Positions 1 to 64,000 of a DNA stretch of 64,000 nucleotides are shown here, in pieces. Both the position numbers and the translations under genes were made by a program. This stretch comes from Daphnia carinata (Eukaryota; Arthropoda; Branchiopoda; Diplostraca; Daphniidae), in the NCBI RefSeq assembly GCF_022539665.2, contig NC_081331.1:6420501-6484500 (forward strand). The letters are read 5' to 3'. The first letter of the stretch is position 1, and each line of letters begins with the position of its first letter. The notes under the pieces are model-generated. The model did no database searches and was not told the origin of the DNA. It was given only the letters and a program-made list of their open reading frames with translations.

Positions 1-1636
1 CGGTAGCTGAACAGTCCCCTGCCAAATTTCATTCCTACATTAAGCATATAAACATTAATAACACAATTCTTCAAGAAGAAATGTACAAAGTTTGGGTGAA
101 AGTTTTGAATCCACTTATCAGATAGCCACTCACCCATCTGATGAATTAACTATACTTTTGGTCAGGAGGATTCCATTTTGGTGGTTCCAGTTTCCCAACT
201 GATGGCAGTTTCCAACAACCCCAACACATTCACCTGGTGTAGTCCTCAAAGTCACACGGAAATTCCACTCTCTTCCAAACATCTAATAATAAGCACAGCT
301 ATTAATTGAATTGCACTGAAAAATCTAACAAAGGATCACCATGCTTACTTTCATTTAAGAGCTATACTTCACTAAACGCGATCCTAACCTCAAGTTATAT
401 TCCAACAAAACTTTATGCGGACATTTCGTTTTTTATGCCCGAGGTAGACTTCGGATATTGAACTCACAACAGTCGTGACTATTCAGACCGCCTGACTTGA
501 GCCAATTGGGAATTAGGTTATGCCTACCTCTGCTGGGCTTTTTTTCTACTAATCACAATTGTAAAGATCGAAAATACGAATGAAACCAACTCGATAGTCG
601 TTAAATCGATAAATTCATTGTAGCAATTTTGAATACCTCTTTAAGACATGTTTTCAGTACAAAAAGCTCGAAGACATCTCTGTAAAAACTGGTTTAGACC
701 AGTTCAGCTAGCAGAAACCGGTAAAGTCTCGTCCCACTAGGCTACTACCCAGTAAAATACTGCAAAGCAACGGAACATCAGTCTACCTAAAGTGCGGGTA
801 TCGGGATAGCTTTTCCTAAACTGCGGGTCACGAACCGCAGGCGACGAACTTTTACTTGCAATCTAGGTATTTATCCTACTACGGACAGTATTGCAAACTT
901 TGCGTACGTGATCGTCTAAAATAGATATCCAACGAAAACGGCTGTAATTCTATATGGATGTTATGAACACCCCCGAAACAATACACACATTATGCTTCTG
1001 ACGAAATAACCACAATGAACATGACTACCTCGTGAGTTTGAATTTCAATTGAGAAAGAGAACTTTGTTTTTATTAACAATGGATTCAATGCAAAAGTTTT
1101 TGCATTCCCGCCTTCCACTGAAACAAGCATTTTCAATGAAACCTTTATTGGCATAGATATCAAAAGAAGGAAAAGGCATTTCAGTTTTCAATCAGCGCTC
1201 GTAAAAGGCAAACTAGGGCGGACTGAGAAACATTGAAGATTGATTTCTGTTAGGGGCAGAAGTCAGAGTTCAAATAAAACCCTGTAGCACGCATTCGCCA
1301 AGAGAAAGGCTTATATTTATGAACATGCGGTTATCAAAGAAAGCAGATGATAACATGCACAGTGATATCTTTGCATCGCAGTTAAAAATATACAAATATA
1401 AGCGTCAGCATGGATGATATGTAATGGTTATTGACATGGTTGAAATTACAATAAAACAACACGTTGCAGACTGCGATAAGCACAAATCACACTCCAAAAA
1501 CTAGACGTACAGCTCACGAAATTAACTTCTTGCTTATACTCTCAAACATTTCATACAGGTAATTGACTTAAAGACATTTCAATAACCAAAATTTGAAAAA
1601 AAGAATAATTTACGTAGTTTCGGCCAGTACAATAGA
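1..1636. other. Non-coding flank upstream of the hydrolase gene
   Basis: I see no convincing coding exon, RNA gene or mobile element. The stretch is AT-rich, has stops in all frames and holds no long ORF. Its right end should contain the promoter and 5' UTR of the hydrolase that starts at 1637, but I cannot place a core promoter. Confidence 0.5.
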
Positions 1637-2830
1637 ATGGCGAACGAAAGTGAGAACAAATTATTGTTTCGAATGCACCACATTATTCCCCGTGGCTTAG
1701 CATCGTCTTTCAACAGTCCCGAAATTACGTTGCCGCCGTCTCCTGAAGAAATCGAGATCCAGATGACTTGGGGCAAAGTAGCAGGTGAATAGGTTGCTAA
1801 ATTAAGGCTGAAAATTGTTTTTCATAATTTTACGCCTTTTAAATATCATAGCCAAAGCCTGGGGTCCCGTGAATGGCCGGCCAATGATTGCTATTCACGG
1901 CTGGCTAGACAACTGCGGGACGTTTGATACTTTGATCCCTCTTCTACCCAAGGATTTAAGGATAATCGCCGTAGACATGTAAGCTTTGATTGCACTTTCT
2001 AATCAGTGATGGCCCAATCGGTCAAACACTTCATTTTTTTTTTTTTCAATAGTCCGGGTCATGGTCTCAGCAGTCACTTTCCACCTGATATCGCCTATAA
2101 TTATGTCGACACACTGTTGGCCGTCGAGAGAATGTTTGAACGTTTTCAATGGAAAAAATGTTCGTTTTTAGTCCACAGTTTAGGTGGAGCAACAGCTATG
2201 CTTTACGCCGGAGTGGTAATACATTCAAACGATAACTCAGAAAGTGTTTGGTAATCGAATAGTTTTTAAAAAAAGTTTCCAGAGAAAGTAGAGAAAGTCA
2301 TCTGTTTGGACATAATCCGGGCGACACCAACGATTCCAACTACGGTGGATGTTCGATTACGCAAAACCGTTGGGAAATTACTCAAATACGAAGCAGCTAT
2401 AGTCGCAGGACCCGAAGAGCCCGTCAGCTACGAAGCAGCTGTGGAACGATGGGTTAGTGGAACTTTCGGCTCGCTCGATGAAAAAGCGTGTCACATTTTG
2501 TGTCAGAGAGGCATAAAAAAGTTAGACGGAGGCTACGTTTTTAGTCGCGATCGACGTCTACTTGCAGCTCCTCTGGCTTTCATTCCGAAAGAAGATCAAC
2601 TTATTTTAGCTCGCAAAACCACAGCCCATGTCCTCGTCATCAAATTCATTGACGGCCCGTATTTTGAAGATCCAGAAGATTATCAGGAACATATGCAAGC
2701 ACTTCAAACTTCATCCAAATGTGTCCGTTACGTTGAAATTGAGGGGAAACATCACACTCACCTGACTCACCCCGAAACGGTTGCCCCCATTATTAATGAT
2801 TTCTTGAATTATCGTTCCGAATCAGTTTGA
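1637..2830 (+). CDS. SERHL: SERHL/kraken-type alpha/beta-hydrolase (probable serine hydrolase)
   Basis: This is an alpha/beta-fold serine hydrolase of the SERHL (vertebrate) / kraken (Drosophila) family; the natural substrate is unknown. Four exons fit: 1637-1784, 1852-1978, 2053-2215 and 2285-2830. All introns are GT-AG, phases agree, and the protein is 327 aa, normal for the family. Seen in the sequence: the oxyanion-side motif HGWLDN (about residues 65-70), the block PGHGLSSHFPP (from about 93), and the nucleophile elbow HSLGG with Ser134. The C-terminal catalytic His is most likely one of the pair in GKHHTHL (about 302-303); the acid may be the Asp in FIDGP near 268. The start is the first ATG of the open frame and gives no signal peptide, so a cytosolic or peroxisomal protein is expected. 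The family call is by remembered similarity; exon 3 and 4 borders could move by a few bases. Confidence 0.9.
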
Positions 2831-4740
2831 ATTTTTCTCTGTCATAACCTTTTACAATTCCCATAATTACAACAGTTTTAACAATGTTAATATTACATTT
2901 GATCCTAAATTTTCTGATTCAATTATTCATCCTTCACCCAGTGACTGTGCACTTTAAGAATGTAAACATGACGTAACACTACGCCCTCTTATCGATTACG
3001 AATGCAAGTGTGAAAACAAAAATTTGTCCCAAGTGTCAATGGCTTTCTACATAGGGAGTTAACAATCGTCTGCCACTGTCTTGACCAAAATAAGCAATCG
3101 TCACTTTGGTTCAATCCTTAAGTAGGTACAGAAATCGAACTGGCCAATAACGAAAATAAAGCTGTAGAGGACTACTTACGTTTTTGTTGAATTTCCAATC
3201 AGAAGACTAGCTTTCGACCAGTGTTGCACGAACTTTTTGGTTGGACAGAACCATCGTTTTTGTGGTAGTGCCAAGTGTTTACAGATGTTTTGTTTTTGTT
3301 TTGTTTTTCCAACGGGTCCGCCCAGTTTCCAGATTACGCCAATAGGAGGAGTTACATACTACCACGTCGTCTACACGCAAAATGATTCACGTTCGAATGT
3401 TTACATAAGACCATAACTTTGGAATTTTTGATTTTCAAAATGCAATTCGCAATCGCGATGAAATCATGTTTTCAACATGTATGCAAATTTTGATGTCGTA
3501 ACCTACAGCCGCCAAGTTGTCATAGCAAAAACACGATTGATATGCTGTCGATGTAGAGATTCTCAGAATGTTTTCTACACCGGAAACATTAAAATTGTAT
3601 GGACTAATAAGGAAATGTCTTCTCCGGATTCCGATGATTGACGCATTAATCATCTTCATCCTGGATGAATTATACTTGGATTGGCGGTGATTACTGTGCA
3701 TCTATATTTCACATAGCTCTCGATCGAGTGTTAAAAATACCCGTAAACGTAAAATGAGATAAAGCTGCAGGTATTCAATGAACTCGTTTCAAGTCAATTA
3801 CTGGGCGGCAATACAAATCGTTTCCTCGTATCGCTGCACACTCCTTTCCGAGGATTCATTCCCTAGAAACCAATCTCAAATCTCTCGCTAGTTAGAATTT
3901 CAAGAAATATGAATCTATGAATTCATTTCATTTCTTTTTAACAGGGTGGTAAATCAGCAGAACTTCAAAAAGAATCAGAAATTAAAATTAAAGCATAAAG
4001 AACAACATGCTTGATTAATAGTATATTTGATATATCCAGAAACATGACCGACTCAATAGGCATTCAAGTGTAAATATTGGACATGGCAAACGTAGGCCTG
4101 TTCTTGTATAGAGATTTTTCACTAAAGTATAGGAAGTAGGAACTATTTTTTTTTTGTTGTTTTTTGGAGGCGGAGGAATAAAAAAATGTGTGATGGTAAG
4201 TTCTTCCTCCGTGGGAGATTGCACTGAAGAGAGAGATAGAAGAAGGGGGGAATGTTTATATATTTCCCTGCACTGACAATGAGAGAGATTCATATAAATA
4301 TATATACGCGTATTAGCAGCCATCGTTGGACAAATATATAGAACTCTGAATCAGAATAGACTAGATTTCATTTTGTTTTCCCATTCGGGAGCAGCACAGA
4401 AGGAAGGGCGGGAGAGGGCAAAATAAAGCAGCCAAATGATATGACGAAAGACGACCAACACAAACGGGTTGCGAACGTATCAATTGCACTGTTCCATCTT
4501 CAACTGTCCAAATCCATTTTTCCTTTTGTGCGTTTACCACGCGCACAAAGCAACAAGCTCGAGAAAAAAAAATACTGGCAAAAAAAAGAGACACGTAGTA
4601 CAAGGGGGCGTTGCCAAAAATACAAAAAAAAATTGAAGAAAAAATTATTTCAGCTAACGAAATACAAATAAATAAGACATATAATAATAAGATTTAATAG
4701 ACGGGGAGCGCTGTCCGTGCACATTATCTCGATAGTAGCG
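2831..4740. other. Intergenic region between hydrolase and ITP genes
   Basis: No supported gene. The left part should hold the 3' UTR of the hydrolase and the right part the 3' UTR of the minus-strand ITP gene. Short open frames here (for example 3435-3701 and 4015-4323 on the minus strand) have no recognisable domain and look like chance. Confidence 0.5.
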
Positions 4741-4846
4741 TTAGCGGCCAATTTTGTCGATCATTTCCGAGTAGTCCGGATCCTGATCCTCCATTAGCAA
4801 GACTTTGAGGCAAGCCTTGAAAAAAGGTGTACTAAAACATTCCGAC
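4741..4846 (-). other. ITP: ITP alternative 3' exon, amidated form
   Basis: Acceptor AATTCCAG precedes this exon. It joins in the same phase as the other 3' exon and encodes SECFSTPFFKAC, then a tail ending DKIGR and a stop. Gly-Arg at the end is a peptidyl amidation signal, giving an Ile-amide at mature position 72. Confidence 0.92.
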
Positions 4847-5843
4847 CTGGAATTACACATTTATATTACAAACAATAATTTAAATTATCATTTAGCACAA
4901 ACTCGTATACCGCACACCAATCGAAAATAAAAAAGACAAAAACCACCCAAGTTTTTGTTAATGAAAGTGGGTCAATTGTTGGTCAGAAAATGCACATCAC
5001 CAGCCAGTTTAAAACACCTGATCGTTAGTTTCAGCGTTTTTTGCGAGTTACCAACGAGTTAGTTATAAGCCACAATTTGAAAGGCACCCCAGTCATTTGT
5101 AGGGCCTTGAATACGCACGTATTGAAAATGGAAAAGCAGAATAAGCTTTAAACAGAAGAGAAGTTGCTGCAAGGTTACTTTTGTTTGCCAGTTAAAATGG
5201 TAGTTTCGAAAGCTGATAAGCCATTTCTTTTGTTTGGAAACTGCTGAAACAACCAATTTTATACCTGGACACTTTTATGCCCTCTTTTTTAAATGGGGAT
5301 CTGGTGAATGATGGAAATATCTTTCATAACTCTTTGAATGTCTTTTTCGTCGTTGATGAGAAGGGCATCTAAGCAGCCCTTGAAATAGTTGGTGGTGAAG
5401 CAATTCTTCCTAATAAGAGAATTAGAACACGTTTCGTTATACAACCTCTTGTTTTTCACATCAACGACGTTGTAACCTTGCCCCTCGTTACAAATCAAAT
5501 GATTCGTTACCTTGACACAGTAAATGGCACACGAGATCAGAATCAGGACAATTTACCTGCAAAGTGTATGAAGTTCAGGTTCGCGATAGAGGCTGTAGCA
5601 GTCTTGACAAATGCGATCAAGGCGGGCGAAAATGCTTTTGTCGTAGAGCCCCTTGCAGTTGATATCAAAGAAAGACCGTTTGGACAAGGAATGGGGATTG
5701 CTGGATAAAGCGGACATGGCTGATGACGGGTAACTGGGCAGCACTGCCAACAAAAGCACTAGAAGAGTTGTGATGCCCAAGAGAGATCGCGTCGAGTAAG
5801 AACTAGGTGTTTGGCGTCCATTCTGTTGCACTGCGGCCATCAT
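4741..5843 (-). CDS. ITP: Ion transport peptide (CHH/ITP family neurohormone), alternatively spliced
   Basis: Precursor of ion transport peptide, the arthropod CHH/MIH/GIH superfamily hormone, which acts as an osmoregulatory and metabolic neurohormone. Shared coding exon 5557-5843 encodes the N-terminal region with a hydrophobic signal segment (about residues 20-43), a short precursor-related peptide, the dibasic KR site (55-56) and the start of the mature hormone, SFFDINCKGLYDKS. It joins in phase 2 to either of two 3' exons, 5289-5409 or 4741-4846. Mature Cys spacing is 7, 23, 26, 39, 43, 52, the exact family pattern. Isoform with 4741-4846: 130 aa precursor, mature 72 aa ending Ile-Gly-Arg, so C-terminally amidated (ITP). 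Isoform with 5289-5409: 135 aa precursor, mature 79 aa, no amidation signal (ITP-L). The initiator is followed by a second Met. The hydrophobic segment starts about 20 residues in, so the signal peptide is long. Confidence 0.95.
5289..5409 (-). other. ITP: ITP alternative 3' exon, long non-amidated form (ITP-L)
   Basis: Acceptor TTATTAG precedes this exon, and the split Arg codon joins it to exon 5557-5843. It encodes KNCFTTNYFKGC (Cys 43 and 52 of the hormone) and runs to HQIPI and a stop. There is no Gly-basic amidation site, as expected for ITP-L. A transcript carrying the 4741-4846 exon must skip this one. Confidence 0.92.
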
Positions 5844-6097
5844 TTTCTCCGTATTTTCTAAAGGTTTAGTTGAACTGTAAAAAAAAATAAAAAAATTAAA
5901 AAAAAAATGTTTGTTTAAAAGCGGTGTTCTTCACATTTGCCGCGAAGCCGGTTTCTTTGTGACGGTGTATCTTGGAAAGCAAACTCCTCCTCTCACACTC
6001 ATTTTAGATGTTTAAAAAAAATCTTCCCCTTGAATGTATTACGCATCGACGTGTGGGCCGTGACATGGGCGTTTCCCAGTGGCTGACAGTGAATGTG

Positions 6098-6105
6098 TGA
6101 CGTCA
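6098..6105. promoter_or_regulatory. Perfect CRE palindrome TGACGTCA
   Basis: The eight-base cAMP-response palindrome sits about 255 bp upstream of the ITP start codon, inside its predicted first intron. Known biology: CREB-type factors bind this site and often drive neuropeptide genes. A role here is inferred. Confidence 0.4.
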
Positions 6106-6547
6106 CAGTATTTCCCTTTGGTACGCATTCCTCAGGCATCGTTTCTCCTTGACCATATGTACGTTGATCGGACTTAGCGACATCATCATACACGTGAATC
6201 GAATTCGGCTGATGTAAAGGGCATAGAAAATAAGCCCGATAAACTTTTGTCTTTAAACACTAAATAAGTTTAGGAAATCACATTGTTTACAAAAAAACAA
6301 AATCGAAGCGGTAAGAACGAGCATTTTCTAGAAAGGGTAGGGTGCAAATAAAATACTTGAAAAGGAAGGGGTTGAAATTTAGAAGTTTGTGCATTTACCC
6401 TCACCTGGGGCAACTTTATGCTTCTCAACGGGTTGTCATAACCACAATGTATGGATGGCATTTATACATATTTCTAAAAAAAAACTCAGCTAAAGAGATA
6501 CTTGCTATTTTTCTAAATTGAATTTCAGGTAACTGGAGCAAAATTAC

Positions 6548-6705
6548 CTGTGATTAATAACGCAAATCCTTGGGATCACACGTGGGCTTGATTTATAAAT
6601 GAGGGAACTGGCACTTTTATTTGATAGATCAAAGGTGAAGGAAAAGTTATTTTAAAAACCGTACAAGTGCAGAGTAAACACAAGAATAACGCTGCCACTT
6701 TTATA
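6548..6705 (-). promoter_or_regulatory. Likely ITP promoter (TATA) and 5' UTR exon
   Basis: On the minus strand a TATAAAA box lies at 6699-6705. About 150 nt further along the transcript there is a good donor, CACAG|GTAATT (exon end 6548). The next acceptor in this direction, TTACAG at 5875-5880, lies just upstream of the ITP start codon. Together they suggest transcription starting near 6670, a short non-coding first exon, and a roughly 670-nt intron. This is inference from signals only. Confidence 0.45.
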
Positions 6706-9700
6706 CCAGCGCTCGGCACCTGAAGAAACACCTTTGGCAGTTCTTATGGCCACAACCTGCGCAACTTGTAAAGAATCTCCTCCTCTTCCTTTTTTATACC
6801 CACCCTCTTCTTCCCCTCCTTACTTTCTCTCGTCTTCTTTTACTAGCTTGTTATCTTCACGAGAACATTACCTGGATGCTAAAGACTATTGTTTTCATTT
6901 TGAGGTCGATCTGACAACGAAACTAGACTCATCACATCAATGAGAATTGCCGTGATTGGAATATTTTCGGAATCACTTCCCCAAAGTTGGGTGGACATCC
7001 CAATATAATGCCATTTTAATTCTTAGTGAAACAATAATTGTAATACATATTAAACGTATCGATACCGCAAGAGGTATTGAGGTTGAGTAGGTGCGATAAA
7101 ACAAATCGCAGACGAGTAAAAATAATTAGACTCAATAAATTCAATGTGGCAAAGTGGAATAAAGGGCGATGTCTCTTATCTAATCTGACGGTACCCACAT
7201 AGCTAAAAATGTATTTAATCTAGTCTTCTTATTTGTACCGTATCTTCGGCCCATATCATAATTTCTGAATATTTAAAACCATAAAGCCACTCATCCCGCT
7301 TTCGATTTCCTGCTGCGAATGTGTCATATCTTGCACTCAAATAGGTGACAAAATAACTGTTCTTGCTCACAAAGCCTTCTCGTCGCTAATACGAAATCAC
7401 CCGCCTCAGATTTGCTATTGGGTCGGCCTCAATTTCTAGATACACGTACCATATCTATGGTGTAACTCTTTCGATTTGACTTGAATGCACAAAAGGAGGA
7501 CATGCCACAAAAAGCAGCTTCGTCATTGTTGTTTATTACTCGATTCCCTCATTACGATTATCGTTAAATCATTAGAACATGGAACAAAATAAAGAACTTT
7601 AATGAGAGTTATTGTTTAGTGATTTTTCTGGATTTGACCAGGTCAAAGTGGCTGCGACAAAAAGGGTGGAAACTACGCATTGTTCCCAAAGACCTTGTCT
7701 CCTATGCGTCATTAACAAGAAACTGAAATAGCTTGAAGCGTAACGTGACGACCGTGGGCATCCCAATACGTGAATGGAAATCGTGTTGACATTGTCGAGG
7801 AAATGATCGTGCAAGTTTTTCAAAGTTCCTCTAAGACCGGAATTCCCGGGGAGTACACCTTCTAAAGTCACGAGCTGGAAGGTTGCGCAATAAAAGGAGA
7901 ATACCTTCTACGTATTCTATGGCAAGGGGCATCACGTAAGATTGAGCAACTTTTTAATAAGAAAGTTAGTTAACTGTTAAATCTTGTGTATGTTATCTGT
8001 TCGTTGGCCAAGTTGGGGCCATCCCTTACGCTTTCCTAATGCTGCACACGGCTGAGAAAACATTTATAGGGGGGCATTAATCAATTCATCGTCAGATATT
8101 TTATAAGCGTGCAGTCTAGATTTGTAATGCCGAGTTAAGGGATTTGATTTTAAATAAGTGTTCGTGTCGTACAATTTAAACGAGGTCCCAAAAATTCGAA
8201 CGTTTTTGCTGCTTTTTATACCCTCAAACGTGATCCAAATTTTAATGATTTAGAAATACCAAAAAATTTTTAAACGATACGTTAATTTATCAAAACCAAT
8301 TTCAAGTGACGTTTACTTTTAGGCGATTGTGTGCACTCTCGAAAAAATAGAATGGAATAGAAAAGATTTTACCAGATGAGAAAAAGGAGGTGAGCAGAGA
8401 TCGCACGAAGTTACCGTACTGGATGATAGACGCACACTCTGGTCCTTTGCGGATGCTGGATGGACTTATATACTTGTGCAAAGAGCTAGCTGATGTTAAA
8501 GTAGGCAAGCCGTCAACGTTGCTATGGTACAAGGAGGAGCCACACGACTCAATTGATGATAGCTTCTTCATGAAGGACGTAGCCCATCGATTCAAAAGGA
8601 TGAGTTCTCTCGATTCGTTTTTACACTTCAAACGTAGGTAGATATATAAGCACCTACAACGACAAGGACAGAACAGCAAAGCATAGAGAATTGCAAAAAT
8701 AAGCGAATAATGACTGTTTCGTTTGGCAGAATACCCTATTCTTAACACCATGATTAAGCGTTTCAGTCGTTACGTATGCAAAAATCGGTGTTTGATGTCT
8801 ACTTTCGAATTCGTGAACTTAATGAAAAAAATTCGAATATAAACGATTCTAGTTTAATTGAATTATATCTGTTAATTCTTTAAGAATTTTGTATTACATG
8901 TACGAAATGTGTTCAACGGATGAATTATTAATTGTTAATGCCATTGCTAGTGGAACTTTTTCAACCGGCGAATACCTTCTAATTCCTCCGGAAGTTGTTG
9001 ACAACGACAACAACAAAAAAAGGGCATGAAAGGACTCAATTGTTTTCGGTTCATTTTGACACGATAAAGTAAGCCGACTGCTTCTCGTTTGACCCACATC
9101 ATTATTATTGTGCGTGGTCCAACACATACAATACTTCGCATCCCGTAGGTAACAATTAATCAACTTCTCGACGTGTGACCGAGTCCTGGAACAAGGGCGT
9201 ATGGACGTAGATGATTTTTTATTAGTCAGCTACATTTCTGTCAATGACGCAAGATAATTTATCCAATAGAGTGAGTTCTGCTGTATTCTAGAACGGATGC
9301 AAAAGTTGTAATCCCCTTAATTGATTTATACTACTGCTCTTTGAACAGCAAATTAAATATTTTTCCAGAACATCTCTTTTGTTTGGCTAGCATTTTATCT
9401 TAATGGCTATCAGCGGTGTTGTTTTAGGCAATAGACTACTTCCCAATGCATCGCCCACGGACTAAATTAGCAGTGTGAGCCAACTTGACTAAAAGTACCT
9501 ACGTCAAATAAACGTTGTAACCAACTTTGGCGTCAATCGAGTTCTTGACTCGCGAACAAGTTTCTGTGAAAATAAGTGTACATCAGCCACGATTGGCTTG
9601 ATTGTTGTTGCGCAGCGTGGCGACATCCAAAACCCGCCAATGTTTCCTATTTATAGTTATTCTTGTGATCTAGCAGTTCGTTACACACAAAAAATCAAGC

Positions 9701-10191
9701 AAACTTGCTACCTTTGATCAAATGATTTCAATTCGGCTTTATCATAGCCTTGAGTTGTCCGCAAACGTGTCATTATAAAAAGTTCCAGAATCCTCAATTT
9801 CAAAAAACATCAATGAAGGATTGATTATAACTCGCGGTTTGTCGAGAAAATATTCGGAAAAACGCATGTAGATGGCAGAGAGTCTACATCGCTGCAGACG
9901 ACCAAATTCAGCACACACGTGTACTGTAAGAGTGGCAGGGAAAAAAAAATAATCATATAGAGGTCTCAACGTCAGGTAATAATTTTCAGGAAAATCAATA
10001 GGAACCTTGAAGAAGGTGAGGTCATGATAGCAATGCTTATATGTCGATTTCACTAAATACTAAAAGAAGGATAAGATTGGTACCAACTATTTGTTTTCAC
10101 AGTGACGAGATTCTAATGCTGCTATACCTGTATCTATCCTGTTGAGCCTTCAGTGGTATAAATAGTGTTGCTCTGTTTGTTTGCAGGAAAA
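6706..10191. other. Long intergenic region with one unassigned ORF pair
   Basis: No recognisable gene. The region lies between the divergent ITP and TTC4 promoters. Its only notable open frames overlap near 8.3-8.75 kb and are listed separately. A TATAAATA lies near 10157-10164 just before TTC4, but it sits about 25 bp before an acceptor, so its meaning is unclear. Confidence 0.45.
8302..8751 (-). other. Overlapping unrecognised ORFs on both strands
   Basis: A 149-codon minus-strand frame covers 8302-8751, and an 83-codon plus-strand frame covers 8390-8641. The plus frame (PYWMIDAHSGPLRM, later KVGKPSTLLWYKEEPHD) has a more protein-like composition. It ends at a possible donor, CGTAG|GTAGAT, and has a possible acceptor GTGAGCAG just upstream. 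I recognise neither product. It could be an exon of an unknown gene, a decayed transposon fragment or chance. Confidence 0.2.
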
Positions 10192-11790
10192 ATGGCAGAA
10201 CAGAAAAAAAATATGAGTGAAGAAGAGAAGCATCAGCTAGCCTTGAAGCTGGATCAAGATCTAGAAGAATTTATAAACTCCAGAAAAAAAACTCCATACA
10301 CTGAAGGTTGGAAAGAGGAAACATGGGAACAGGTAAAATCTTGAATAGGTTCATTTTCCAATAGTGCTGATTATATATTGTCTATTAGGAAATGGAACAA
10401 CATCCATTTTTCATGAAATCTCTTCCCGAAGAGGGTGAACCATTGCCACCTCTCCTTGAGGCTTTTCAACAGCTAAAATATGACCCTGAAGAGAATACTA
10501 CAGAAGGTAACCATTAGAACTTAAAAGCTTCATATTCATTCATTCATTCATCATTGTACAATCTAAATCACAGATTTAGCCCTGAATTATAAGAATGATG
10601 GTAATTTCAACTTCAAACTGAAAAAATACCGCTTTGCCATTGCCAATTACACTGAAGGACTTAAACAAAAATGTGGAAATGTAGAACTTGATGCAAACTT
10701 GTATCTGAATAGAGCAGCATGCCAATTTCACCTGGGTAACTACAGGTTCTCAAATTACCTGCATGATTCTGAAAGAATGCATTGTTCCATAACAAAGTTT
10801 TGTTTTCAAGGTCTTCACTGAATGACAGCTTGCAAGCTGCAAAACTAAAACCTGATTATACTAAGGCCATCGTACGTGCAGCCCAATGCTGCTTGCAATT
10901 AAAAAGGTTCACCGAAGGCCTTAAATGGTGCGACTATGGAATAAGATTAAAAAACAGCGATCCTGCGCTCGTTAAATTGCGAACCGAGCTCGTACAGGGT
11001 CAAGTATGCAATGAAAATCACCGAGAAAGATTGGTGACTAACTGAATTTGTTTTTTGGGCAGAAATTGGAGGAAAGAAACAAAAGAAAGGCAGAAATAGC
11101 GGAGAAAAAAGAACAAGCGTCAATCAACGAGTTGGTGAACGCTTTGCGCATTCGCAGCATCAAAACTGGTATCAAGGGGAAAAAAGATGGTGATAAAACG
11201 ACATTGGACTTGTCAAGCATTGAACCATGTCATCCGGCAGCGTATGGATCTAGAAAATTGATTGTACTACATAAACCAAAATCAACCCTTTTTTATCCTT
11301 AGAATTGGGAAACGCGTTCACGTGGTCGGCGATGCTTTAGTTTGGCCCGTCCTATTTCTGTATCCAGAATACGGTGAAACTGATTTTGTACAAGAATTCC
11401 ACGAAGACTCTTGGTGATTGTTTCTTTCTTCGTGTTCCCATTTTGAGTGAAACACTCATTTACGTATGTCTTGCAGCTTCGTGGACCATTTGGAGCTGAT
11501 GTTTGAAGAATCGCCACTTTGGGACTTGGAAAAGAAGTATAATCCAACCTCAATTCGTATGTATTACGAGCACAGGGAAAGCGGAAAACTATACGCGGTT
11601 GATGCAAACTGTTCGTTAAAGGCTGTCTTGTCCGAAAAAACGTAAATTTTTTGCTTGCATAAGCTTTCTTTGTGTTATTTAATGTTATGTTTTTTAAAGG
11701 TACGTTGTTCAAGGGGGAACACCTGGATTCATTTGTTTGGTTGAAGGAAGTCCATTCCAGAAAGAGTTCTTGAAAAGATACACAAGCTGA
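10192..11790 (+). CDS. TTC4: TTC4 / Dpit47 family TPR co-chaperone
   Basis: Tetratricopeptide repeat protein 4 (Drosophila Dpit47, yeast Cns1), an Hsp90/Hsp70 co-chaperone in cytosol and nucleus. Eight exons: 10192-10332, 10389-10506, 10574-10745, 10811-11003, 11063-11241, 11303-11413, 11477-11641 and 11700-11790. Phases agree throughout and give 389 aa, close to the human length. N-terminal marker EMEQHPFFM lies at about 48-56. TPRs span about 87-200 ([49 protein letters not shown]). A charged helix follows, then the conserved C-terminal domain ([59 protein letters not shown]). The ATG lies six bases after an acceptor (TTTGCAG), so a 5' UTR intron is likely. The first AATAAA after the stop is at 11969, inside the opposing IPO13 gene. 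Confidence 0.95.
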
Positions 11791-11852
11791 TATGTCGAAT
11801 GGATGTATAATGACGCGAAAGATATACAAATTACATCAAATTGTTTTAAAAC

Positions 11853-14800
11853 TTACGGAAGAATACGACTCGTCTGCTCCGAGTACTCAGTTCCTTCAAG
11901 CCCTCGACACAATAGGGAGAATTCTCGTACAATGTCTTGCAGTCGCCTTTTGTTTGACTTTTCCCTACAATAAAACATGCCATTAATAAGTACAAGACAA
12001 TCAGGAAACAAGGCAAACTACGTACTTCAGGATAGAACGGCAAAAATTCTCCTTTTGAGGCTGACTGACAAGAGGCGATGGAAAACGTTCGCGACCAAGA
12101 GATGTGCTCATCCACCGACAGAGACTGTCAAAATATTTCTTGTTAAGTGCCAAAATGACGTCGGCCGTATGTTCCACCAGGGCCCGAGGTGATTCTCCAC
12201 CTAGAAAAAAAAATATTAAAAAGTACAGCCGAAAACTCCACAAATGAACTTTCTTAACCACAAAAAGGGCCCTATTCAATCAACGTTAAACGGACGGTAC
12301 ATGATTATGCGAATGAAAACACTATACCTATGCAGCTAAGAAGCTGGGCGACAAGAAGTGGACCCTGATTCTGCACAACAGACACAAGTTCAGGATTCTC
12401 CCTACTTTGAGTGATGAAGTGAACCAAGTATTGAGTAGACGCTTTAAGGACTGGTGATTCAGGTCTCGTTAAACCGACAATTCCACAATAAAACAGCGAA
12501 GATAAAGGGTAAGCGGAGCCGCTCAATAATTTTGGACTTTTTCTGATTATTTGAGTGAGAAGACCGAGAAAACTGGCCAAGACTTCATTGTTTTCGGCGA
12601 GCCGGCTAACATCAACGGATGGCACTCCGTCCAGTGTCAGCGTACTGTAGTCGATCCCGCAAACTTGCAATGTAGTTCCAATAATTTCCGAGAGGAAAGC
12701 TCTAATAAGCTGCTGAGCGTCGCCAGTAGTCTGGCTGAAAATTAAAATGATGAGCTTAGCTACATCCAATGTAGCTGCTTGGGGTGACAGCCGGTGGCAT
12801 TGGACGATTACGGCTGCCAATTCTGGCAAGAAAGATAAAGATTCTTCCATCAAAGTTGAAACAGTATGTTTGACGACCAAGCAGATGGACTAAAAACAAC
12901 GAGATTAGAAATTTAGCAATATTGGGATTTAAATGTCATTTGTACCTCGGAAATCTGCTCATCGGCCCCCCAGTGGTCCACAACACCTTTCAAGAATGGC
13001 AGCAATTGCTGGGCAATCAAAAGAACAGGTTGTTGCTGAATTGCCAAAGCCTGTCGAGTCACGGATTCATCAGCTTCAGAATCGTCTCCCCCAGAGATTC
13101 TTAGGTCGAGCGTGGTGCATAACGTAGCAATCCTAGAGAAACGCAAATAGAAATTTCGGCATAACAATTAAGGTTGAAAGGTGCTCATTCTCAATGACTT
13201 AACCTTACATTTTAAGCCTGGTAATAAGTACAACTTTTGTCAGGGCGTCCGGTTCTCGGGTGTTGCACAACGTGCGCAATTCTTCTACACACGGGCCAAC
13301 CACACGATTGAGGCTAGCTACTATCACATCCAAGGGTAGAATTGATAAAACTTTTCCTAATATGTACATCAACCGTATCTAGAAAAAGATCGAGTCAGTC
13401 AGCACCAAAATGCTACACGTGTAAATAACGTTACCTTTTCACTAGCTTTGAGATCATCGAGGCGCAAGGCTTGTTCAGCACCTTGCAACAATGCTTCAGC
13501 ATATGGCCGAATCCCAATTTGACAATCTCGAGTTATATCCTAGGAATGGTGACCGTTAGTATTAAGGCTCCATAGAGAAATAAAAAACAAACATATCTAA
13601 ATGTGTACATTACCTTAAGGGCCAATGTTGCTGCTGGTGCGGCGTCCGAACTGTTAAGACCGAAAAGGAGAATAGGTAGCACATGACCCAGGTAGGTGGG
13701 ATGGGCGCTCAACCATTCAGCGTAAGCGCCAAGTGTCTCGAGCGCCGTATTAACGACGTAACGATGACCCGAGCCGTATGGAATATTGCCAAATAAACTC
13801 AGAATCTGAGGAACAAGCAAGTCTGCTTCTGCTTCGATATTCTCAGCGACCGCCTGATAGTTGCCGACATGGTAAGGGCCTGTTCGCTGGCAATACATGG
13901 TAAACAGTTAAGTGGGACTTACTTTTAAAGCGTGTAGACATGCCTCCAACGGAGGCCATTCACTGGGGTTCTGATTGCATTGTGACACCGTTGAAGCAAG
14001 GTGGGACGCCAAACGGTTCATCATGGCCGATCGCAGGAACTTATAACAATATGCCAATGTATCGGAGATATCCTAATATTACATTTGGGCATAGAACAGA
14101 ATTATTAGGCATTTTGGAAGCGAATGTACTGCATACCTGACGATAGCATCGAAAGGTCTCTTTGTCGTCGGGACTCCAATCCGATTGATCTACCGTAATC
14201 ATCGATTTTGTCAACAAGATATCGACCAAGGCCAAATAGGCTGGGCCGAACAACGATTCGTAGATTTTCTGTTTCTCAGCATTTGAAGTGCAGATGTCGT
14301 CTTGAAGAATGTACCTTATGGGGCAAGATAACGTTTGCTTTAAGATACTAGACAATAAAACATGAAGAAAAATGTGAACTACCAGAAACTAAATGCCAAG
14401 TGACTACAATTTTCGTCTAGTGGGTAGCGACCGGGAGTTCCGGTGCTCTCCAACATGATTTGTGTCAGCTGCAGAACATTCTCCTTCTTTAGTCCGTCTT
14501 CCAGAACGGCGTCTAATAAAAGACGAGAGTGGCTCTCGCCAAATGCCGCAAGCGTAGCATAGATGTGCGCGGCACCCTCCAGATCTCCTTCACGTCTGAG
14601 AAATTCACAAACGGTTTTCTGCAATGCGGAAATGAATGTCTAGTGTCAAACGGAGTACCTAAGCAGCTGGATTTGGTCTTTCAGAGAGAGCAACTGGTTC
14701 AACATGTCCATAAGCAAACTTGGATAACGGTGAGCTTCCGGGTGGTTCAAAAGATGAGTCAAGGCGTCCAAAGATGCTTCAGCCAAATTCGCATTACGAG

Positions 14801-15793
14801 CCACCGCTAACAAAGGTTCCACCAAATGAAGACTTTCTTCTAAGCCGATTCCAACTCCATGTTGAATCCACGATGAGAAACATTTGATGCCAGCCAACGC
14901 GGCTGCTTCGTCCTCCGGTGAAATTTGTGCCTCACGCGAGATTCCACGGCATATCACTTCGCGCAAAATTGGTAGTACTAGATTTAGATAATAAATGATT
15001 ATAAACTTTAGTAGTCTTGGATGGGGAACTTTCTAAAAACATGTTTAATACCGTCTTTAACTGCCTTAAGTAGTTCTCTTCTAATGGAGATTTTTCGATC
15101 ATGCGTTAATTTCATATTTTGAAACTGGGAAAGATATGGGTTTAAAAAGAGTTTTATACTAAGAGTTAAGGGTATATAAATTCAAACCTCTTCTGGAAGA
15201 ACGGTCAATATTTCTAGCAACAGTGTTACATGATGTGATTGCAATGTTCTTTCTCCACTGGCCTGCTGCAACACTGATATGAAATCATTCAGGGGACTAG
15301 CCCACTGATCAGGAATGGAGTGCAATATCATGGATGATAGCTTTTTTCCAACAGATAAATGAAATTTTATGGCATTTGCATGATGACAAGCGATTACTCT
15401 TTTCACTTACCGCCAGGCATAACCTGGTTAAAACGATTTTGGGCCCACTTGCATAAAACATAACAGCGTCAATCAGTTTTTCTCTGAAAAGTGCATAATT
15501 GTCAGCTGGAATCTCGTGCCAAAATCTAGATATCTTAATCTGAAGTGAGCTTGCTCCAAAGTACTGCACCTCCACAGGCTTTAAGATTCAACATAAACTG
15601 TATAACAATGTAAATTGTATCAACTATTTTTGAGCATGCTTACCTTTGATTGATCGAGAAGTTGCCATGCAAATATCCATGCTTGAGCCGATGTTTGAGC
15701 AGCAGTCAACCACACGTTAAGCTGGGATTGTGTGGCTAAATTTTGATAAAAATGACTAACGGCTTTTTCTAAATTCTCGACAGTTAGCTCCAT
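11853..15793 (-). CDS. IPO13: Importin-13 (karyopherin-beta nuclear transport receptor)
   Basis: Bidirectional nuclear transport receptor (Drosophila cdm) that carries Mago-Y14, UBC9 and other cargoes and binds RanGTP. Exons in transcript order: 15644-15793, 15411-15578, 15188-15340, 15052-15124, 14652 or 14659 to 14977, 14383-14618, 14137-14314, 13923-14072, 13614-13853, 13435-13539, 13209-13378, 12946-13132, 12328-12889, 12026-12200 and 11853-11964. The product is about 994 aa (human 963). Diagnostic stretches: AWIFAWQLLDQSK and VQYFGASSLQIKISRFWHEIP (importin-beta N domain), AAFGESHSRLLLDAVLEDGL, YILQDDICTSNAEKQ, ISDTLAYCYKFLR, HTADVILALNKKYFDSL, and the family-typical ending NKRRLQDIVREFSLLCRGLEG. 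The rest is HEAT-like helical repeats. The fifth-to-sixth exon junction is odd: the better donor breaks frame, and the in-frame choice leaves a 33-nt intron (see findings). Confidence 0.95.
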
Positions 15794-18544
15794 TATCAGA
15801 AATTTCTTCAGAATATGTAAATTTATCTCCTCGTTTTATTGTTTATAAAAAGTGTCACAAAGCTATTTTACCACCACATCGCAGCAGACGAATTTCAAAA
15901 TCAAAACTGTCGTCTGCCACCAGATCGCGTTATTATCACGTCGATATTCTGGCTTCCTGCAAAATGTTATGAATGAAAATGGACTTTGCCCAACACCACC
16001 GGCCGAGAAAATTGGTGTTGTGAAGGTTGATGAAAAACTGAGCTACGTGTTCCAAGGTTTGATTCTGCTCAAAAGATGACCATCAAACATCGCGTTTTAC
16101 AGTTTGCTGGCAGGAGTTTCATAAATTCGTCCATAGCTCTCCCGTTATGCCTTTTGAGGGCAAAAGAAGGTAAATTGCCTCACGTAATCCATCAGGACCT
16201 CAAACAGAGACCCTTACATGGTGATTCAGCTTCCTTGGAAGGGACTTGTGCCCCACTACATCCTCGTGTATACGCATAGGAAATTATTCCATCGACCTGA
16301 GTTGATATTCCAACATCTTACGAGGCCAACTAGATTCAAAAAGTCTTGTGTCTGTACGTCGGAGAACTTAAATGTTTGTTTTTTTTGGAATGCCAATGAC
16401 CTTTTCAGCTTTCCCCTAAAGACGAGTTATGTTTCTTTCTTCTCTTTTATTCAACACGAGCGTCCTCCAAACATCGCGTCCTTGTCCTCTGGACTTTGAC
16501 TGCCAAAGTCCTTGCTTAACTGCCCAAAGTTTAGGGCAGTCTTGTGTTATTGCAACCCATTTTGAACGTATGGGTTTTCGCCGTTCAGTTTTGAACAGGT
16601 AACTTAATCGAAACATCGCCAACTGTCTGGGTCAGCATTGATGTTCGTCTGCTGCTGGCAATATGTCGGATTTCAACGTTTTCAGTAAACACAAAATCCT
16701 TTAAGATGGTTGTATTGTTTGATCAGGAAATGTAATAATAATGTATTAACACACAAAAAAAGGGGACGGTTTGGAAATCGGAAAAGAAATAATACAATCA
16801 AGTGAGCATTTCAATATGCATCTCTGGGAATTATTTCAAGAGAACAGCCAAGGGCCGGAATGTTTATGCAAACTTGTATGGAATAACGAGAGGTAAACGC
16901 TACAAGTTCAATGTTTTGTTTTTTTTTGTTTTTTTTTCCCAGTAGATCACTTCCCGAAAAAGGTTAAAGGTATAAAATTTCTTCTTTATTAATTCTTTAT
17001 TGTGTTTTCGATTCCAGAAAAAAACATCAAAATGAATCGTGAAGAGAGGGTAGGGAACGGGGGGTGGGATGTAGAAAACACGTTTGGTTTCTCTTAACGT
17101 AAAAAGTCAAAGACAAAAAAGAGGGGAAGAAAATAATAAAGACGGGATTCAAAGGGTTTCGTATTCTTTCTTTTTTCCTGTTATTTTGTTCCAGACGAGT
17201 ACCATCGTTCCATGAACAGGAATTTCGTGGGGGGAAGGGGAGTGGGGGGGGGGGACTTATCGAAAACTTGGACAAAGGCAACAATAGAAAACAAAAAAGA
17301 TAATCATTTATTTCTGTAATATTTTTTTTTTTTTTTGGTCCTCGCATTTGACTGGACTGTTGTCTTTTGTTTTTCTTTTTTGAATTCCAGTTTTTGTTTT
17401 TCGTTTGTGATGTTTCTTCTTTCGTTTCTGTCGTTCCTCGATTTATTGATTCGGCACTTGAGCACAAGGAAAATAGATGAAGAAAAATGGGGAAAGAACA
17501 ACTAAACAAAAACAAATGACAGAAGAACATCATTCTCTCCTTGATTTCCTTTATTCTTTCGTTTTCTTATTTTTTGTTCGTTTCAACTAAACTCCTATTG
17601 GCGATGGATCAATCCGAAAAACACGTGAACTCAACAAGAGACCCTTTGTATCAGGTATTTGAAAGGGGGGGGGGGGGGTGAAAGAAGAATAAGAAAAAAA
17701 AAATTATTCGATATCATTAATAATAATAAATTGAAGATAAAAAAAAAAAGAGAGGAAGGCAGCTTTCAACTTGTGGGGAGGGGGGAGGGAGAAGCGAAAG
17801 AATTACGGGATACACACACATTACACCAATCGATGTGATATAGTTTGTGCGCGTGTACGTGTGTATCTTGAAAACTTGGATATGCCTTTTATGTACACGT
17901 AAACAAATAACCCCATTGCTACACCTCTACGTCATAGTAAAGTCGAACAAACTGATACCGTTAAAGGTAGTGTTTTTTTTTTCTTTTATTATTATTATTA
18001 TTATTATTTGTAATTGTTTCGTCTTCTCGCTTGTTTTTTTTTTGTATCCTTTTTTTTTTTCTTCTTTTGCTATGACACACACGCGGAGCAAAAAAAAAAA
18101 AAAAAATTATGTATTCACGTACCGGGGCGAGGTACGCGAAAGAAAAAAAAGGCTGGAGTCGATGGAGGGAGTGTATCGAAGAAATTTGATAAGCAAAAAA
18201 AAAAAAAAAGAAGAGGAAGAGCAAAAAAAAAAAAAATGTTTGTAATAAAGGATGATCATTTGGGATAATCCTGAGGCTACACGGAGAGAGAAAACTGTTC
18301 TTCCAGTTCTCGCGCGCAGGTAAAATAAGGCGGGCGTGAAAGGAGAAGATTTCTCTTAATAAAAAAAAAAAAAAAAAAATAAAGAAAAAATAACGTAATA
18401 ATAAGAACGGATGGAACAGGGGACGAAAGAAGAAATTGTTAATGGGGGTGAAAAAACTCAAAAAAAAAAAAAAAAAAGAAAACAATTAAGAGATACGAAG
18501 GAAAGGCTTTTTGTTTTTTTTTTATCCATAGGCATTTGGGCCAT
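15794..18544. other. IPO13 upstream region and ELOVL 3' region
   Basis: No supported coding gene. The left part holds the IPO13 promoter. From about 16.9 kb to 18.5 kb the DNA is dense in poly-A, poly-T and poly-G tracts (for example the G run near 17668-17679 and A runs near 18362-18379). This is probably the 3' UTR and downstream region of the minus-strand elongase. Long open frames such as 17027-17533 and 17961-18485 are translations of these tracts. Confidence 0.5.
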
Positions 18545-20748
18545 CTATTCATTCTTGGAATGAAGAGCTCCATTGGTGTAGCCGTTTGAGTGGCCGTTGG
18601 TGTGGCCGTTCTTCTCGTGTACTTTGCCGTTGGCGTGACCATTGGTGTGGCCGTTGGCGTGCCCGTTGGTGTGACCATTGCTGTGACCATTGCTAGTGCC
18701 ATTAGAGTATCCGTTACTGTGTCCATTGGCTTTCAAGCCATTCGTAGCCGCCGCAATCTACTCACACACACACACACAACAGTCAATAAAAACAAATTAG
18801 ATCAGAAATACCCCAACCAAGACATAAAAAAAAAACAAAAAAAAACAAAAAGCTTCGCTATTCTACAGGTGGTCTGGTCGCAGTAAACAGTTGGACTAGT
18901 TTCCAACATTTAATGTGGACAGAGGGGCGGAGCGACACGTGGAACTGAAAATAATCCGCTTTCCTCCGACACTTGAAAGAAGGGTAAACTATTTTTCCCA
19001 CGAAAAACTTAAATTGGATTTGAAAAAAGAAAAACGTCTTTTCTGCTACTTAAAGCAGGAAGAAAATTTTTTTTTAATGTTCGGAGTCAGCGGCAGAAAT
19101 GAATGAAACGCTTACGCGAGACTTTGCGTTTTTGTAGCTGCGTTTGTAGAAATCAGAGAAGAGGCAGAAGAAGAGAACGCCGTGGCAGCCGATCCACCAG
19201 ACGAAGGCCTTGGGGTAGTTGCAATCGATGAAGAGAAGTTGGAAAGCGTGCACCACAATAGCGATGAATTGAACCTAATAGCGGCGTAAAAGAATTAAAA
19301 AAAACAAAAACAACAAACAATCAATTCACGTGTACACAACATTGCGGACCATCATCGGCCTTCCGCTTTGCGAGGGCCACGCCCTGTCGATCCAGTAGGA
19401 TCCACCAAACGTCAACAGAACGCACTAAATCAAGACGGATGGTTCATTTTTTTTTTGTGTGTGTGTGTGCGGAAGGATGTCGCCATTTGTTAGATGTCGG
19501 ACAGGACAAAAGAGAACGACGTACCATCTGGAAAGCAGTGAGGTATTTCTTCCACCAAATGAACTTTTGGTATTGGGGACCCATGGCGGCCACCATGTAG
19601 TAAAAGTACATGACAATGTGGACGAAGGTGTTGAGCAAACCGAAAAAGGTAGAGTGGCCACCGGGAGTGAAGCGGACTCCGAACCAGACACTCATCGGCA
19701 TAATACCGTGGTGGACGACGTGAAGAAGGGAGACGTGCTCGTCCTTTTTGCGCAAAACGAAGAAGAACTGCAATGCAAATGAGGAGAGATGGTTCATTAA
19801 ATCAATGATTGATTTTAAAAATAATTGAGTATCTCACGGTATCGAAGAACTCGGTGAACTTGGAGAAGTAGTACCACCAGCAGGCGTAGACCATCTGAAT
19901 TATGTCGCCAATAGAAAGAATAGCGTTAGATCATCACGTTCCGTTAAAGTCGACATTGCTTTAAATTGTTTTAGGAAATGAAACTTCCATTTTTTTTTTT
20001 TTTTTGGGGGGAGGGGGGGTTTTAAGAAGGGGGAAAAAAACATAAAAAGGTTTGGAATTGAACACAAAATCTCGTCATCAAACAAGATGCCTGCAATGGG
20101 TTCTTATGCAATTCACACATTGTACTGAAATTGCGATTTACGATCGTTGCATCATTGCAGGATTCTTAAACATTTTTGATGAACGAAATAAGCGGAATAG
20201 GTTTGAAGAAGTTTTGAACGTAAAAAAACAAAACTTGATGTTTTCTTTTTCTTTTCTTTTTTTGTGGCAGAACGGAGGACATTTTGTGGAGGCGTGTCGG
20301 GGAGCAAGTAACGTGCGTCTATCTTTTGTGTGTAGCGTGATTTTGTTGGAGCTATCATGCAACCAATAAATAAAAAAATAAAGCGTCAAGCAAACAAACG
20401 CAAATTGGGAATTGTGTTGACGGTCGATTTGGTCGCGGTATTTTTTTCAAAATCAATTCGTAATGTTTGTTTTTTTTTTTCAACTTTAAATCTACGGTCC
20501 AATACGAGAGTCGGTCTTTCAGTTTCAACTAGTCTCATTTTGTTGTTGTTGTATGTAGTAGTTAAAAAATTGCACTAACTACAGCATTTGTGTTAGTAAA
20601 TGAAAAAATCGGACAATGTAAGGTGGGATTAAAAAATTACAATAAAAAAAATCAATAAATAAAGAAAGAACGGAAACAAATGTGAAAGGAAATTGTATAA
20701 AAAAAAAAGACTAGCACGAAAAGCCGTTTGAAAATCATTTGTAATTAG

Positions 20749-20789
<41 letters not shown>

Positions 20790-23700
20790 TAGATAGAGGT
20801 GGGAGTGGGATTGGAATTGTTGTGTTGTGATTTTGTATGTAAGGAGGATGATGATGAGAAGTGCGGAGAAAATTGCAGGTAAGAGAAAAAAATAAAAATA
20901 AAAACACGTACATAAAAAAAAAAAAATGTGGAAAGAACGTCGAAGGATAATCATGCACACAACTCACCCGAATAGCCAGCGGATTATCAGTATAATCCAC
21001 CGGTTGGCAACGGTAACTGTAACTATTTGCCCAGCCAGACATGGCTATCTGGAAATAAAATAAAAGCGCGATCGCACCGTCACCAAAAAAAAAAAAAAAA
21101 TTTTTTTTCTTTAATTTCTTTCTTTTTGTGACATATTTCGATTTTTAAAAATTAATTAATTTTTTTGTGTGTGTGCGTTTTTGTTCCTCTTTTTTCAGAA
21201 GAAATTTCCAATTAAAATTACCCTCCCTCAAAAATGATCTATGAACGTCCACTGACATTTCGCTATTGGCGTTCTTTAATTATTTTTTTTATGAGAACAC
21301 TCTTATTAAACAAACAAAAAAAAAAAAACGAGCTGAAGAGAGTGGACCCGTTGTTCTTTCATTGCCCCATCGATTTTTCTTTAAATTTTTTTTTGAGAAG
21401 ATCGTGCACTTCTTCGAGGCATGGTCTCTTTTTGAACAGCATCCAGCAGTAGAGAAGGAAACAGATCGACAGAGCAAAAAAAAAAAAAAAACAAGAGAAG
21501 ATTTTTTAAGATGCAAAACTAAAACAAAAAAAAAGATTGTGCAGGAAAGAAGGAGATATGCCGACATCATCGACGACGTGTGGAATAAAAAGAAAAGTTT
21601 TCCAAGAAGATAATACAACAAAACATTTTTTTTTTTTTTTTTCGAATGTGGTTGTCTCCCCGGCCTATCTAAACAAAAAATGATTTGCACCTGGAATCAA
21701 TCAGCTGGTTGCGACATTTGTAAAAACAAAAAAAAAAAAAAAAAAAAAACAAGACGAAGGTAAGGAGATTCATATGGAAAGGTGGTAGCGTGTTGATCCG
21801 CCCGTGTTTCTTTTTTCGTTTCACCTCAGGTAAGAACATTTCAGCTAGAAATTCGAACACCGAAAGATGCCCCACACAAAATTGATCCTAGCTGTTTAGT
21901 TGTTATCGATTAGTTTTTAAAAGCGAGATTGGACTGTTTTTTTTAATGCGTCCCTTTAAAAACCATGCACCAAAAACACGGCCAAATGCAGTAAAAAGTT
22001 GAACGTTCGTGTTCCAAAAAAAAAAAAAAGAAAAGAAAAACAATTTTTTTTTTCTTTTTCTTTTCCAGGTAGAAAAAAAATTTACAAAGATGGAATGCTT
22101 CCAAAGCGGAGGCTGGGAGGGGGGGGGGGAGGGAACGTTCTTTCACTAGACCAAACCGACGCTTGTCTTGTTTTAATATTTCATGTTTTTGGAGGACTAC
22201 AAAATTTTGGAGGATTTTTTTTTTAAATATTTAAATCCTTTTTTTTTTTTTTTAAATCAAAGAAAATTAAAGATGGGACTGCTTCTAAAAGGTGGGGCAT
22301 TTAATTTTTTGACAGAAAAAGAGGGCGGGGCATATTGAAGAAAATTCAAAACTCACCCTGACGGCCATTTCGTCAAGGGAATAGTCAACTGGTTGACACA
22401 CAAAGCTATATCCATGGAACCAGCCCCCTCTACCGTACTGCGAAGAAGAAAATCACAAAACAACACAAAACAAAAAAAAACAAAAAAAAAAAAATACAAA
22501 CGGATTATTATCATTAAAAAAAAATGGATGGGATTTTTTTTTTTGTGGCCTGTTGTTTTCCCTCGAGTTGGATCCATCACAAGACGAAATGTTTTTTTTT
22601 TTTTAAATTGCTCCTCTTAACGACACAGATTCTTTGTGTCCGTGATTTAAATCACACGGAACGTCTATCTGCCAACCAAAAAAAACCGATGCCTTGACGG
22701 GCCTTGGTGGATAGGCGAGGTGAGGATCAGGTGAAAGGATCGGGAAAGATGGGGCTGGAAGAGAGTATAGGAAAAGACCAAAGTAAAAGGAAACTTTAAA
22801 AAAAACCCAGAAACATTTTCAAATAAAACCTTTGGAAACATCGGCACAGCTGAGAGAGAGAAGGCCCCCCCCTCCCTCACCATATCCTCCGATTCAAAAA
22901 TCATTCCATTTCGTAATAATTTTGTGCTCCCCAAGATTCTGACGAGAATTAAAAAAAAAAAAAATGAATAAAATATAGTAGGAAAAAAAATGAATAAAAA
23001 TAAGTATTTTGAGGATGTAGTACAAAGTGTTAATAATAATCTAATAAAAAAATGAACGTGAAAAGCTTGTCATCCAGATGGCCAAGGGGAATGGTAGTGA
23101 GAGGCATTTTCAAATAAATAAATTGAAAAAAAAAGAAACTCGTCGGTGGGGGGTCAGAGAGGTACCAAAAGCAACGAATAAATACACCCGAGTCAATATA
23201 ATAAAAGCAGATGAGATAAGAAATGTTTGAAATTAAAAAAAAAATGAATAAATTATCGACCTTTTTTTCTGTTCGATTTTTTTTTTTTCAAAAATTTAGT
23301 TTTAAACGTTGGGTCTTCAAAAACGTCTGTCTTCGACGAACACTCTGTTTTCGAATTATTTTTAAACTCAACGTCGTTCTCGTAGTTTATGTGACGCAAT
23401 CTTTTCGTGTAGTATGTGGAGGGCCGATTGAATTCAAAAAAAAAAAAAAAAAAAATTGGGGAGATAGAAAGTGTGGGCCAATTTTACTTTGATGGAAATC
23501 TTTCTTTAAAAAAAAAAAGGAGGTCATAGAGAGAAAAGGGAGAAAGAGAGAGAGAGAGAGCGATATTGCAGACACAAAATACAAGACTCACCCGAATGGC
23601 AATAGGATCGTCACTATAGTCAACTGGTTGGCACTTTAAACTGTAGTACTGTAGCCATCCACCCATCAGCGACTGTCAAGACGCATACAGATTTGTTTTT

Positions 23701-25662
23701 GATCAAAAACGATTCATCATTTCATTGACAAATCAAAAAAAAAATTCATTTTCGTGATTCGACGACTCATTCCACCAAGTCCACACCGTTTCGTCTCCCC
23801 CAATGTTATCAGTCTGTCCTTTTTTTTTTTTTTTTAAATCTTTCAATTCAATTGCACCGTCCATTAAAAAAAAAAAAAATACGTTAAGTAGCCCCCGTTG
23901 TTTCCCTTGTTTGCCCCACCCCCCTTCCAACGATACAAACAACCACAACAACTAAGTGTCAAGAAAAGAAGAGGAATAGAAATAAAAATAAAATAAAAAT
24001 AAAATACTTTTGGAAAGAAGAAAAAAATAAATAAATAATATAAATCAACATAATAAAAAGCGGGAAGGCGGAGGATAGGAAGCGTATTGTGCGTGACTAA
24101 TTGCAAACAAATAAAATTTCAAACGTGCCGCCGCAATGTTGAAAATGAACAGCGGATCCACTTTCCCGACCCAGCCCCGATCTTAAAGAGTTTCGTACAA
24201 TAAATTCGTTCGAGGAATTTAATTGAAAAGAAGGTAATTTAAAAAAAAAATAATAATAAATAAATAAATTTAAAAAGTGGGAGGGGTGAAGGTAATAACT
24301 GAGGTGAAATTTGTCAGGTGTGAATTTTGAAACGGACTTGGCCGAATCGATCAAGGATTTCAGGATATGTTAAGGATACCGGTGTGGACAATATGGTGGC
24401 AGGACGTTTTCAGGTTTTTTTTTTTTTTCATCTTCTTTCCTCGTCAATTCCGATGTCTTAAATTGTTTTGTGTTTATAATTAACTTAACAAAATTGTAAT
24501 CGTGACTTAGGCGTAGAAATGAAACAATCGTATTTTACCTCGTAGAAGAGCCACGTGCTGAAGATGACTTGTATCGCGTTATAGATGACCAAAGTGCGGC
24601 GGAACTGGAAGGCTGGTCGGTCCTTCATGTAGGCGGGTCCCCACACTTTGACGAGCATGACGTAGGTCAAGCAGATTGCCAGCGTCGACAGCGGCGAGCT
24701 CATAAACAGCCAATTCTCCACTCTCCTATCTGATTTTGGCAAACAAATGATTTTATTTTTCGTTATTCTAAACGAGTCCAGACATGTTTTAACATTCAAT
24801 TTTCGTTACGCAAGCCGACAGTCTAATTGAATTAAATTACAAGTCTCTGGGGTATTCCCTGATTAGTTATTAACAATGTGACCCTCGTAAACGTACGGAC
24901 CGTCACGCAAAGGATGTCGTTTCTATTTTTTGTTGTTAGTTACAGACGTTGCCACACGAATCTGCACGCTAACACGCTCGGCCCCAGACAAATGAACTAA
25001 TCAAGTCTGTTACTCATACCCCACCCCCCCCCACCCCAAAAAAAAACAACGTGGTAGATCAAAATCTTAATTCCAGTGAATTGCTAATTTGAAATTAGCA
25101 TTTGTTAGTCAACTTAAATGCGTCTAACAATGTCTGGTATATCAACAACTGACGAACGGGATGAAAACAGCACGACTGACATCATTTTTCCCTATGACGT
25201 CAAGTGGCCAATGGCAAACGTTGAGGATCACGTTTCTCAGCAATGACATTCAACTTGGGCAGAAAAAAAAAAAGAAAAAAAAAATTGAAAGTGCAACACT
25301 TTGTTTGCACCAAATGAAATTCAACCAACTGGTTTGACGCGTTTTGATACGTCATTTCACCTTGCGCACGCAAACAGATAGCGCGTGAACTTGAAAACGA
25401 GTTTACCTCGCATTACGAGGGTTTAGCCCTTCAACGATGACCATTGAACGTGATCCACTTCATTCTCCCGTTTAACTAAATCTTAAAATTTCCGCTTCCA
25501 CTTAAATCGTTTCACGTCTACCCGAAACATAACGATTAGATTTGAAAAGCCCGCGAGAGGGCGGCCATTACGAAGCGGGAAATTTGAATTGAAATGTCAT
25601 TTACCTCTGAGGTCCCATATGCTGTTGTAGCCGTCGACGACGGTAGCCACGAGGGATGCCAT
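18545..25662 (-). CDS. ELOVL: ELOVL very-long-chain fatty acid elongase with cassette exons
   Basis: 3-ketoacyl-CoA synthase of the ER membrane, which condenses malonyl-CoA with long acyl-CoA; closest in wording to arthropod ELOVL1/7-type proteins. Constant exons: 25605-25662, 24539-24729, 19838-19894, 19525-19767, 19116-19274 and 18545-18757. One of three 81-bp cassettes (23592-23672, 22357-22437, 20968-21048) goes between the second and third. With one cassette the protein is 333 aa. Motifs: CQPVDY in the cassette, [26 protein letters not shown], catalytic HVVHH at 145-149, [20 protein letters not shown], and [21 protein letters not shown]. The last exon adds about 70 residues of NGHSNG/NGHTNG repeats instead of a short dilysine ER-retrieval end; it finishes SKNE. 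Long homopolymer-filled introns are unusual beside the compact neighbours. Start: first ATG ([11 protein letters not shown]). Confidence 0.94.
18577..18727 (-). repeat. Coding tandem repeat for Asn-Gly-His/Thr/Ser tail
   Basis: Imperfect repeats of about 12 bp (plus-strand look GGCCGTTGGTGT) encode repeated [11 protein letters not shown]-like units at the elongase C-terminus. Low complexity, probably length-variable between individuals. Confidence 0.85.
20753..20797. repeat. (GA)n followed by (GATA)n microsatellite
   Basis: A pure GA run passes directly into GATA units, in an ELOVL intron just downstream (in transcript sense) of cassette C. Confidence 0.95.
20968..21048 (-). other. ELOVL: ELOVL cassette exon C (third in transcript)
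   Basis: 81 bp, phase 0 at both ends, acceptor ATTTCCAG and donor CGG|GTGAGT. It encodes [13 protein letters not shown], then CQPVDYT, ending DNPLAIR. It shares about 16 of 27 residues with cassette A. Confidence 0.92.
22357..22437 (-). other. ELOVL: ELOVL cassette exon B (second in transcript)
   Basis: 81 bp, phase 0 at both ends, acceptor CTTCGCAG and donor AGG|GTGAGT. It encodes [13 protein letters not shown], then CQPVDYS, ending LDEMAVR. It shares about 15 of 27 residues with cassette A and is the most divergent of the three. Confidence 0.92.
23592..23672 (-). other. ELOVL: ELOVL cassette exon A (first in transcript)
   Basis: 81 bp, 27 codons, phase 0 at both ends, acceptor CTTGACAG and donor CGG|GTGAGT. 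It encodes a segment starting [11 protein letters not shown], then CQPVDYS, ending DDPIAIR. It matches the expected elongase loop between the second and third membrane segments. Confidence 0.92.
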
Positions 25663-26298
25663 GTTGTATCGCTGACTTGTGACGTTTCTAGGTTTTCACC
25701 GGTTGGCGAGAAAAAAAATGTCTTCAGTTTGTCTTCTGCTGATTTTTTTTTTGTGTGCGCGTTGAGTGTTCACCTTTGTGGGAAGAACCACCGCGACGTA
25801 CTTGCGTGGCCCACAGCGGAATGAAAGTCAGAGACCTAAGGGGGTGAAAACAAGAGGACATCATTAAAATGATATCAAAATTTTGAGAATTTGAAGGACC
25901 CAGTGTTGTCAAACTATTTGAAATGATGCAATCAAAATCAGATTTTGATTTCAAACGAGCAGATGTTCACATACGAAGCACAGGAAACGATTTGCATATC
26001 AAACTAACGGGTTGCATCATTTATAGATGCAGACATCATTAAAAAGAAAATAGGGTCAGTGAAAACAGCCGTTGCGTCAGATGGCCAAAATGTTCAACAC
26101 CCAAACAACGAAACGGATCTAGGGTTTTTACCTTTAAGGTGTCAATCACACACACACAAAAAAAAACCTGTCCGAGGAATGTTGTGCAGAGATTTTAAAA
26201 ACAAAACAAAAAAAAAACAAACGCTTGCCTAACTAAAGAAAAAAAAATTGTAAGCAAGCTTTAAGGAACCAGGTCAAACCATGGCTTAGAGCGATGAT

Positions 26299-26336
26299 AC
26301 ACACACACACACGTACACACACACACCACACACACG
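26299..26336. repeat. (AC)n-type microsatellite
   Basis: Interrupted ACAC run in the ELOVL upstream region. Similar short runs occur at 31856-31875 (CA). Confidence 0.9.
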
Positions 26337-27527
26337 TAGACACACGCATAGCGCGTCGATAATCAGAAAAGGAGGGGCACAACACACACACACCGAAGGG
26401 TACAAGAAGAATTTTCACCTTTTCAAACCTTCCCCTCCCCCCCCCTACCTGTTCTTCCTCTTTTTTTTTTTCCCTCCTGAGTTTGGGCAACGATTCAAGT
26501 CCGTTCTCGACAGTGTTCCCAAAATGATAGCCATCTCCCCATACTTTGCTTTTTTTTTTCTTCTCTTTTGAAAATGTTGTATGACCCTATTGGCTTCCAA
26601 GTTGCCAAATTGGGCCAATACCGAACAAAATGTTTTGAAAAATGCTGTTAAAAAAAATAAATAAATAAAGCTAAACACAAACAATTGGCTGCGGCGTTCA
26701 ACTCTCTCAAAGTTGGGCTCGATTTCGGCGCTCGCACAAAACCTTCTGGCTAATCGTCATAGACGACCTACATCTTTCTCTGCCTCAACTTTCTCCTACA
26801 TGTTGTGTTACTCTCTTTCTCAACAAGCTATCCATTAGCCAAATATATTCAATACAAAAATAAAAAAGGTTGATTTTCAATTTTCAATGTAAAAGGACAT
26901 TTTTGTTTAAACGGGCTAAATTGAAGAACATCGAAGCTACTAAACCTGATTTTTTTTTTTTTTACCTCCAAGATTAATTAGTAACACTTAAAAAAGATAA
27001 TGTGCCAGGTGTAGCTGCAACTCACTGTCGACTGCACAGATGCGCAACGGTGAGATGGTGGCGCGCACGCGCGCGTTCACTACGACAAGAGGCACAGGTA
27101 AGACGCACGTGGAAATGGGGTCCCTTCTTTTTAAAAGTCGGAGCTGTTGGACGCACAGGTAGAGGGGGAATTAAAAAAAAAAATGGAAAGAAGAAGAAGA
27201 AGAAGAAACAAAAATGTGAGACTGACACTCGGAGAGAGACTGGTCATCGAATCGGCTCATCGGTCCTATATAGTTTGAAATGCCATCGTGACTCCGCCCT
27301 CTTTCCTTTGGCTGGAAGAAGCCAAATGGCTACTTGCTGTCCCACCACATCAAGCCGAGAATTTGCAAAAAAAATAAAATAAAAATAAATACATTTCGAA
27401 CGATCAAGTTCTCTTTCATTGACCTCGGTTATTTCTAGCTACTGTTTTTGCCCATTCTCGGCAGATTCGTCGTGTTGAGACGCTACGCAAAACGATGTCA
27501 ACACGAAACAAATGAATCGCTAAACAT

Positions 27528-27549
27528 AGAGAGAGAGAGAGAGAGAGAG
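27528..27549. repeat. (GA)n microsatellite
   Basis: Uninterrupted GA dinucleotide run in the non-coding region. Confidence 0.9.
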
Positions 27550-30360
27550 GGACACTCCCTGCGCGTGGATTCGACATTTCTGTGTTGCAAGGCAAAGTGA
27601 ATTCAAGGTGTAATACACAGGTAAAATGGGCAACAGGTAAAAAAAAAAAAACAAATAGAAGGGGGGAAAACCAAAAAGAAAAACCGTGTTTGTTGAAGAT
27701 TGCTAACCCTTAAAAAGAATGCAATCAAGGTTGTCGCTGCCGTTACCGACATGCGTCAAATCCTGTTCCAGTTCTATTAATTACAACCGCACACCTCGGC
27801 AACGATCGAATGTCATTAGCAGCACGTGCACACGAAATTTGAATGCGTGTTTCTAAAAATATATCTCGAATCCTTGAAAGCCGATATGGTAATAAACAAT
27901 ACCTCAGTCTGGACACACTGAAATCAGTGCGAGTTCGATTGGCCTTGGGTATCGATAACCGGATCAAATTACAATTGCCTGTCATTGCTTCCGCTGTGCG
28001 TTGGATTGGAAATGCATTTCAGCAATGCAATGATATCTAGAGATGAACGTTCATTTCGTTCAAACAAATATGAAAAATGAAAGGCAATCGCAAAGATTCA
28101 AGAGCCACTCGAGATAAAAAAAAAAAAAAGTGTCATTCATAGAGAGTTGAGCCAATCAATGTGTGTCGGGATTGTAAAAGAGACTCGTGCCGGATAAACG
28201 AGCTTGAACGCTCGTTCTCGACCAATCAAAAATGAGACACGCTCGACGACGTAATCGATCGTAAATCAATATTGAAATCAAACAGCTTTTGTCCATAAAC
28301 AAATCAATAAAAAAAAAAGAACGGCAAAACAAAATGTGGGTCCCCCATATATACGCCCAACTGTTAAAACTCATCAAGTGCATGGAAATATATATATTTT
28401 TTTTAAAGTGGGCGAAATGAATTAAAAATAAAACCTATTTGACCCTGTGCAAATATGGAGGTCAACTATCTTTCCGGAATGTTTGAGGGCATTTTTTTTT
28501 TACAAAGAAAAGGTGGTTTAAACAAAAATGGATTTCTCAGGTGTCTGACCCCGAAGAACCTCTTAACGTTTCAATCGAAATCCTTAAGTTTAAAAAAAAA
28601 AAAGGGGGGGATTTCTCTTGAGATTGGCATTAAAAGAAAATACAAAAAAGGTCAACTGCTAAATCCTTGGACAAGGAAGCATCTAGACCCTGACCTACCT
28701 ATTTAACTACGTACTTGCTATGTTTTTTTAAATTCCCTTTAATGCCCTAAAGCCGTTCGTCAAAGAAATTTACAATCAACCGGACTTTGCGAACGAGGCT
28801 AGACGGTACACATATTTCACCGACTTTCTATTTGGCAAGCGAAAGTTCAGCGGCGGAAGGAGGAGCAAACACGATGGCCGATGGCAACCGTCCATACAGA
28901 ACAAACGCAATCGATATTGGCTGTACACAAGACCCATAATAAAAAAAAAGAACGTAGAAAATAAGCCGAACGTTTCTACCCGTCTTCACAAATTTATTTT
29001 CACCCGAGATTAGCATTCAAATTGAGCACTCACCGATGGTGATATTTTTAAAAATGTAGGATGTACGTGTAAAGAGGCGTTCATATAAAAAAAAATAGAA
29101 AGTTGCAACTTTGGCACGCTGCTATCAAGTCGATTGCGCGCGGAATTTCAAATTCATTCGATTCGGAAGGATGAAAGAAAAATTCCCGAAATTTCGAAGT
29201 CAAGATAATCAAATATTTGGACAACGTGGTCCCGCGAGTCAATAACACGATATCGATTCGTCAATGCTAATCGTAAAAAATTCACGGCCGTTGCGTCAAT
29301 GTAATGATATCGGTTCCGTTGCCACGGCAACCTTCCGTGTTGCTCTCGCACCCCAATTTCCGGAGATATGACATCACGCGAAACACGCACGACGACCGTG
29401 TTTCATAAAAGCAATAAACGCGCGTTTTAATTTCAAACAAAAAACCGGAATAATAATAAAAAAAAAAAAATTCAGGATAACACCCAAGAATTTATGACGT
29501 CATAATCAACGCCAATTTTTTTGTGGAACAAAAACCTGATTTTTCCCTTACATTACTTCAAGAAAAAGCGAAAGCCGTTCGTCTGGTCTTTAAGAAAAAT
29601 CACGACCGGTAAAAAAAAAACAAAAAAAACATGAGCCAACCCGACAGACAGGATCTATTTACTGCCAAACACGTTACGTCTTTTAATTTTTTCAGTTTAG
29701 AAAGTAGCCTCTCGAAGATCCGTTTTCCTTTCTCCAAACGTTCTCTTTCAAAAAGAAAAGAAGCTTCTTTCGATTATTGGCCGTGCGCGTACCTTTCTCT
29801 CGAAACGTGGAACGTGTCAGGTGAATCCCGATAGATGGCACGTTGCCTTAAATGTTAAGTCGTATCCGAAAAAAAAGGGGGAAAGAAAAAATAAAAAACA
29901 ATTCAATAATCGCCTGCGATGACCTATAGCTGCTGGCCGTCCTCGTTGTTATTCCGCATTCCGTCGGGTCAAGGCTCTTCTTTTTTTTTCTTGTGTCGTC
30001 TCACGTTCAAAGCTGATGGACGTACGGTACTCATTCACGTTGTTCTATTACCTTCCTCTTTTTTTTTTTTTTCTCTTTGTTTTGTTTTATTATCCCGTTG
30101 AAAAAGAACTAAAAAAGATGCGTCGTTTCTTCTATCGGATCCCCCCCCCCCTTTTTTTCCAAAACTTTTAGGGTTGTCTTGATACTACTGCCTTTTTACA
30201 GGTGGGCTTCTCTATTTAGTAGGTCGTCAGGTCATCCCGTAGCTCCGAGGGATTTTCATCCGCCCTTCCATCTTTTTTTTTTTTTTTTTTTTTTTTTGGT
30301 GGGGGTCTTAGATTCCTAACGGGAATCCGTCCCGGTCCCTCTCCATCTTCGTCTTTCAAC

Positions 30361-30376
30361 ATGGCAGACACCAACG
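30361..30376 (+). other. Possible orphan first coding exon
   Basis: CAACATGGCAGACACCAACG is followed by a donor-like GTATGA. It would encode Met-Ala-Asp-Thr-Asn and one further base. The ATG context is good, but I find no second exon on this strand for many kilobases, so this may be chance. Confidence 0.15.
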
Positions 30377-33300
30377 GTATGAAAAAAAAAAATTAAAAGC
30401 CCAAAACTTTGATTTTATCGTTTTTTATGCTGCCGATTTTCTTCTTTAAACTATTCGCCATTAAAAAAAAGAAATAAAAAAAAAAGCCACACCTTGAATT
30501 GGAACTCGCGCTATGTCGTCTTCCTTCTAGCCGCTTTTTTTTCTGTATGCCCTCTACCAAAAAATAAAAATGTGGAACATGAAAAATGAATTAAGGAGAA
30601 AGAACTTAGCCGAGAAAACTAGGCACAGATGCGTCCATACGTCTCCATTTGGGTTTGGCCCTGTGCGTAGGTTTACGTTGCGGGATTGCCAACTATACGC
30701 GATAAGGCAACAACGGTGCGGTATGTGGTATCACTTCCGTGTGTTACGCCGCCCTCTGATAAAACAAGCCTACATCACAATACTGAGAAACGTCGGCAAA
30801 TGAAAACCCGTTTTTCATTGCTACGTTCTAACGAGAACACACGTAATTAGCACATCGAATGCATTTTTGTTTGTCTTCGCCCGTTTTCAGAATGCTAGTG
30901 CAAAAATCAAAGCCACCTCCCACCCATAAAAAAACTGTGAAGAGTCAGATCGTTCAACAAAATCACGAGGCGTTTTTCTCCGTAAAGCAAGTCAACAAAC
31001 TCTCTCCAGTTTCACCTGTTTCACCCATTTCTTTTATGGGCAGTCACGAACGCCCGCGTGTACGATTCATCATCCCAACACGACACATACGAGGAAAAGG
31101 TTTTGTTTCTTCGAAAAGAGTTCGTAGAGTTCACAAATCTCAAATACAGGGCATAGAGATATCAAATGTTTAAAGAATAAACCTCGTGAAAGACAGACAA
31201 AAAGAAAAGAAAAAGGCGCGTGTTGCCTCAATGCACATGTCAGCTGTAGACAGAATGGCGGCCCCCATCAGTAAGACCCACAAAAAAAAAATGAGGCTTT
31301 CTTTCTCGAAAATAAAACGACATAATTTTTTAAACCACGTTTCTCAGAAAATAATAATACCAAAAGAAAAAAAAAAATAGATTGCCCGAGAAACAGGTGG
31401 TTCTTTTCAGTTTGGCACATTTTTCTTTGGTGGGGGAGGAAAAGAAACGAATGGCTCGAGGGTTTGGGCACGAAAAAAGGAAAAAAAAAATAATTCGTTA
31501 ACTTACCCGACTGTTGTAATAGCGACGAAAAGGGAAATCAACAGCAGGAAACCCCCAAAAAAAAACGTTGCAGAAAACAAGTTGTTCAAAGAAATCAAAA
31601 ATCAAAGGTGTTTAACCGGTCCTTCTTCTTCTTTACTGCTGTGTGTGTGTGTGTCTAGTGGAGAGAACCGGCTCGACGTGACACGACACTGACAATTCTG
31701 CTGGCCAACTGTGGACTCCCTAGTCTGGAGGCTTGTACCATTGGCGGGTACCACCAGAGCGCCCGGTGTGGGTGTGTGGGACTCTCTCCAACGCCATGCA
31801 ACCCGAGGCGGACAAAATGAGCAAAGAACGTTCTCTCTGACGTATCCCCCCACCGCACACACACACACACACACATATCCAGTGTGTTTGTCTACCATTT
31901 TTACCTGTTTATCTGCCGGCTAAATGTATGTGTATACTCTATAATATCATCACGCACAACCGACAACGATACCTTACGATAGATGGTACACGGAAATGGC
32001 AGCCATTTCTGTCTTTCCTCGTTGCAAAAGTTGGAGTATTTTTTCCTCAGGTTTCCTTTTTATTATTTGAGGTTTAAGGGAACGTCATCGTTTCTTTTTT
32101 TAGTTTTTTCTGGGGAGATTTTTCGGAGGTTTCGTGCAAGATTTTTTTTCTCCCCTCCCCATTCCTGTGACGTCTTTCCCCTTCCCCAAAAGAGTCTTTT
32201 CGATCGACGCCATCTAACGTCAACATTGGACAGAGGGACGTCTGTTTAGTCTTTCAAGAAAAAAGTTACAGTTAGTTTCTTTTTCTTTGAATTGAAAAAC
32301 TAAAACAAAATTAAGATAAACAACTTGGTTAAAAACACCTACTGCGTCATTCTTACCCGAACGGCCAATAAAGAAATGAAGACAGGTCTTTCAAGAATGA
32401 CAAACTGCACACGTGTTTTCCCACTCATGACTGTAGTCTCCCTAAAAACTGGAAAGCCGCCATTTGATTTTTTATGTCGTTTTCTTTTTTTGCAATAATA
32501 AAAAAAAGAACCTGGATCTCAGCCCAAGCTATTAAAAAGCAAATCAAACATGCAATTTTTAATAACTTCTGTCATTCATTTCTGAAAAAAAACGGAGTAA
32601 GAAATATAAAATGTCTCAACGATGACTCAATATAATCCTCTGTTATGATTCACTGGGGATCAGAAAAAAAACGACGGACGGCATTTTTTGATCGCCATCT
32701 TGGCCAAACATTGCATCTAGCATTTTTCACCAACCTTCTTTTTTTTATCATGCTAATCAGGTTAGTTAGTCATGACTACGTATGCGACAACAGCAGTTGT
32801 GGCACCGTTGTTGTGTGTTTTCCATCGTTCCGGTTGTTGAAGTCGGTGGGCAGGTTAGATAACATGGGCAGACTTCTACCTCATTATCATCATCCTGGGC
32901 TTATTAGTTGAGCTCTCTCTCTCGCCTTATTTCAACAAAAGTCATTCCCTCCTTTAAAGTTACTTTTATTTCTTATCAGCAAACACACAACATATGCGTT
33001 GAATGGACTTCAAATCTATCTTAAAGCCTTGACAGCATAAGGCTAAATTTACAACACTACCCTCCTGCTTCCCGTCCCAAAAAACAACCACGAGACGAGC
33101 AGACAAACGAATGTTGTTTCCAACGGATTCGTAATTTCATATTAGCTCACAAAGTTATTACCGTGTACATTACACTAAACTAGAAATAACATACACATTT
33201 GGCAACGTTTTTTTTTTCTTTTGCCCCCTGTCGTTGGGCAACAAGTGCGCTTGACCACTGTCTTTTGTTTACCAAATGGCCAAAAAACGCAACAATTGAA

Positions 33301-34018
33301 CACGAGAAACTTCTAAAAATAAAGAAAAACTAGGTCCATAATGGCCAACAAAGCGAGAATACACCTAGGTAGAACATATAAAGAAAATGTTTCAGCTGTT
33401 GTCCAGTGAAAATTGAGGTCGCTAACCGAATGGCCAGGCATTATAATATTGGTGGAAACAGCAAGGCAGCAGCAGTTGTTGAGTCCACCAAGAATTTATA
33501 TGGCCCTGTCATTTATCAGCCAACAGTTGTAAAAAATAAAAAAAAGAACTTTTTCCCCTTCACGAATGTATGCTACAATAAATATGAATAAAAATGCTTG
33601 TACTACTCTAAGCTGATTTCGAAGAGCCACACACATGCTGATTTGGGCGAGAAAACACTACATGTGGCACGTGCTTACGTCGTCTGGTGGCGATCTAACT
33701 GTGACAGAAAACTATCAGAGCATCAAGTTTCTGTGCGGATGTCTAACGTATCGAGTCCATCTAGAAATAAGACGAGGAAAAGAAGGAAGAATTCAACAAT
33801 AACATGAGTCCAAACAAAAAAAAAAAAATGGTTGAATTTGCTGACCAAACGATAGGCACAAAATGTTATACACAGGGACAGCAGCACCACCTGTGCCGGC
33901 GGCTGTTGTTATTTGGCTGACCTCAAAAAAAGTGACATCACACAAAACCAAACGACCGCAAAATAAGCCCTTCGAGTGGATACAAGAAAGGGCCGACCTT
34001 CCGTGAAAAAAAAAAGAA

Positions 34019-34046
34019 ATATATATATATATATAGAGAGAGAGAA
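34019..34046. repeat. (AT)n-(AG)n microsatellite
   Basis: AT repeats pass directly into AG repeats in non-coding DNA. Confidence 0.9.
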
Positions 34047-35059
34047 CACCTTATACCTCCCGCGCTTTATCCCTCACATCGGTTGGCATCGGGAGTAGGG
34101 CAACGATGGTGTGCGTCAAGACCCGCCATTCGAAAGAAAAAAACCTTGAACTTGGCAACTTCCTCATTGTTGTTGAATTTGCTTCGTGCTTTGTCTTTTT
34201 TTCTTGTCGGTTCAGCAGATAATCAAACGAATGCGATTAGAATCGGGTCAGCAAACTGCAACGTGATCTTTTTCATCTTGATTGTCAATCGACATGATAG
34301 TCATAATCGATTATCGATAATCGTAAATTTTCTTATTATTTTCACAACATTTCCGCCATCTTTTTTCCCCTTCTTTTTCCTCATTGTAACCAAATCTCCT
34401 TTGTGTTGAGGACATTTTTGTGGAACACGATACGTGTTCACATATTATTACATTGCCTAGCAAGAAAAGCTTGATGTACCAAAAGAAGAATACAACACAG
34501 TTGAGATCTTCTTTCATTCTTTCTTTAGATTTATAGAGTAGCAGAGAGTACCAGATAAGTCAGATATTGTCTAAACTAAATGGGTTCACGTTTTTCTTTT
34601 TTTTCACGTTTGACGGCGTAGCGTTCCTATTCATTCAGAACTCGATTCACGTAGACGTGCACAGCAGGACAGGCCCCCATGGCACGCTGACCTCTTTTCT
34701 CGTCGGCTTTCCCGTCTCGCATGCAAACATACACAAAAGCGAGAGAGAGAGAGAAATACCACAAGCAAGTCTTGTATTGACCAACATTGGGAAAATATTG
34801 GAAAATGAGTAGGGGGTTCTATCTCAGATTCTTATTGGCGTCTAGTCGCAGCATCAAGAGGAATGAAATGTCCAGTTGGCGTTTCGTTACTGGGCAGGAA
34901 CAAGCTTCGTGTATTCATCGCATATACACACAAACACCCATAAATAGAGGCAGACTAATCAAGAAAGGGCTACGTGTATTAGAAGAAAAACAAAAAAAAA
35001 ACATTAAAACGAACGAAATGGGACGCGTGTGAAAGCAGGAAGCGAAAGGAGCAAATGAA

Positions 35060-36568
35060 TCAATAGTGGAAAAAGGAACGGAAGGCTGTCGCCAACAAGG
35101 GAAGAAGGGCTAGGCAGGATCCTGATGATGTCCAGCGTGAGCCACCGTTGCAAACGTTGGTATCGCAGCAATGGACGGCCAGGAAGCGATCCCGATCGTT
35201 GCTTTCTAATCCATCAGAATATGCAAATCACACAAATAACAGGATCCCGTTATTCATCATTCCATATCTCTCACAACCAGACTAGGCCATATTGAATTCT
35301 TTATATATACCAGGCCATCATCGTTTATTCTATAAACAAATTCGGGGCCAGAGAGGGGGAGGGAGTTGTATTATTAATAACAATGCAAATTTTTCTCCCC
35401 GACTACTGAGGAGGCCTTCCTATTGATACGGTTTGGATTAAAAAAAAAAATGGAACATCGGTGAAATGAAAAGACTGTTATTTTGCATTCGAACGATCGA
35501 GGGAAAAAATGGAGCCAGGAAAAATAAACGAGTGAATAGTCACGAAAACGATGACATACGTATGCAGCTGACTTCTTTCCTTTTTGGCAAAGTGAAAGTG
35601 TGTTATTATGCAGAATAAAGTCCCCTCTTCCTCTTGTGTTACGCAAAAGAATAAGAAGAGACCCTCTTCACCTTGTAATCACATGCAGAAACCCAACCCT
35701 TGTCGTCCCACTTTCGTCTATTTTTCAGTGCCATATGCCGTTGGCAAATAAGCCCATTTCAATGGCTATTGCTGTTTAGCATCCCAAGAGCTGGAATTTT
35801 GTTTTTCTGTTTTGGTAAAATAAAAAGAGGAGGGGATTCCAAGGAAAACTTACTGTCAACGCAGGTTTTTTCGTCGCCGCACTCGCGGTTGATCAGGCCG
35901 GAAGGCAGGTGCAATTTCTAAAGGAAAACAAGAAAGAAGGACGAGAAATAGAAATAGGTAAATAGACAAAAAGAAAAAGAGCACACACAGTATATATACA
36001 TTTTTAAAAACCACGCAAGAAAGAAAACAGGTGGAATTTTCTTTTTTTTATGTTTCAGTTTCATTTTCCCACATGTTATTCGCTAGCTGATGTCGGCCGT
36101 GGTGGCAGATGGCTCCAACCTAAGGAGAAAGAGCTCTTGGAAAAAGCGCAAAAATCAAGAATGATATTTTTTTTTTCTCAAGGAAAAAAGCTGCTGGCAA
36201 TGGCCAAAGCAATAGCCCAAAAAAGAGAAAAATGAAGAGAAAGCTACTCGCGAAAGATTGTAGAGTAGAAAGAAAGCCAATTTCAATACATTTTAAAAGG
36301 AAAATGCCTCAATTCCTCCCAGCCAAAATTAAATATTATAGAACGCAGGGCATTTTAAAATTTCCAGTGGACTTTTGTACAAAAATTGTGTTTTGAATAT
36401 TCAAAAAAAACTTACTAGACATCTGTCGGCTGATGATGGACATGTCACTGCTTGGCTGTCTTCGAATTTGGAACAACCTTTACAGTTGACACATCGCAAA
36501 GCGGTTGTTGCCGCTGGAAACACTGCCACCATCACGAAGACGACCAACATCCACAATCGGCCATCCAT
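35060..36568 (-). CDS. GPI-anchored Ly6/uPAR (LU) domain protein
   Basis: Small secreted three-finger-fold protein of the Ly6/uPAR superfamily, probably GPI-anchored at the cell surface. Exons in transcript order: 36416-36568, 35854-35917 and 35060-35205; phases agree and the protein is 120 aa. Residues 1-23 are a signal peptide (MLVVFVMVAVFPAATTA core, start at the first of two Mets). The mature part holds ten Cys in LU order: RCVNCKGC, TCP, DRC, REC, KTC, then the hallmark HCCDTNVCNG. After a Ser-rich stretch the last residues are hydrophobic (CLALLPLLATAF), the usual GPI transamidase signal. Arthropods have many such proteins acting in septate junctions, ion-channel or receptor modulation; I cannot assign this one to a named ortholog. 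Confidence 0.85.
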
Positions 36569-38416
36569 GTCTTTTAATTATTGTTATTACCCTTTCCTTT
36601 TCTTTTTTTTTAAACTAAAACTCAGACGCACACACACACTCTTCTACTTATCTCTTGTCCACTCAACTCCGTAAAAAGATGCTGGAACTATTTAAAAAAA
36701 AAGATCCGTCCGGTCCGTTTTCTTTTTTGCGCTCGTTTAGCGTATCAAATGAAACTGAACCGCTAGTTTAGCCCACGTTAATTACACCGTCAAATCTCAC
36801 GAGAGATCTTTAAGAAAAGGGTGTTTTCTTTAAATTTCAAGAACAACATTAAAAAAACAAAATTAAAACAAAAAGAGTTTCGCCACAAACGGTGTAGACA
36901 GATGGGAGGGGAGGCGGTCCAATAGGAGGGTGGGGGGAGAGCCGGGCGACAACAAGCACATCACAAAGACGCTCGACGTCTGGTAGCTACTTGGATGGTG
37001 ACGCCAGTCGAGACGGAGGAGTACACCGTCATCTTTAGAGTGCGGATCGAGCGCGCGCACTCCAATTCTTGAGATGCCACGAAGGAGCCGAGAAAAGGGG
37101 GAGGGCTATTGGGTCTCTCTCAAAGGGACTCTAAAAACCTCGACGACCATCCGCCGACAAAGATGGCGATGTACAAAAGCACTTGAAACTGTAGGTCGGC
37201 TGAGAGAAAAAAAAAACAGTTGAACAAGGCAAATGTTTTATTTTATTTTATTTCAATTGAATTTCAGTTCAAAGGATATCGCTTACGTTTCACGATCGTA
37301 TCTTCCAAGATTGATTGGAAGAGGCGAATGACAATCAATTGAAGAAGGGTATCCGGTACGATGGGTTTCGACGAATAATTCATATTAATGAGACTGGCGT
37401 CGATAAAAGGGATTCGGTGAGTGGGGAGTTTACAAAGATGTGAGATAACACTCGCATCGATTACCCCTCTGGAGCAAAAACATCAAGTTCCTCACTTTTG
37501 TTTTCTTCCTTTTTAAGCCAATAAAACTAAAAGGCGTGCATCAAGATCTACGTCATTCTACATGAATCACGTATGCTAATCATTAGCGGTAGTTGGTTGC
37601 CACTTCAACTACCATACGAACTGGTTCTTCTCGTTATTATAATTCAACTACTTTCGCTATAAACAGTTAGACCACCTTGGTCTAAAAACGACCACAAAAC
37701 AAGTTTATCTCAAAAAGAAAAAAGAGGATCCGATTTATTTTCACTTTAAACATAACAAAAAGAAAAAAAAAACGATAATTACATAGAATCAGCAACATGT
37801 TAACGTCGAAAAATAAGCATTTTCAGAGACATCAATTGAAACAAAAAGGATCACATGCGAGAAGTATTGAGCCGCCAGTTGAAATGAAATACAATGACGC
37901 GCGTAACGATCGTCAAGTGGGTTATACCAACACTACCATCTTTCATCTTTCCCCTACGGTTCTGCATCATGAAAACACACGAAAAAATCCCCCATCTTCA
38001 CACACAAAAAAAGGCAGCAATGAAAGATCTTCACGCACGCGCGGCCGCAGAGGATGTCATCTTGATAAATAGAGTTGCGATGTTCATGCTCATCGACCCC
38101 CTCCCCACCCACCATCCTGGATTCTCGTTTTGTTAACTTCATGCAAAAGAAAAAAAAACCAAAACCAAAAAAAAAAACGAAGCAAACCGAAATGTCCCCC
38201 TCGAGGACGTGCACAAAGACGAGTGTAAATAAGGATGTCGGAGTTAAATCCATCACATTGTCAGCGAAGGCAGTACACGCATTTCTTGCAAAGTCTTTTC
38301 CAACATTAAACACATACACATTACGTCTTTAAATTATAGTCTCCATATAAACAAAATACGGATCATACTACATTGAATGTCAATTAACGAAAGAAAAATA
38401 GAGAAATGATTCCCTT
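36569..38416. other. Intergenic region between Ly6 and membrane-protein genes
   Basis: No supported gene. It should include the Ly6 promoter on the left and the 3' UTR of the minus-strand membrane-protein gene on the right. The overlapping short ORFs at 37.8-38.3 kb show no domain. Confidence 0.45.
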
Positions 38417-40786
38417 TCACTTTCGGCGAGGTCTGACTGCTTTACTCGATCGTCCATCTTGGCCGTCCGGCTGCGGATGACGGCCAGACGGTATGGGCTG
38501 TTGAGGCGACACGAGCAGATTAGGTGGCGACGGTGGCGCCACCAGACGCTGGTGTCGACGATTGGCATTACGACTAACTGGACTCGAGCTGGACGTGTGC
38601 CGCGGGAAAAAGAACCCGGCACTGGAACGTCGTTCATTGTTGACGCTAAAATCTTCGCTGCATTCAAAACACAAGACGTAAGGAGACGAAGCCGATCGCT
38701 GAGAGATTCGAGACGCTTGCAACGTCATATCGGCAGACACGTGAGACGCCATCAGCGTGGCAGAGCTGGTCATACCTTCCACACCTTCGTCCACGTTCGT
38801 CAACCGATGATAACCATCTCCTCCTTCAAAATCATCCAAATACACCTCGACATCCATCTCAGACCGCAACCGCTCACTCTCGTAATTATCCCAATCCAGC
38901 GAAGCCAAACTGGCATTATCCGTCTGCGTCCTTCTGTTTACCTAAAAATAAACAATATCCTTTTCAATTCTTTGGTTAAAGGGAATTCACCCCTAAAAGA
39001 AATAAGGAAATAAAATTTAGATGAAAGAAAACGGAAACGGAGCAGGAAGGCGTAACGAGTAGGAGGGAAATATGTCTACCACATGGTAATGAGCATGTTA
39101 AAAAAAAAAAAGAAGAGAAAAAATATTTGGAAACGAACCAATCGGCCGCCCGTTCCTGGCAGAATTTCGAACGACGGAAAAGTGCCCTTGAGCGGCAGAG
39201 CGGATCGAGCGATATCGAGCGGCACAACGCATCCAGCGGAAACCACGTTCAGACTGCAACTGCTGTCGGTTTTCGACGTCTGGCAACGTTTCAAATGACC
39301 AGCGTACCAACCACTGACCGAAGACGGACAACTCTGAGTCGCTTCGTCCACCAGCTGGATCGTGGTCGGAATCATGCCAACATGCGTCGCAGACGTCAGG
39401 GCACCCGTGGCCGGCTCAGCGGATGTAAACTCGCCGTCATCCACACTGCGAGGACTCGTACTTTTCTTCGACCATTTGCGATCGTCTAACGCGACCCGAT
39501 CCATTAAAGGATGATTCATCAATTCCGGTTTAGCTTCTTCTTCCTCTCCATCAGCTACACCCTTTTCTTCGGGTTCAACAACCGCAACCGCCTGTTCAAT
39601 GTCGGCCGTCGCAACCACCGACTCGGCATCGTTGTTGAGCTCAGAGACGGGCGTATTGTAGCGCGGATGATACGGATTCGTCGAGCCGTAAGAATGTCCT
39701 TCAGATAATCCGCTTTTGTTGTACTGATTGCGATGGTGAGACTCTTCATCCGAGCCGGAAAACGTGGCAGGTGTGTAATGTCTATTTAAACGTTATCAAT
39801 TGAAAAATACAAAGTGCTAAGCTATTTTGTTTTAATTACTTCATTTAAAAAATAAACTTACTTGTTGATGGCTGCACTTTTCGAGTGGGTCGACATGGCC
39901 AAAATGGAATACGATTCCGAACTGGATGGCGATTGAATTTGAATAGACGGCATCATGGAAACGGGACGTGAACGCCGCAGCGGATAATGATGACAATCAT
40001 CTTCTTCGCGTTGCTGAGCTTCTCGATAATATTGACGTTGAACTTGACGATGATTGCGATGTTTTTGGCGCTGACTCGATTTTTGCAAACGATAATAATG
40101 GCTGCTTTGACGTTGACTAGAACCCGTTGCCGGTGGACGCCAATTAGGTATCGCTTCGTTATTATTCGCCAATGGCGAACTAAAAGCGCAACCAGAAATG
40201 CGTTTCGCCTCCGACAAGCGAACATCAGACATCGACCATCGATTAGATACAGCCGGTTCCGTCGCTCCAGTTTGAACGGCCACGTTTACTGCCCTCCGCT
40301 GTCAACAGCACATGACGAACAACAACAAAGAGAAATATGAAATACGGATGTTAATATCAACCACAAAAAAAAAAAGACGCGCAAGCTATTGATCGTAGTA
40401 AAAAGAAAGAAAAGTACTAACCTCAACATATCGGCACGAATTGCCACATTCGGCAAGTGAGGCCGTTGATGGCGGTGGCAAACATTTACAGAGAAGGGCA
40501 CTGGCCCGCCATCTCCTCTCGTCAAAATAGCAACGGATAGCAAAATAGACGAGTGCGCAAACAGCCATAACTGTCATACAAACGACGACGACGCTTACCA
40601 GCCCCGAAGATGATGTGGAATTAGTGGTGGGGACCACGTTCACGTCTTGCAACGAACTCATTCGTTTCACTTTAATCGCATTTAATAAAATAAAACAAAA
40701 AGATTCAAGTACATGCTATGAAATGTTTGCAACACAAGAAAATATCACTTACCCTCGTCTGGGATGGAAATGGAAGCGTTCAACAT
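38417..40786 (-). CDS. Unrecognised single-pass membrane protein with long Ser-rich cytoplasmic tail
   Basis: I do not recognise this protein. Exons in transcript order: 40753-40786, 40422-40669, 39862-40298, 39139-39781 and 38417-38941. All phases agree and give about 628 aa. The start is a weak point: it is the only Met in the open first exon (MLNASISIPDE). The short N-terminus has two N-glycosylation sequons (NAS at 3, NST at 28). One membrane segment follows (GLVSVVVVCMTVMAVCALVYF, about 34-54), then RCYFDERRWR, so N-out/C-in is predicted. Cys residues just inside (LLCKC) could be palmitoylated. The tail of about 570 residues is disordered in look: Gln/Arg/His-rich, then Ser-rich, an acidic patch (EEKGVADGEEEEAKPE), and a distinctive block ASLASLDWDNYESERLRSEM. 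It looks like an adhesion or signalling receptor tail; an upstream exon may be missed. The exon 4 donor (TTG|GTTCGT) is weak. Confidence 0.68.
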
Positions 40787-41175
40787 GAAAAACAAAATGG
40801 CGGTACAAAATAATTTGGAAATAGAACAAATGTGTGAATTTGAATAATATAAAACAAAAAAAAAATTCTAATAGAGTTGATACATGGAAAAATATTAAAT
40901 TAAAGTAAATCTGTATTGAAATCCAAAGTGTCTATGAATGACATTAACAAAGTATCCATCCACAGTCGTCGAGAGTTTGAACACAAGTGTGTGACGAATG
41001 ACCATATGCGACCTTTGGTCGACAACGAAAAGGCAGGGTGAGCAAACAAAACAAAAGATGAATTTGTTTTTCTTTACTGAATTTGCATAAATATCAATCG
41101 AGGGTATAGTTTTTGCTTTTGTTTTTTCGAGCCATTCCCCTCGTTTTTGAAGTTGGAGGTAGAACACGTTTAAAG
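40787..41175. other. Short spacer between two minus-strand genes
   Basis: Only about 390 bp separate the DRC11 stop from the start of the membrane-protein gene. It must hold the DRC11 3' UTR and the promoter of the next gene. No extra exon is visible. Confidence 0.5.
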
Positions 41176-44100
41176 TTATTTGCTCTTCTTCTTGACCTTG
41201 GAAGATTTGACGCCCATTTTTTTCGATCCCTTTTTCTTCTTTTTCTTTTTCTTCTTCTCCTTGACGTTGCTGTTGCCGGCCAAGAACTCGTCCTGATCAT
41301 TATTACGCAAATTATTTTCACCTTCAACATTTAATTGTTTTTTTTCATCCAAAAGAATATTAGAATCACCTCTTCGGTTTCGGCGTTGCGGTGGCGCTTC
41401 CGTCGACAAGGCGTTTTGGCGTACCACATTCTCAAATTCTCTTCATCCTCCCTTAGGGCAAATAAACAAAAAATACACGCTGGAGAAGATGCCAATCAAG
41501 AATGAATTTTCACATTTAATCGGTCTCTTCCTTTGTCTCAGCTCTTTGAATCTTGGCGAATTGATGCCATAAGAAACTAGCGGTACTCTTCAGGGCAATG
41601 GCGTCATAAACTGACACCGAAATAAGCCGGGCTAAAAAAAAAAAAAATAAGGAGAAACTTTCCTTTTTTTTCTACGTCTTATCTTTGGGTACATAACTGC
41701 CATGACCGGCTGCCTTATTTACCCACACTCCCCCAGACATGCGCCATTTTGATTTTGGCAGTTATCCCAATAGTTAAAAGAAATAGGTTACGCATCAAAA
41801 CTAAGCGAAACGTGATCTCCTTAACAGACAATTCCCTTTTGAAAATAAGATTTCAAATTGATTTGAGACTCATGCTCGCATAAACTGACGAATGAATTGG
41901 AGGTTTCACATACTTGTAAATGGGTTCGCAGCGGGCCAGCGCCGACACGAACTCGTCCGCTTTCAGCATCTGACGTGGCAACAGCTGTTTCCGTCGTTCG
42001 CTCAATATCTATTGTGACGTCATTATATAAACATTTTATTTACCACACAATTTTTTTTTTCTTTTTTCTTTTTAGAATAAATATTACAAAACGCTCTTAC
42101 TTCAGAAACTGATCGTGCAATGGAGCCGGGCGTGTACGAGTCGGAAATCCGTGCCAGATTCGTCAATTCCGCAGGAGTCGTTGTGTATTGACATGAGCGC
42201 GTCGCTTGACGGATAAAATAGTCCCACATGGTAAAACGGGTGCCGTAATCCGGTGGGGGTATGCCAATCATCCGCTGGAAGCACTTGCGACAAATTCTTT
42301 AATAAAAAAAAATGATGTAATGAAATTCAAATGCTATAATCGATTCGAATCGCATCAGATTAACTCGTTGATCGCATTCCCACGGAGTGGACGAAGTTCC
42401 GACAAGGAGGACGCGATCCTCAGGTCCGATGGCTCTCAAAATCTTTGGCAATTCCTTCCTCATACGGCGCATGTCCCATCGTTCCATGCGCACCGATTTC
42501 TTCATAAATAGACGGTCGACGTCTTCGATAACGATTACGGATGGTTGCAACAGTCTAGAAACCTTGTTTAGAACCCAATCCGATTGAAATAGTTTGAATG
42601 GCCGGAGTTGGGGGCGCTTTAACCAAAGTTGTACCACTTACTTTAGTGATCAAATGGATAAGCATGGTCATGCCGGCCTTCCCCGGATAGCGGCCCATCA
42701 ACGAAGAGTTGCTCATGTCGAATAAAGTGGCACCAGTGTGGTTACATATAGCGTGCATTAAAAAGCTTTTACCCGAACCATGCGGTCCGGCTAACAAGAC
42801 GGAACGAGTCAATGGCGTCCTCTTCCGGATCTCTTCCGATCCTTGAAAAAAAAAAAAAAAATAATAATAATGTCAAAATATCATACAAGATGGATGTTTT
42901 TGAAAATAGTCATACCAAGGGTTAGAATGCAATACTCGATCAAAGCGCAGCGGATGTCTCCCAGTCCGGGAAATGTGTCGCGCTTCCATTTCCGACTGAG
43001 TGGATCGACAACAGAGACAGAACCCAGGAAATCTTGAATGTTTGCTTTCGGATAGGAGCGGATGATGCCGACTTGGACCAGCTCTTCCACAAGAGACTCG
43101 AGCGTTCGGTCGGGAGTCAGATCCTTCTCTTTGCGACCTCTCTTGGATTTCTTGGCCGCTTTTCGGGCCGTCTTCCTCTTACCTTTGCTCTTGCGCCCGC
43201 GGTCGCGATCGTAAGCCGATTTCAAACGATCCAGCTCGTAGCGAGCCTGGATATCCGCTTCAAGTCGCATCTCGTCGTCCAACTCTTCAGATACTTGCGC
43301 CCTGAGAAGCTCCAGGTCCCATCCGATCCCACCCGTCTCCGCACGATCCCTCCAAACGTCTAGAAGAAGCTCATCTTTCATTTTCCTCGCATTTAAATTT
43401 CAATTTTTCATAACGGACCGTAATATTTCTGATTTTCGTGGACGATTTTTTCCAGCCATTGCGACGGTGTCATGTCGACACCTTTTGGCCTGTCCTCTTC
43501 TGCCCGTTTCATGCTGCTCGATGTCTTAGCCATAGGCGGTGCTGTTACTTTCTTCATTGCATTGAGCGAAAATGAACCAAATTAAAAATCGATTCAATTT
43601 TCTTGCATGTGTTTCAAGGGTTTCTCACTTTTTTCACCACGACGGGGACGGGCGTTTCGACGGGCCGGTCGGCCGTATTGTAAATGAGTTTGGATCCTCC
43701 TTCCTCCTCTGCTGGAAGGTCAGGAAATTTGCCGCTTTGCTCGCGATGATCGATGTACCAGCGTCGAATTTGCTCTAAGAAACTTTCTCTGATGGCCACT
43801 CCATCTTTGTCTCTTTGGCGATCGCGAAGCGTTGCCAACTCGATTTGATATTGCGCTTCGAGTTCCGTTTGCTTCAGCGTTCGCATTGTCTCCAGTTCTT
43901 TCGCTCGCGTGATCTCCGGATTCTCTTTGTAGTTCTTGGGGACCTGCAAAATAAAAAACACGTTTTTTTTTTTGTTTTTTTTTTTAACAGTCAACCGCCT
44001 ACAAACGTCGCAATAATTCCGCCCATTAATCACGAATAAGAAAAGTGCTGATTCTATCGCCCTCAAGGTCTTTCACGCTCCAAGGATTTGCCAAGTCCAT

Positions 44101-45195
44101 TGATTCATATTGCGATCTTTTCTTTTTTTCACGACCCTAAACCGCACCGCGGGTTTTCAATTCAAAGCATATTTTGCATTTGGGCGTGTTCATTTTTGTT
44201 TGTTGTTATTCTGAAATTGTTTTAACGTGGACGTTTATGTTATCTAGTGACCGGAAAACAAAAGAATTTTGATTGAGGAAATGGATTTCTCCAACTATTA
44301 CGTCGTTCGTGCTTGGCCGGCTAAATATTCAAATGATTGATGTCACTCATTTTTTTTTTGTGCGTGAAATCAGTGGGGCGGGATTGATGGCAAAAAAAAA
44401 AAAGAAAACAATTTCACTTCATACCATTCCGAGGAACACCATTTCTTGATGGCGCATTTGACGGACGCGTTTGAGCGCTAAGAAGCTGCGCCAGGCGTTT
44501 TGGATTTTGATGGCGGCCGTGTAGGTGTTCATAGCGGGTTTGAGCTTATGCAAGCCGCGCCCGGTCACCATTTTCTGCTGGCGGATTTGCTTCATCAAGT
44601 TGAAACGCAGGCGGCCCTGACGAGCTCGTTCGTGAATTTGAATCAGAGCCACGGCTTCATCCCACGTCATGGACGCGCTGTCGGCGCTCAGTTGTCGACG
44701 CGGATTGCGCTCCGACTTGAGCAGCACTCGCTGGACCAGCTGTTTGCGGTCCGTTTCGCTAGCCGAACGGACGGAAGCGTTTCCGTCTCGATCTCCATTG
44801 ACGAACAGCGTCAACGGCGGATCAGTTTGTTCGGGGGACATTTTCAATTGGGCCAGTGCGACTCCGATGAATGGCGTTTCGTTAAATTCCAGTGTGGCCA
44901 ATTCGTTTTTCAGCTCGACCACTCGGCCCAGGACGGCCCTTATGATGGTGCTGATATCGCGTCGCTTCTGGACGTGCAACATGTTGCGAAAGCAGACGTC
45001 CAGCTTCCGGGCGACGACAATGTAGCGCAGATAGACGAGACTGAGTCGCGAATAGAGGACATGTCGGTGTTTCTCCGGCAGTGATGCCACGATGGCTTTC
45101 TCCTGTTCCCATAACGATTCCAACTCGTCCTCGGCCCAGCGCCACAATTCGTCCAAGTCCACCCTGCCATTTATTTGAAACGACGTGTCACGCAT
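41176..45195 (-). CDS. IQCA1: IQ and AAA domain protein, DRC11/IQCA1 (nexin-dynein regulatory complex)
   Basis: Subunit of the nexin-dynein regulatory complex of motile cilia and sperm flagella. Exons in transcript order: 44425-45195, 43629-43943, 43419-43551, 42916-43374, 42642-42841, 42384-42562, 42101-42296, 41914-42008, 41370-41451 and 41176-41292. Phases agree; product about 848 aa (human about 820). N-terminal helical region with HVQKRRDISTIIRAVLGRVVELKNELA; IQ motif AAIKIQNAWRSFLALKRV (about 227-244). A Lys-rich linker precedes EKDLTPDRTLESLVEELVQ. The AAA+ module has Walker A GPHGSGKS (578-585) and Walker B-like VIVIEDVD (635-642). PPPDYGTRFTMWDYFI follows, then ADEFVSALARCEPIYK and NLRMWYAKTP. 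It ends in a Lys-rich tail (SSKVKKKSK). In insects and crustaceans such genes are expected mainly in testis and sensory cilia. The intron between 43419 and 43374 is only 44 nt, and the 42384 donor leaves out eight residues that would otherwise read on. Confidence 0.9.
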
Positions 45196-48100
45196 ACTGT
45201 ACAATTTCGATTAGCAAACAAACATCGTTTGTCTCAACGACAATGAAATAATAGTTCCTCAGCGTAAGACTGGAACATTGACCTGCGTCACAGTTTTAAC
45301 CGCAATATGCATATTCGAGCAGGTCCTTTAGTGACTGGTTGGTCCACTCGTGGGCAACGGGCCACAAGCCTTACACATAAACACACAACCTGAAATCTCG
45401 ATTTAATAGTACAGGCAGTACACTGCCCTCTATAAGGATATGCAAATCTGGCCGTCAATGAGTCACTGTACGGAGACGGAATTTCAGGTCTGAGATTGAT
45501 GCGCTGGACGGTGAAAAACTACACAGAAATTTAGGACAGCAATACTGAGATGGCTTTAAAACTTACATGGACATGATGAGTCTTGAATTTCAGCTATCGA
45601 GAATCCCAATTCACTTGGAACAGCAATGCCCTGTCAAACTTGTAAATAGAAGAACGCTCTGGGATGTGCATATCGATTAAGCGTTGCCATAGTGATTGTT
45701 TATAACAGTCTACACCAACACGAAGCCCTTCTTTGTTATTGTTTAAATATGAATGTCACTTTTGTTTTTCATTCTTCGAACTTCAGATGCCCGCGTGTAC
45801 GGGAACAGGTTCTATAACAAGGATTGCATGAACAAGCAGTTAAACCCTTTCCATTTCTATTTACGCTAAAACAATTAAAAAGGAAAAACCTGATCCGAAA
45901 GGGAAAAACAAGTTGTAAAAGCGAACCAGTTTTGTCTCATTTTCATTATCAGCAACTTGTAATTTTCAGTCCAGCAGGTTGTAGAACAAGCGAAACCGGA
46001 CAGAGATGAATGACTTTGTACTACAGAAGAATGCACCTTGAGTACTGTAACACATATTTAAATTTGTCTACAGGATTATTCAAATTTCCTAACACTTTTC
46101 GTGCCAAGAGTTTCGCGTTCGTGAATGCGCAGGAAATACAAGAGAAAATCCCCGTAGTTACAAATTTATGCAACTTTTACGGTACTGGATCTTTTGCTGA
46201 ATTTCCGCACTGCGTTTGCAAACAAGGTTATCTCTAGAAGCACATCGAAAATATTGCAAAGCATTTTCCGCACTTGTGGGATTTTATTGCAATAAAATTG
46301 TGGTTAAATTGTCTGGTTTTGCTGCTTTTTAAGATAGTGGACCATAAACATTAGATGCATTCGCGAATTGCCTTATTACTTTTCAATTAAAATGGGAAAA
46401 ATTTTGCATTGCGAACAAAGCAAATCTCGAAAGGTTTGCGATTTATTACACCAGGCTTATACGAGTTTGCAGATTGCCAAAAATCTTCGTTTAAGTGACA
46501 GCAAGTAAACAAGGACGAATCCTTTATTTCTCCTACGTGTACGAATTTTATTACGCTTTTAACTGCTGTAACTATTTTATGAACTATAAGTGAAAGGTAG
46601 GAAACAATGTAAACAAATAGAGAAAAAAAAATAAATAAAAGGGAAGAATCACGACCGTTTTCAAGGTTTCCAACGATTCGGGTAAAATCCCACACCGTTT
46701 GCCATTGGCAGTACGAACGTGCAATACTGCAAGGTCACGATGTCTTTTATCTTGGGAAAAGGGGAAATACCTGATTAAAAATGCAAAAAAATGAAAAGGG
46801 AAATTATTAAGGGAAGTTTTGCAAGGTATTCATATGTGAAGCGTAACTCAAACGTTAAGAAATGCAGTAATTCGAATATTTATGCAATCGGAAAATTCCA
46901 ACGCTTACACTTATCGAGCTGTTGACTCACTTCCTATCAAATGCTAGTGGACGACTCATGTCTTTTGGAGGGGCAAAGTCATGACATCATTCATAAATAA
47001 TGCATGGCAATTGTGGGATTTACTCGTATCGCTAAATGAAAGCGACGATATTAAGAAATATAACAACCGATCATGTTTGTTATTGTCAAGTTTGTCCAAT
47101 CAGGAAGAGCAGACCTAATCTACGAAATGCCTTATCACGAACTGATACGAGGTTGTTAGTCACATTGGCGACGGATAGGAAGAGAAGGATCGAGACAGTG
47201 GGATATGTCACTCAGTTTTCCAGGACCACCTTCCCCTATCCGCCAAATAAATGACGCACGAAAATCAAATGAAAAACATTTTGTTTCGTCATGGCCCATG
47301 AGTCGCTATCCGCTTTGATCGGGAACTGTCCCGCTAAGACGAGTAATAGCAAAAAATGATTGTGATCTATACAAACTGAAAGGACCAGACTGAACCATTT
47401 TGCATCTCACTCGGCCATGGGCAATTTTAAGTGGATCCGCTTGGTTTTGCCATAAAAAAAAACAACACGGTAATAAAAAGAGAAAAAAAGCGTATCGTTT
47501 TCTTGTTCGTATGGCTCACCTTATTCTATCTGGCGAAATATTTTATGCATTGCAATTTTTTTTTGTTTAGAAAGTGGTCATCAACACACTTTTTCACGGT
47601 TATGTATACAACTACTAGGTTTTTTCCACTTGAAAAATACCTTGTCCTGGTTTATTTATTTGTTTTCCATTGACGCCTTTGTTGACTTACAAAGAACCTA
47701 TTCTTTTTCTGTTTTTGCTTTCTCTTTTTTTCTCTTTCTGATTTTTGAACAAGTAGCAAATGATTTCGTCTAGTCGTAGACGGGATGAATCCAAAGCCGA
47801 ATTATCATGATTCCGCATTGCTTTTCTCTGCTCTATTAATTTTTTAAACTTGGCTTACTGTTGTGGGCAAAGAGCGACGTCAATGGCCATCATTTTCACC
47901 AAACAATAACCCGCATGAAAAACATACAGGACGGCTATTGTTATTAAGAACAAAAACGTGATAACAGAAAAGGCCGGAAGGTAAGGAAACGGACCCCCCT
48001 CGCCATCTCGTAACTGGTACAGGAAAGCCCGCTAGTGTGGTCATTATTTAACGAAGAAGAACGAAGAAGATTTAACGAGAATGTTAAATATAAGAAACAG

Positions 48101-48872
48101 GATGTGTCGTCTTATCATTTCCTTTTTTTCCTTCTGCAAAAGCTGTTAATGCCATCTGTTTGCATTTTTTAGAACTTGCTATTCGGATTGGCTGAGTCCC
48201 GCAAGTTGCACGATGTTATTGATGATGCAATACGATGTGCTCGCACGTTTCCATTAGGTAACGACCGCCGTCGTCCTCTATCGTGAGCCACCGGGACTGT
48301 TACTGTTGTCGTTATTACGACTACAACTTACTTGATTTCAAGCTTCGTATGCCTTAAAACCCACACGTATTTTAAATAAACATTGCTTACTATTTCCACT
48401 CGTAGCACAGGAGCTTCTCATCCCGATTAGGATTTAAGCCCTCCAATATTATAAGTATAATTTGATCGGTACATGTAGGATTATGTTCGCCGCGCTACAC
48501 CAACCTTAACGATCGTGAGAAAAATACATAAGTAACACTTTCGATTATCCGTACGCTGTTGCAATTTTTAATGCAATATCGATCAACCATTGTCGGGAAG
48601 AAATGGCGCGGAAAGCAGATTTCTAACGTGTGCCACTCCCACACGCAGGGAAGGGGTGGGTGGGCAAATGAACTATTAAATGTATGGTGACTGTAAATTT
48701 CACTATTTTACTGCTGGGCCTTGAAAAAGCGTTGAATGTATTATCATTCATTAACCTTTCGTCGAACGTGTGTCGTGCGAACGTTGCCACCTTTCAGCAG
48801 TTGTCACGACGTCAGACAGTTGACAATACGCTTTTTTTTCTAAAGTGTCGTAAGTTGGTGAGAGACTGTAAA
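45196..48872. other. Intergenic region between divergent DRC11 and S51-like genes
   Basis: No supported gene over about 3.7 kb. It holds two divergent promoter regions. Open frames are short and have no recognisable domain. No repeat family stands out. Confidence 0.5.
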
Positions 48873-50497
48873 ATGTTCTCTTTTTTAATCCTGGTGACGT
48901 TTCTAAGTTTCGCTTTCGGACAGAATCTCGTTCTAATTGGTGGTAATCTCAGAGATGATAACGCACAAGTCTGGAATAAAATGGTCCAATTGGCTGTAAG
49001 TTTTCTTGCTTTTTAACAATTATTTTTTGAATCCCACGTTTTAAATATTGAACGAATATTAGGGTGGAAAAGGGGTGGCCAGAATAGGAGTAATCTCCGT
49101 TTCCAATCAGAACACAATCGAGGGTGACAGAGTGATTGAAAACTTCGTAAGAGTTTATGGTGCCAATGCAGTTGGGATCCCCGTGTCGCAGACTGGAGCA
49201 AACGATCCCGTCGTAGTAAGTTTTTACATTAATTGAATTTTAGTTAAAATATTTTGAAATATAGATTATTCATTGGTTGATTGCTATGCATAGGCAAATT
49301 TAGTGAAAGAACAGACAGGCATTTTCATCGTAGAAGATTCCGAAGATAAATCTTGGAATTTTTGGAACTGGGTAACGTCGTTGGTACGTCCAACTGATGT
49401 CGCTACAGAGCCACCCACTGGGATGGTGTGTTACGAAAGTGCTAGTTACAAAAGGCAACAGCTAATCGATACACTACGTCCGTTTGGCCAAGATTCTCTG
49501 GTATTAGCAGCCATCAAAACAGTCCTGAAAAAAGGTGGAATGGTTGCAGGAAATGCTGCTTATATGGTGAATTTAATCGCCGTTAGAAAAATCAATAACG
49601 TAATTCATAAGCCAACCAATTTGATTTACAGAGCAAATCTGCAGTCATTTTAGAAGGTGATTCGATCAGCGCTCTTGTATCTGGAACCCGTTTCATTTCC
49701 TTTCCTCGCATGCCATACTCTATCCGAAAAGAAGGTGGTCTCGCTCTTCTCAACACCGATTACGTGATAGAGAGCCATTTGAGCGAGAAAGGACGAGAAG
49801 TGCGATTAATGCGGACACTCCTCGAAAGTGACGTTTCCAGGGGACTCGGTGTCGATGAAAATACGGCACTTGTTGTCAATAATCCACTTTCCCGGCCAGT
49901 CGGTCAAGTAATGTTGTTTAATCTTGTAAATAAGATTGGCATTGACAGAAACTAATTTATGCTTTAAAGGTCATAACTGCGTCTTTGGACGTAACTGGTG
50001 TTCTTTACTTTGATGTCTCTGACATACCAACTCCTTCGATAACCAACGCTCTGTACGAGAATGTCACTTTTTCTTTCTTTACAGCAGATGACGTTTTCGA
50101 CTTAACATCAGGTAAACCTGTCGTATTGTGTTTCCTGCAAAACGTTCGCAAACTTCATTTTTCTTTGTACGAAGAGAGTGTAACTTATCCGCCGTGGAAG
50201 GAAGCTATTGCTGGCCAAGAGTGGTTCAAAAATGCTGTCCCATCTAATGACATTCTTTCTCGTGCCGGTCCGTCTCAGTGGCGGCAGACAGCTCGACGTC
50301 TTATTGATTGCAAGGAGCTGAACGTCACTAGTTACTCCCCGTCATCAATCGTCCCAATGATTCCGGCCGTTCAGGTCATCTTTAATCGTCAACGTGCAGT
50401 CGGATTTGGAGCTGATCTGCCTGGCGCTCCCAACAATACTTATGTTGCTTCTTTTCAAAGAATGATGGCTTCGGTTAAGGTTCTCGGAATACTGTAA
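48873..50497 (+). CDS. Secreted cyanophycinase-like (peptidase S51 family) protein, probable pseudoenzyme
   Basis: Five exons: 48873-48995, 49063-49215, 49294-49566, 49632-49907 and 49970-50497; all introns are phase 0 and the protein is 450 aa. Residues 1-17 (MFSFLILVTFLSFAFGQ) are a signal peptide. The fold signature is that of cyanophycinase/S51 peptidases: NLVLIGGNLRDDN at the N-terminus, VARIGVISVS, KKGGMVAGNAAYM, VIESHLSEKGREVRL and GLGVDENTALVV. In the family the nucleophile lies in a G-T-S-A-G-like elbow; here the matching stretch reads G178-N-A-A-Y, with Ala180 where Ser is expected. The conserved His (SHLSEKGR) remains. The last 150 residues have no bacterial counterpart that I recall. 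Role unknown: perhaps an extracellular structural or binding protein. An AATAAA lies at 50582-50587. Confidence 0.82.
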
Positions 50498-50867
50498 ATA
50501 CGACTCGTATATAGAATAGTTCCACAGTTATCTCAAATGTAAGCACACAGCTGTAATGACTTTAATCAATGCAACTCAAAAAATAAACTTTTAGACTTAT
50601 GTAATATTTGTGACACAGTTTTTGGAATTATCAATGTAGGAAAAAGGTTAGGATATTGTCAAAGTGTTACCAAGAAAGTACGATTAAATGAATATAGCAG
50701 CAGATCAATAGTTTTGAATAGAATTGAAGAACAAGTGTTTAGCACAACCGCGGTCAGTAAGCACTAGGTGACAGCAAACGTTATCTCTTAGCGTGAGTGC
50801 TGTCAGCTGTCAGTTGCGAACAAATTCGCTTACCTAATTCTTATTTGTGTTACTGTATTAAAACAAA
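50498..50867. promoter_or_regulatory. S51-like 3' UTR and GST promoter, with arthropod initiator
   Basis: Only 370 bp separate the two genes. The poly(A) signal of the upstream gene is at 50582-50587. TCAGTT at 50810-50815 matches the arthropod initiator consensus and would place the GST start site about 56 bp before its ATG. I see no TATA box at the right distance. Confidence 0.4.
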
Positions 50868-51801
50868 ATGCCTCCAGTTTTAGCCTATTGGGCAATTCGT
50901 GGAGTAAGTATTATTGTCAGTTTTCTTCTCATGCTGCAGGATAGTGTACTATAGGGTTCTTATTTTTATTTATTTATTTTTTTTTTTACAGCTGGCCCAG
51001 CCGATTCGTTTACTGCTGGCATATACCCAGACCGAGTATGAAGATAAGCGTTATGTCGTAGGCCCAGGATTTGACAAATCATGCTGGTTTGATGTCAAAT
51101 TTACCCTTGGGTTGGATTTCCCAAATGTGAGTTACTAAATGATAATTTTGCTGCTTCATAATGATTCCCATAATGCAATTGTTCTGCCCACTCTGTTGCA
51201 GCTCCCATATTACATTGATGGAGATGTGAAGTTAACCCAAAGCAATGCTATCCTTCGCTACATTGCAGGAAAGCACAACTTAATTGGTACAAACGATAAA
51301 GAAAGGATACGTGTAGACATGATGGAAAATGAAGTTGGTGATTTTCGCAATAGCTGGGTCAGATTATGCTACAGTCCTAATTTTGTAAGCCACTTAAACT
51401 TGTAGATTTTAAAAGAAAAGGTTTAAAATAACTCTGTATTTTGCTAAAGGATGACTTAAAAGGTGACTACATCAAGAATCTGCCATTAAAACTCTCTGAG
51501 TTTTCCAAGTATCTTGGAGACTACAAGTGGCTTGCTGGGGAAAATGTAACACTCTTTGATTTCAAAATATACAATGTACAGTTAACAAGTTCCCTTAATT
51601 TTACAGATTTCATTTGTGGATTTCATTTTTTATGAAATGCTAGATCAGCATATGATACTTGTGCCTGACTGCCTTGACTCATTTCCAAATCTTAAACTCT
51701 ATTGTGATAGAGTCCGCTCGTTAGACTCCATAAAAGCCTACATGTCCGGAAGTGATTTTATAACCCGCCCACTAAACAATCCACACGCTGGGTTTAAGTA
51801 A
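50868..51801 (+). CDS. Mu-class glutathione S-transferase
   Basis: Cytosolic glutathione transferase, mu class, which conjugates glutathione to electrophiles and lipid peroxidation products. Exons: 50868-50903, 50992-51126, 51202-51384, 51450-51545 and 51607-51801, all joined in phase 0; 214 aa, normal for the class (about 218). The N-terminal thioredoxin-like domain starts [12 protein letters not shown] with the catalytic Tyr7, continues [21 protein letters not shown], and holds the glutathione-binding [10 protein letters not shown]. The all-helical domain includes [12 protein letters not shown] and [14 protein letters not shown]. The fourth donor was put at GAAAAT|GTAACA because read-through would insert residues inside a conserved helix. 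It ends PHAGFK. Crustacean and mite genomes often carry many mu GSTs, so no symbol is given. Confidence 0.95.
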
Positions 51802-54800
51802 ATGGGCTACATTGATTGAAATAGGTGAGTTCATTAAATTTAGTTCGGCTGGAACTGCAAGTTCTGCTGAGTAGCCCTTACTTTTCGAAATTTGTATTTC
51901 AGGTTAAAAAACGACATACCCTATTCACGTATAGTAAAACTGCAAACGATGTAACAGTAATTGTTCTGCGTTGCAGTGTTTATGCAGGTATCCGGTGCAA
52001 TATATATTACGGATTGGAAACGGAAATTTTTCGTTTTTTATTCTAATTTGTATTAGGGAATCTGCTAAATGAGTAAAAGCGTTTTTGGAGATCGCGATGA
52101 GAAAGTTATCGGATGCAGCTAAAAAAAAAACTTTCATCCATGATCGAAAACCGTAGTTTTACAACGTTTGAATCTCGTAGTAAAATGAAAATTTTTTCAA
52201 ACTCGCATATAACCAATGTCCTGTTCAGCACCATAGCGTAACGTTCCAAAGAGCTAAAATATGGTGCTACGCTCCAAAGGAAAGAGGTCGATGGCGATAT
52301 TTGTGATTCCGTTACATAATTTGCGTTTAGGTCACGCAAAAGACTTCTGTCTTGGAAGTCAAATGTGGAATGCAAAAAATTTGCCTGATCGACGGGTTGG
52401 ATGACGTGGTTATACTTAGCTCCTCACAAAATAAACTAGAGTATCCGGCTTTCCAACCGAAAAATGTGCATACAGCTACTATATTTTCACGTGATGCAAA
52501 TAATAATTGTTGAACACGTTTTCTAATTTAGGAAAAGGAAGCAACGAAACGCTGTGTGGGCGCGTCGTCTTTCTAAAAATACTTTTGTTAACATACTTTT
52601 ATATAAAAAGGTATTTTTCCAAGTATTTTAATCAACTAGCAAAACCCATAGATTGATGTCACGAAGGACGTGGAACATACTTCGTTCCTCCAAATCGAAG
52701 CATTAGTCTGATTACTTTTATTTTTCCTTGGTCTCCACAACAGATGGCGCGAACCTGTCCTCTGATGTTTTGCTATTCATTTAATCGATTGACTAGGATA
52801 TGTATTCTCGTTTTTTTCGTCACGTCTATCATGACATATGATCTTGCTAGTTGTGGTACACCAGGAGAAAGCCTCTAAGGAGGATCAAACATCTTGTAAA
52901 CGGACCAAATTACTACGAAGCCTGTTGGCTGTTGTGGCCGGAAGAAGCTTTTGGTTATGCAACTCTACTCAGCCTTCGACCCATAGGAAAACAAAACAAA
53001 CAAGCCAAAAATAATGAAGGGCAATTGCGTCACTTGTGTTTCAGGTTACACAACCAGTTTAATGAATCTAGCCCAATCTCCAGACACACGAGAAAGTTCA
53101 TTCTCGTTCTTTCTCTTCGTTTTTGCAAAACGCAGTATGCGACGCATTGCCATTACGAAACAACTGGTTAGAGTTCAACTAAGTTGTTTATTTAAAGTGC
53201 GAACGTCTGGTGGCGAACGATCCCTGCATCACGTACACGCGTACGCATTTTTCTGTATTATATTGCGTTGCGTGTTGATATACCATGCGTGTCAGTCTGA
53301 AAAAGGATCGGCTACCTACGGTAGCGCACCTGCTATGAAAGCATTGAAATACGATGCACGTCTACCGATGATAGTAGCAGAATCTCCTACAAAAACACGC
53401 GCTTATACCGACTGAATTCATTAAACGCTCTGGCAGTGACGCAGCACCTCACGTACTCACGCGGGACCACTCAAACGAATTACGATTTCCTGATAAAAAT
53501 GACAATTGTATCATTACACTATATAATAGTGAATTTTAAATATTAATTATCGGGCTAAACAAATGGATATGGAGCGAAACGGTTTGTTTTTAGATTTAGA
53601 AGCCCAGGTACAAGTGGCTCTTACGTGCTTTACTTAGTTCACTAATCTTCGCAATACCCAATGCCGTACCCTAAAGAACTTGCAGATGGGCTAAAGTTGT
53701 TCGTCTTTGATGAAAGTAGATTTTGGTCATGGCGCTGCGACCCACTACAGACGATAGCGACTCGACTAACATCGATTGCAACTCAGAAACGGGAATAGCG
53801 GCGACGATAAGAAACGGTCGTTATTGATTATTGGACTTTTGGCGGAGAGCGGAACGTCTCACACGATTGTCAATCAAGCGTATAGGGAATATTCATCGGG
53901 TTCCTCCATTAATTACGTAGACAGATGAAGAAAGGGGCGAAGTGAAGTTTTAAGGTATAAAGACACGAACTTGCAGCGATTGATCACTGAACCTACCCAA
54001 GAACTTTTAAAACTTTGCAAAAAGAAAATGTTCTCTTTCTTCTTAAACCGCGAGATGAAATAGCCTATTGATTATCTAGCTTTAGAGCGGTAGTTTAGGC
54101 GACACGCTAATGCGGAAGCAAACGGCGGGACATCGAGTTCAGCATGAAATGGAAAAAACGATGAAAAACTGGCTTCGTAGAGTCAATTTTATTCTTGCAT
54201 GCGTAAATTGAAGTTTCCTGTAGGCATCATTAAGTCTTCTAATAAAACGCTGCACCTTTTCCGAGCTTCTTACTCACTTAAAAAAGAAAAAGATCTAGAA
54301 CGCGAAGAAATACTGCGCCGAATCGGCAAAAGATGACTGAATTTTAATAGGATTTCTTTTCCTCTTATGTGACCAATTGAAACCACATGATTACCTTGCA
54401 ACAGACAAGAGTTGTCTATACATAAGAACCGTTGACTTCTACTACAAATGTACGCAGACATTATATTTAAATCTCCTTTTTCTTGTGTGTGTGACTGAGA
54501 GTCTGTGACCACTCAAATAAGGACTTCCATTCCCTTTCCTCTGTAGATTACAACTGAGGTATTTGTGCACGTCAAACAAGACGGTTGCTAATGCTAATCT
54601 AAGCCGTTTTTCCTGTACGTACTTGGGCGTCCTTTCTAAAGCTGCTTGTCGTGCTTAAATTCATAATAGATGGCTCGGGGAGTTCTTACAGAGGACGACA
54701 CCCCTTCGTGAAAGGAACGCATAAACATTTTGAATTATGTTCTAAAAATTTATTTTGCGTCCTTGTTTGGTACCCTTCCTCTATTGCAGAACAAATTTAT

Positions 54801-55418
54801 AAGGATTCAGATGAGACAGGAAAAGGTAAGGTATAGTAAAAATTCTCTTTATTCTGCCATATATGAAAAAGTTGAAGAACAAGGGACCTCTAAAGCAATT
54901 TTTTAAGAAAAAAAAAAGGGGAAAACCCCATTCTATAGGGAGACGGCGATACGAAGAGGGCAAGGAAAGATAAGAGGACTCGAGACGGAAATAATGGACG
55001 TGCGCTTCGGGACTAAAGATTGAGATCGGGAGCGCCAGTAGCCGAGTTCTCTTCGCTCGTGTCGGTGCGTTTCCTCGTCGCTTCCCTTCACTTGCTGCCA
55101 CACGTCGGCATAATTTTATTTTATTTATTTTTTTTTCAGGTGTCGGCAGTTTATCGATTTTAACATTTGTTTTCGACAGTAACCAGCCGTTCAAATAGCA
55201 ATACACTTTTGGGCGTTTCTTTTTTCGCGCAAAATTCGCTCATTCAGCGATAACCAGGTACGGCTTATCTCATGTTGACATAACGTTGGCACGTCGTCGC
55301 TTGCATGTCTTTATGTCAGTGATGAAATGTACACCGTTCAATGCACATACTTATCAGCCTAGTATATAAATATCGTAAATTCTAATGATGGGCACCAGTT
55401 GAAAAATAACATTTCAAA
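51802..55418. other. Intergenic region between GST and globin genes
   Basis: No supported gene over 3.6 kb. All ORFs are short, and those at 52.85-53.4 kb and 54.8-55.2 kb have no domain. The right end contains the globin promoter; a GACGTGCG at about 54997-55004 fits the RCGTG core of a hypoxia response element, which is weak evidence on its own. Confidence 0.45.
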
Positions 55419-56333
55419 ATGGTAGTATACAGTTCCGTGATGTCGCACACCCCACCTGATGGCAACGAGGTGCCAGAGATGCAAAAAAAAGGCGAGGCAA
55501 TCGTCTTGGATAATGATAATCCGATCGATCCAGTGACTGGTCTCAGCCGACGGGAAAAGGATTACGTCCAACATAGCTGGAATCTCGTCCGTCAAGACTT
55601 GAAAGCTGCCGGACTGGGCTTCTTTCATGCGTATGACACACTTGATTTCTTATTACGTTTCTATTATTTATCATGCGCTTCGTTTGACGTTATTCATTAC
55701 TGTTTTATGCGAAAAACACATTCATTTTAGAAAAGCTATCGTTGAGGAAAATTTTAGGTTTTTAAAAGAACTCGTTTTATTTGCAGATTCTTTCATGCCC
55801 ATCCGGAGTACAAGGAGAAATTCAAGAAGTTCACCGACATTCCTGCTGATAAACTCATCGAGAATAGAGCATTCCAGGTTTGTTTCTATAGCTAGCAATT
55901 ATTATCAAATTAAAAACAAAAATTTGTTTGCATAGGTGCATGCGATGAGCGTTATGAATGCAGTCACCATGGTAGTCGATACGCTTGACGATGTCCCGAA
56001 ACTGGTGAACGCATTGAAAAATCTTGGCACGAGCCACGGTCGGCACAACATTCAAGTGTCTCACTTTCGCGTACGTTCAATTAATTTTACCTTTCATCAT
56101 GTTGAATAGATATTGAGCCATATTTCAGACAACTAACCAAAGTTCTGCCTTTGTACACTATTCAGAGCTTGGCTGTGGTACTTGTAGCCTTCCTGGAGAG
56201 TGCCCTCGGCCCGGAACTGTTTCAAGACGACGTCAAGCAAAGTTGGATCAAAGCGTTGGATGTGGTTGTTACCGTAGTTGCCACAGGTTTACCGCACACG
56301 TCGCCTGGTGCCACAGAATCCACTGCCAACTGA
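55419..56333 (+). CDS. Globin (intracellular, neuroglobin/globin-X-like) with N-terminal extension
   Basis: Haem-binding globin. Exons: 55419-55630, 55787-55877, 55936-56070 and 56166-56333; 201 aa. The first intron is phase 2 at the classical B12.2 position, and the third, phase 0, fits G7.0, the two ancestral globin introns; the middle one lies just before the E-helix His. Motifs: SWNLVRQDLKAAG (A/B helices), HPEYKEKFKKFTDIP with the invariant CD1 Phe, VHAMSVMNAV carrying the distal His, and LGTSHGRHNI carrying the proximal His. There is no signal peptide and a single domain, so it is not the secreted two-domain Daphnia haemoglobin. About 45 residues precede the globin fold. Start choice: first of two Mets in MVVYSSVMSHT. 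A poly(A) signal AATAAA (56333-56338) overlaps the last base of the stop. Confidence 0.93.
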
Positions 56334-57325
56334 ATAAAACAACCAAAAACCTGCTGGGCTTCTCCGTTTTTGCAACTGCTTGAGTGCATGGCCATTTACA
56401 TCAATTTCCCCGAAAAGAAATAAAAGACAAGTATTATCTCTAAATTCAAATCATCCTCTTGAACGACCTTCTTTTGTTTTCTTGCTGGAAGGCCACAATA
56501 TTGTTGAAATAAATTCCATCACTAATATTTGTGCATTTTATTACGCATACTGTATTCTCCCCTTCAGTTTCACTACACTCTTCATTTATTGTCTTCTCTA
56601 AATCGATGTTGCAGCTCGTCTTGTTTCAACGTTTTACATCAATCTCATTCATTACTACTTAGTTACACATATACTAATCGGTGGTCCAATACATTTATGG
56701 CGTATATGCTTTTATTTGGAAAAATTTCTCAGCATTTGAATGGATTTTCATAGTGCAAGCGCACGAAAAGCCTTTTCTAAAATTTTCTTTAGAATTTTCG
56801 TTCTAAAAACTATCCCTGAGGTTAATTGTAAAAGGACTGCCGACGAATGAACCACTTTTTTTGCCAATGCTGTTTTTCGTTGCCCGTTTGGGAAAAAAAA
56901 AGGAACGCGTTAACTTGTTGCGCTTGATTTGACTATTCTTGTTTTCCTCGAACGTCCTTTAGCATCGTGTGCAGCTTTACGAGATTTTTACGAGGTCGAG
57001 CTGTAAAAATTGAAGCCACGATCAATACTCGGAGAGATGGCAGAAAATTGAGCTTTTACGAATGCATAGTGCGGGCTGGGAAATGGAGAAGATTGATGCC
57101 CAAATAATTTCAATAATAACCTACCGCCATTCTGCCTGCCCTATGAACATTAACCAACCACTTCAACTTGGTTTCTAATGTTGCATGATTCACATCATTT
57201 AGAAACCCTACGACGAAACAGCTTGATTTCAAGTAAAGCCTAATTTTATTTCAAAACGACAGCGTTATTGTTACTTTAAGTATGGTACGCAAACGCGAGT
57301 TTAATGGACGAAACAACTGAAGTTA

Positions 57326-57580
57326 TTATTTTCCTTTCCCCTTCTTATTGCGTGCGTGTATTTCCGGCATTTTGGTTTTTGCCTGAACAAAGGCTGCTGA
57401 TGGCAACAGGATAGGATGCATGAGAAAATGACGATAAGTTTCAAAGATCAAGGCCTGAAAAATGAAATCGGACGTTAGCAATTTTACTTTGGGATGACGG
57501 ATGATGGGAACCAACGAGATGTCATTTCCTCGCTTGATTTCGTCTAGAACAGCCTTTTTCCCAATGTGCGTAAGAGCTAT
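57326..57580 (-). other. Unassigned open frame with Lys-rich C-terminus
   Basis: The minus-strand frame stays open upstream of its first listed Met, reading LTHIGKKAVLDEIKRGND, then HPKVKLLTSDFIFQALIFE, and ends in ARNKKGKGK and a stop. Composition looks like protein and it is open for more than 80 codons. An acceptor-like CTATAG lies near 57582. I do not recognise it and find no upstream exon, so it may be a terminal exon of an unknown gene or chance. Confidence 0.22.
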
Positions 57581-58100
57581 AGCGATTATAATGCATCAAT
57601 GCCATCGTATACGGTTGAATGGTACTATACATCTCCGTGAAAAAACGCACGCAACACTTGTGTCAGTCTTTGTTATCCAAATTAGAAAATAAGAGAACGG
57701 TAAATCGGAGTCCCGTATAATTAAACCTTTCTTTTTAGTTGTCAGATTTAACCGGAAATGGTTCGTTTGGGATGCTTTATTCCCCAAGTGATAACGGAAA
57801 GATTAATGTGCGCATCTTATTATCCTCAGTCATCTTACACACTCTTCTCGAAAACGAGTCATAAACTACGCATGCATAATGAAGTACAAGGAGGTTGCAG
57901 TGAAATGTGTCAGGTTTGGCAAACAAAGGATAGGGAAGACCGCCACATTTTTCTGCAATATACAACAAGAGAGCTACGCAGATAGGAAGGCCGCTTTTTC
58001 AAAGTCTGCCAAACCAAACCACGTTGACACAACACACTGCAAAACAACGTGACAAACACGGCAAAAACCTTCACCCACCAATTCAAGCTCTATTGGACCT

Positions 58101-58106
58101 CACGTG
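58101..58106. promoter_or_regulatory. CACGTG E-box 1 upstream of period
   Basis: Perfect canonical E-box. CLOCK:CYCLE heterodimers drive period through such sites in insects. Function here is inferred from position. Confidence 0.4.
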
Positions 58107-58694
58107 TTTCAGCCAAAGCACATGTTTAGTGCATCGGATTGCATTTTTTGCCAGCCTTTTAATTTTTTTCCGTTAACCATTTATTTCCAATGGTATCAGA
58201 AAGTGTTGAAGCCAGTCGGTTCGTTAATTATTGAAAAAAAAAAGAGAATTAAGCCGACTAGAAGTATTTTGAGTCGTCGCGTTACATAACAATTTCGATT
58301 CTCTCGTTTGCTTTGATTGTGAGTAGATTTCTTGGTGTTGATATCCAAAATTTTGGACTGCTTTCATTTCGTGTCCCAAAGAAGGTTAGAGCATTTGAAC
58401 TAATCCGGGCAAGGACAGGTTGACGCCCATGATGTCCTCGATGATACTAAAATTTCTCTTAACGAACGAATTTGGAATTAATGTAACGTATGCTTTTCCC
58501 CGTCTTTGCTTAAAGGACACTTTGTATTTCAAGAAGAAAAGAAAAAATGAGATGTAAAGAAAATAAATACGAAGGGACCCTATTCCCCATCTTAGGTTCT
58601 TAATCGAAAAGCGTCCAACTCATAAAGAGCAACATTAATACGAGTCACGCTCCAAAAAAACGATGAGTGAAAGATTCATTAATCTTGTTAGTCT

Positions 58695-58700
58695 CACGTG
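58695..58700. promoter_or_regulatory. CACGTG E-box 2 upstream of period
   Basis: Perfect canonical E-box in the same 1.3-kb cluster. Confidence 0.4.
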
Positions 58701-59115
58701 GGAATCTCCTTGTATACATTGCCTAGAAAACGCCTGTCAAGGAAAGCGTCTGCCGTGATAGCGAAGCCTTTTCTAACTATTCGTCCAACGCTCATAGTTG
58801 TCGTTTGTCAGTTCTCAGTTATGTTTTCTCTTTTAATTTTCGACCGTAAAAAACACACACGTACAAAAATAAAACACTAATATTAATATTTATTTTTTAA
58901 ATTTTATTTATAGAGAAGAAGTACAAGCGATAAGAAAGAAAAATTGTTAGACGAGGTTAATAAAAAGACAGTTATTTAGTTGGTTATGAGACAAATATTG
59001 GTTTGGATTTTTATAGTAGTCGGAAAACCTCCGCTGCACAAGAAATACGTGTATAGATACACGTTGGAAAATGACCGTGGAAGACCCGGTTACCCCGCCC
59101 ATCCTTCTAGAAGCT

Positions 59116-59121
59116 CACGTG
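59116..59121. promoter_or_regulatory. CACGTG E-box 3 upstream of period
   Basis: Perfect canonical E-box. An AACGTGAG half-match follows within 10 bp, giving a possible tandem E-box arrangement like those at clock-controlled genes. Confidence 0.45.
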
Positions 59122-59354
59122 TTGTCAAACGTGAGCCCTCTAGTGCCAACAGGCGAGAGAAAGCAAAATACACCGGCTACAATGCAGCAGTTGTTCAGGC
59201 TTAACTGTTCAGGGAGGGAAACCTACTACACCCGAGTCGGCGCGTGCATGTCGTAACAGTCTCTCAGAGAAAAAAAAAGGGAAGAAAAAAAAAAAAAGAA
59301 AAGAAAAAAGGGGGCAGGGCTTTGCCAGAAAAGGAGGGAAGAGAACAGTCGGGC

Positions 59355-59360
59355 CACGTG
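59355..59360. promoter_or_regulatory. CACGTG E-box 4 upstream of period
   Basis: Perfect canonical E-box, the nearest to the first coding exon of period, about 1.5 kb before the ATG. Confidence 0.45.
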
Positions 59361-60833
59361 AGATGGCCCCATGCAACGTGATCGGGCTACGACGTATTCA
59401 TCATGGACCCAACGCCAGTTCTAGTTTCATTTCAGTCGTACTTGGTGTGTTGACCTGTGTGTTTCGCGCTAACGTCAGATAAACCAAAACTTGGCTTCCA
59501 TATCTACAAGAAAAACAACGTCTGAAAAACATTTGCTTCTCGCTGATGGAATTTTCGCTGTTGTGAATTTCAATTCCAAATCCATGTGAAAAGAAATTGA
59601 GTTTCCAGCATTCAACGGTGAGTGGTGCCTTCTGAGGCCTATGAATCGTCACTGTGTGCTTTTATTGATTTATTTACGTGTGAGGCTGTGACTACGTGCT
59701 GTTCTTTGACGTTCATCTACAGTCGCCATCTCGAGCTGATCGCCCAAAGTACCTTTGTTTGAGAACCCATCTATAGCCTAAATCGCCGTTTACGCACTAT
59801 TCCTTCTTATGCAAAATTTTACGAGAAAAAGCTCCCTGATCTAATTATAATTGACAAAAATAAAAGGAAAAAAGAGGCGATATTTGGTTTGTGACAATAA
59901 GTTCTGTTGTTGTTTTGCAATCAACTTTACCAGGTCTATATGATTTTTCAAATGTTATACGACTGTTGGACATTTTGACAGCAGAAAGCGTGTCCTTTTG
60001 TGGCGGAATCTATGCAAATGACAGCCAAACAAGTTTGAGTTTTTCCTTCTTCTTTATATTCCATTGTGGCAAACAAACATACTAAATAAAAGACACACAG
60101 GTGAGTGATGGTATCGTCACGTAGCAGCCACCCGTTTACCCACGCTACCCGTCACCCTTTACATTCCTTCAACTAATTTTAACAGAAAGAGCCATTATGT
60201 CCATTTTCATCGTTTACCATGGTTATATTACTTTATCTGTAGATTTCTCAGGTAATATTAAGAATTTCAGAGAATGTGCCCTGCCACCCTGTCAAGATAA
60301 TACCCCCAAAACAAACGATATAATTTCCATGCAAGAGAAGGTATTCGCAGCACAATACGCTTTTAGTTGTACCTTGGTCCGGCGATAGCAGGTAAGAAAA
60401 TAGTGACCACACCATTTAAGCTACAGATTGCTTACATTTGATTTTTAAACAAAACAATAGGCAAATACGTCTTGTTTGCCTTTGGTTTTTACCGTTTTTA
60501 CACATTTTTCAAGTGTTCACCATATAGCACTCTTTATTTTCAAAATGAAATGGTAGACTGTCAAGTATGTAGGAGAAAAAAAACTGTGCTTCGATTTTTT
60601 CCTAAAATTCAAAGGCTTTCTACGAAAACATCGGTTCTCGACAGTTGCCTAGCGAACAAGTTCTACTTTAGTCCATGAGAAAACTTACGGTACTGTTAAA
60701 TTACGTGATGTAATTAACTTTCGAATCTTTGCTGCGGATTTTTGAACAGTTAATACCTTACCAGTTAATACCTCGCCCAAAGTAAAGAAGAAAAAAATAA
60801 TAAAATCTTTGTTTCTTTTTTGCGTTCTTGCAG

Positions 60834-63800
60834 AGTCTTTCCCCAGAAGAAGCACTGACAGCTACAGTCTGTCGCAACATGTCGGAGAACGATGGCAGTA
60901 GCAAATCATCTTCAGGACCGTCGAGCGGCTCGTCGCGAATGGATTCAACTGGTTCGGCAGCCGGCTCATCGGGTTGCACCTCGCACTCGATTGGAGGTCC
61001 TTCATCCCATGCAGAATCTGATTCTTTCCAACATTCCCACGTATCCTCGTTAAAAGGAACTTCAAACTGCAACATATCTGCTACCTCAGATTCGGCCTAC
61101 GGTGGTTCCATATCTAACAGCCAATCGCAGAGAAGTGGTAGTGGTAGCGGAAGTCGTAGCAGTAAATCCCAGATCAGCTCCAACTCATCCAACAAGTAAA
61201 GTACTAGAAATCGATCGAATGGTCAACATATTCATGACCATGTTTTTTTCTATAGTGCCGGAGCCCAGCAACAGCCAAAATTGCGTAAGGAGAAAGATCC
61301 CAAGAAACGTAAGTCAAACAAGATATCCATGCCACCAGTGCAGTCCCCTGGTCTTGTCGTGGACCGTCCAGCATCAGCTGGATCCAACAAAGGAGCTTCG
61401 GCTTCGGTGGCAGCTGTCATCTCAGCTACATCGTTGGCTATGGCCAATGTTTTTACCGTTGAGGGAGGCAATCTGTCAGCAACGACTGGGCCAAGCTCAG
61501 CTGATGCAGTCGGATTCTCAGGTGGCAATGGAACATCTGTAAACGGCAATTCCGGAGTTGCAGTAACAAATAGCCGTAATCCACGGTCAAAGACGAGTAG
61601 GTCGGCTAATGGGATTCGAGGTTTTACCGAATCAAGAGCAGTTCAAGCTGCCGCTCTAAGTAGAGCGCTGGACTGTCTCAAAGGCACAGGGTTAGGTCCA
61701 AGCAAAGGTAAATAGTTTTCTATTATTCCCCTTAAATCATTCCAATATTAATACTAAGTTGAAAATGAATAGAATCACTCAGCTCCAAGTGTGGAAAGGA
61801 GGACGCAACTACTTCGTCGTGGCGGTCGATCCTCATCGATCCATTGGAGACAAGTTTAAAGAAAACATTTGCCCATTTGGAGGAAGTTCCAACTGTTAAA
61901 TCAAAGGTAAATTGATTTCGCCGTTTTAATGAAATTTAAAATACACAGTCTTCTTACTTTGTTTTTCTCCAGGAAGCTTTTATTGCAGCCATCAGCTTAC
62001 AGGATGGCATCGTAGTGTATGTCACACCTTCCCTAACGGAGAAGCTTGGTTATCCGGTTGAGATGTGGTGCGGTCGTTCACTTCTGGATTTCATCCATCC
62101 CAAAGACCGACTAGCCTTCACTAACCAGATTACTTCAAAACTATTGGCCAGTCTTGACAAAGATGATTCTTCGTCAGGTTATTCATTCAGTTCAGGTAAA
62201 ATTAAAAAAAAAAACTCCATAAGGTCTTGCAAAGTGCTTCTTATTTAACTTCTGAATTCAACAGATGAAGCACTTTTCCCACGTTGCAGTATGATTGGAA
62301 GTTCGTCTTCGCCGCCAAACATGCTGTGCTGTCGACTTCGAATGTACCGTGGTTTGCGCACGTCCGGCTTCGGTATTGTTGACAAGAAAACGTCGTACCT
62401 GCCTTTTAAGATTGTTTTGAACTTGGAGAAAATTCAGCTGCCTCGCGAACCCGTTGAAAGTTGCCAAAAGGAAACGGAAACAACAGCTGATGGCTCAATT
62501 TCCAAGGATCCTGAAGAAGACGATAAAGACTCAGCAGACTACTATTTACTGGCTTATGCAGTTCCAATATCAACAGCTTACAAAAGTATTTTTATTTGGA
62601 AAATGTTTAAAGACAAGAAAGTTGTTAACGTTTTTGCTTATCTAGATCCAGATGAAAAGAATTCAACAGGCGAGTTTGGCCTACGCCATTCGGCGAGCTG
62701 TTTATTCAGTGAGGTGGACATGAGTTCAGTGCCCTACTTGGGACATCTACCCCAAGATCTTCTGGGTACTTCAGCCCTGGATTTTTATCACCCTAATGAT
62801 CTGCCAGAGTTGAAGAAGATTTACGATTCGGTTATCGGTCGCCAAGGAAAATCACTCCGATCTAAACCCTACAACTTCAGAGCTTTTAACGGTTGCTATG
62901 TCCTTTTGCAAACGGATTGGACTTGTTTCGTCAACCCGTGGACCAAAAAATTAGAATTTGTTGCCGGTCACCATCGAGTACTTAAAGGGCCATCCAATCC
63001 TGACGTATTTGCTAGTCCACCAGAAGGAACAGTCCCCTTCGTCGATGCAGATCCTGCAGCAGCGGAAAATACCAAAAAACTTCACGCCGAAATCTGCACA
63101 ATTTTAACTGGTATTTTGACTTATGGCATGCAAAAAAAGAATTTAATCTTAACATTTCCCCCTTTTTCCCTCAACAGGGTCGGCCAAGCCTCCTCAGAGT
63201 ACACGTACATCCAACAATAGAGCGGATACAGCGTTGCTGGAGACTGCAACACGTCGTAGGAAAAATCTGGCCACGTTAATGGGTTCCTTGATAGATGAAG
63301 TGGCCAAAGCAAGGGGCAGCAACTCCTGCGGCAATTCGTGTTCCAGCAGTACTTACGCAAGATGTAAAACGCAGTTGCATAGTCCAGCTGAAGAAGGGTC
63401 GCTGCTAGGTGACGCTTCGGTAGTCATGGGAGACATATCGACACACGGAGGTTCAGCACTCGATTCCAACAGCGCCGACACGCCACTTTCTTATTCCCTG
63501 TTAAACTACAATCAAAATCTGGAGCGGTATTTTCAAAGCCAGCCTAAAATGATGCCTTCAGATGGTATAGACACCTACTCGAATTTCCTGGTCTTCATAA
63601 CAACATTGTTATGGTTTTCTTAAATTTCTTTAGGCTCAGGAGAAAGCATTGGATCGGGATCGGCCGATTCTAAACCAGGGAAAAATCAAACCCCAAACAT
63701 GAGCTCAGAAGAAGAAGGGGGTTGTCTTGGTACCGATGACACTTTTTCAGGAACGTTGCCTAGCACTGACAGCCAAAAGCTGAGCAGTTCCAATAGCAAC

Positions 63801-63937
63801 AGCATTAGCCACAGTCGCAGCACTGACAGCCAGAATGGTATGCCCTACGAACCTGGATTTAAGGGCTTACCTTTAACCAAAGAAGCAATGGCAAGACACA
63901 ACGAAGAAATGGAAAAAGAGTTTATGCAACAGCATAG
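60834..63937 (+). CDS. per: Period circadian clock protein (5' part, gene runs off the window)
   Basis: PERIOD, the PAS-domain repressor of CLOCK:CYCLE in the circadian feedback loop. Visible exons: 60834-61195, 61256-61707, 61773-61906, 61973-62195, 62265-63110, 63178-63564 and 63634-63937; phases agree and the last ends at a donor, so the gene continues beyond the right edge. The likely start is ATG 60879 (MSENDGSSKSSSGP); the frame is open before it up to the acceptor, so an upstream coding exon is possible. About 887 residues are seen. In order: Ser-rich N-terminus with SDSAYGGSISNSQSQRSG (hallmark of insect PER), basic nuclear-localisation region KEKDPKKRKSNK, PAS-A from about 302 (DGIVVYVTPSLTEKLGYP, FIHPKDRLAF), PAS-B about 500-620 (RHSASCLFSEVD, LGHLPQDLLGTSALDFYHP, GCYVLLQTDWTCFVNPW, LEFVAGHHRVLKGP), RRRKNLATLMGSLIDEV, then Ser-rich sequence and LTKEAMARHNEEMEKEFMQ. 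Confidence 0.97.
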
Positions 63938-64000
63938 GTACAAATTCGTCAAAATATAATTTACAAGGCAAGGAGTTTAAAATTGTCGATTTCGATATTC

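Follow-up and report, generated by a model that had tools for sequence, protein, structure and literature searches.

Three tandem 81-nt exons in a Daphnia fatty-acid elongase gene: a likely array of alternative lid loops

Tandem exons of equal length and phase raise a simple question: does an mRNA take one of them or several, and what would the protein gain from the exchange? The question is posed here by a fatty-acid elongase gene on the minus strand of a 64-kb stretch of Daphnia DNA (the window, to which all positions below refer unless a contig is given), which spans 7.1 kb and encodes 333 amino acids when one of three cassette exons, A, B or C, is included in the coding sequence. Judged from its sequence, the gene is an ELOVL7-type, "AAEL008004-like" elongase. 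A sequence-only reading had proposed that exon duplication produced mutually exclusive exons in this gene, so that three elongases of different chain-length preference could arise from it, and we asked how far this proposal holds.

The gene and its three cassettes

Exon boundaries were drawn from the genome sequence and from the proteins of relatives. The coding sequence begins on the minus strand with E1 (25662-25605, 58 nt from the ATG, open frame, donor GTAAAT), which starts like the D. pulex protein P0014, and continues with E2 (24729-24539, 191 nt), the constant exon on the 5' side of the array. Then follow, all on the same strand and each of 81 nt, cassette A (23672-23592), cassette B (22437-22357) and cassette C (21048-20968). 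Downstream of the array lie the constant exon E4 (19894-19838, 57 nt), E5 (19767-19525) with a match to PF01151 and the catalytic HxxHH motif in the form HVVHH, whose H145, H148 and H149 are invariant in 40 aligned proteins, E6 (19274-19116) with the Loop 6 cysteine C228, and the last coding exon E7 (18757-18545) with the stop codon and a stretch of NG(H/Y/T) repeats that forms a tail similar to that of P0014. The constant junctions at 24539 and 19894 named in the earlier reading are correct. Scored exon by exon, the PF01151 (ELO) profile exceeded its curated cut-off at C1:6440019-6440285 and 6444940-6445206. P0014, annotated as AAEL008004-like isoform X1, is identical to isoform C at 325 of 333 positions; by segment, the identities are 79/83 for upstream residues 1-83, 27/27 for the cassette and then 152/153 and 67/70 aligned positions. 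Among solved structures, the sequence search brought up human ELOVL7 (6y7f) as the single relative.

Several further features of the surroundings were recorded. The repeats of the E7 tail are encoded by a 12-bp tandem repeat (18558-18739, minus strand), and similar NG-rich tails occur in the alignment in D. pulex and in decapod relatives. The same genome contains further elongase loci, including seven uninterrupted reading frames clustered at C1:2,024,077-2,042,148 that are possibly intron-poor tandem paralogues. Elsewhere on the minus strand of the window, an open frame at 12305-12880 matches the importin-13 repeat PF18806, and open frames at 42299-45204 with matches to AAA (42299-42637) and the IQ motif (44419-45204) are perhaps parts of one IQ/AAA gene.

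Each cassette comprises 27 codons, is in phase 0 at both ends, and is preceded by an AG acceptor and followed by a GTGAGT donor, just as the sequence-only reading had described. Its approximate residue identities were also reproduced on recomputation, with 15/27 for A/B and 16/27 for A/C, to which 12/27 for B/C is added; at the level of bases the values are 46/81, 50/81 and 40/81, respectively. The cassettes match one another in tblastn within the 64-kb window at E values between 8e-7 and 6e-10, and their origin by exon duplication is supported. A fourth cassette was not detected by tblastn in the window, where the next-best matches had E values of 0.1 or worse; this negative result rests on tblastn, since a six-frame motif scan was too strict and missed cassette A. 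The introns between the cassettes measure 1154 and 1308 nt. Their best local alignments scored 11.8-16.0, compared with an average of 14.8 (sd 1.6) for 200 control pairs, so none exceeded chance, and there is no sign of recently duplicated introns. No Rfam family matched at gathering score within 18000-26500. Mutually exclusive exons have been predicted from length, splice sites, reading frame and homology (PMC3228551), and by these standards A, B and C qualify with similar length, the same phase, compatible splice sites and homology. As had been pointed out before, 81 is divisible by three and the frame is unable to enforce exclusion: it stays open with zero, one, two or three cassettes.

Cassette types in relatives and the number per mRNA

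Isoforms B, A and C (region 66-129) were used as queries against protein sequences and yielded 376, 399 and 396 matches, of which 120 each were listed, corresponding to 196 distinct proteins. Cassette kinds were distinguished by pattern (A, [CS]LMGGW; B, YG.GGWF; C, I..SGW, with C mostly 28 residues long in insects). The labels are set by the first residues, and cassette columns 1 and 2 are thus not independent of them. The units were located with a pattern that requires the core cysteine, and the conservation of that residue was taken from the 40-protein alignment instead. P0047, which lacks WWYY, was left out of the unit tables and of the tree.

Among the matches listed, proteins with the flank of this same gene contain three kinds of cassette, A, B and C. 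Insect as well as crustacean proteins with the same flanks carry an A-, B- or C-type cassette, and more than one type is found within single species. The isoform models X2 (A) and X3 (B) of the damselfly Hetaerina americana are identical over 84 + 231 flanking residues and differ exactly at the cassette; X4 and X3 of the fruit fly Bactrocera dorsalis (identical over 83 + 286 flanking residues) and X2 and X1 of the bee Megachile rotundata (83 + 209) differ in having A or C. In all three species, the switch points of the models coincide with the exon junctions in the window. Among the insect proteins of this elongase gene in the matches listed, the B type occurred in the damselfly only. The statement that elongases carry this segment once is therefore untrue for the AAEL008004-like group, in which the same flanks occur with A, B or C types, and the distribution over insects and crustaceans argues for an inherited array and not for a Daphnia novelty.

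We favor the reading, at a probability of about 80%, that the locus holds an old array of three alternative 81-nt exons, that each mRNA likely contains exactly one of them and that three enzymes differing only in a lid loop would result. One cassette per protein is indeed what relatives offer: where assembled contigs are the sole source of a protein, a single cassette is present in all 40 cases, and likewise in all 26 of these that have this gene's flank (both among the matches listed). The strict form of the earlier claim fared less well than its core, in that 30 of the 196 distinct proteins among the matches listed hold two cassettes, always in the order A then C (30/30), and exclusion may therefore leak. 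Strict exclusion still appears likely from the comparison of these sequences.

The 30 two-cassette proteins are at the same time the best argument for regarding the cassettes as ordinary optional in-frame exons, of which an mRNA could take one, two or three, a second copy lengthening the luminal loop by 27-28 residues. Some of them are named isoform models with identical flanks: the two-cassette models of Scaptodrosophila, Ceratina and Bombus equal a single-cassette isoform of the same or a named species at all compared flanking residues. Every combination of cassettes is in frame, and a modeled two-cassette protein keeps its core helices. However, all 30 are insect by name and come from ncbi, uniref or nr, and several are no more than annotations of a genome, where any exons that keep the frame would be joined. 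Two-cassette entries from crustaceans were absent from the matches listed, three cassettes were found in none of the 196 distinct proteins listed, and the 40 contig-only proteins each have one. In addition, residues 91-130 of the two-cassette model are of low confidence (block means 44-52), and two loop cysteines would be expected to compete for a single partner in Loop 6. We therefore consider this alternative unlikely.

A much less probable idea is that one cassette is in use and the other two are decaying relics. Isoform C is the sole named Daphnia protein (P0014) among the matches listed, and the pyrimidine tract before the acceptor of cassette A is weaker (10/17) than those of B (13/17) and C (14/17). 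Yet a database clustered at 90% identity would merge the isoforms of one Daphnia species, so missing named A and B entries say little, and all three cassettes retain their frame, splice sites and invariant core. Each is moreover matched by a protein that uses it singly: P0014 from D. pulex has C alone (27/27 identical to cassette C of the window), P0039, from a 2349-nt contig, has A alone (23/27) and P0001, from a 1688-nt contig, has B alone (26/27), and the flanks of all three are close to those of the window gene. The contigs behind P0039 and P0001 are probably transcripts, because they are short while the window gene spans 7.1 kb.

How old is the array? Cassette B of the window is identical to that of the springtail protein P0003 at 22 of 27 residues and to its own neighbors A and C at 15 and 12 of 27. 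A tree was built from 28 columns for 111 distinct cassettes; its bootstrap had not settled, and many forks stayed open. One branch (99/88) has the 59 A rows all to one side, and the same holds for the 13 B rows at another branch (96/96). The C rows, with B rows among them, form no clean group. The A cassette of the window groups with insect A-type cassettes and its B cassette with the B-type cassettes of springtail, damselfly and crab; its C cassette is placed loosely. Forcing the three cassettes of the window into one clade costs 47 log units and is rejected (p-AU 0.0316, on 28 columns). At least A and B thus appear to have separated before the lineages of Daphnia, springtail, damselfly and crab split, with less certainty for C. 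The A and B types are shared with other Pancrustacea, and on this evidence the duplication of the exon took place long ago and is no specialty of Daphnia. The tandem layout, the equal lengths and the identical donor hexamers might speak for an assembly artifact or a recent local duplication. Both can practically be dismissed, as 31 to 41 of the 81 bases differ between cassettes, the surrounding introns resemble one another no more than chance would have it, other arthropods share the A and B types and the tree test contradicts such an origin.

The exchanged segment and its choice

The position of the cassette in the protein was derived by modeling the D. pulex protein with AlphaFold2 (alignment of 40 sequences, mean pLDDT 78). 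The model predicts an elongase fold for this orthologue and matches 6y7f with a TM-score of 0.90 on the target. It places TM2 at residues 63-89, the following loop at 90-105 and TM3 at 106-134, with residues 91-100 of the loop at modest confidence (mean pLDDT 63). The cassette, residues 84-110, is accordingly predicted to run from the last part of TM2 through Loop 2 into the first part of TM3, which fits the earlier placement between membrane helices 2 and 3. Neither the cassette residue C97 nor C228, encoded by E6, varies among the 40 aligned proteins. For ELOVL5, modeled on ELOVL7, a disulfide between Loop 2 (TM2-TM3) and Loop 6 is described to close the ER end of the acyl tunnel (PMC10449689), and we take C97 and C228 to be the counterparts of these cysteines. 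Each cassette spans the loop including C97 and would hence supply the whole Loop 2 lid. The likely function of the array is the swapping of substrate-tunnel lids.

The lid could affect which acyl chains are used or the efficiency with which they are used. An influence on chain length, as proposed originally, may be one possibility among others such as rate, folding or the choice of partners. It is not a given, because the authors of PMC10449689 describe a Loop 2 of the same shape for four human elongases, find elongase-specific shape mainly in Loop 6 and ascribe a role in chain length to TM6, Loop 6 and TM7.

How might one cassette be chosen? Splice sites were classed with the U12 consensus, and U12-type donors are absent from the array, whose donors are GTAAAA and GTGAGT and whose acceptors end in AG. 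Crowding of splice sites is unlikely in view of the 1154 and 1308 nt between the cassettes. As neither frame nor intron length nor splice-site class is able to enforce exclusion, we infer that long-range intron pairing acts together with a repressor. Competing RNA pairings of this kind are described for Dscam and 14-3-3zeta in PMC6071210.

The intronic pairing elements whose search had been suggested could be computed as candidate sites, all on the minus strand, but did not stand out beyond controls. A candidate docking element in the E2-A intron (24183-24149) pairs at -40.2 with 22758-22724 and at -37.0 with 21357-21299, values that controls also reach. The former partner, a candidate selector for B, lies 287-321 nt upstream of that cassette, and a candidate selector for C (21357-21330) lies 282-309 nt upstream of its own, neither being distinguished from controls; their similar distances from B and C were spotted post hoc. 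When 24-nt pieces of the E2-A intron were paired with both inter-cassette introns, 24 dinucleotide shuffles gave no equally good result. The G-rich 24-nt piece, however, paired better with the reversed A-B intron than with the true one (-35.1 vs -32.5), and against 210 half-overlapping segments of the window, the gene itself included, the A-B intron ranked 11th and the B-C intron 78th. With 44-nt pieces, the summed pairing was -77.0 compared with a mean of -74.0 (sd 18) for 34 control triples, of which four extreme ones (-114 to -129) probably represent opposite strands that overlap. Two of the 34 matched the weaker partner (-36.8), and controls that were reversed or on the wrong strand reached -32.0 to -35.9. 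The C-E4 intron did no better, with 2 of 24 shuffles as low.

Protein-binding motifs were also noted. A pyrimidine tract of 33 nt on the minus strand (23528-23560) starts 32 nt after cassette A and possibly binds a repressor. It is a CT repeat, as is 20753-20785, 183 nt after cassette C; the minus strand of the window has five (CT)5+ repeats in all, these two included. A TGCATG at 20952-20957 (minus strand), presumably an Rbfox-type motif, begins 11 nt after cassette C and serves as a lead only; over the 30 nt that follow each of the three donors, 0.02 occurrences would be expected in total. A second copy is located at 20356-20361, 607 nt after cassette C, and the whole strand of the window contains 15. 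RNA pairing with a repressor is our favored mode, although we see it and locally acting protein-bound motifs as about equally probable.

Taken as a sequence of events, our favored reading would run as follows. A Daphnia elongase mRNA would take one cassette of A, B and C, the choice being made through long-range intron pairing together with a repressor; the chosen cassette would cap the luminal end of the substrate tunnel with its own Loop 2, and this lid may alter the selection of acyl chains or the efficiency of their use. A more far-reaching version, in which the set of lids has persisted from an ancestor shared by crustaceans and insects, the choice is regulated by tissue or temperature and splicing resets the acyl chains that are lengthened with no need for a new gene, is put forward tentatively and strikes us as rather doubtful.

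Significance and known counterparts

The substrate range of elongases has mostly been studied via paralogues that differ everywhere, while the isoforms considered here would differ in a single 27-residue lid, which makes the question of substrate range directly testable in yeast. Old, shared between insects and crustaceans and situated in the gene of a metabolic enzyme, the array also provides a case for how exclusion holds or leaks without enforcement by the frame. Public databases hold isoform models of this gene in which the alternative segment is recorded without comment in the entries examined, and in the literature searched no paper was found on alternative or duplicated exons of an AAEL008004-like elongase. 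Genome-wide lists of mutually exclusive exons in Drosophila exist and may include this elongase. An elongase of the AAEL008004 name appears, with the exon not named, among the differentially spliced genes of cold-stressed Apis cerana in PMC11677483, and this entry offers a physiological lead.

The closest counterparts are the AAEL008004-like isoforms of insects and crustaceans, which resemble the window gene in group, flanks, switch points and A/B/C types; they differ from Daphnia in that insect C cassettes are mostly 28 residues long and that, among the matches listed, two-cassette entries come from insects only. The Dscam, Mhc, 14-3-3zeta, Pfk and other clusters of arthropods treated in PMC6071210 are similar: there, too, one segment is swapped by homologous exons in tandem that agree in length and phase. 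The list of Drosophila clusters with at least three exons given there has no elongase, and exclusivity and RNA pairing have been demonstrated for some of the clusters, whereas the Daphnia array is known here from sequence. Most likely, the array is a mutually exclusive type of exon cluster, and the swap would change the substrate-tunnel lid of the enzyme. Human ELOVL7 (6y7f) and ELOVL5 resemble the Daphnia elongase in fold and sequence and in the Loop 2 cysteine and VDYS core; the solved ELOVL7 protein has one version of the segment, whereas the Daphnia gene offers three.
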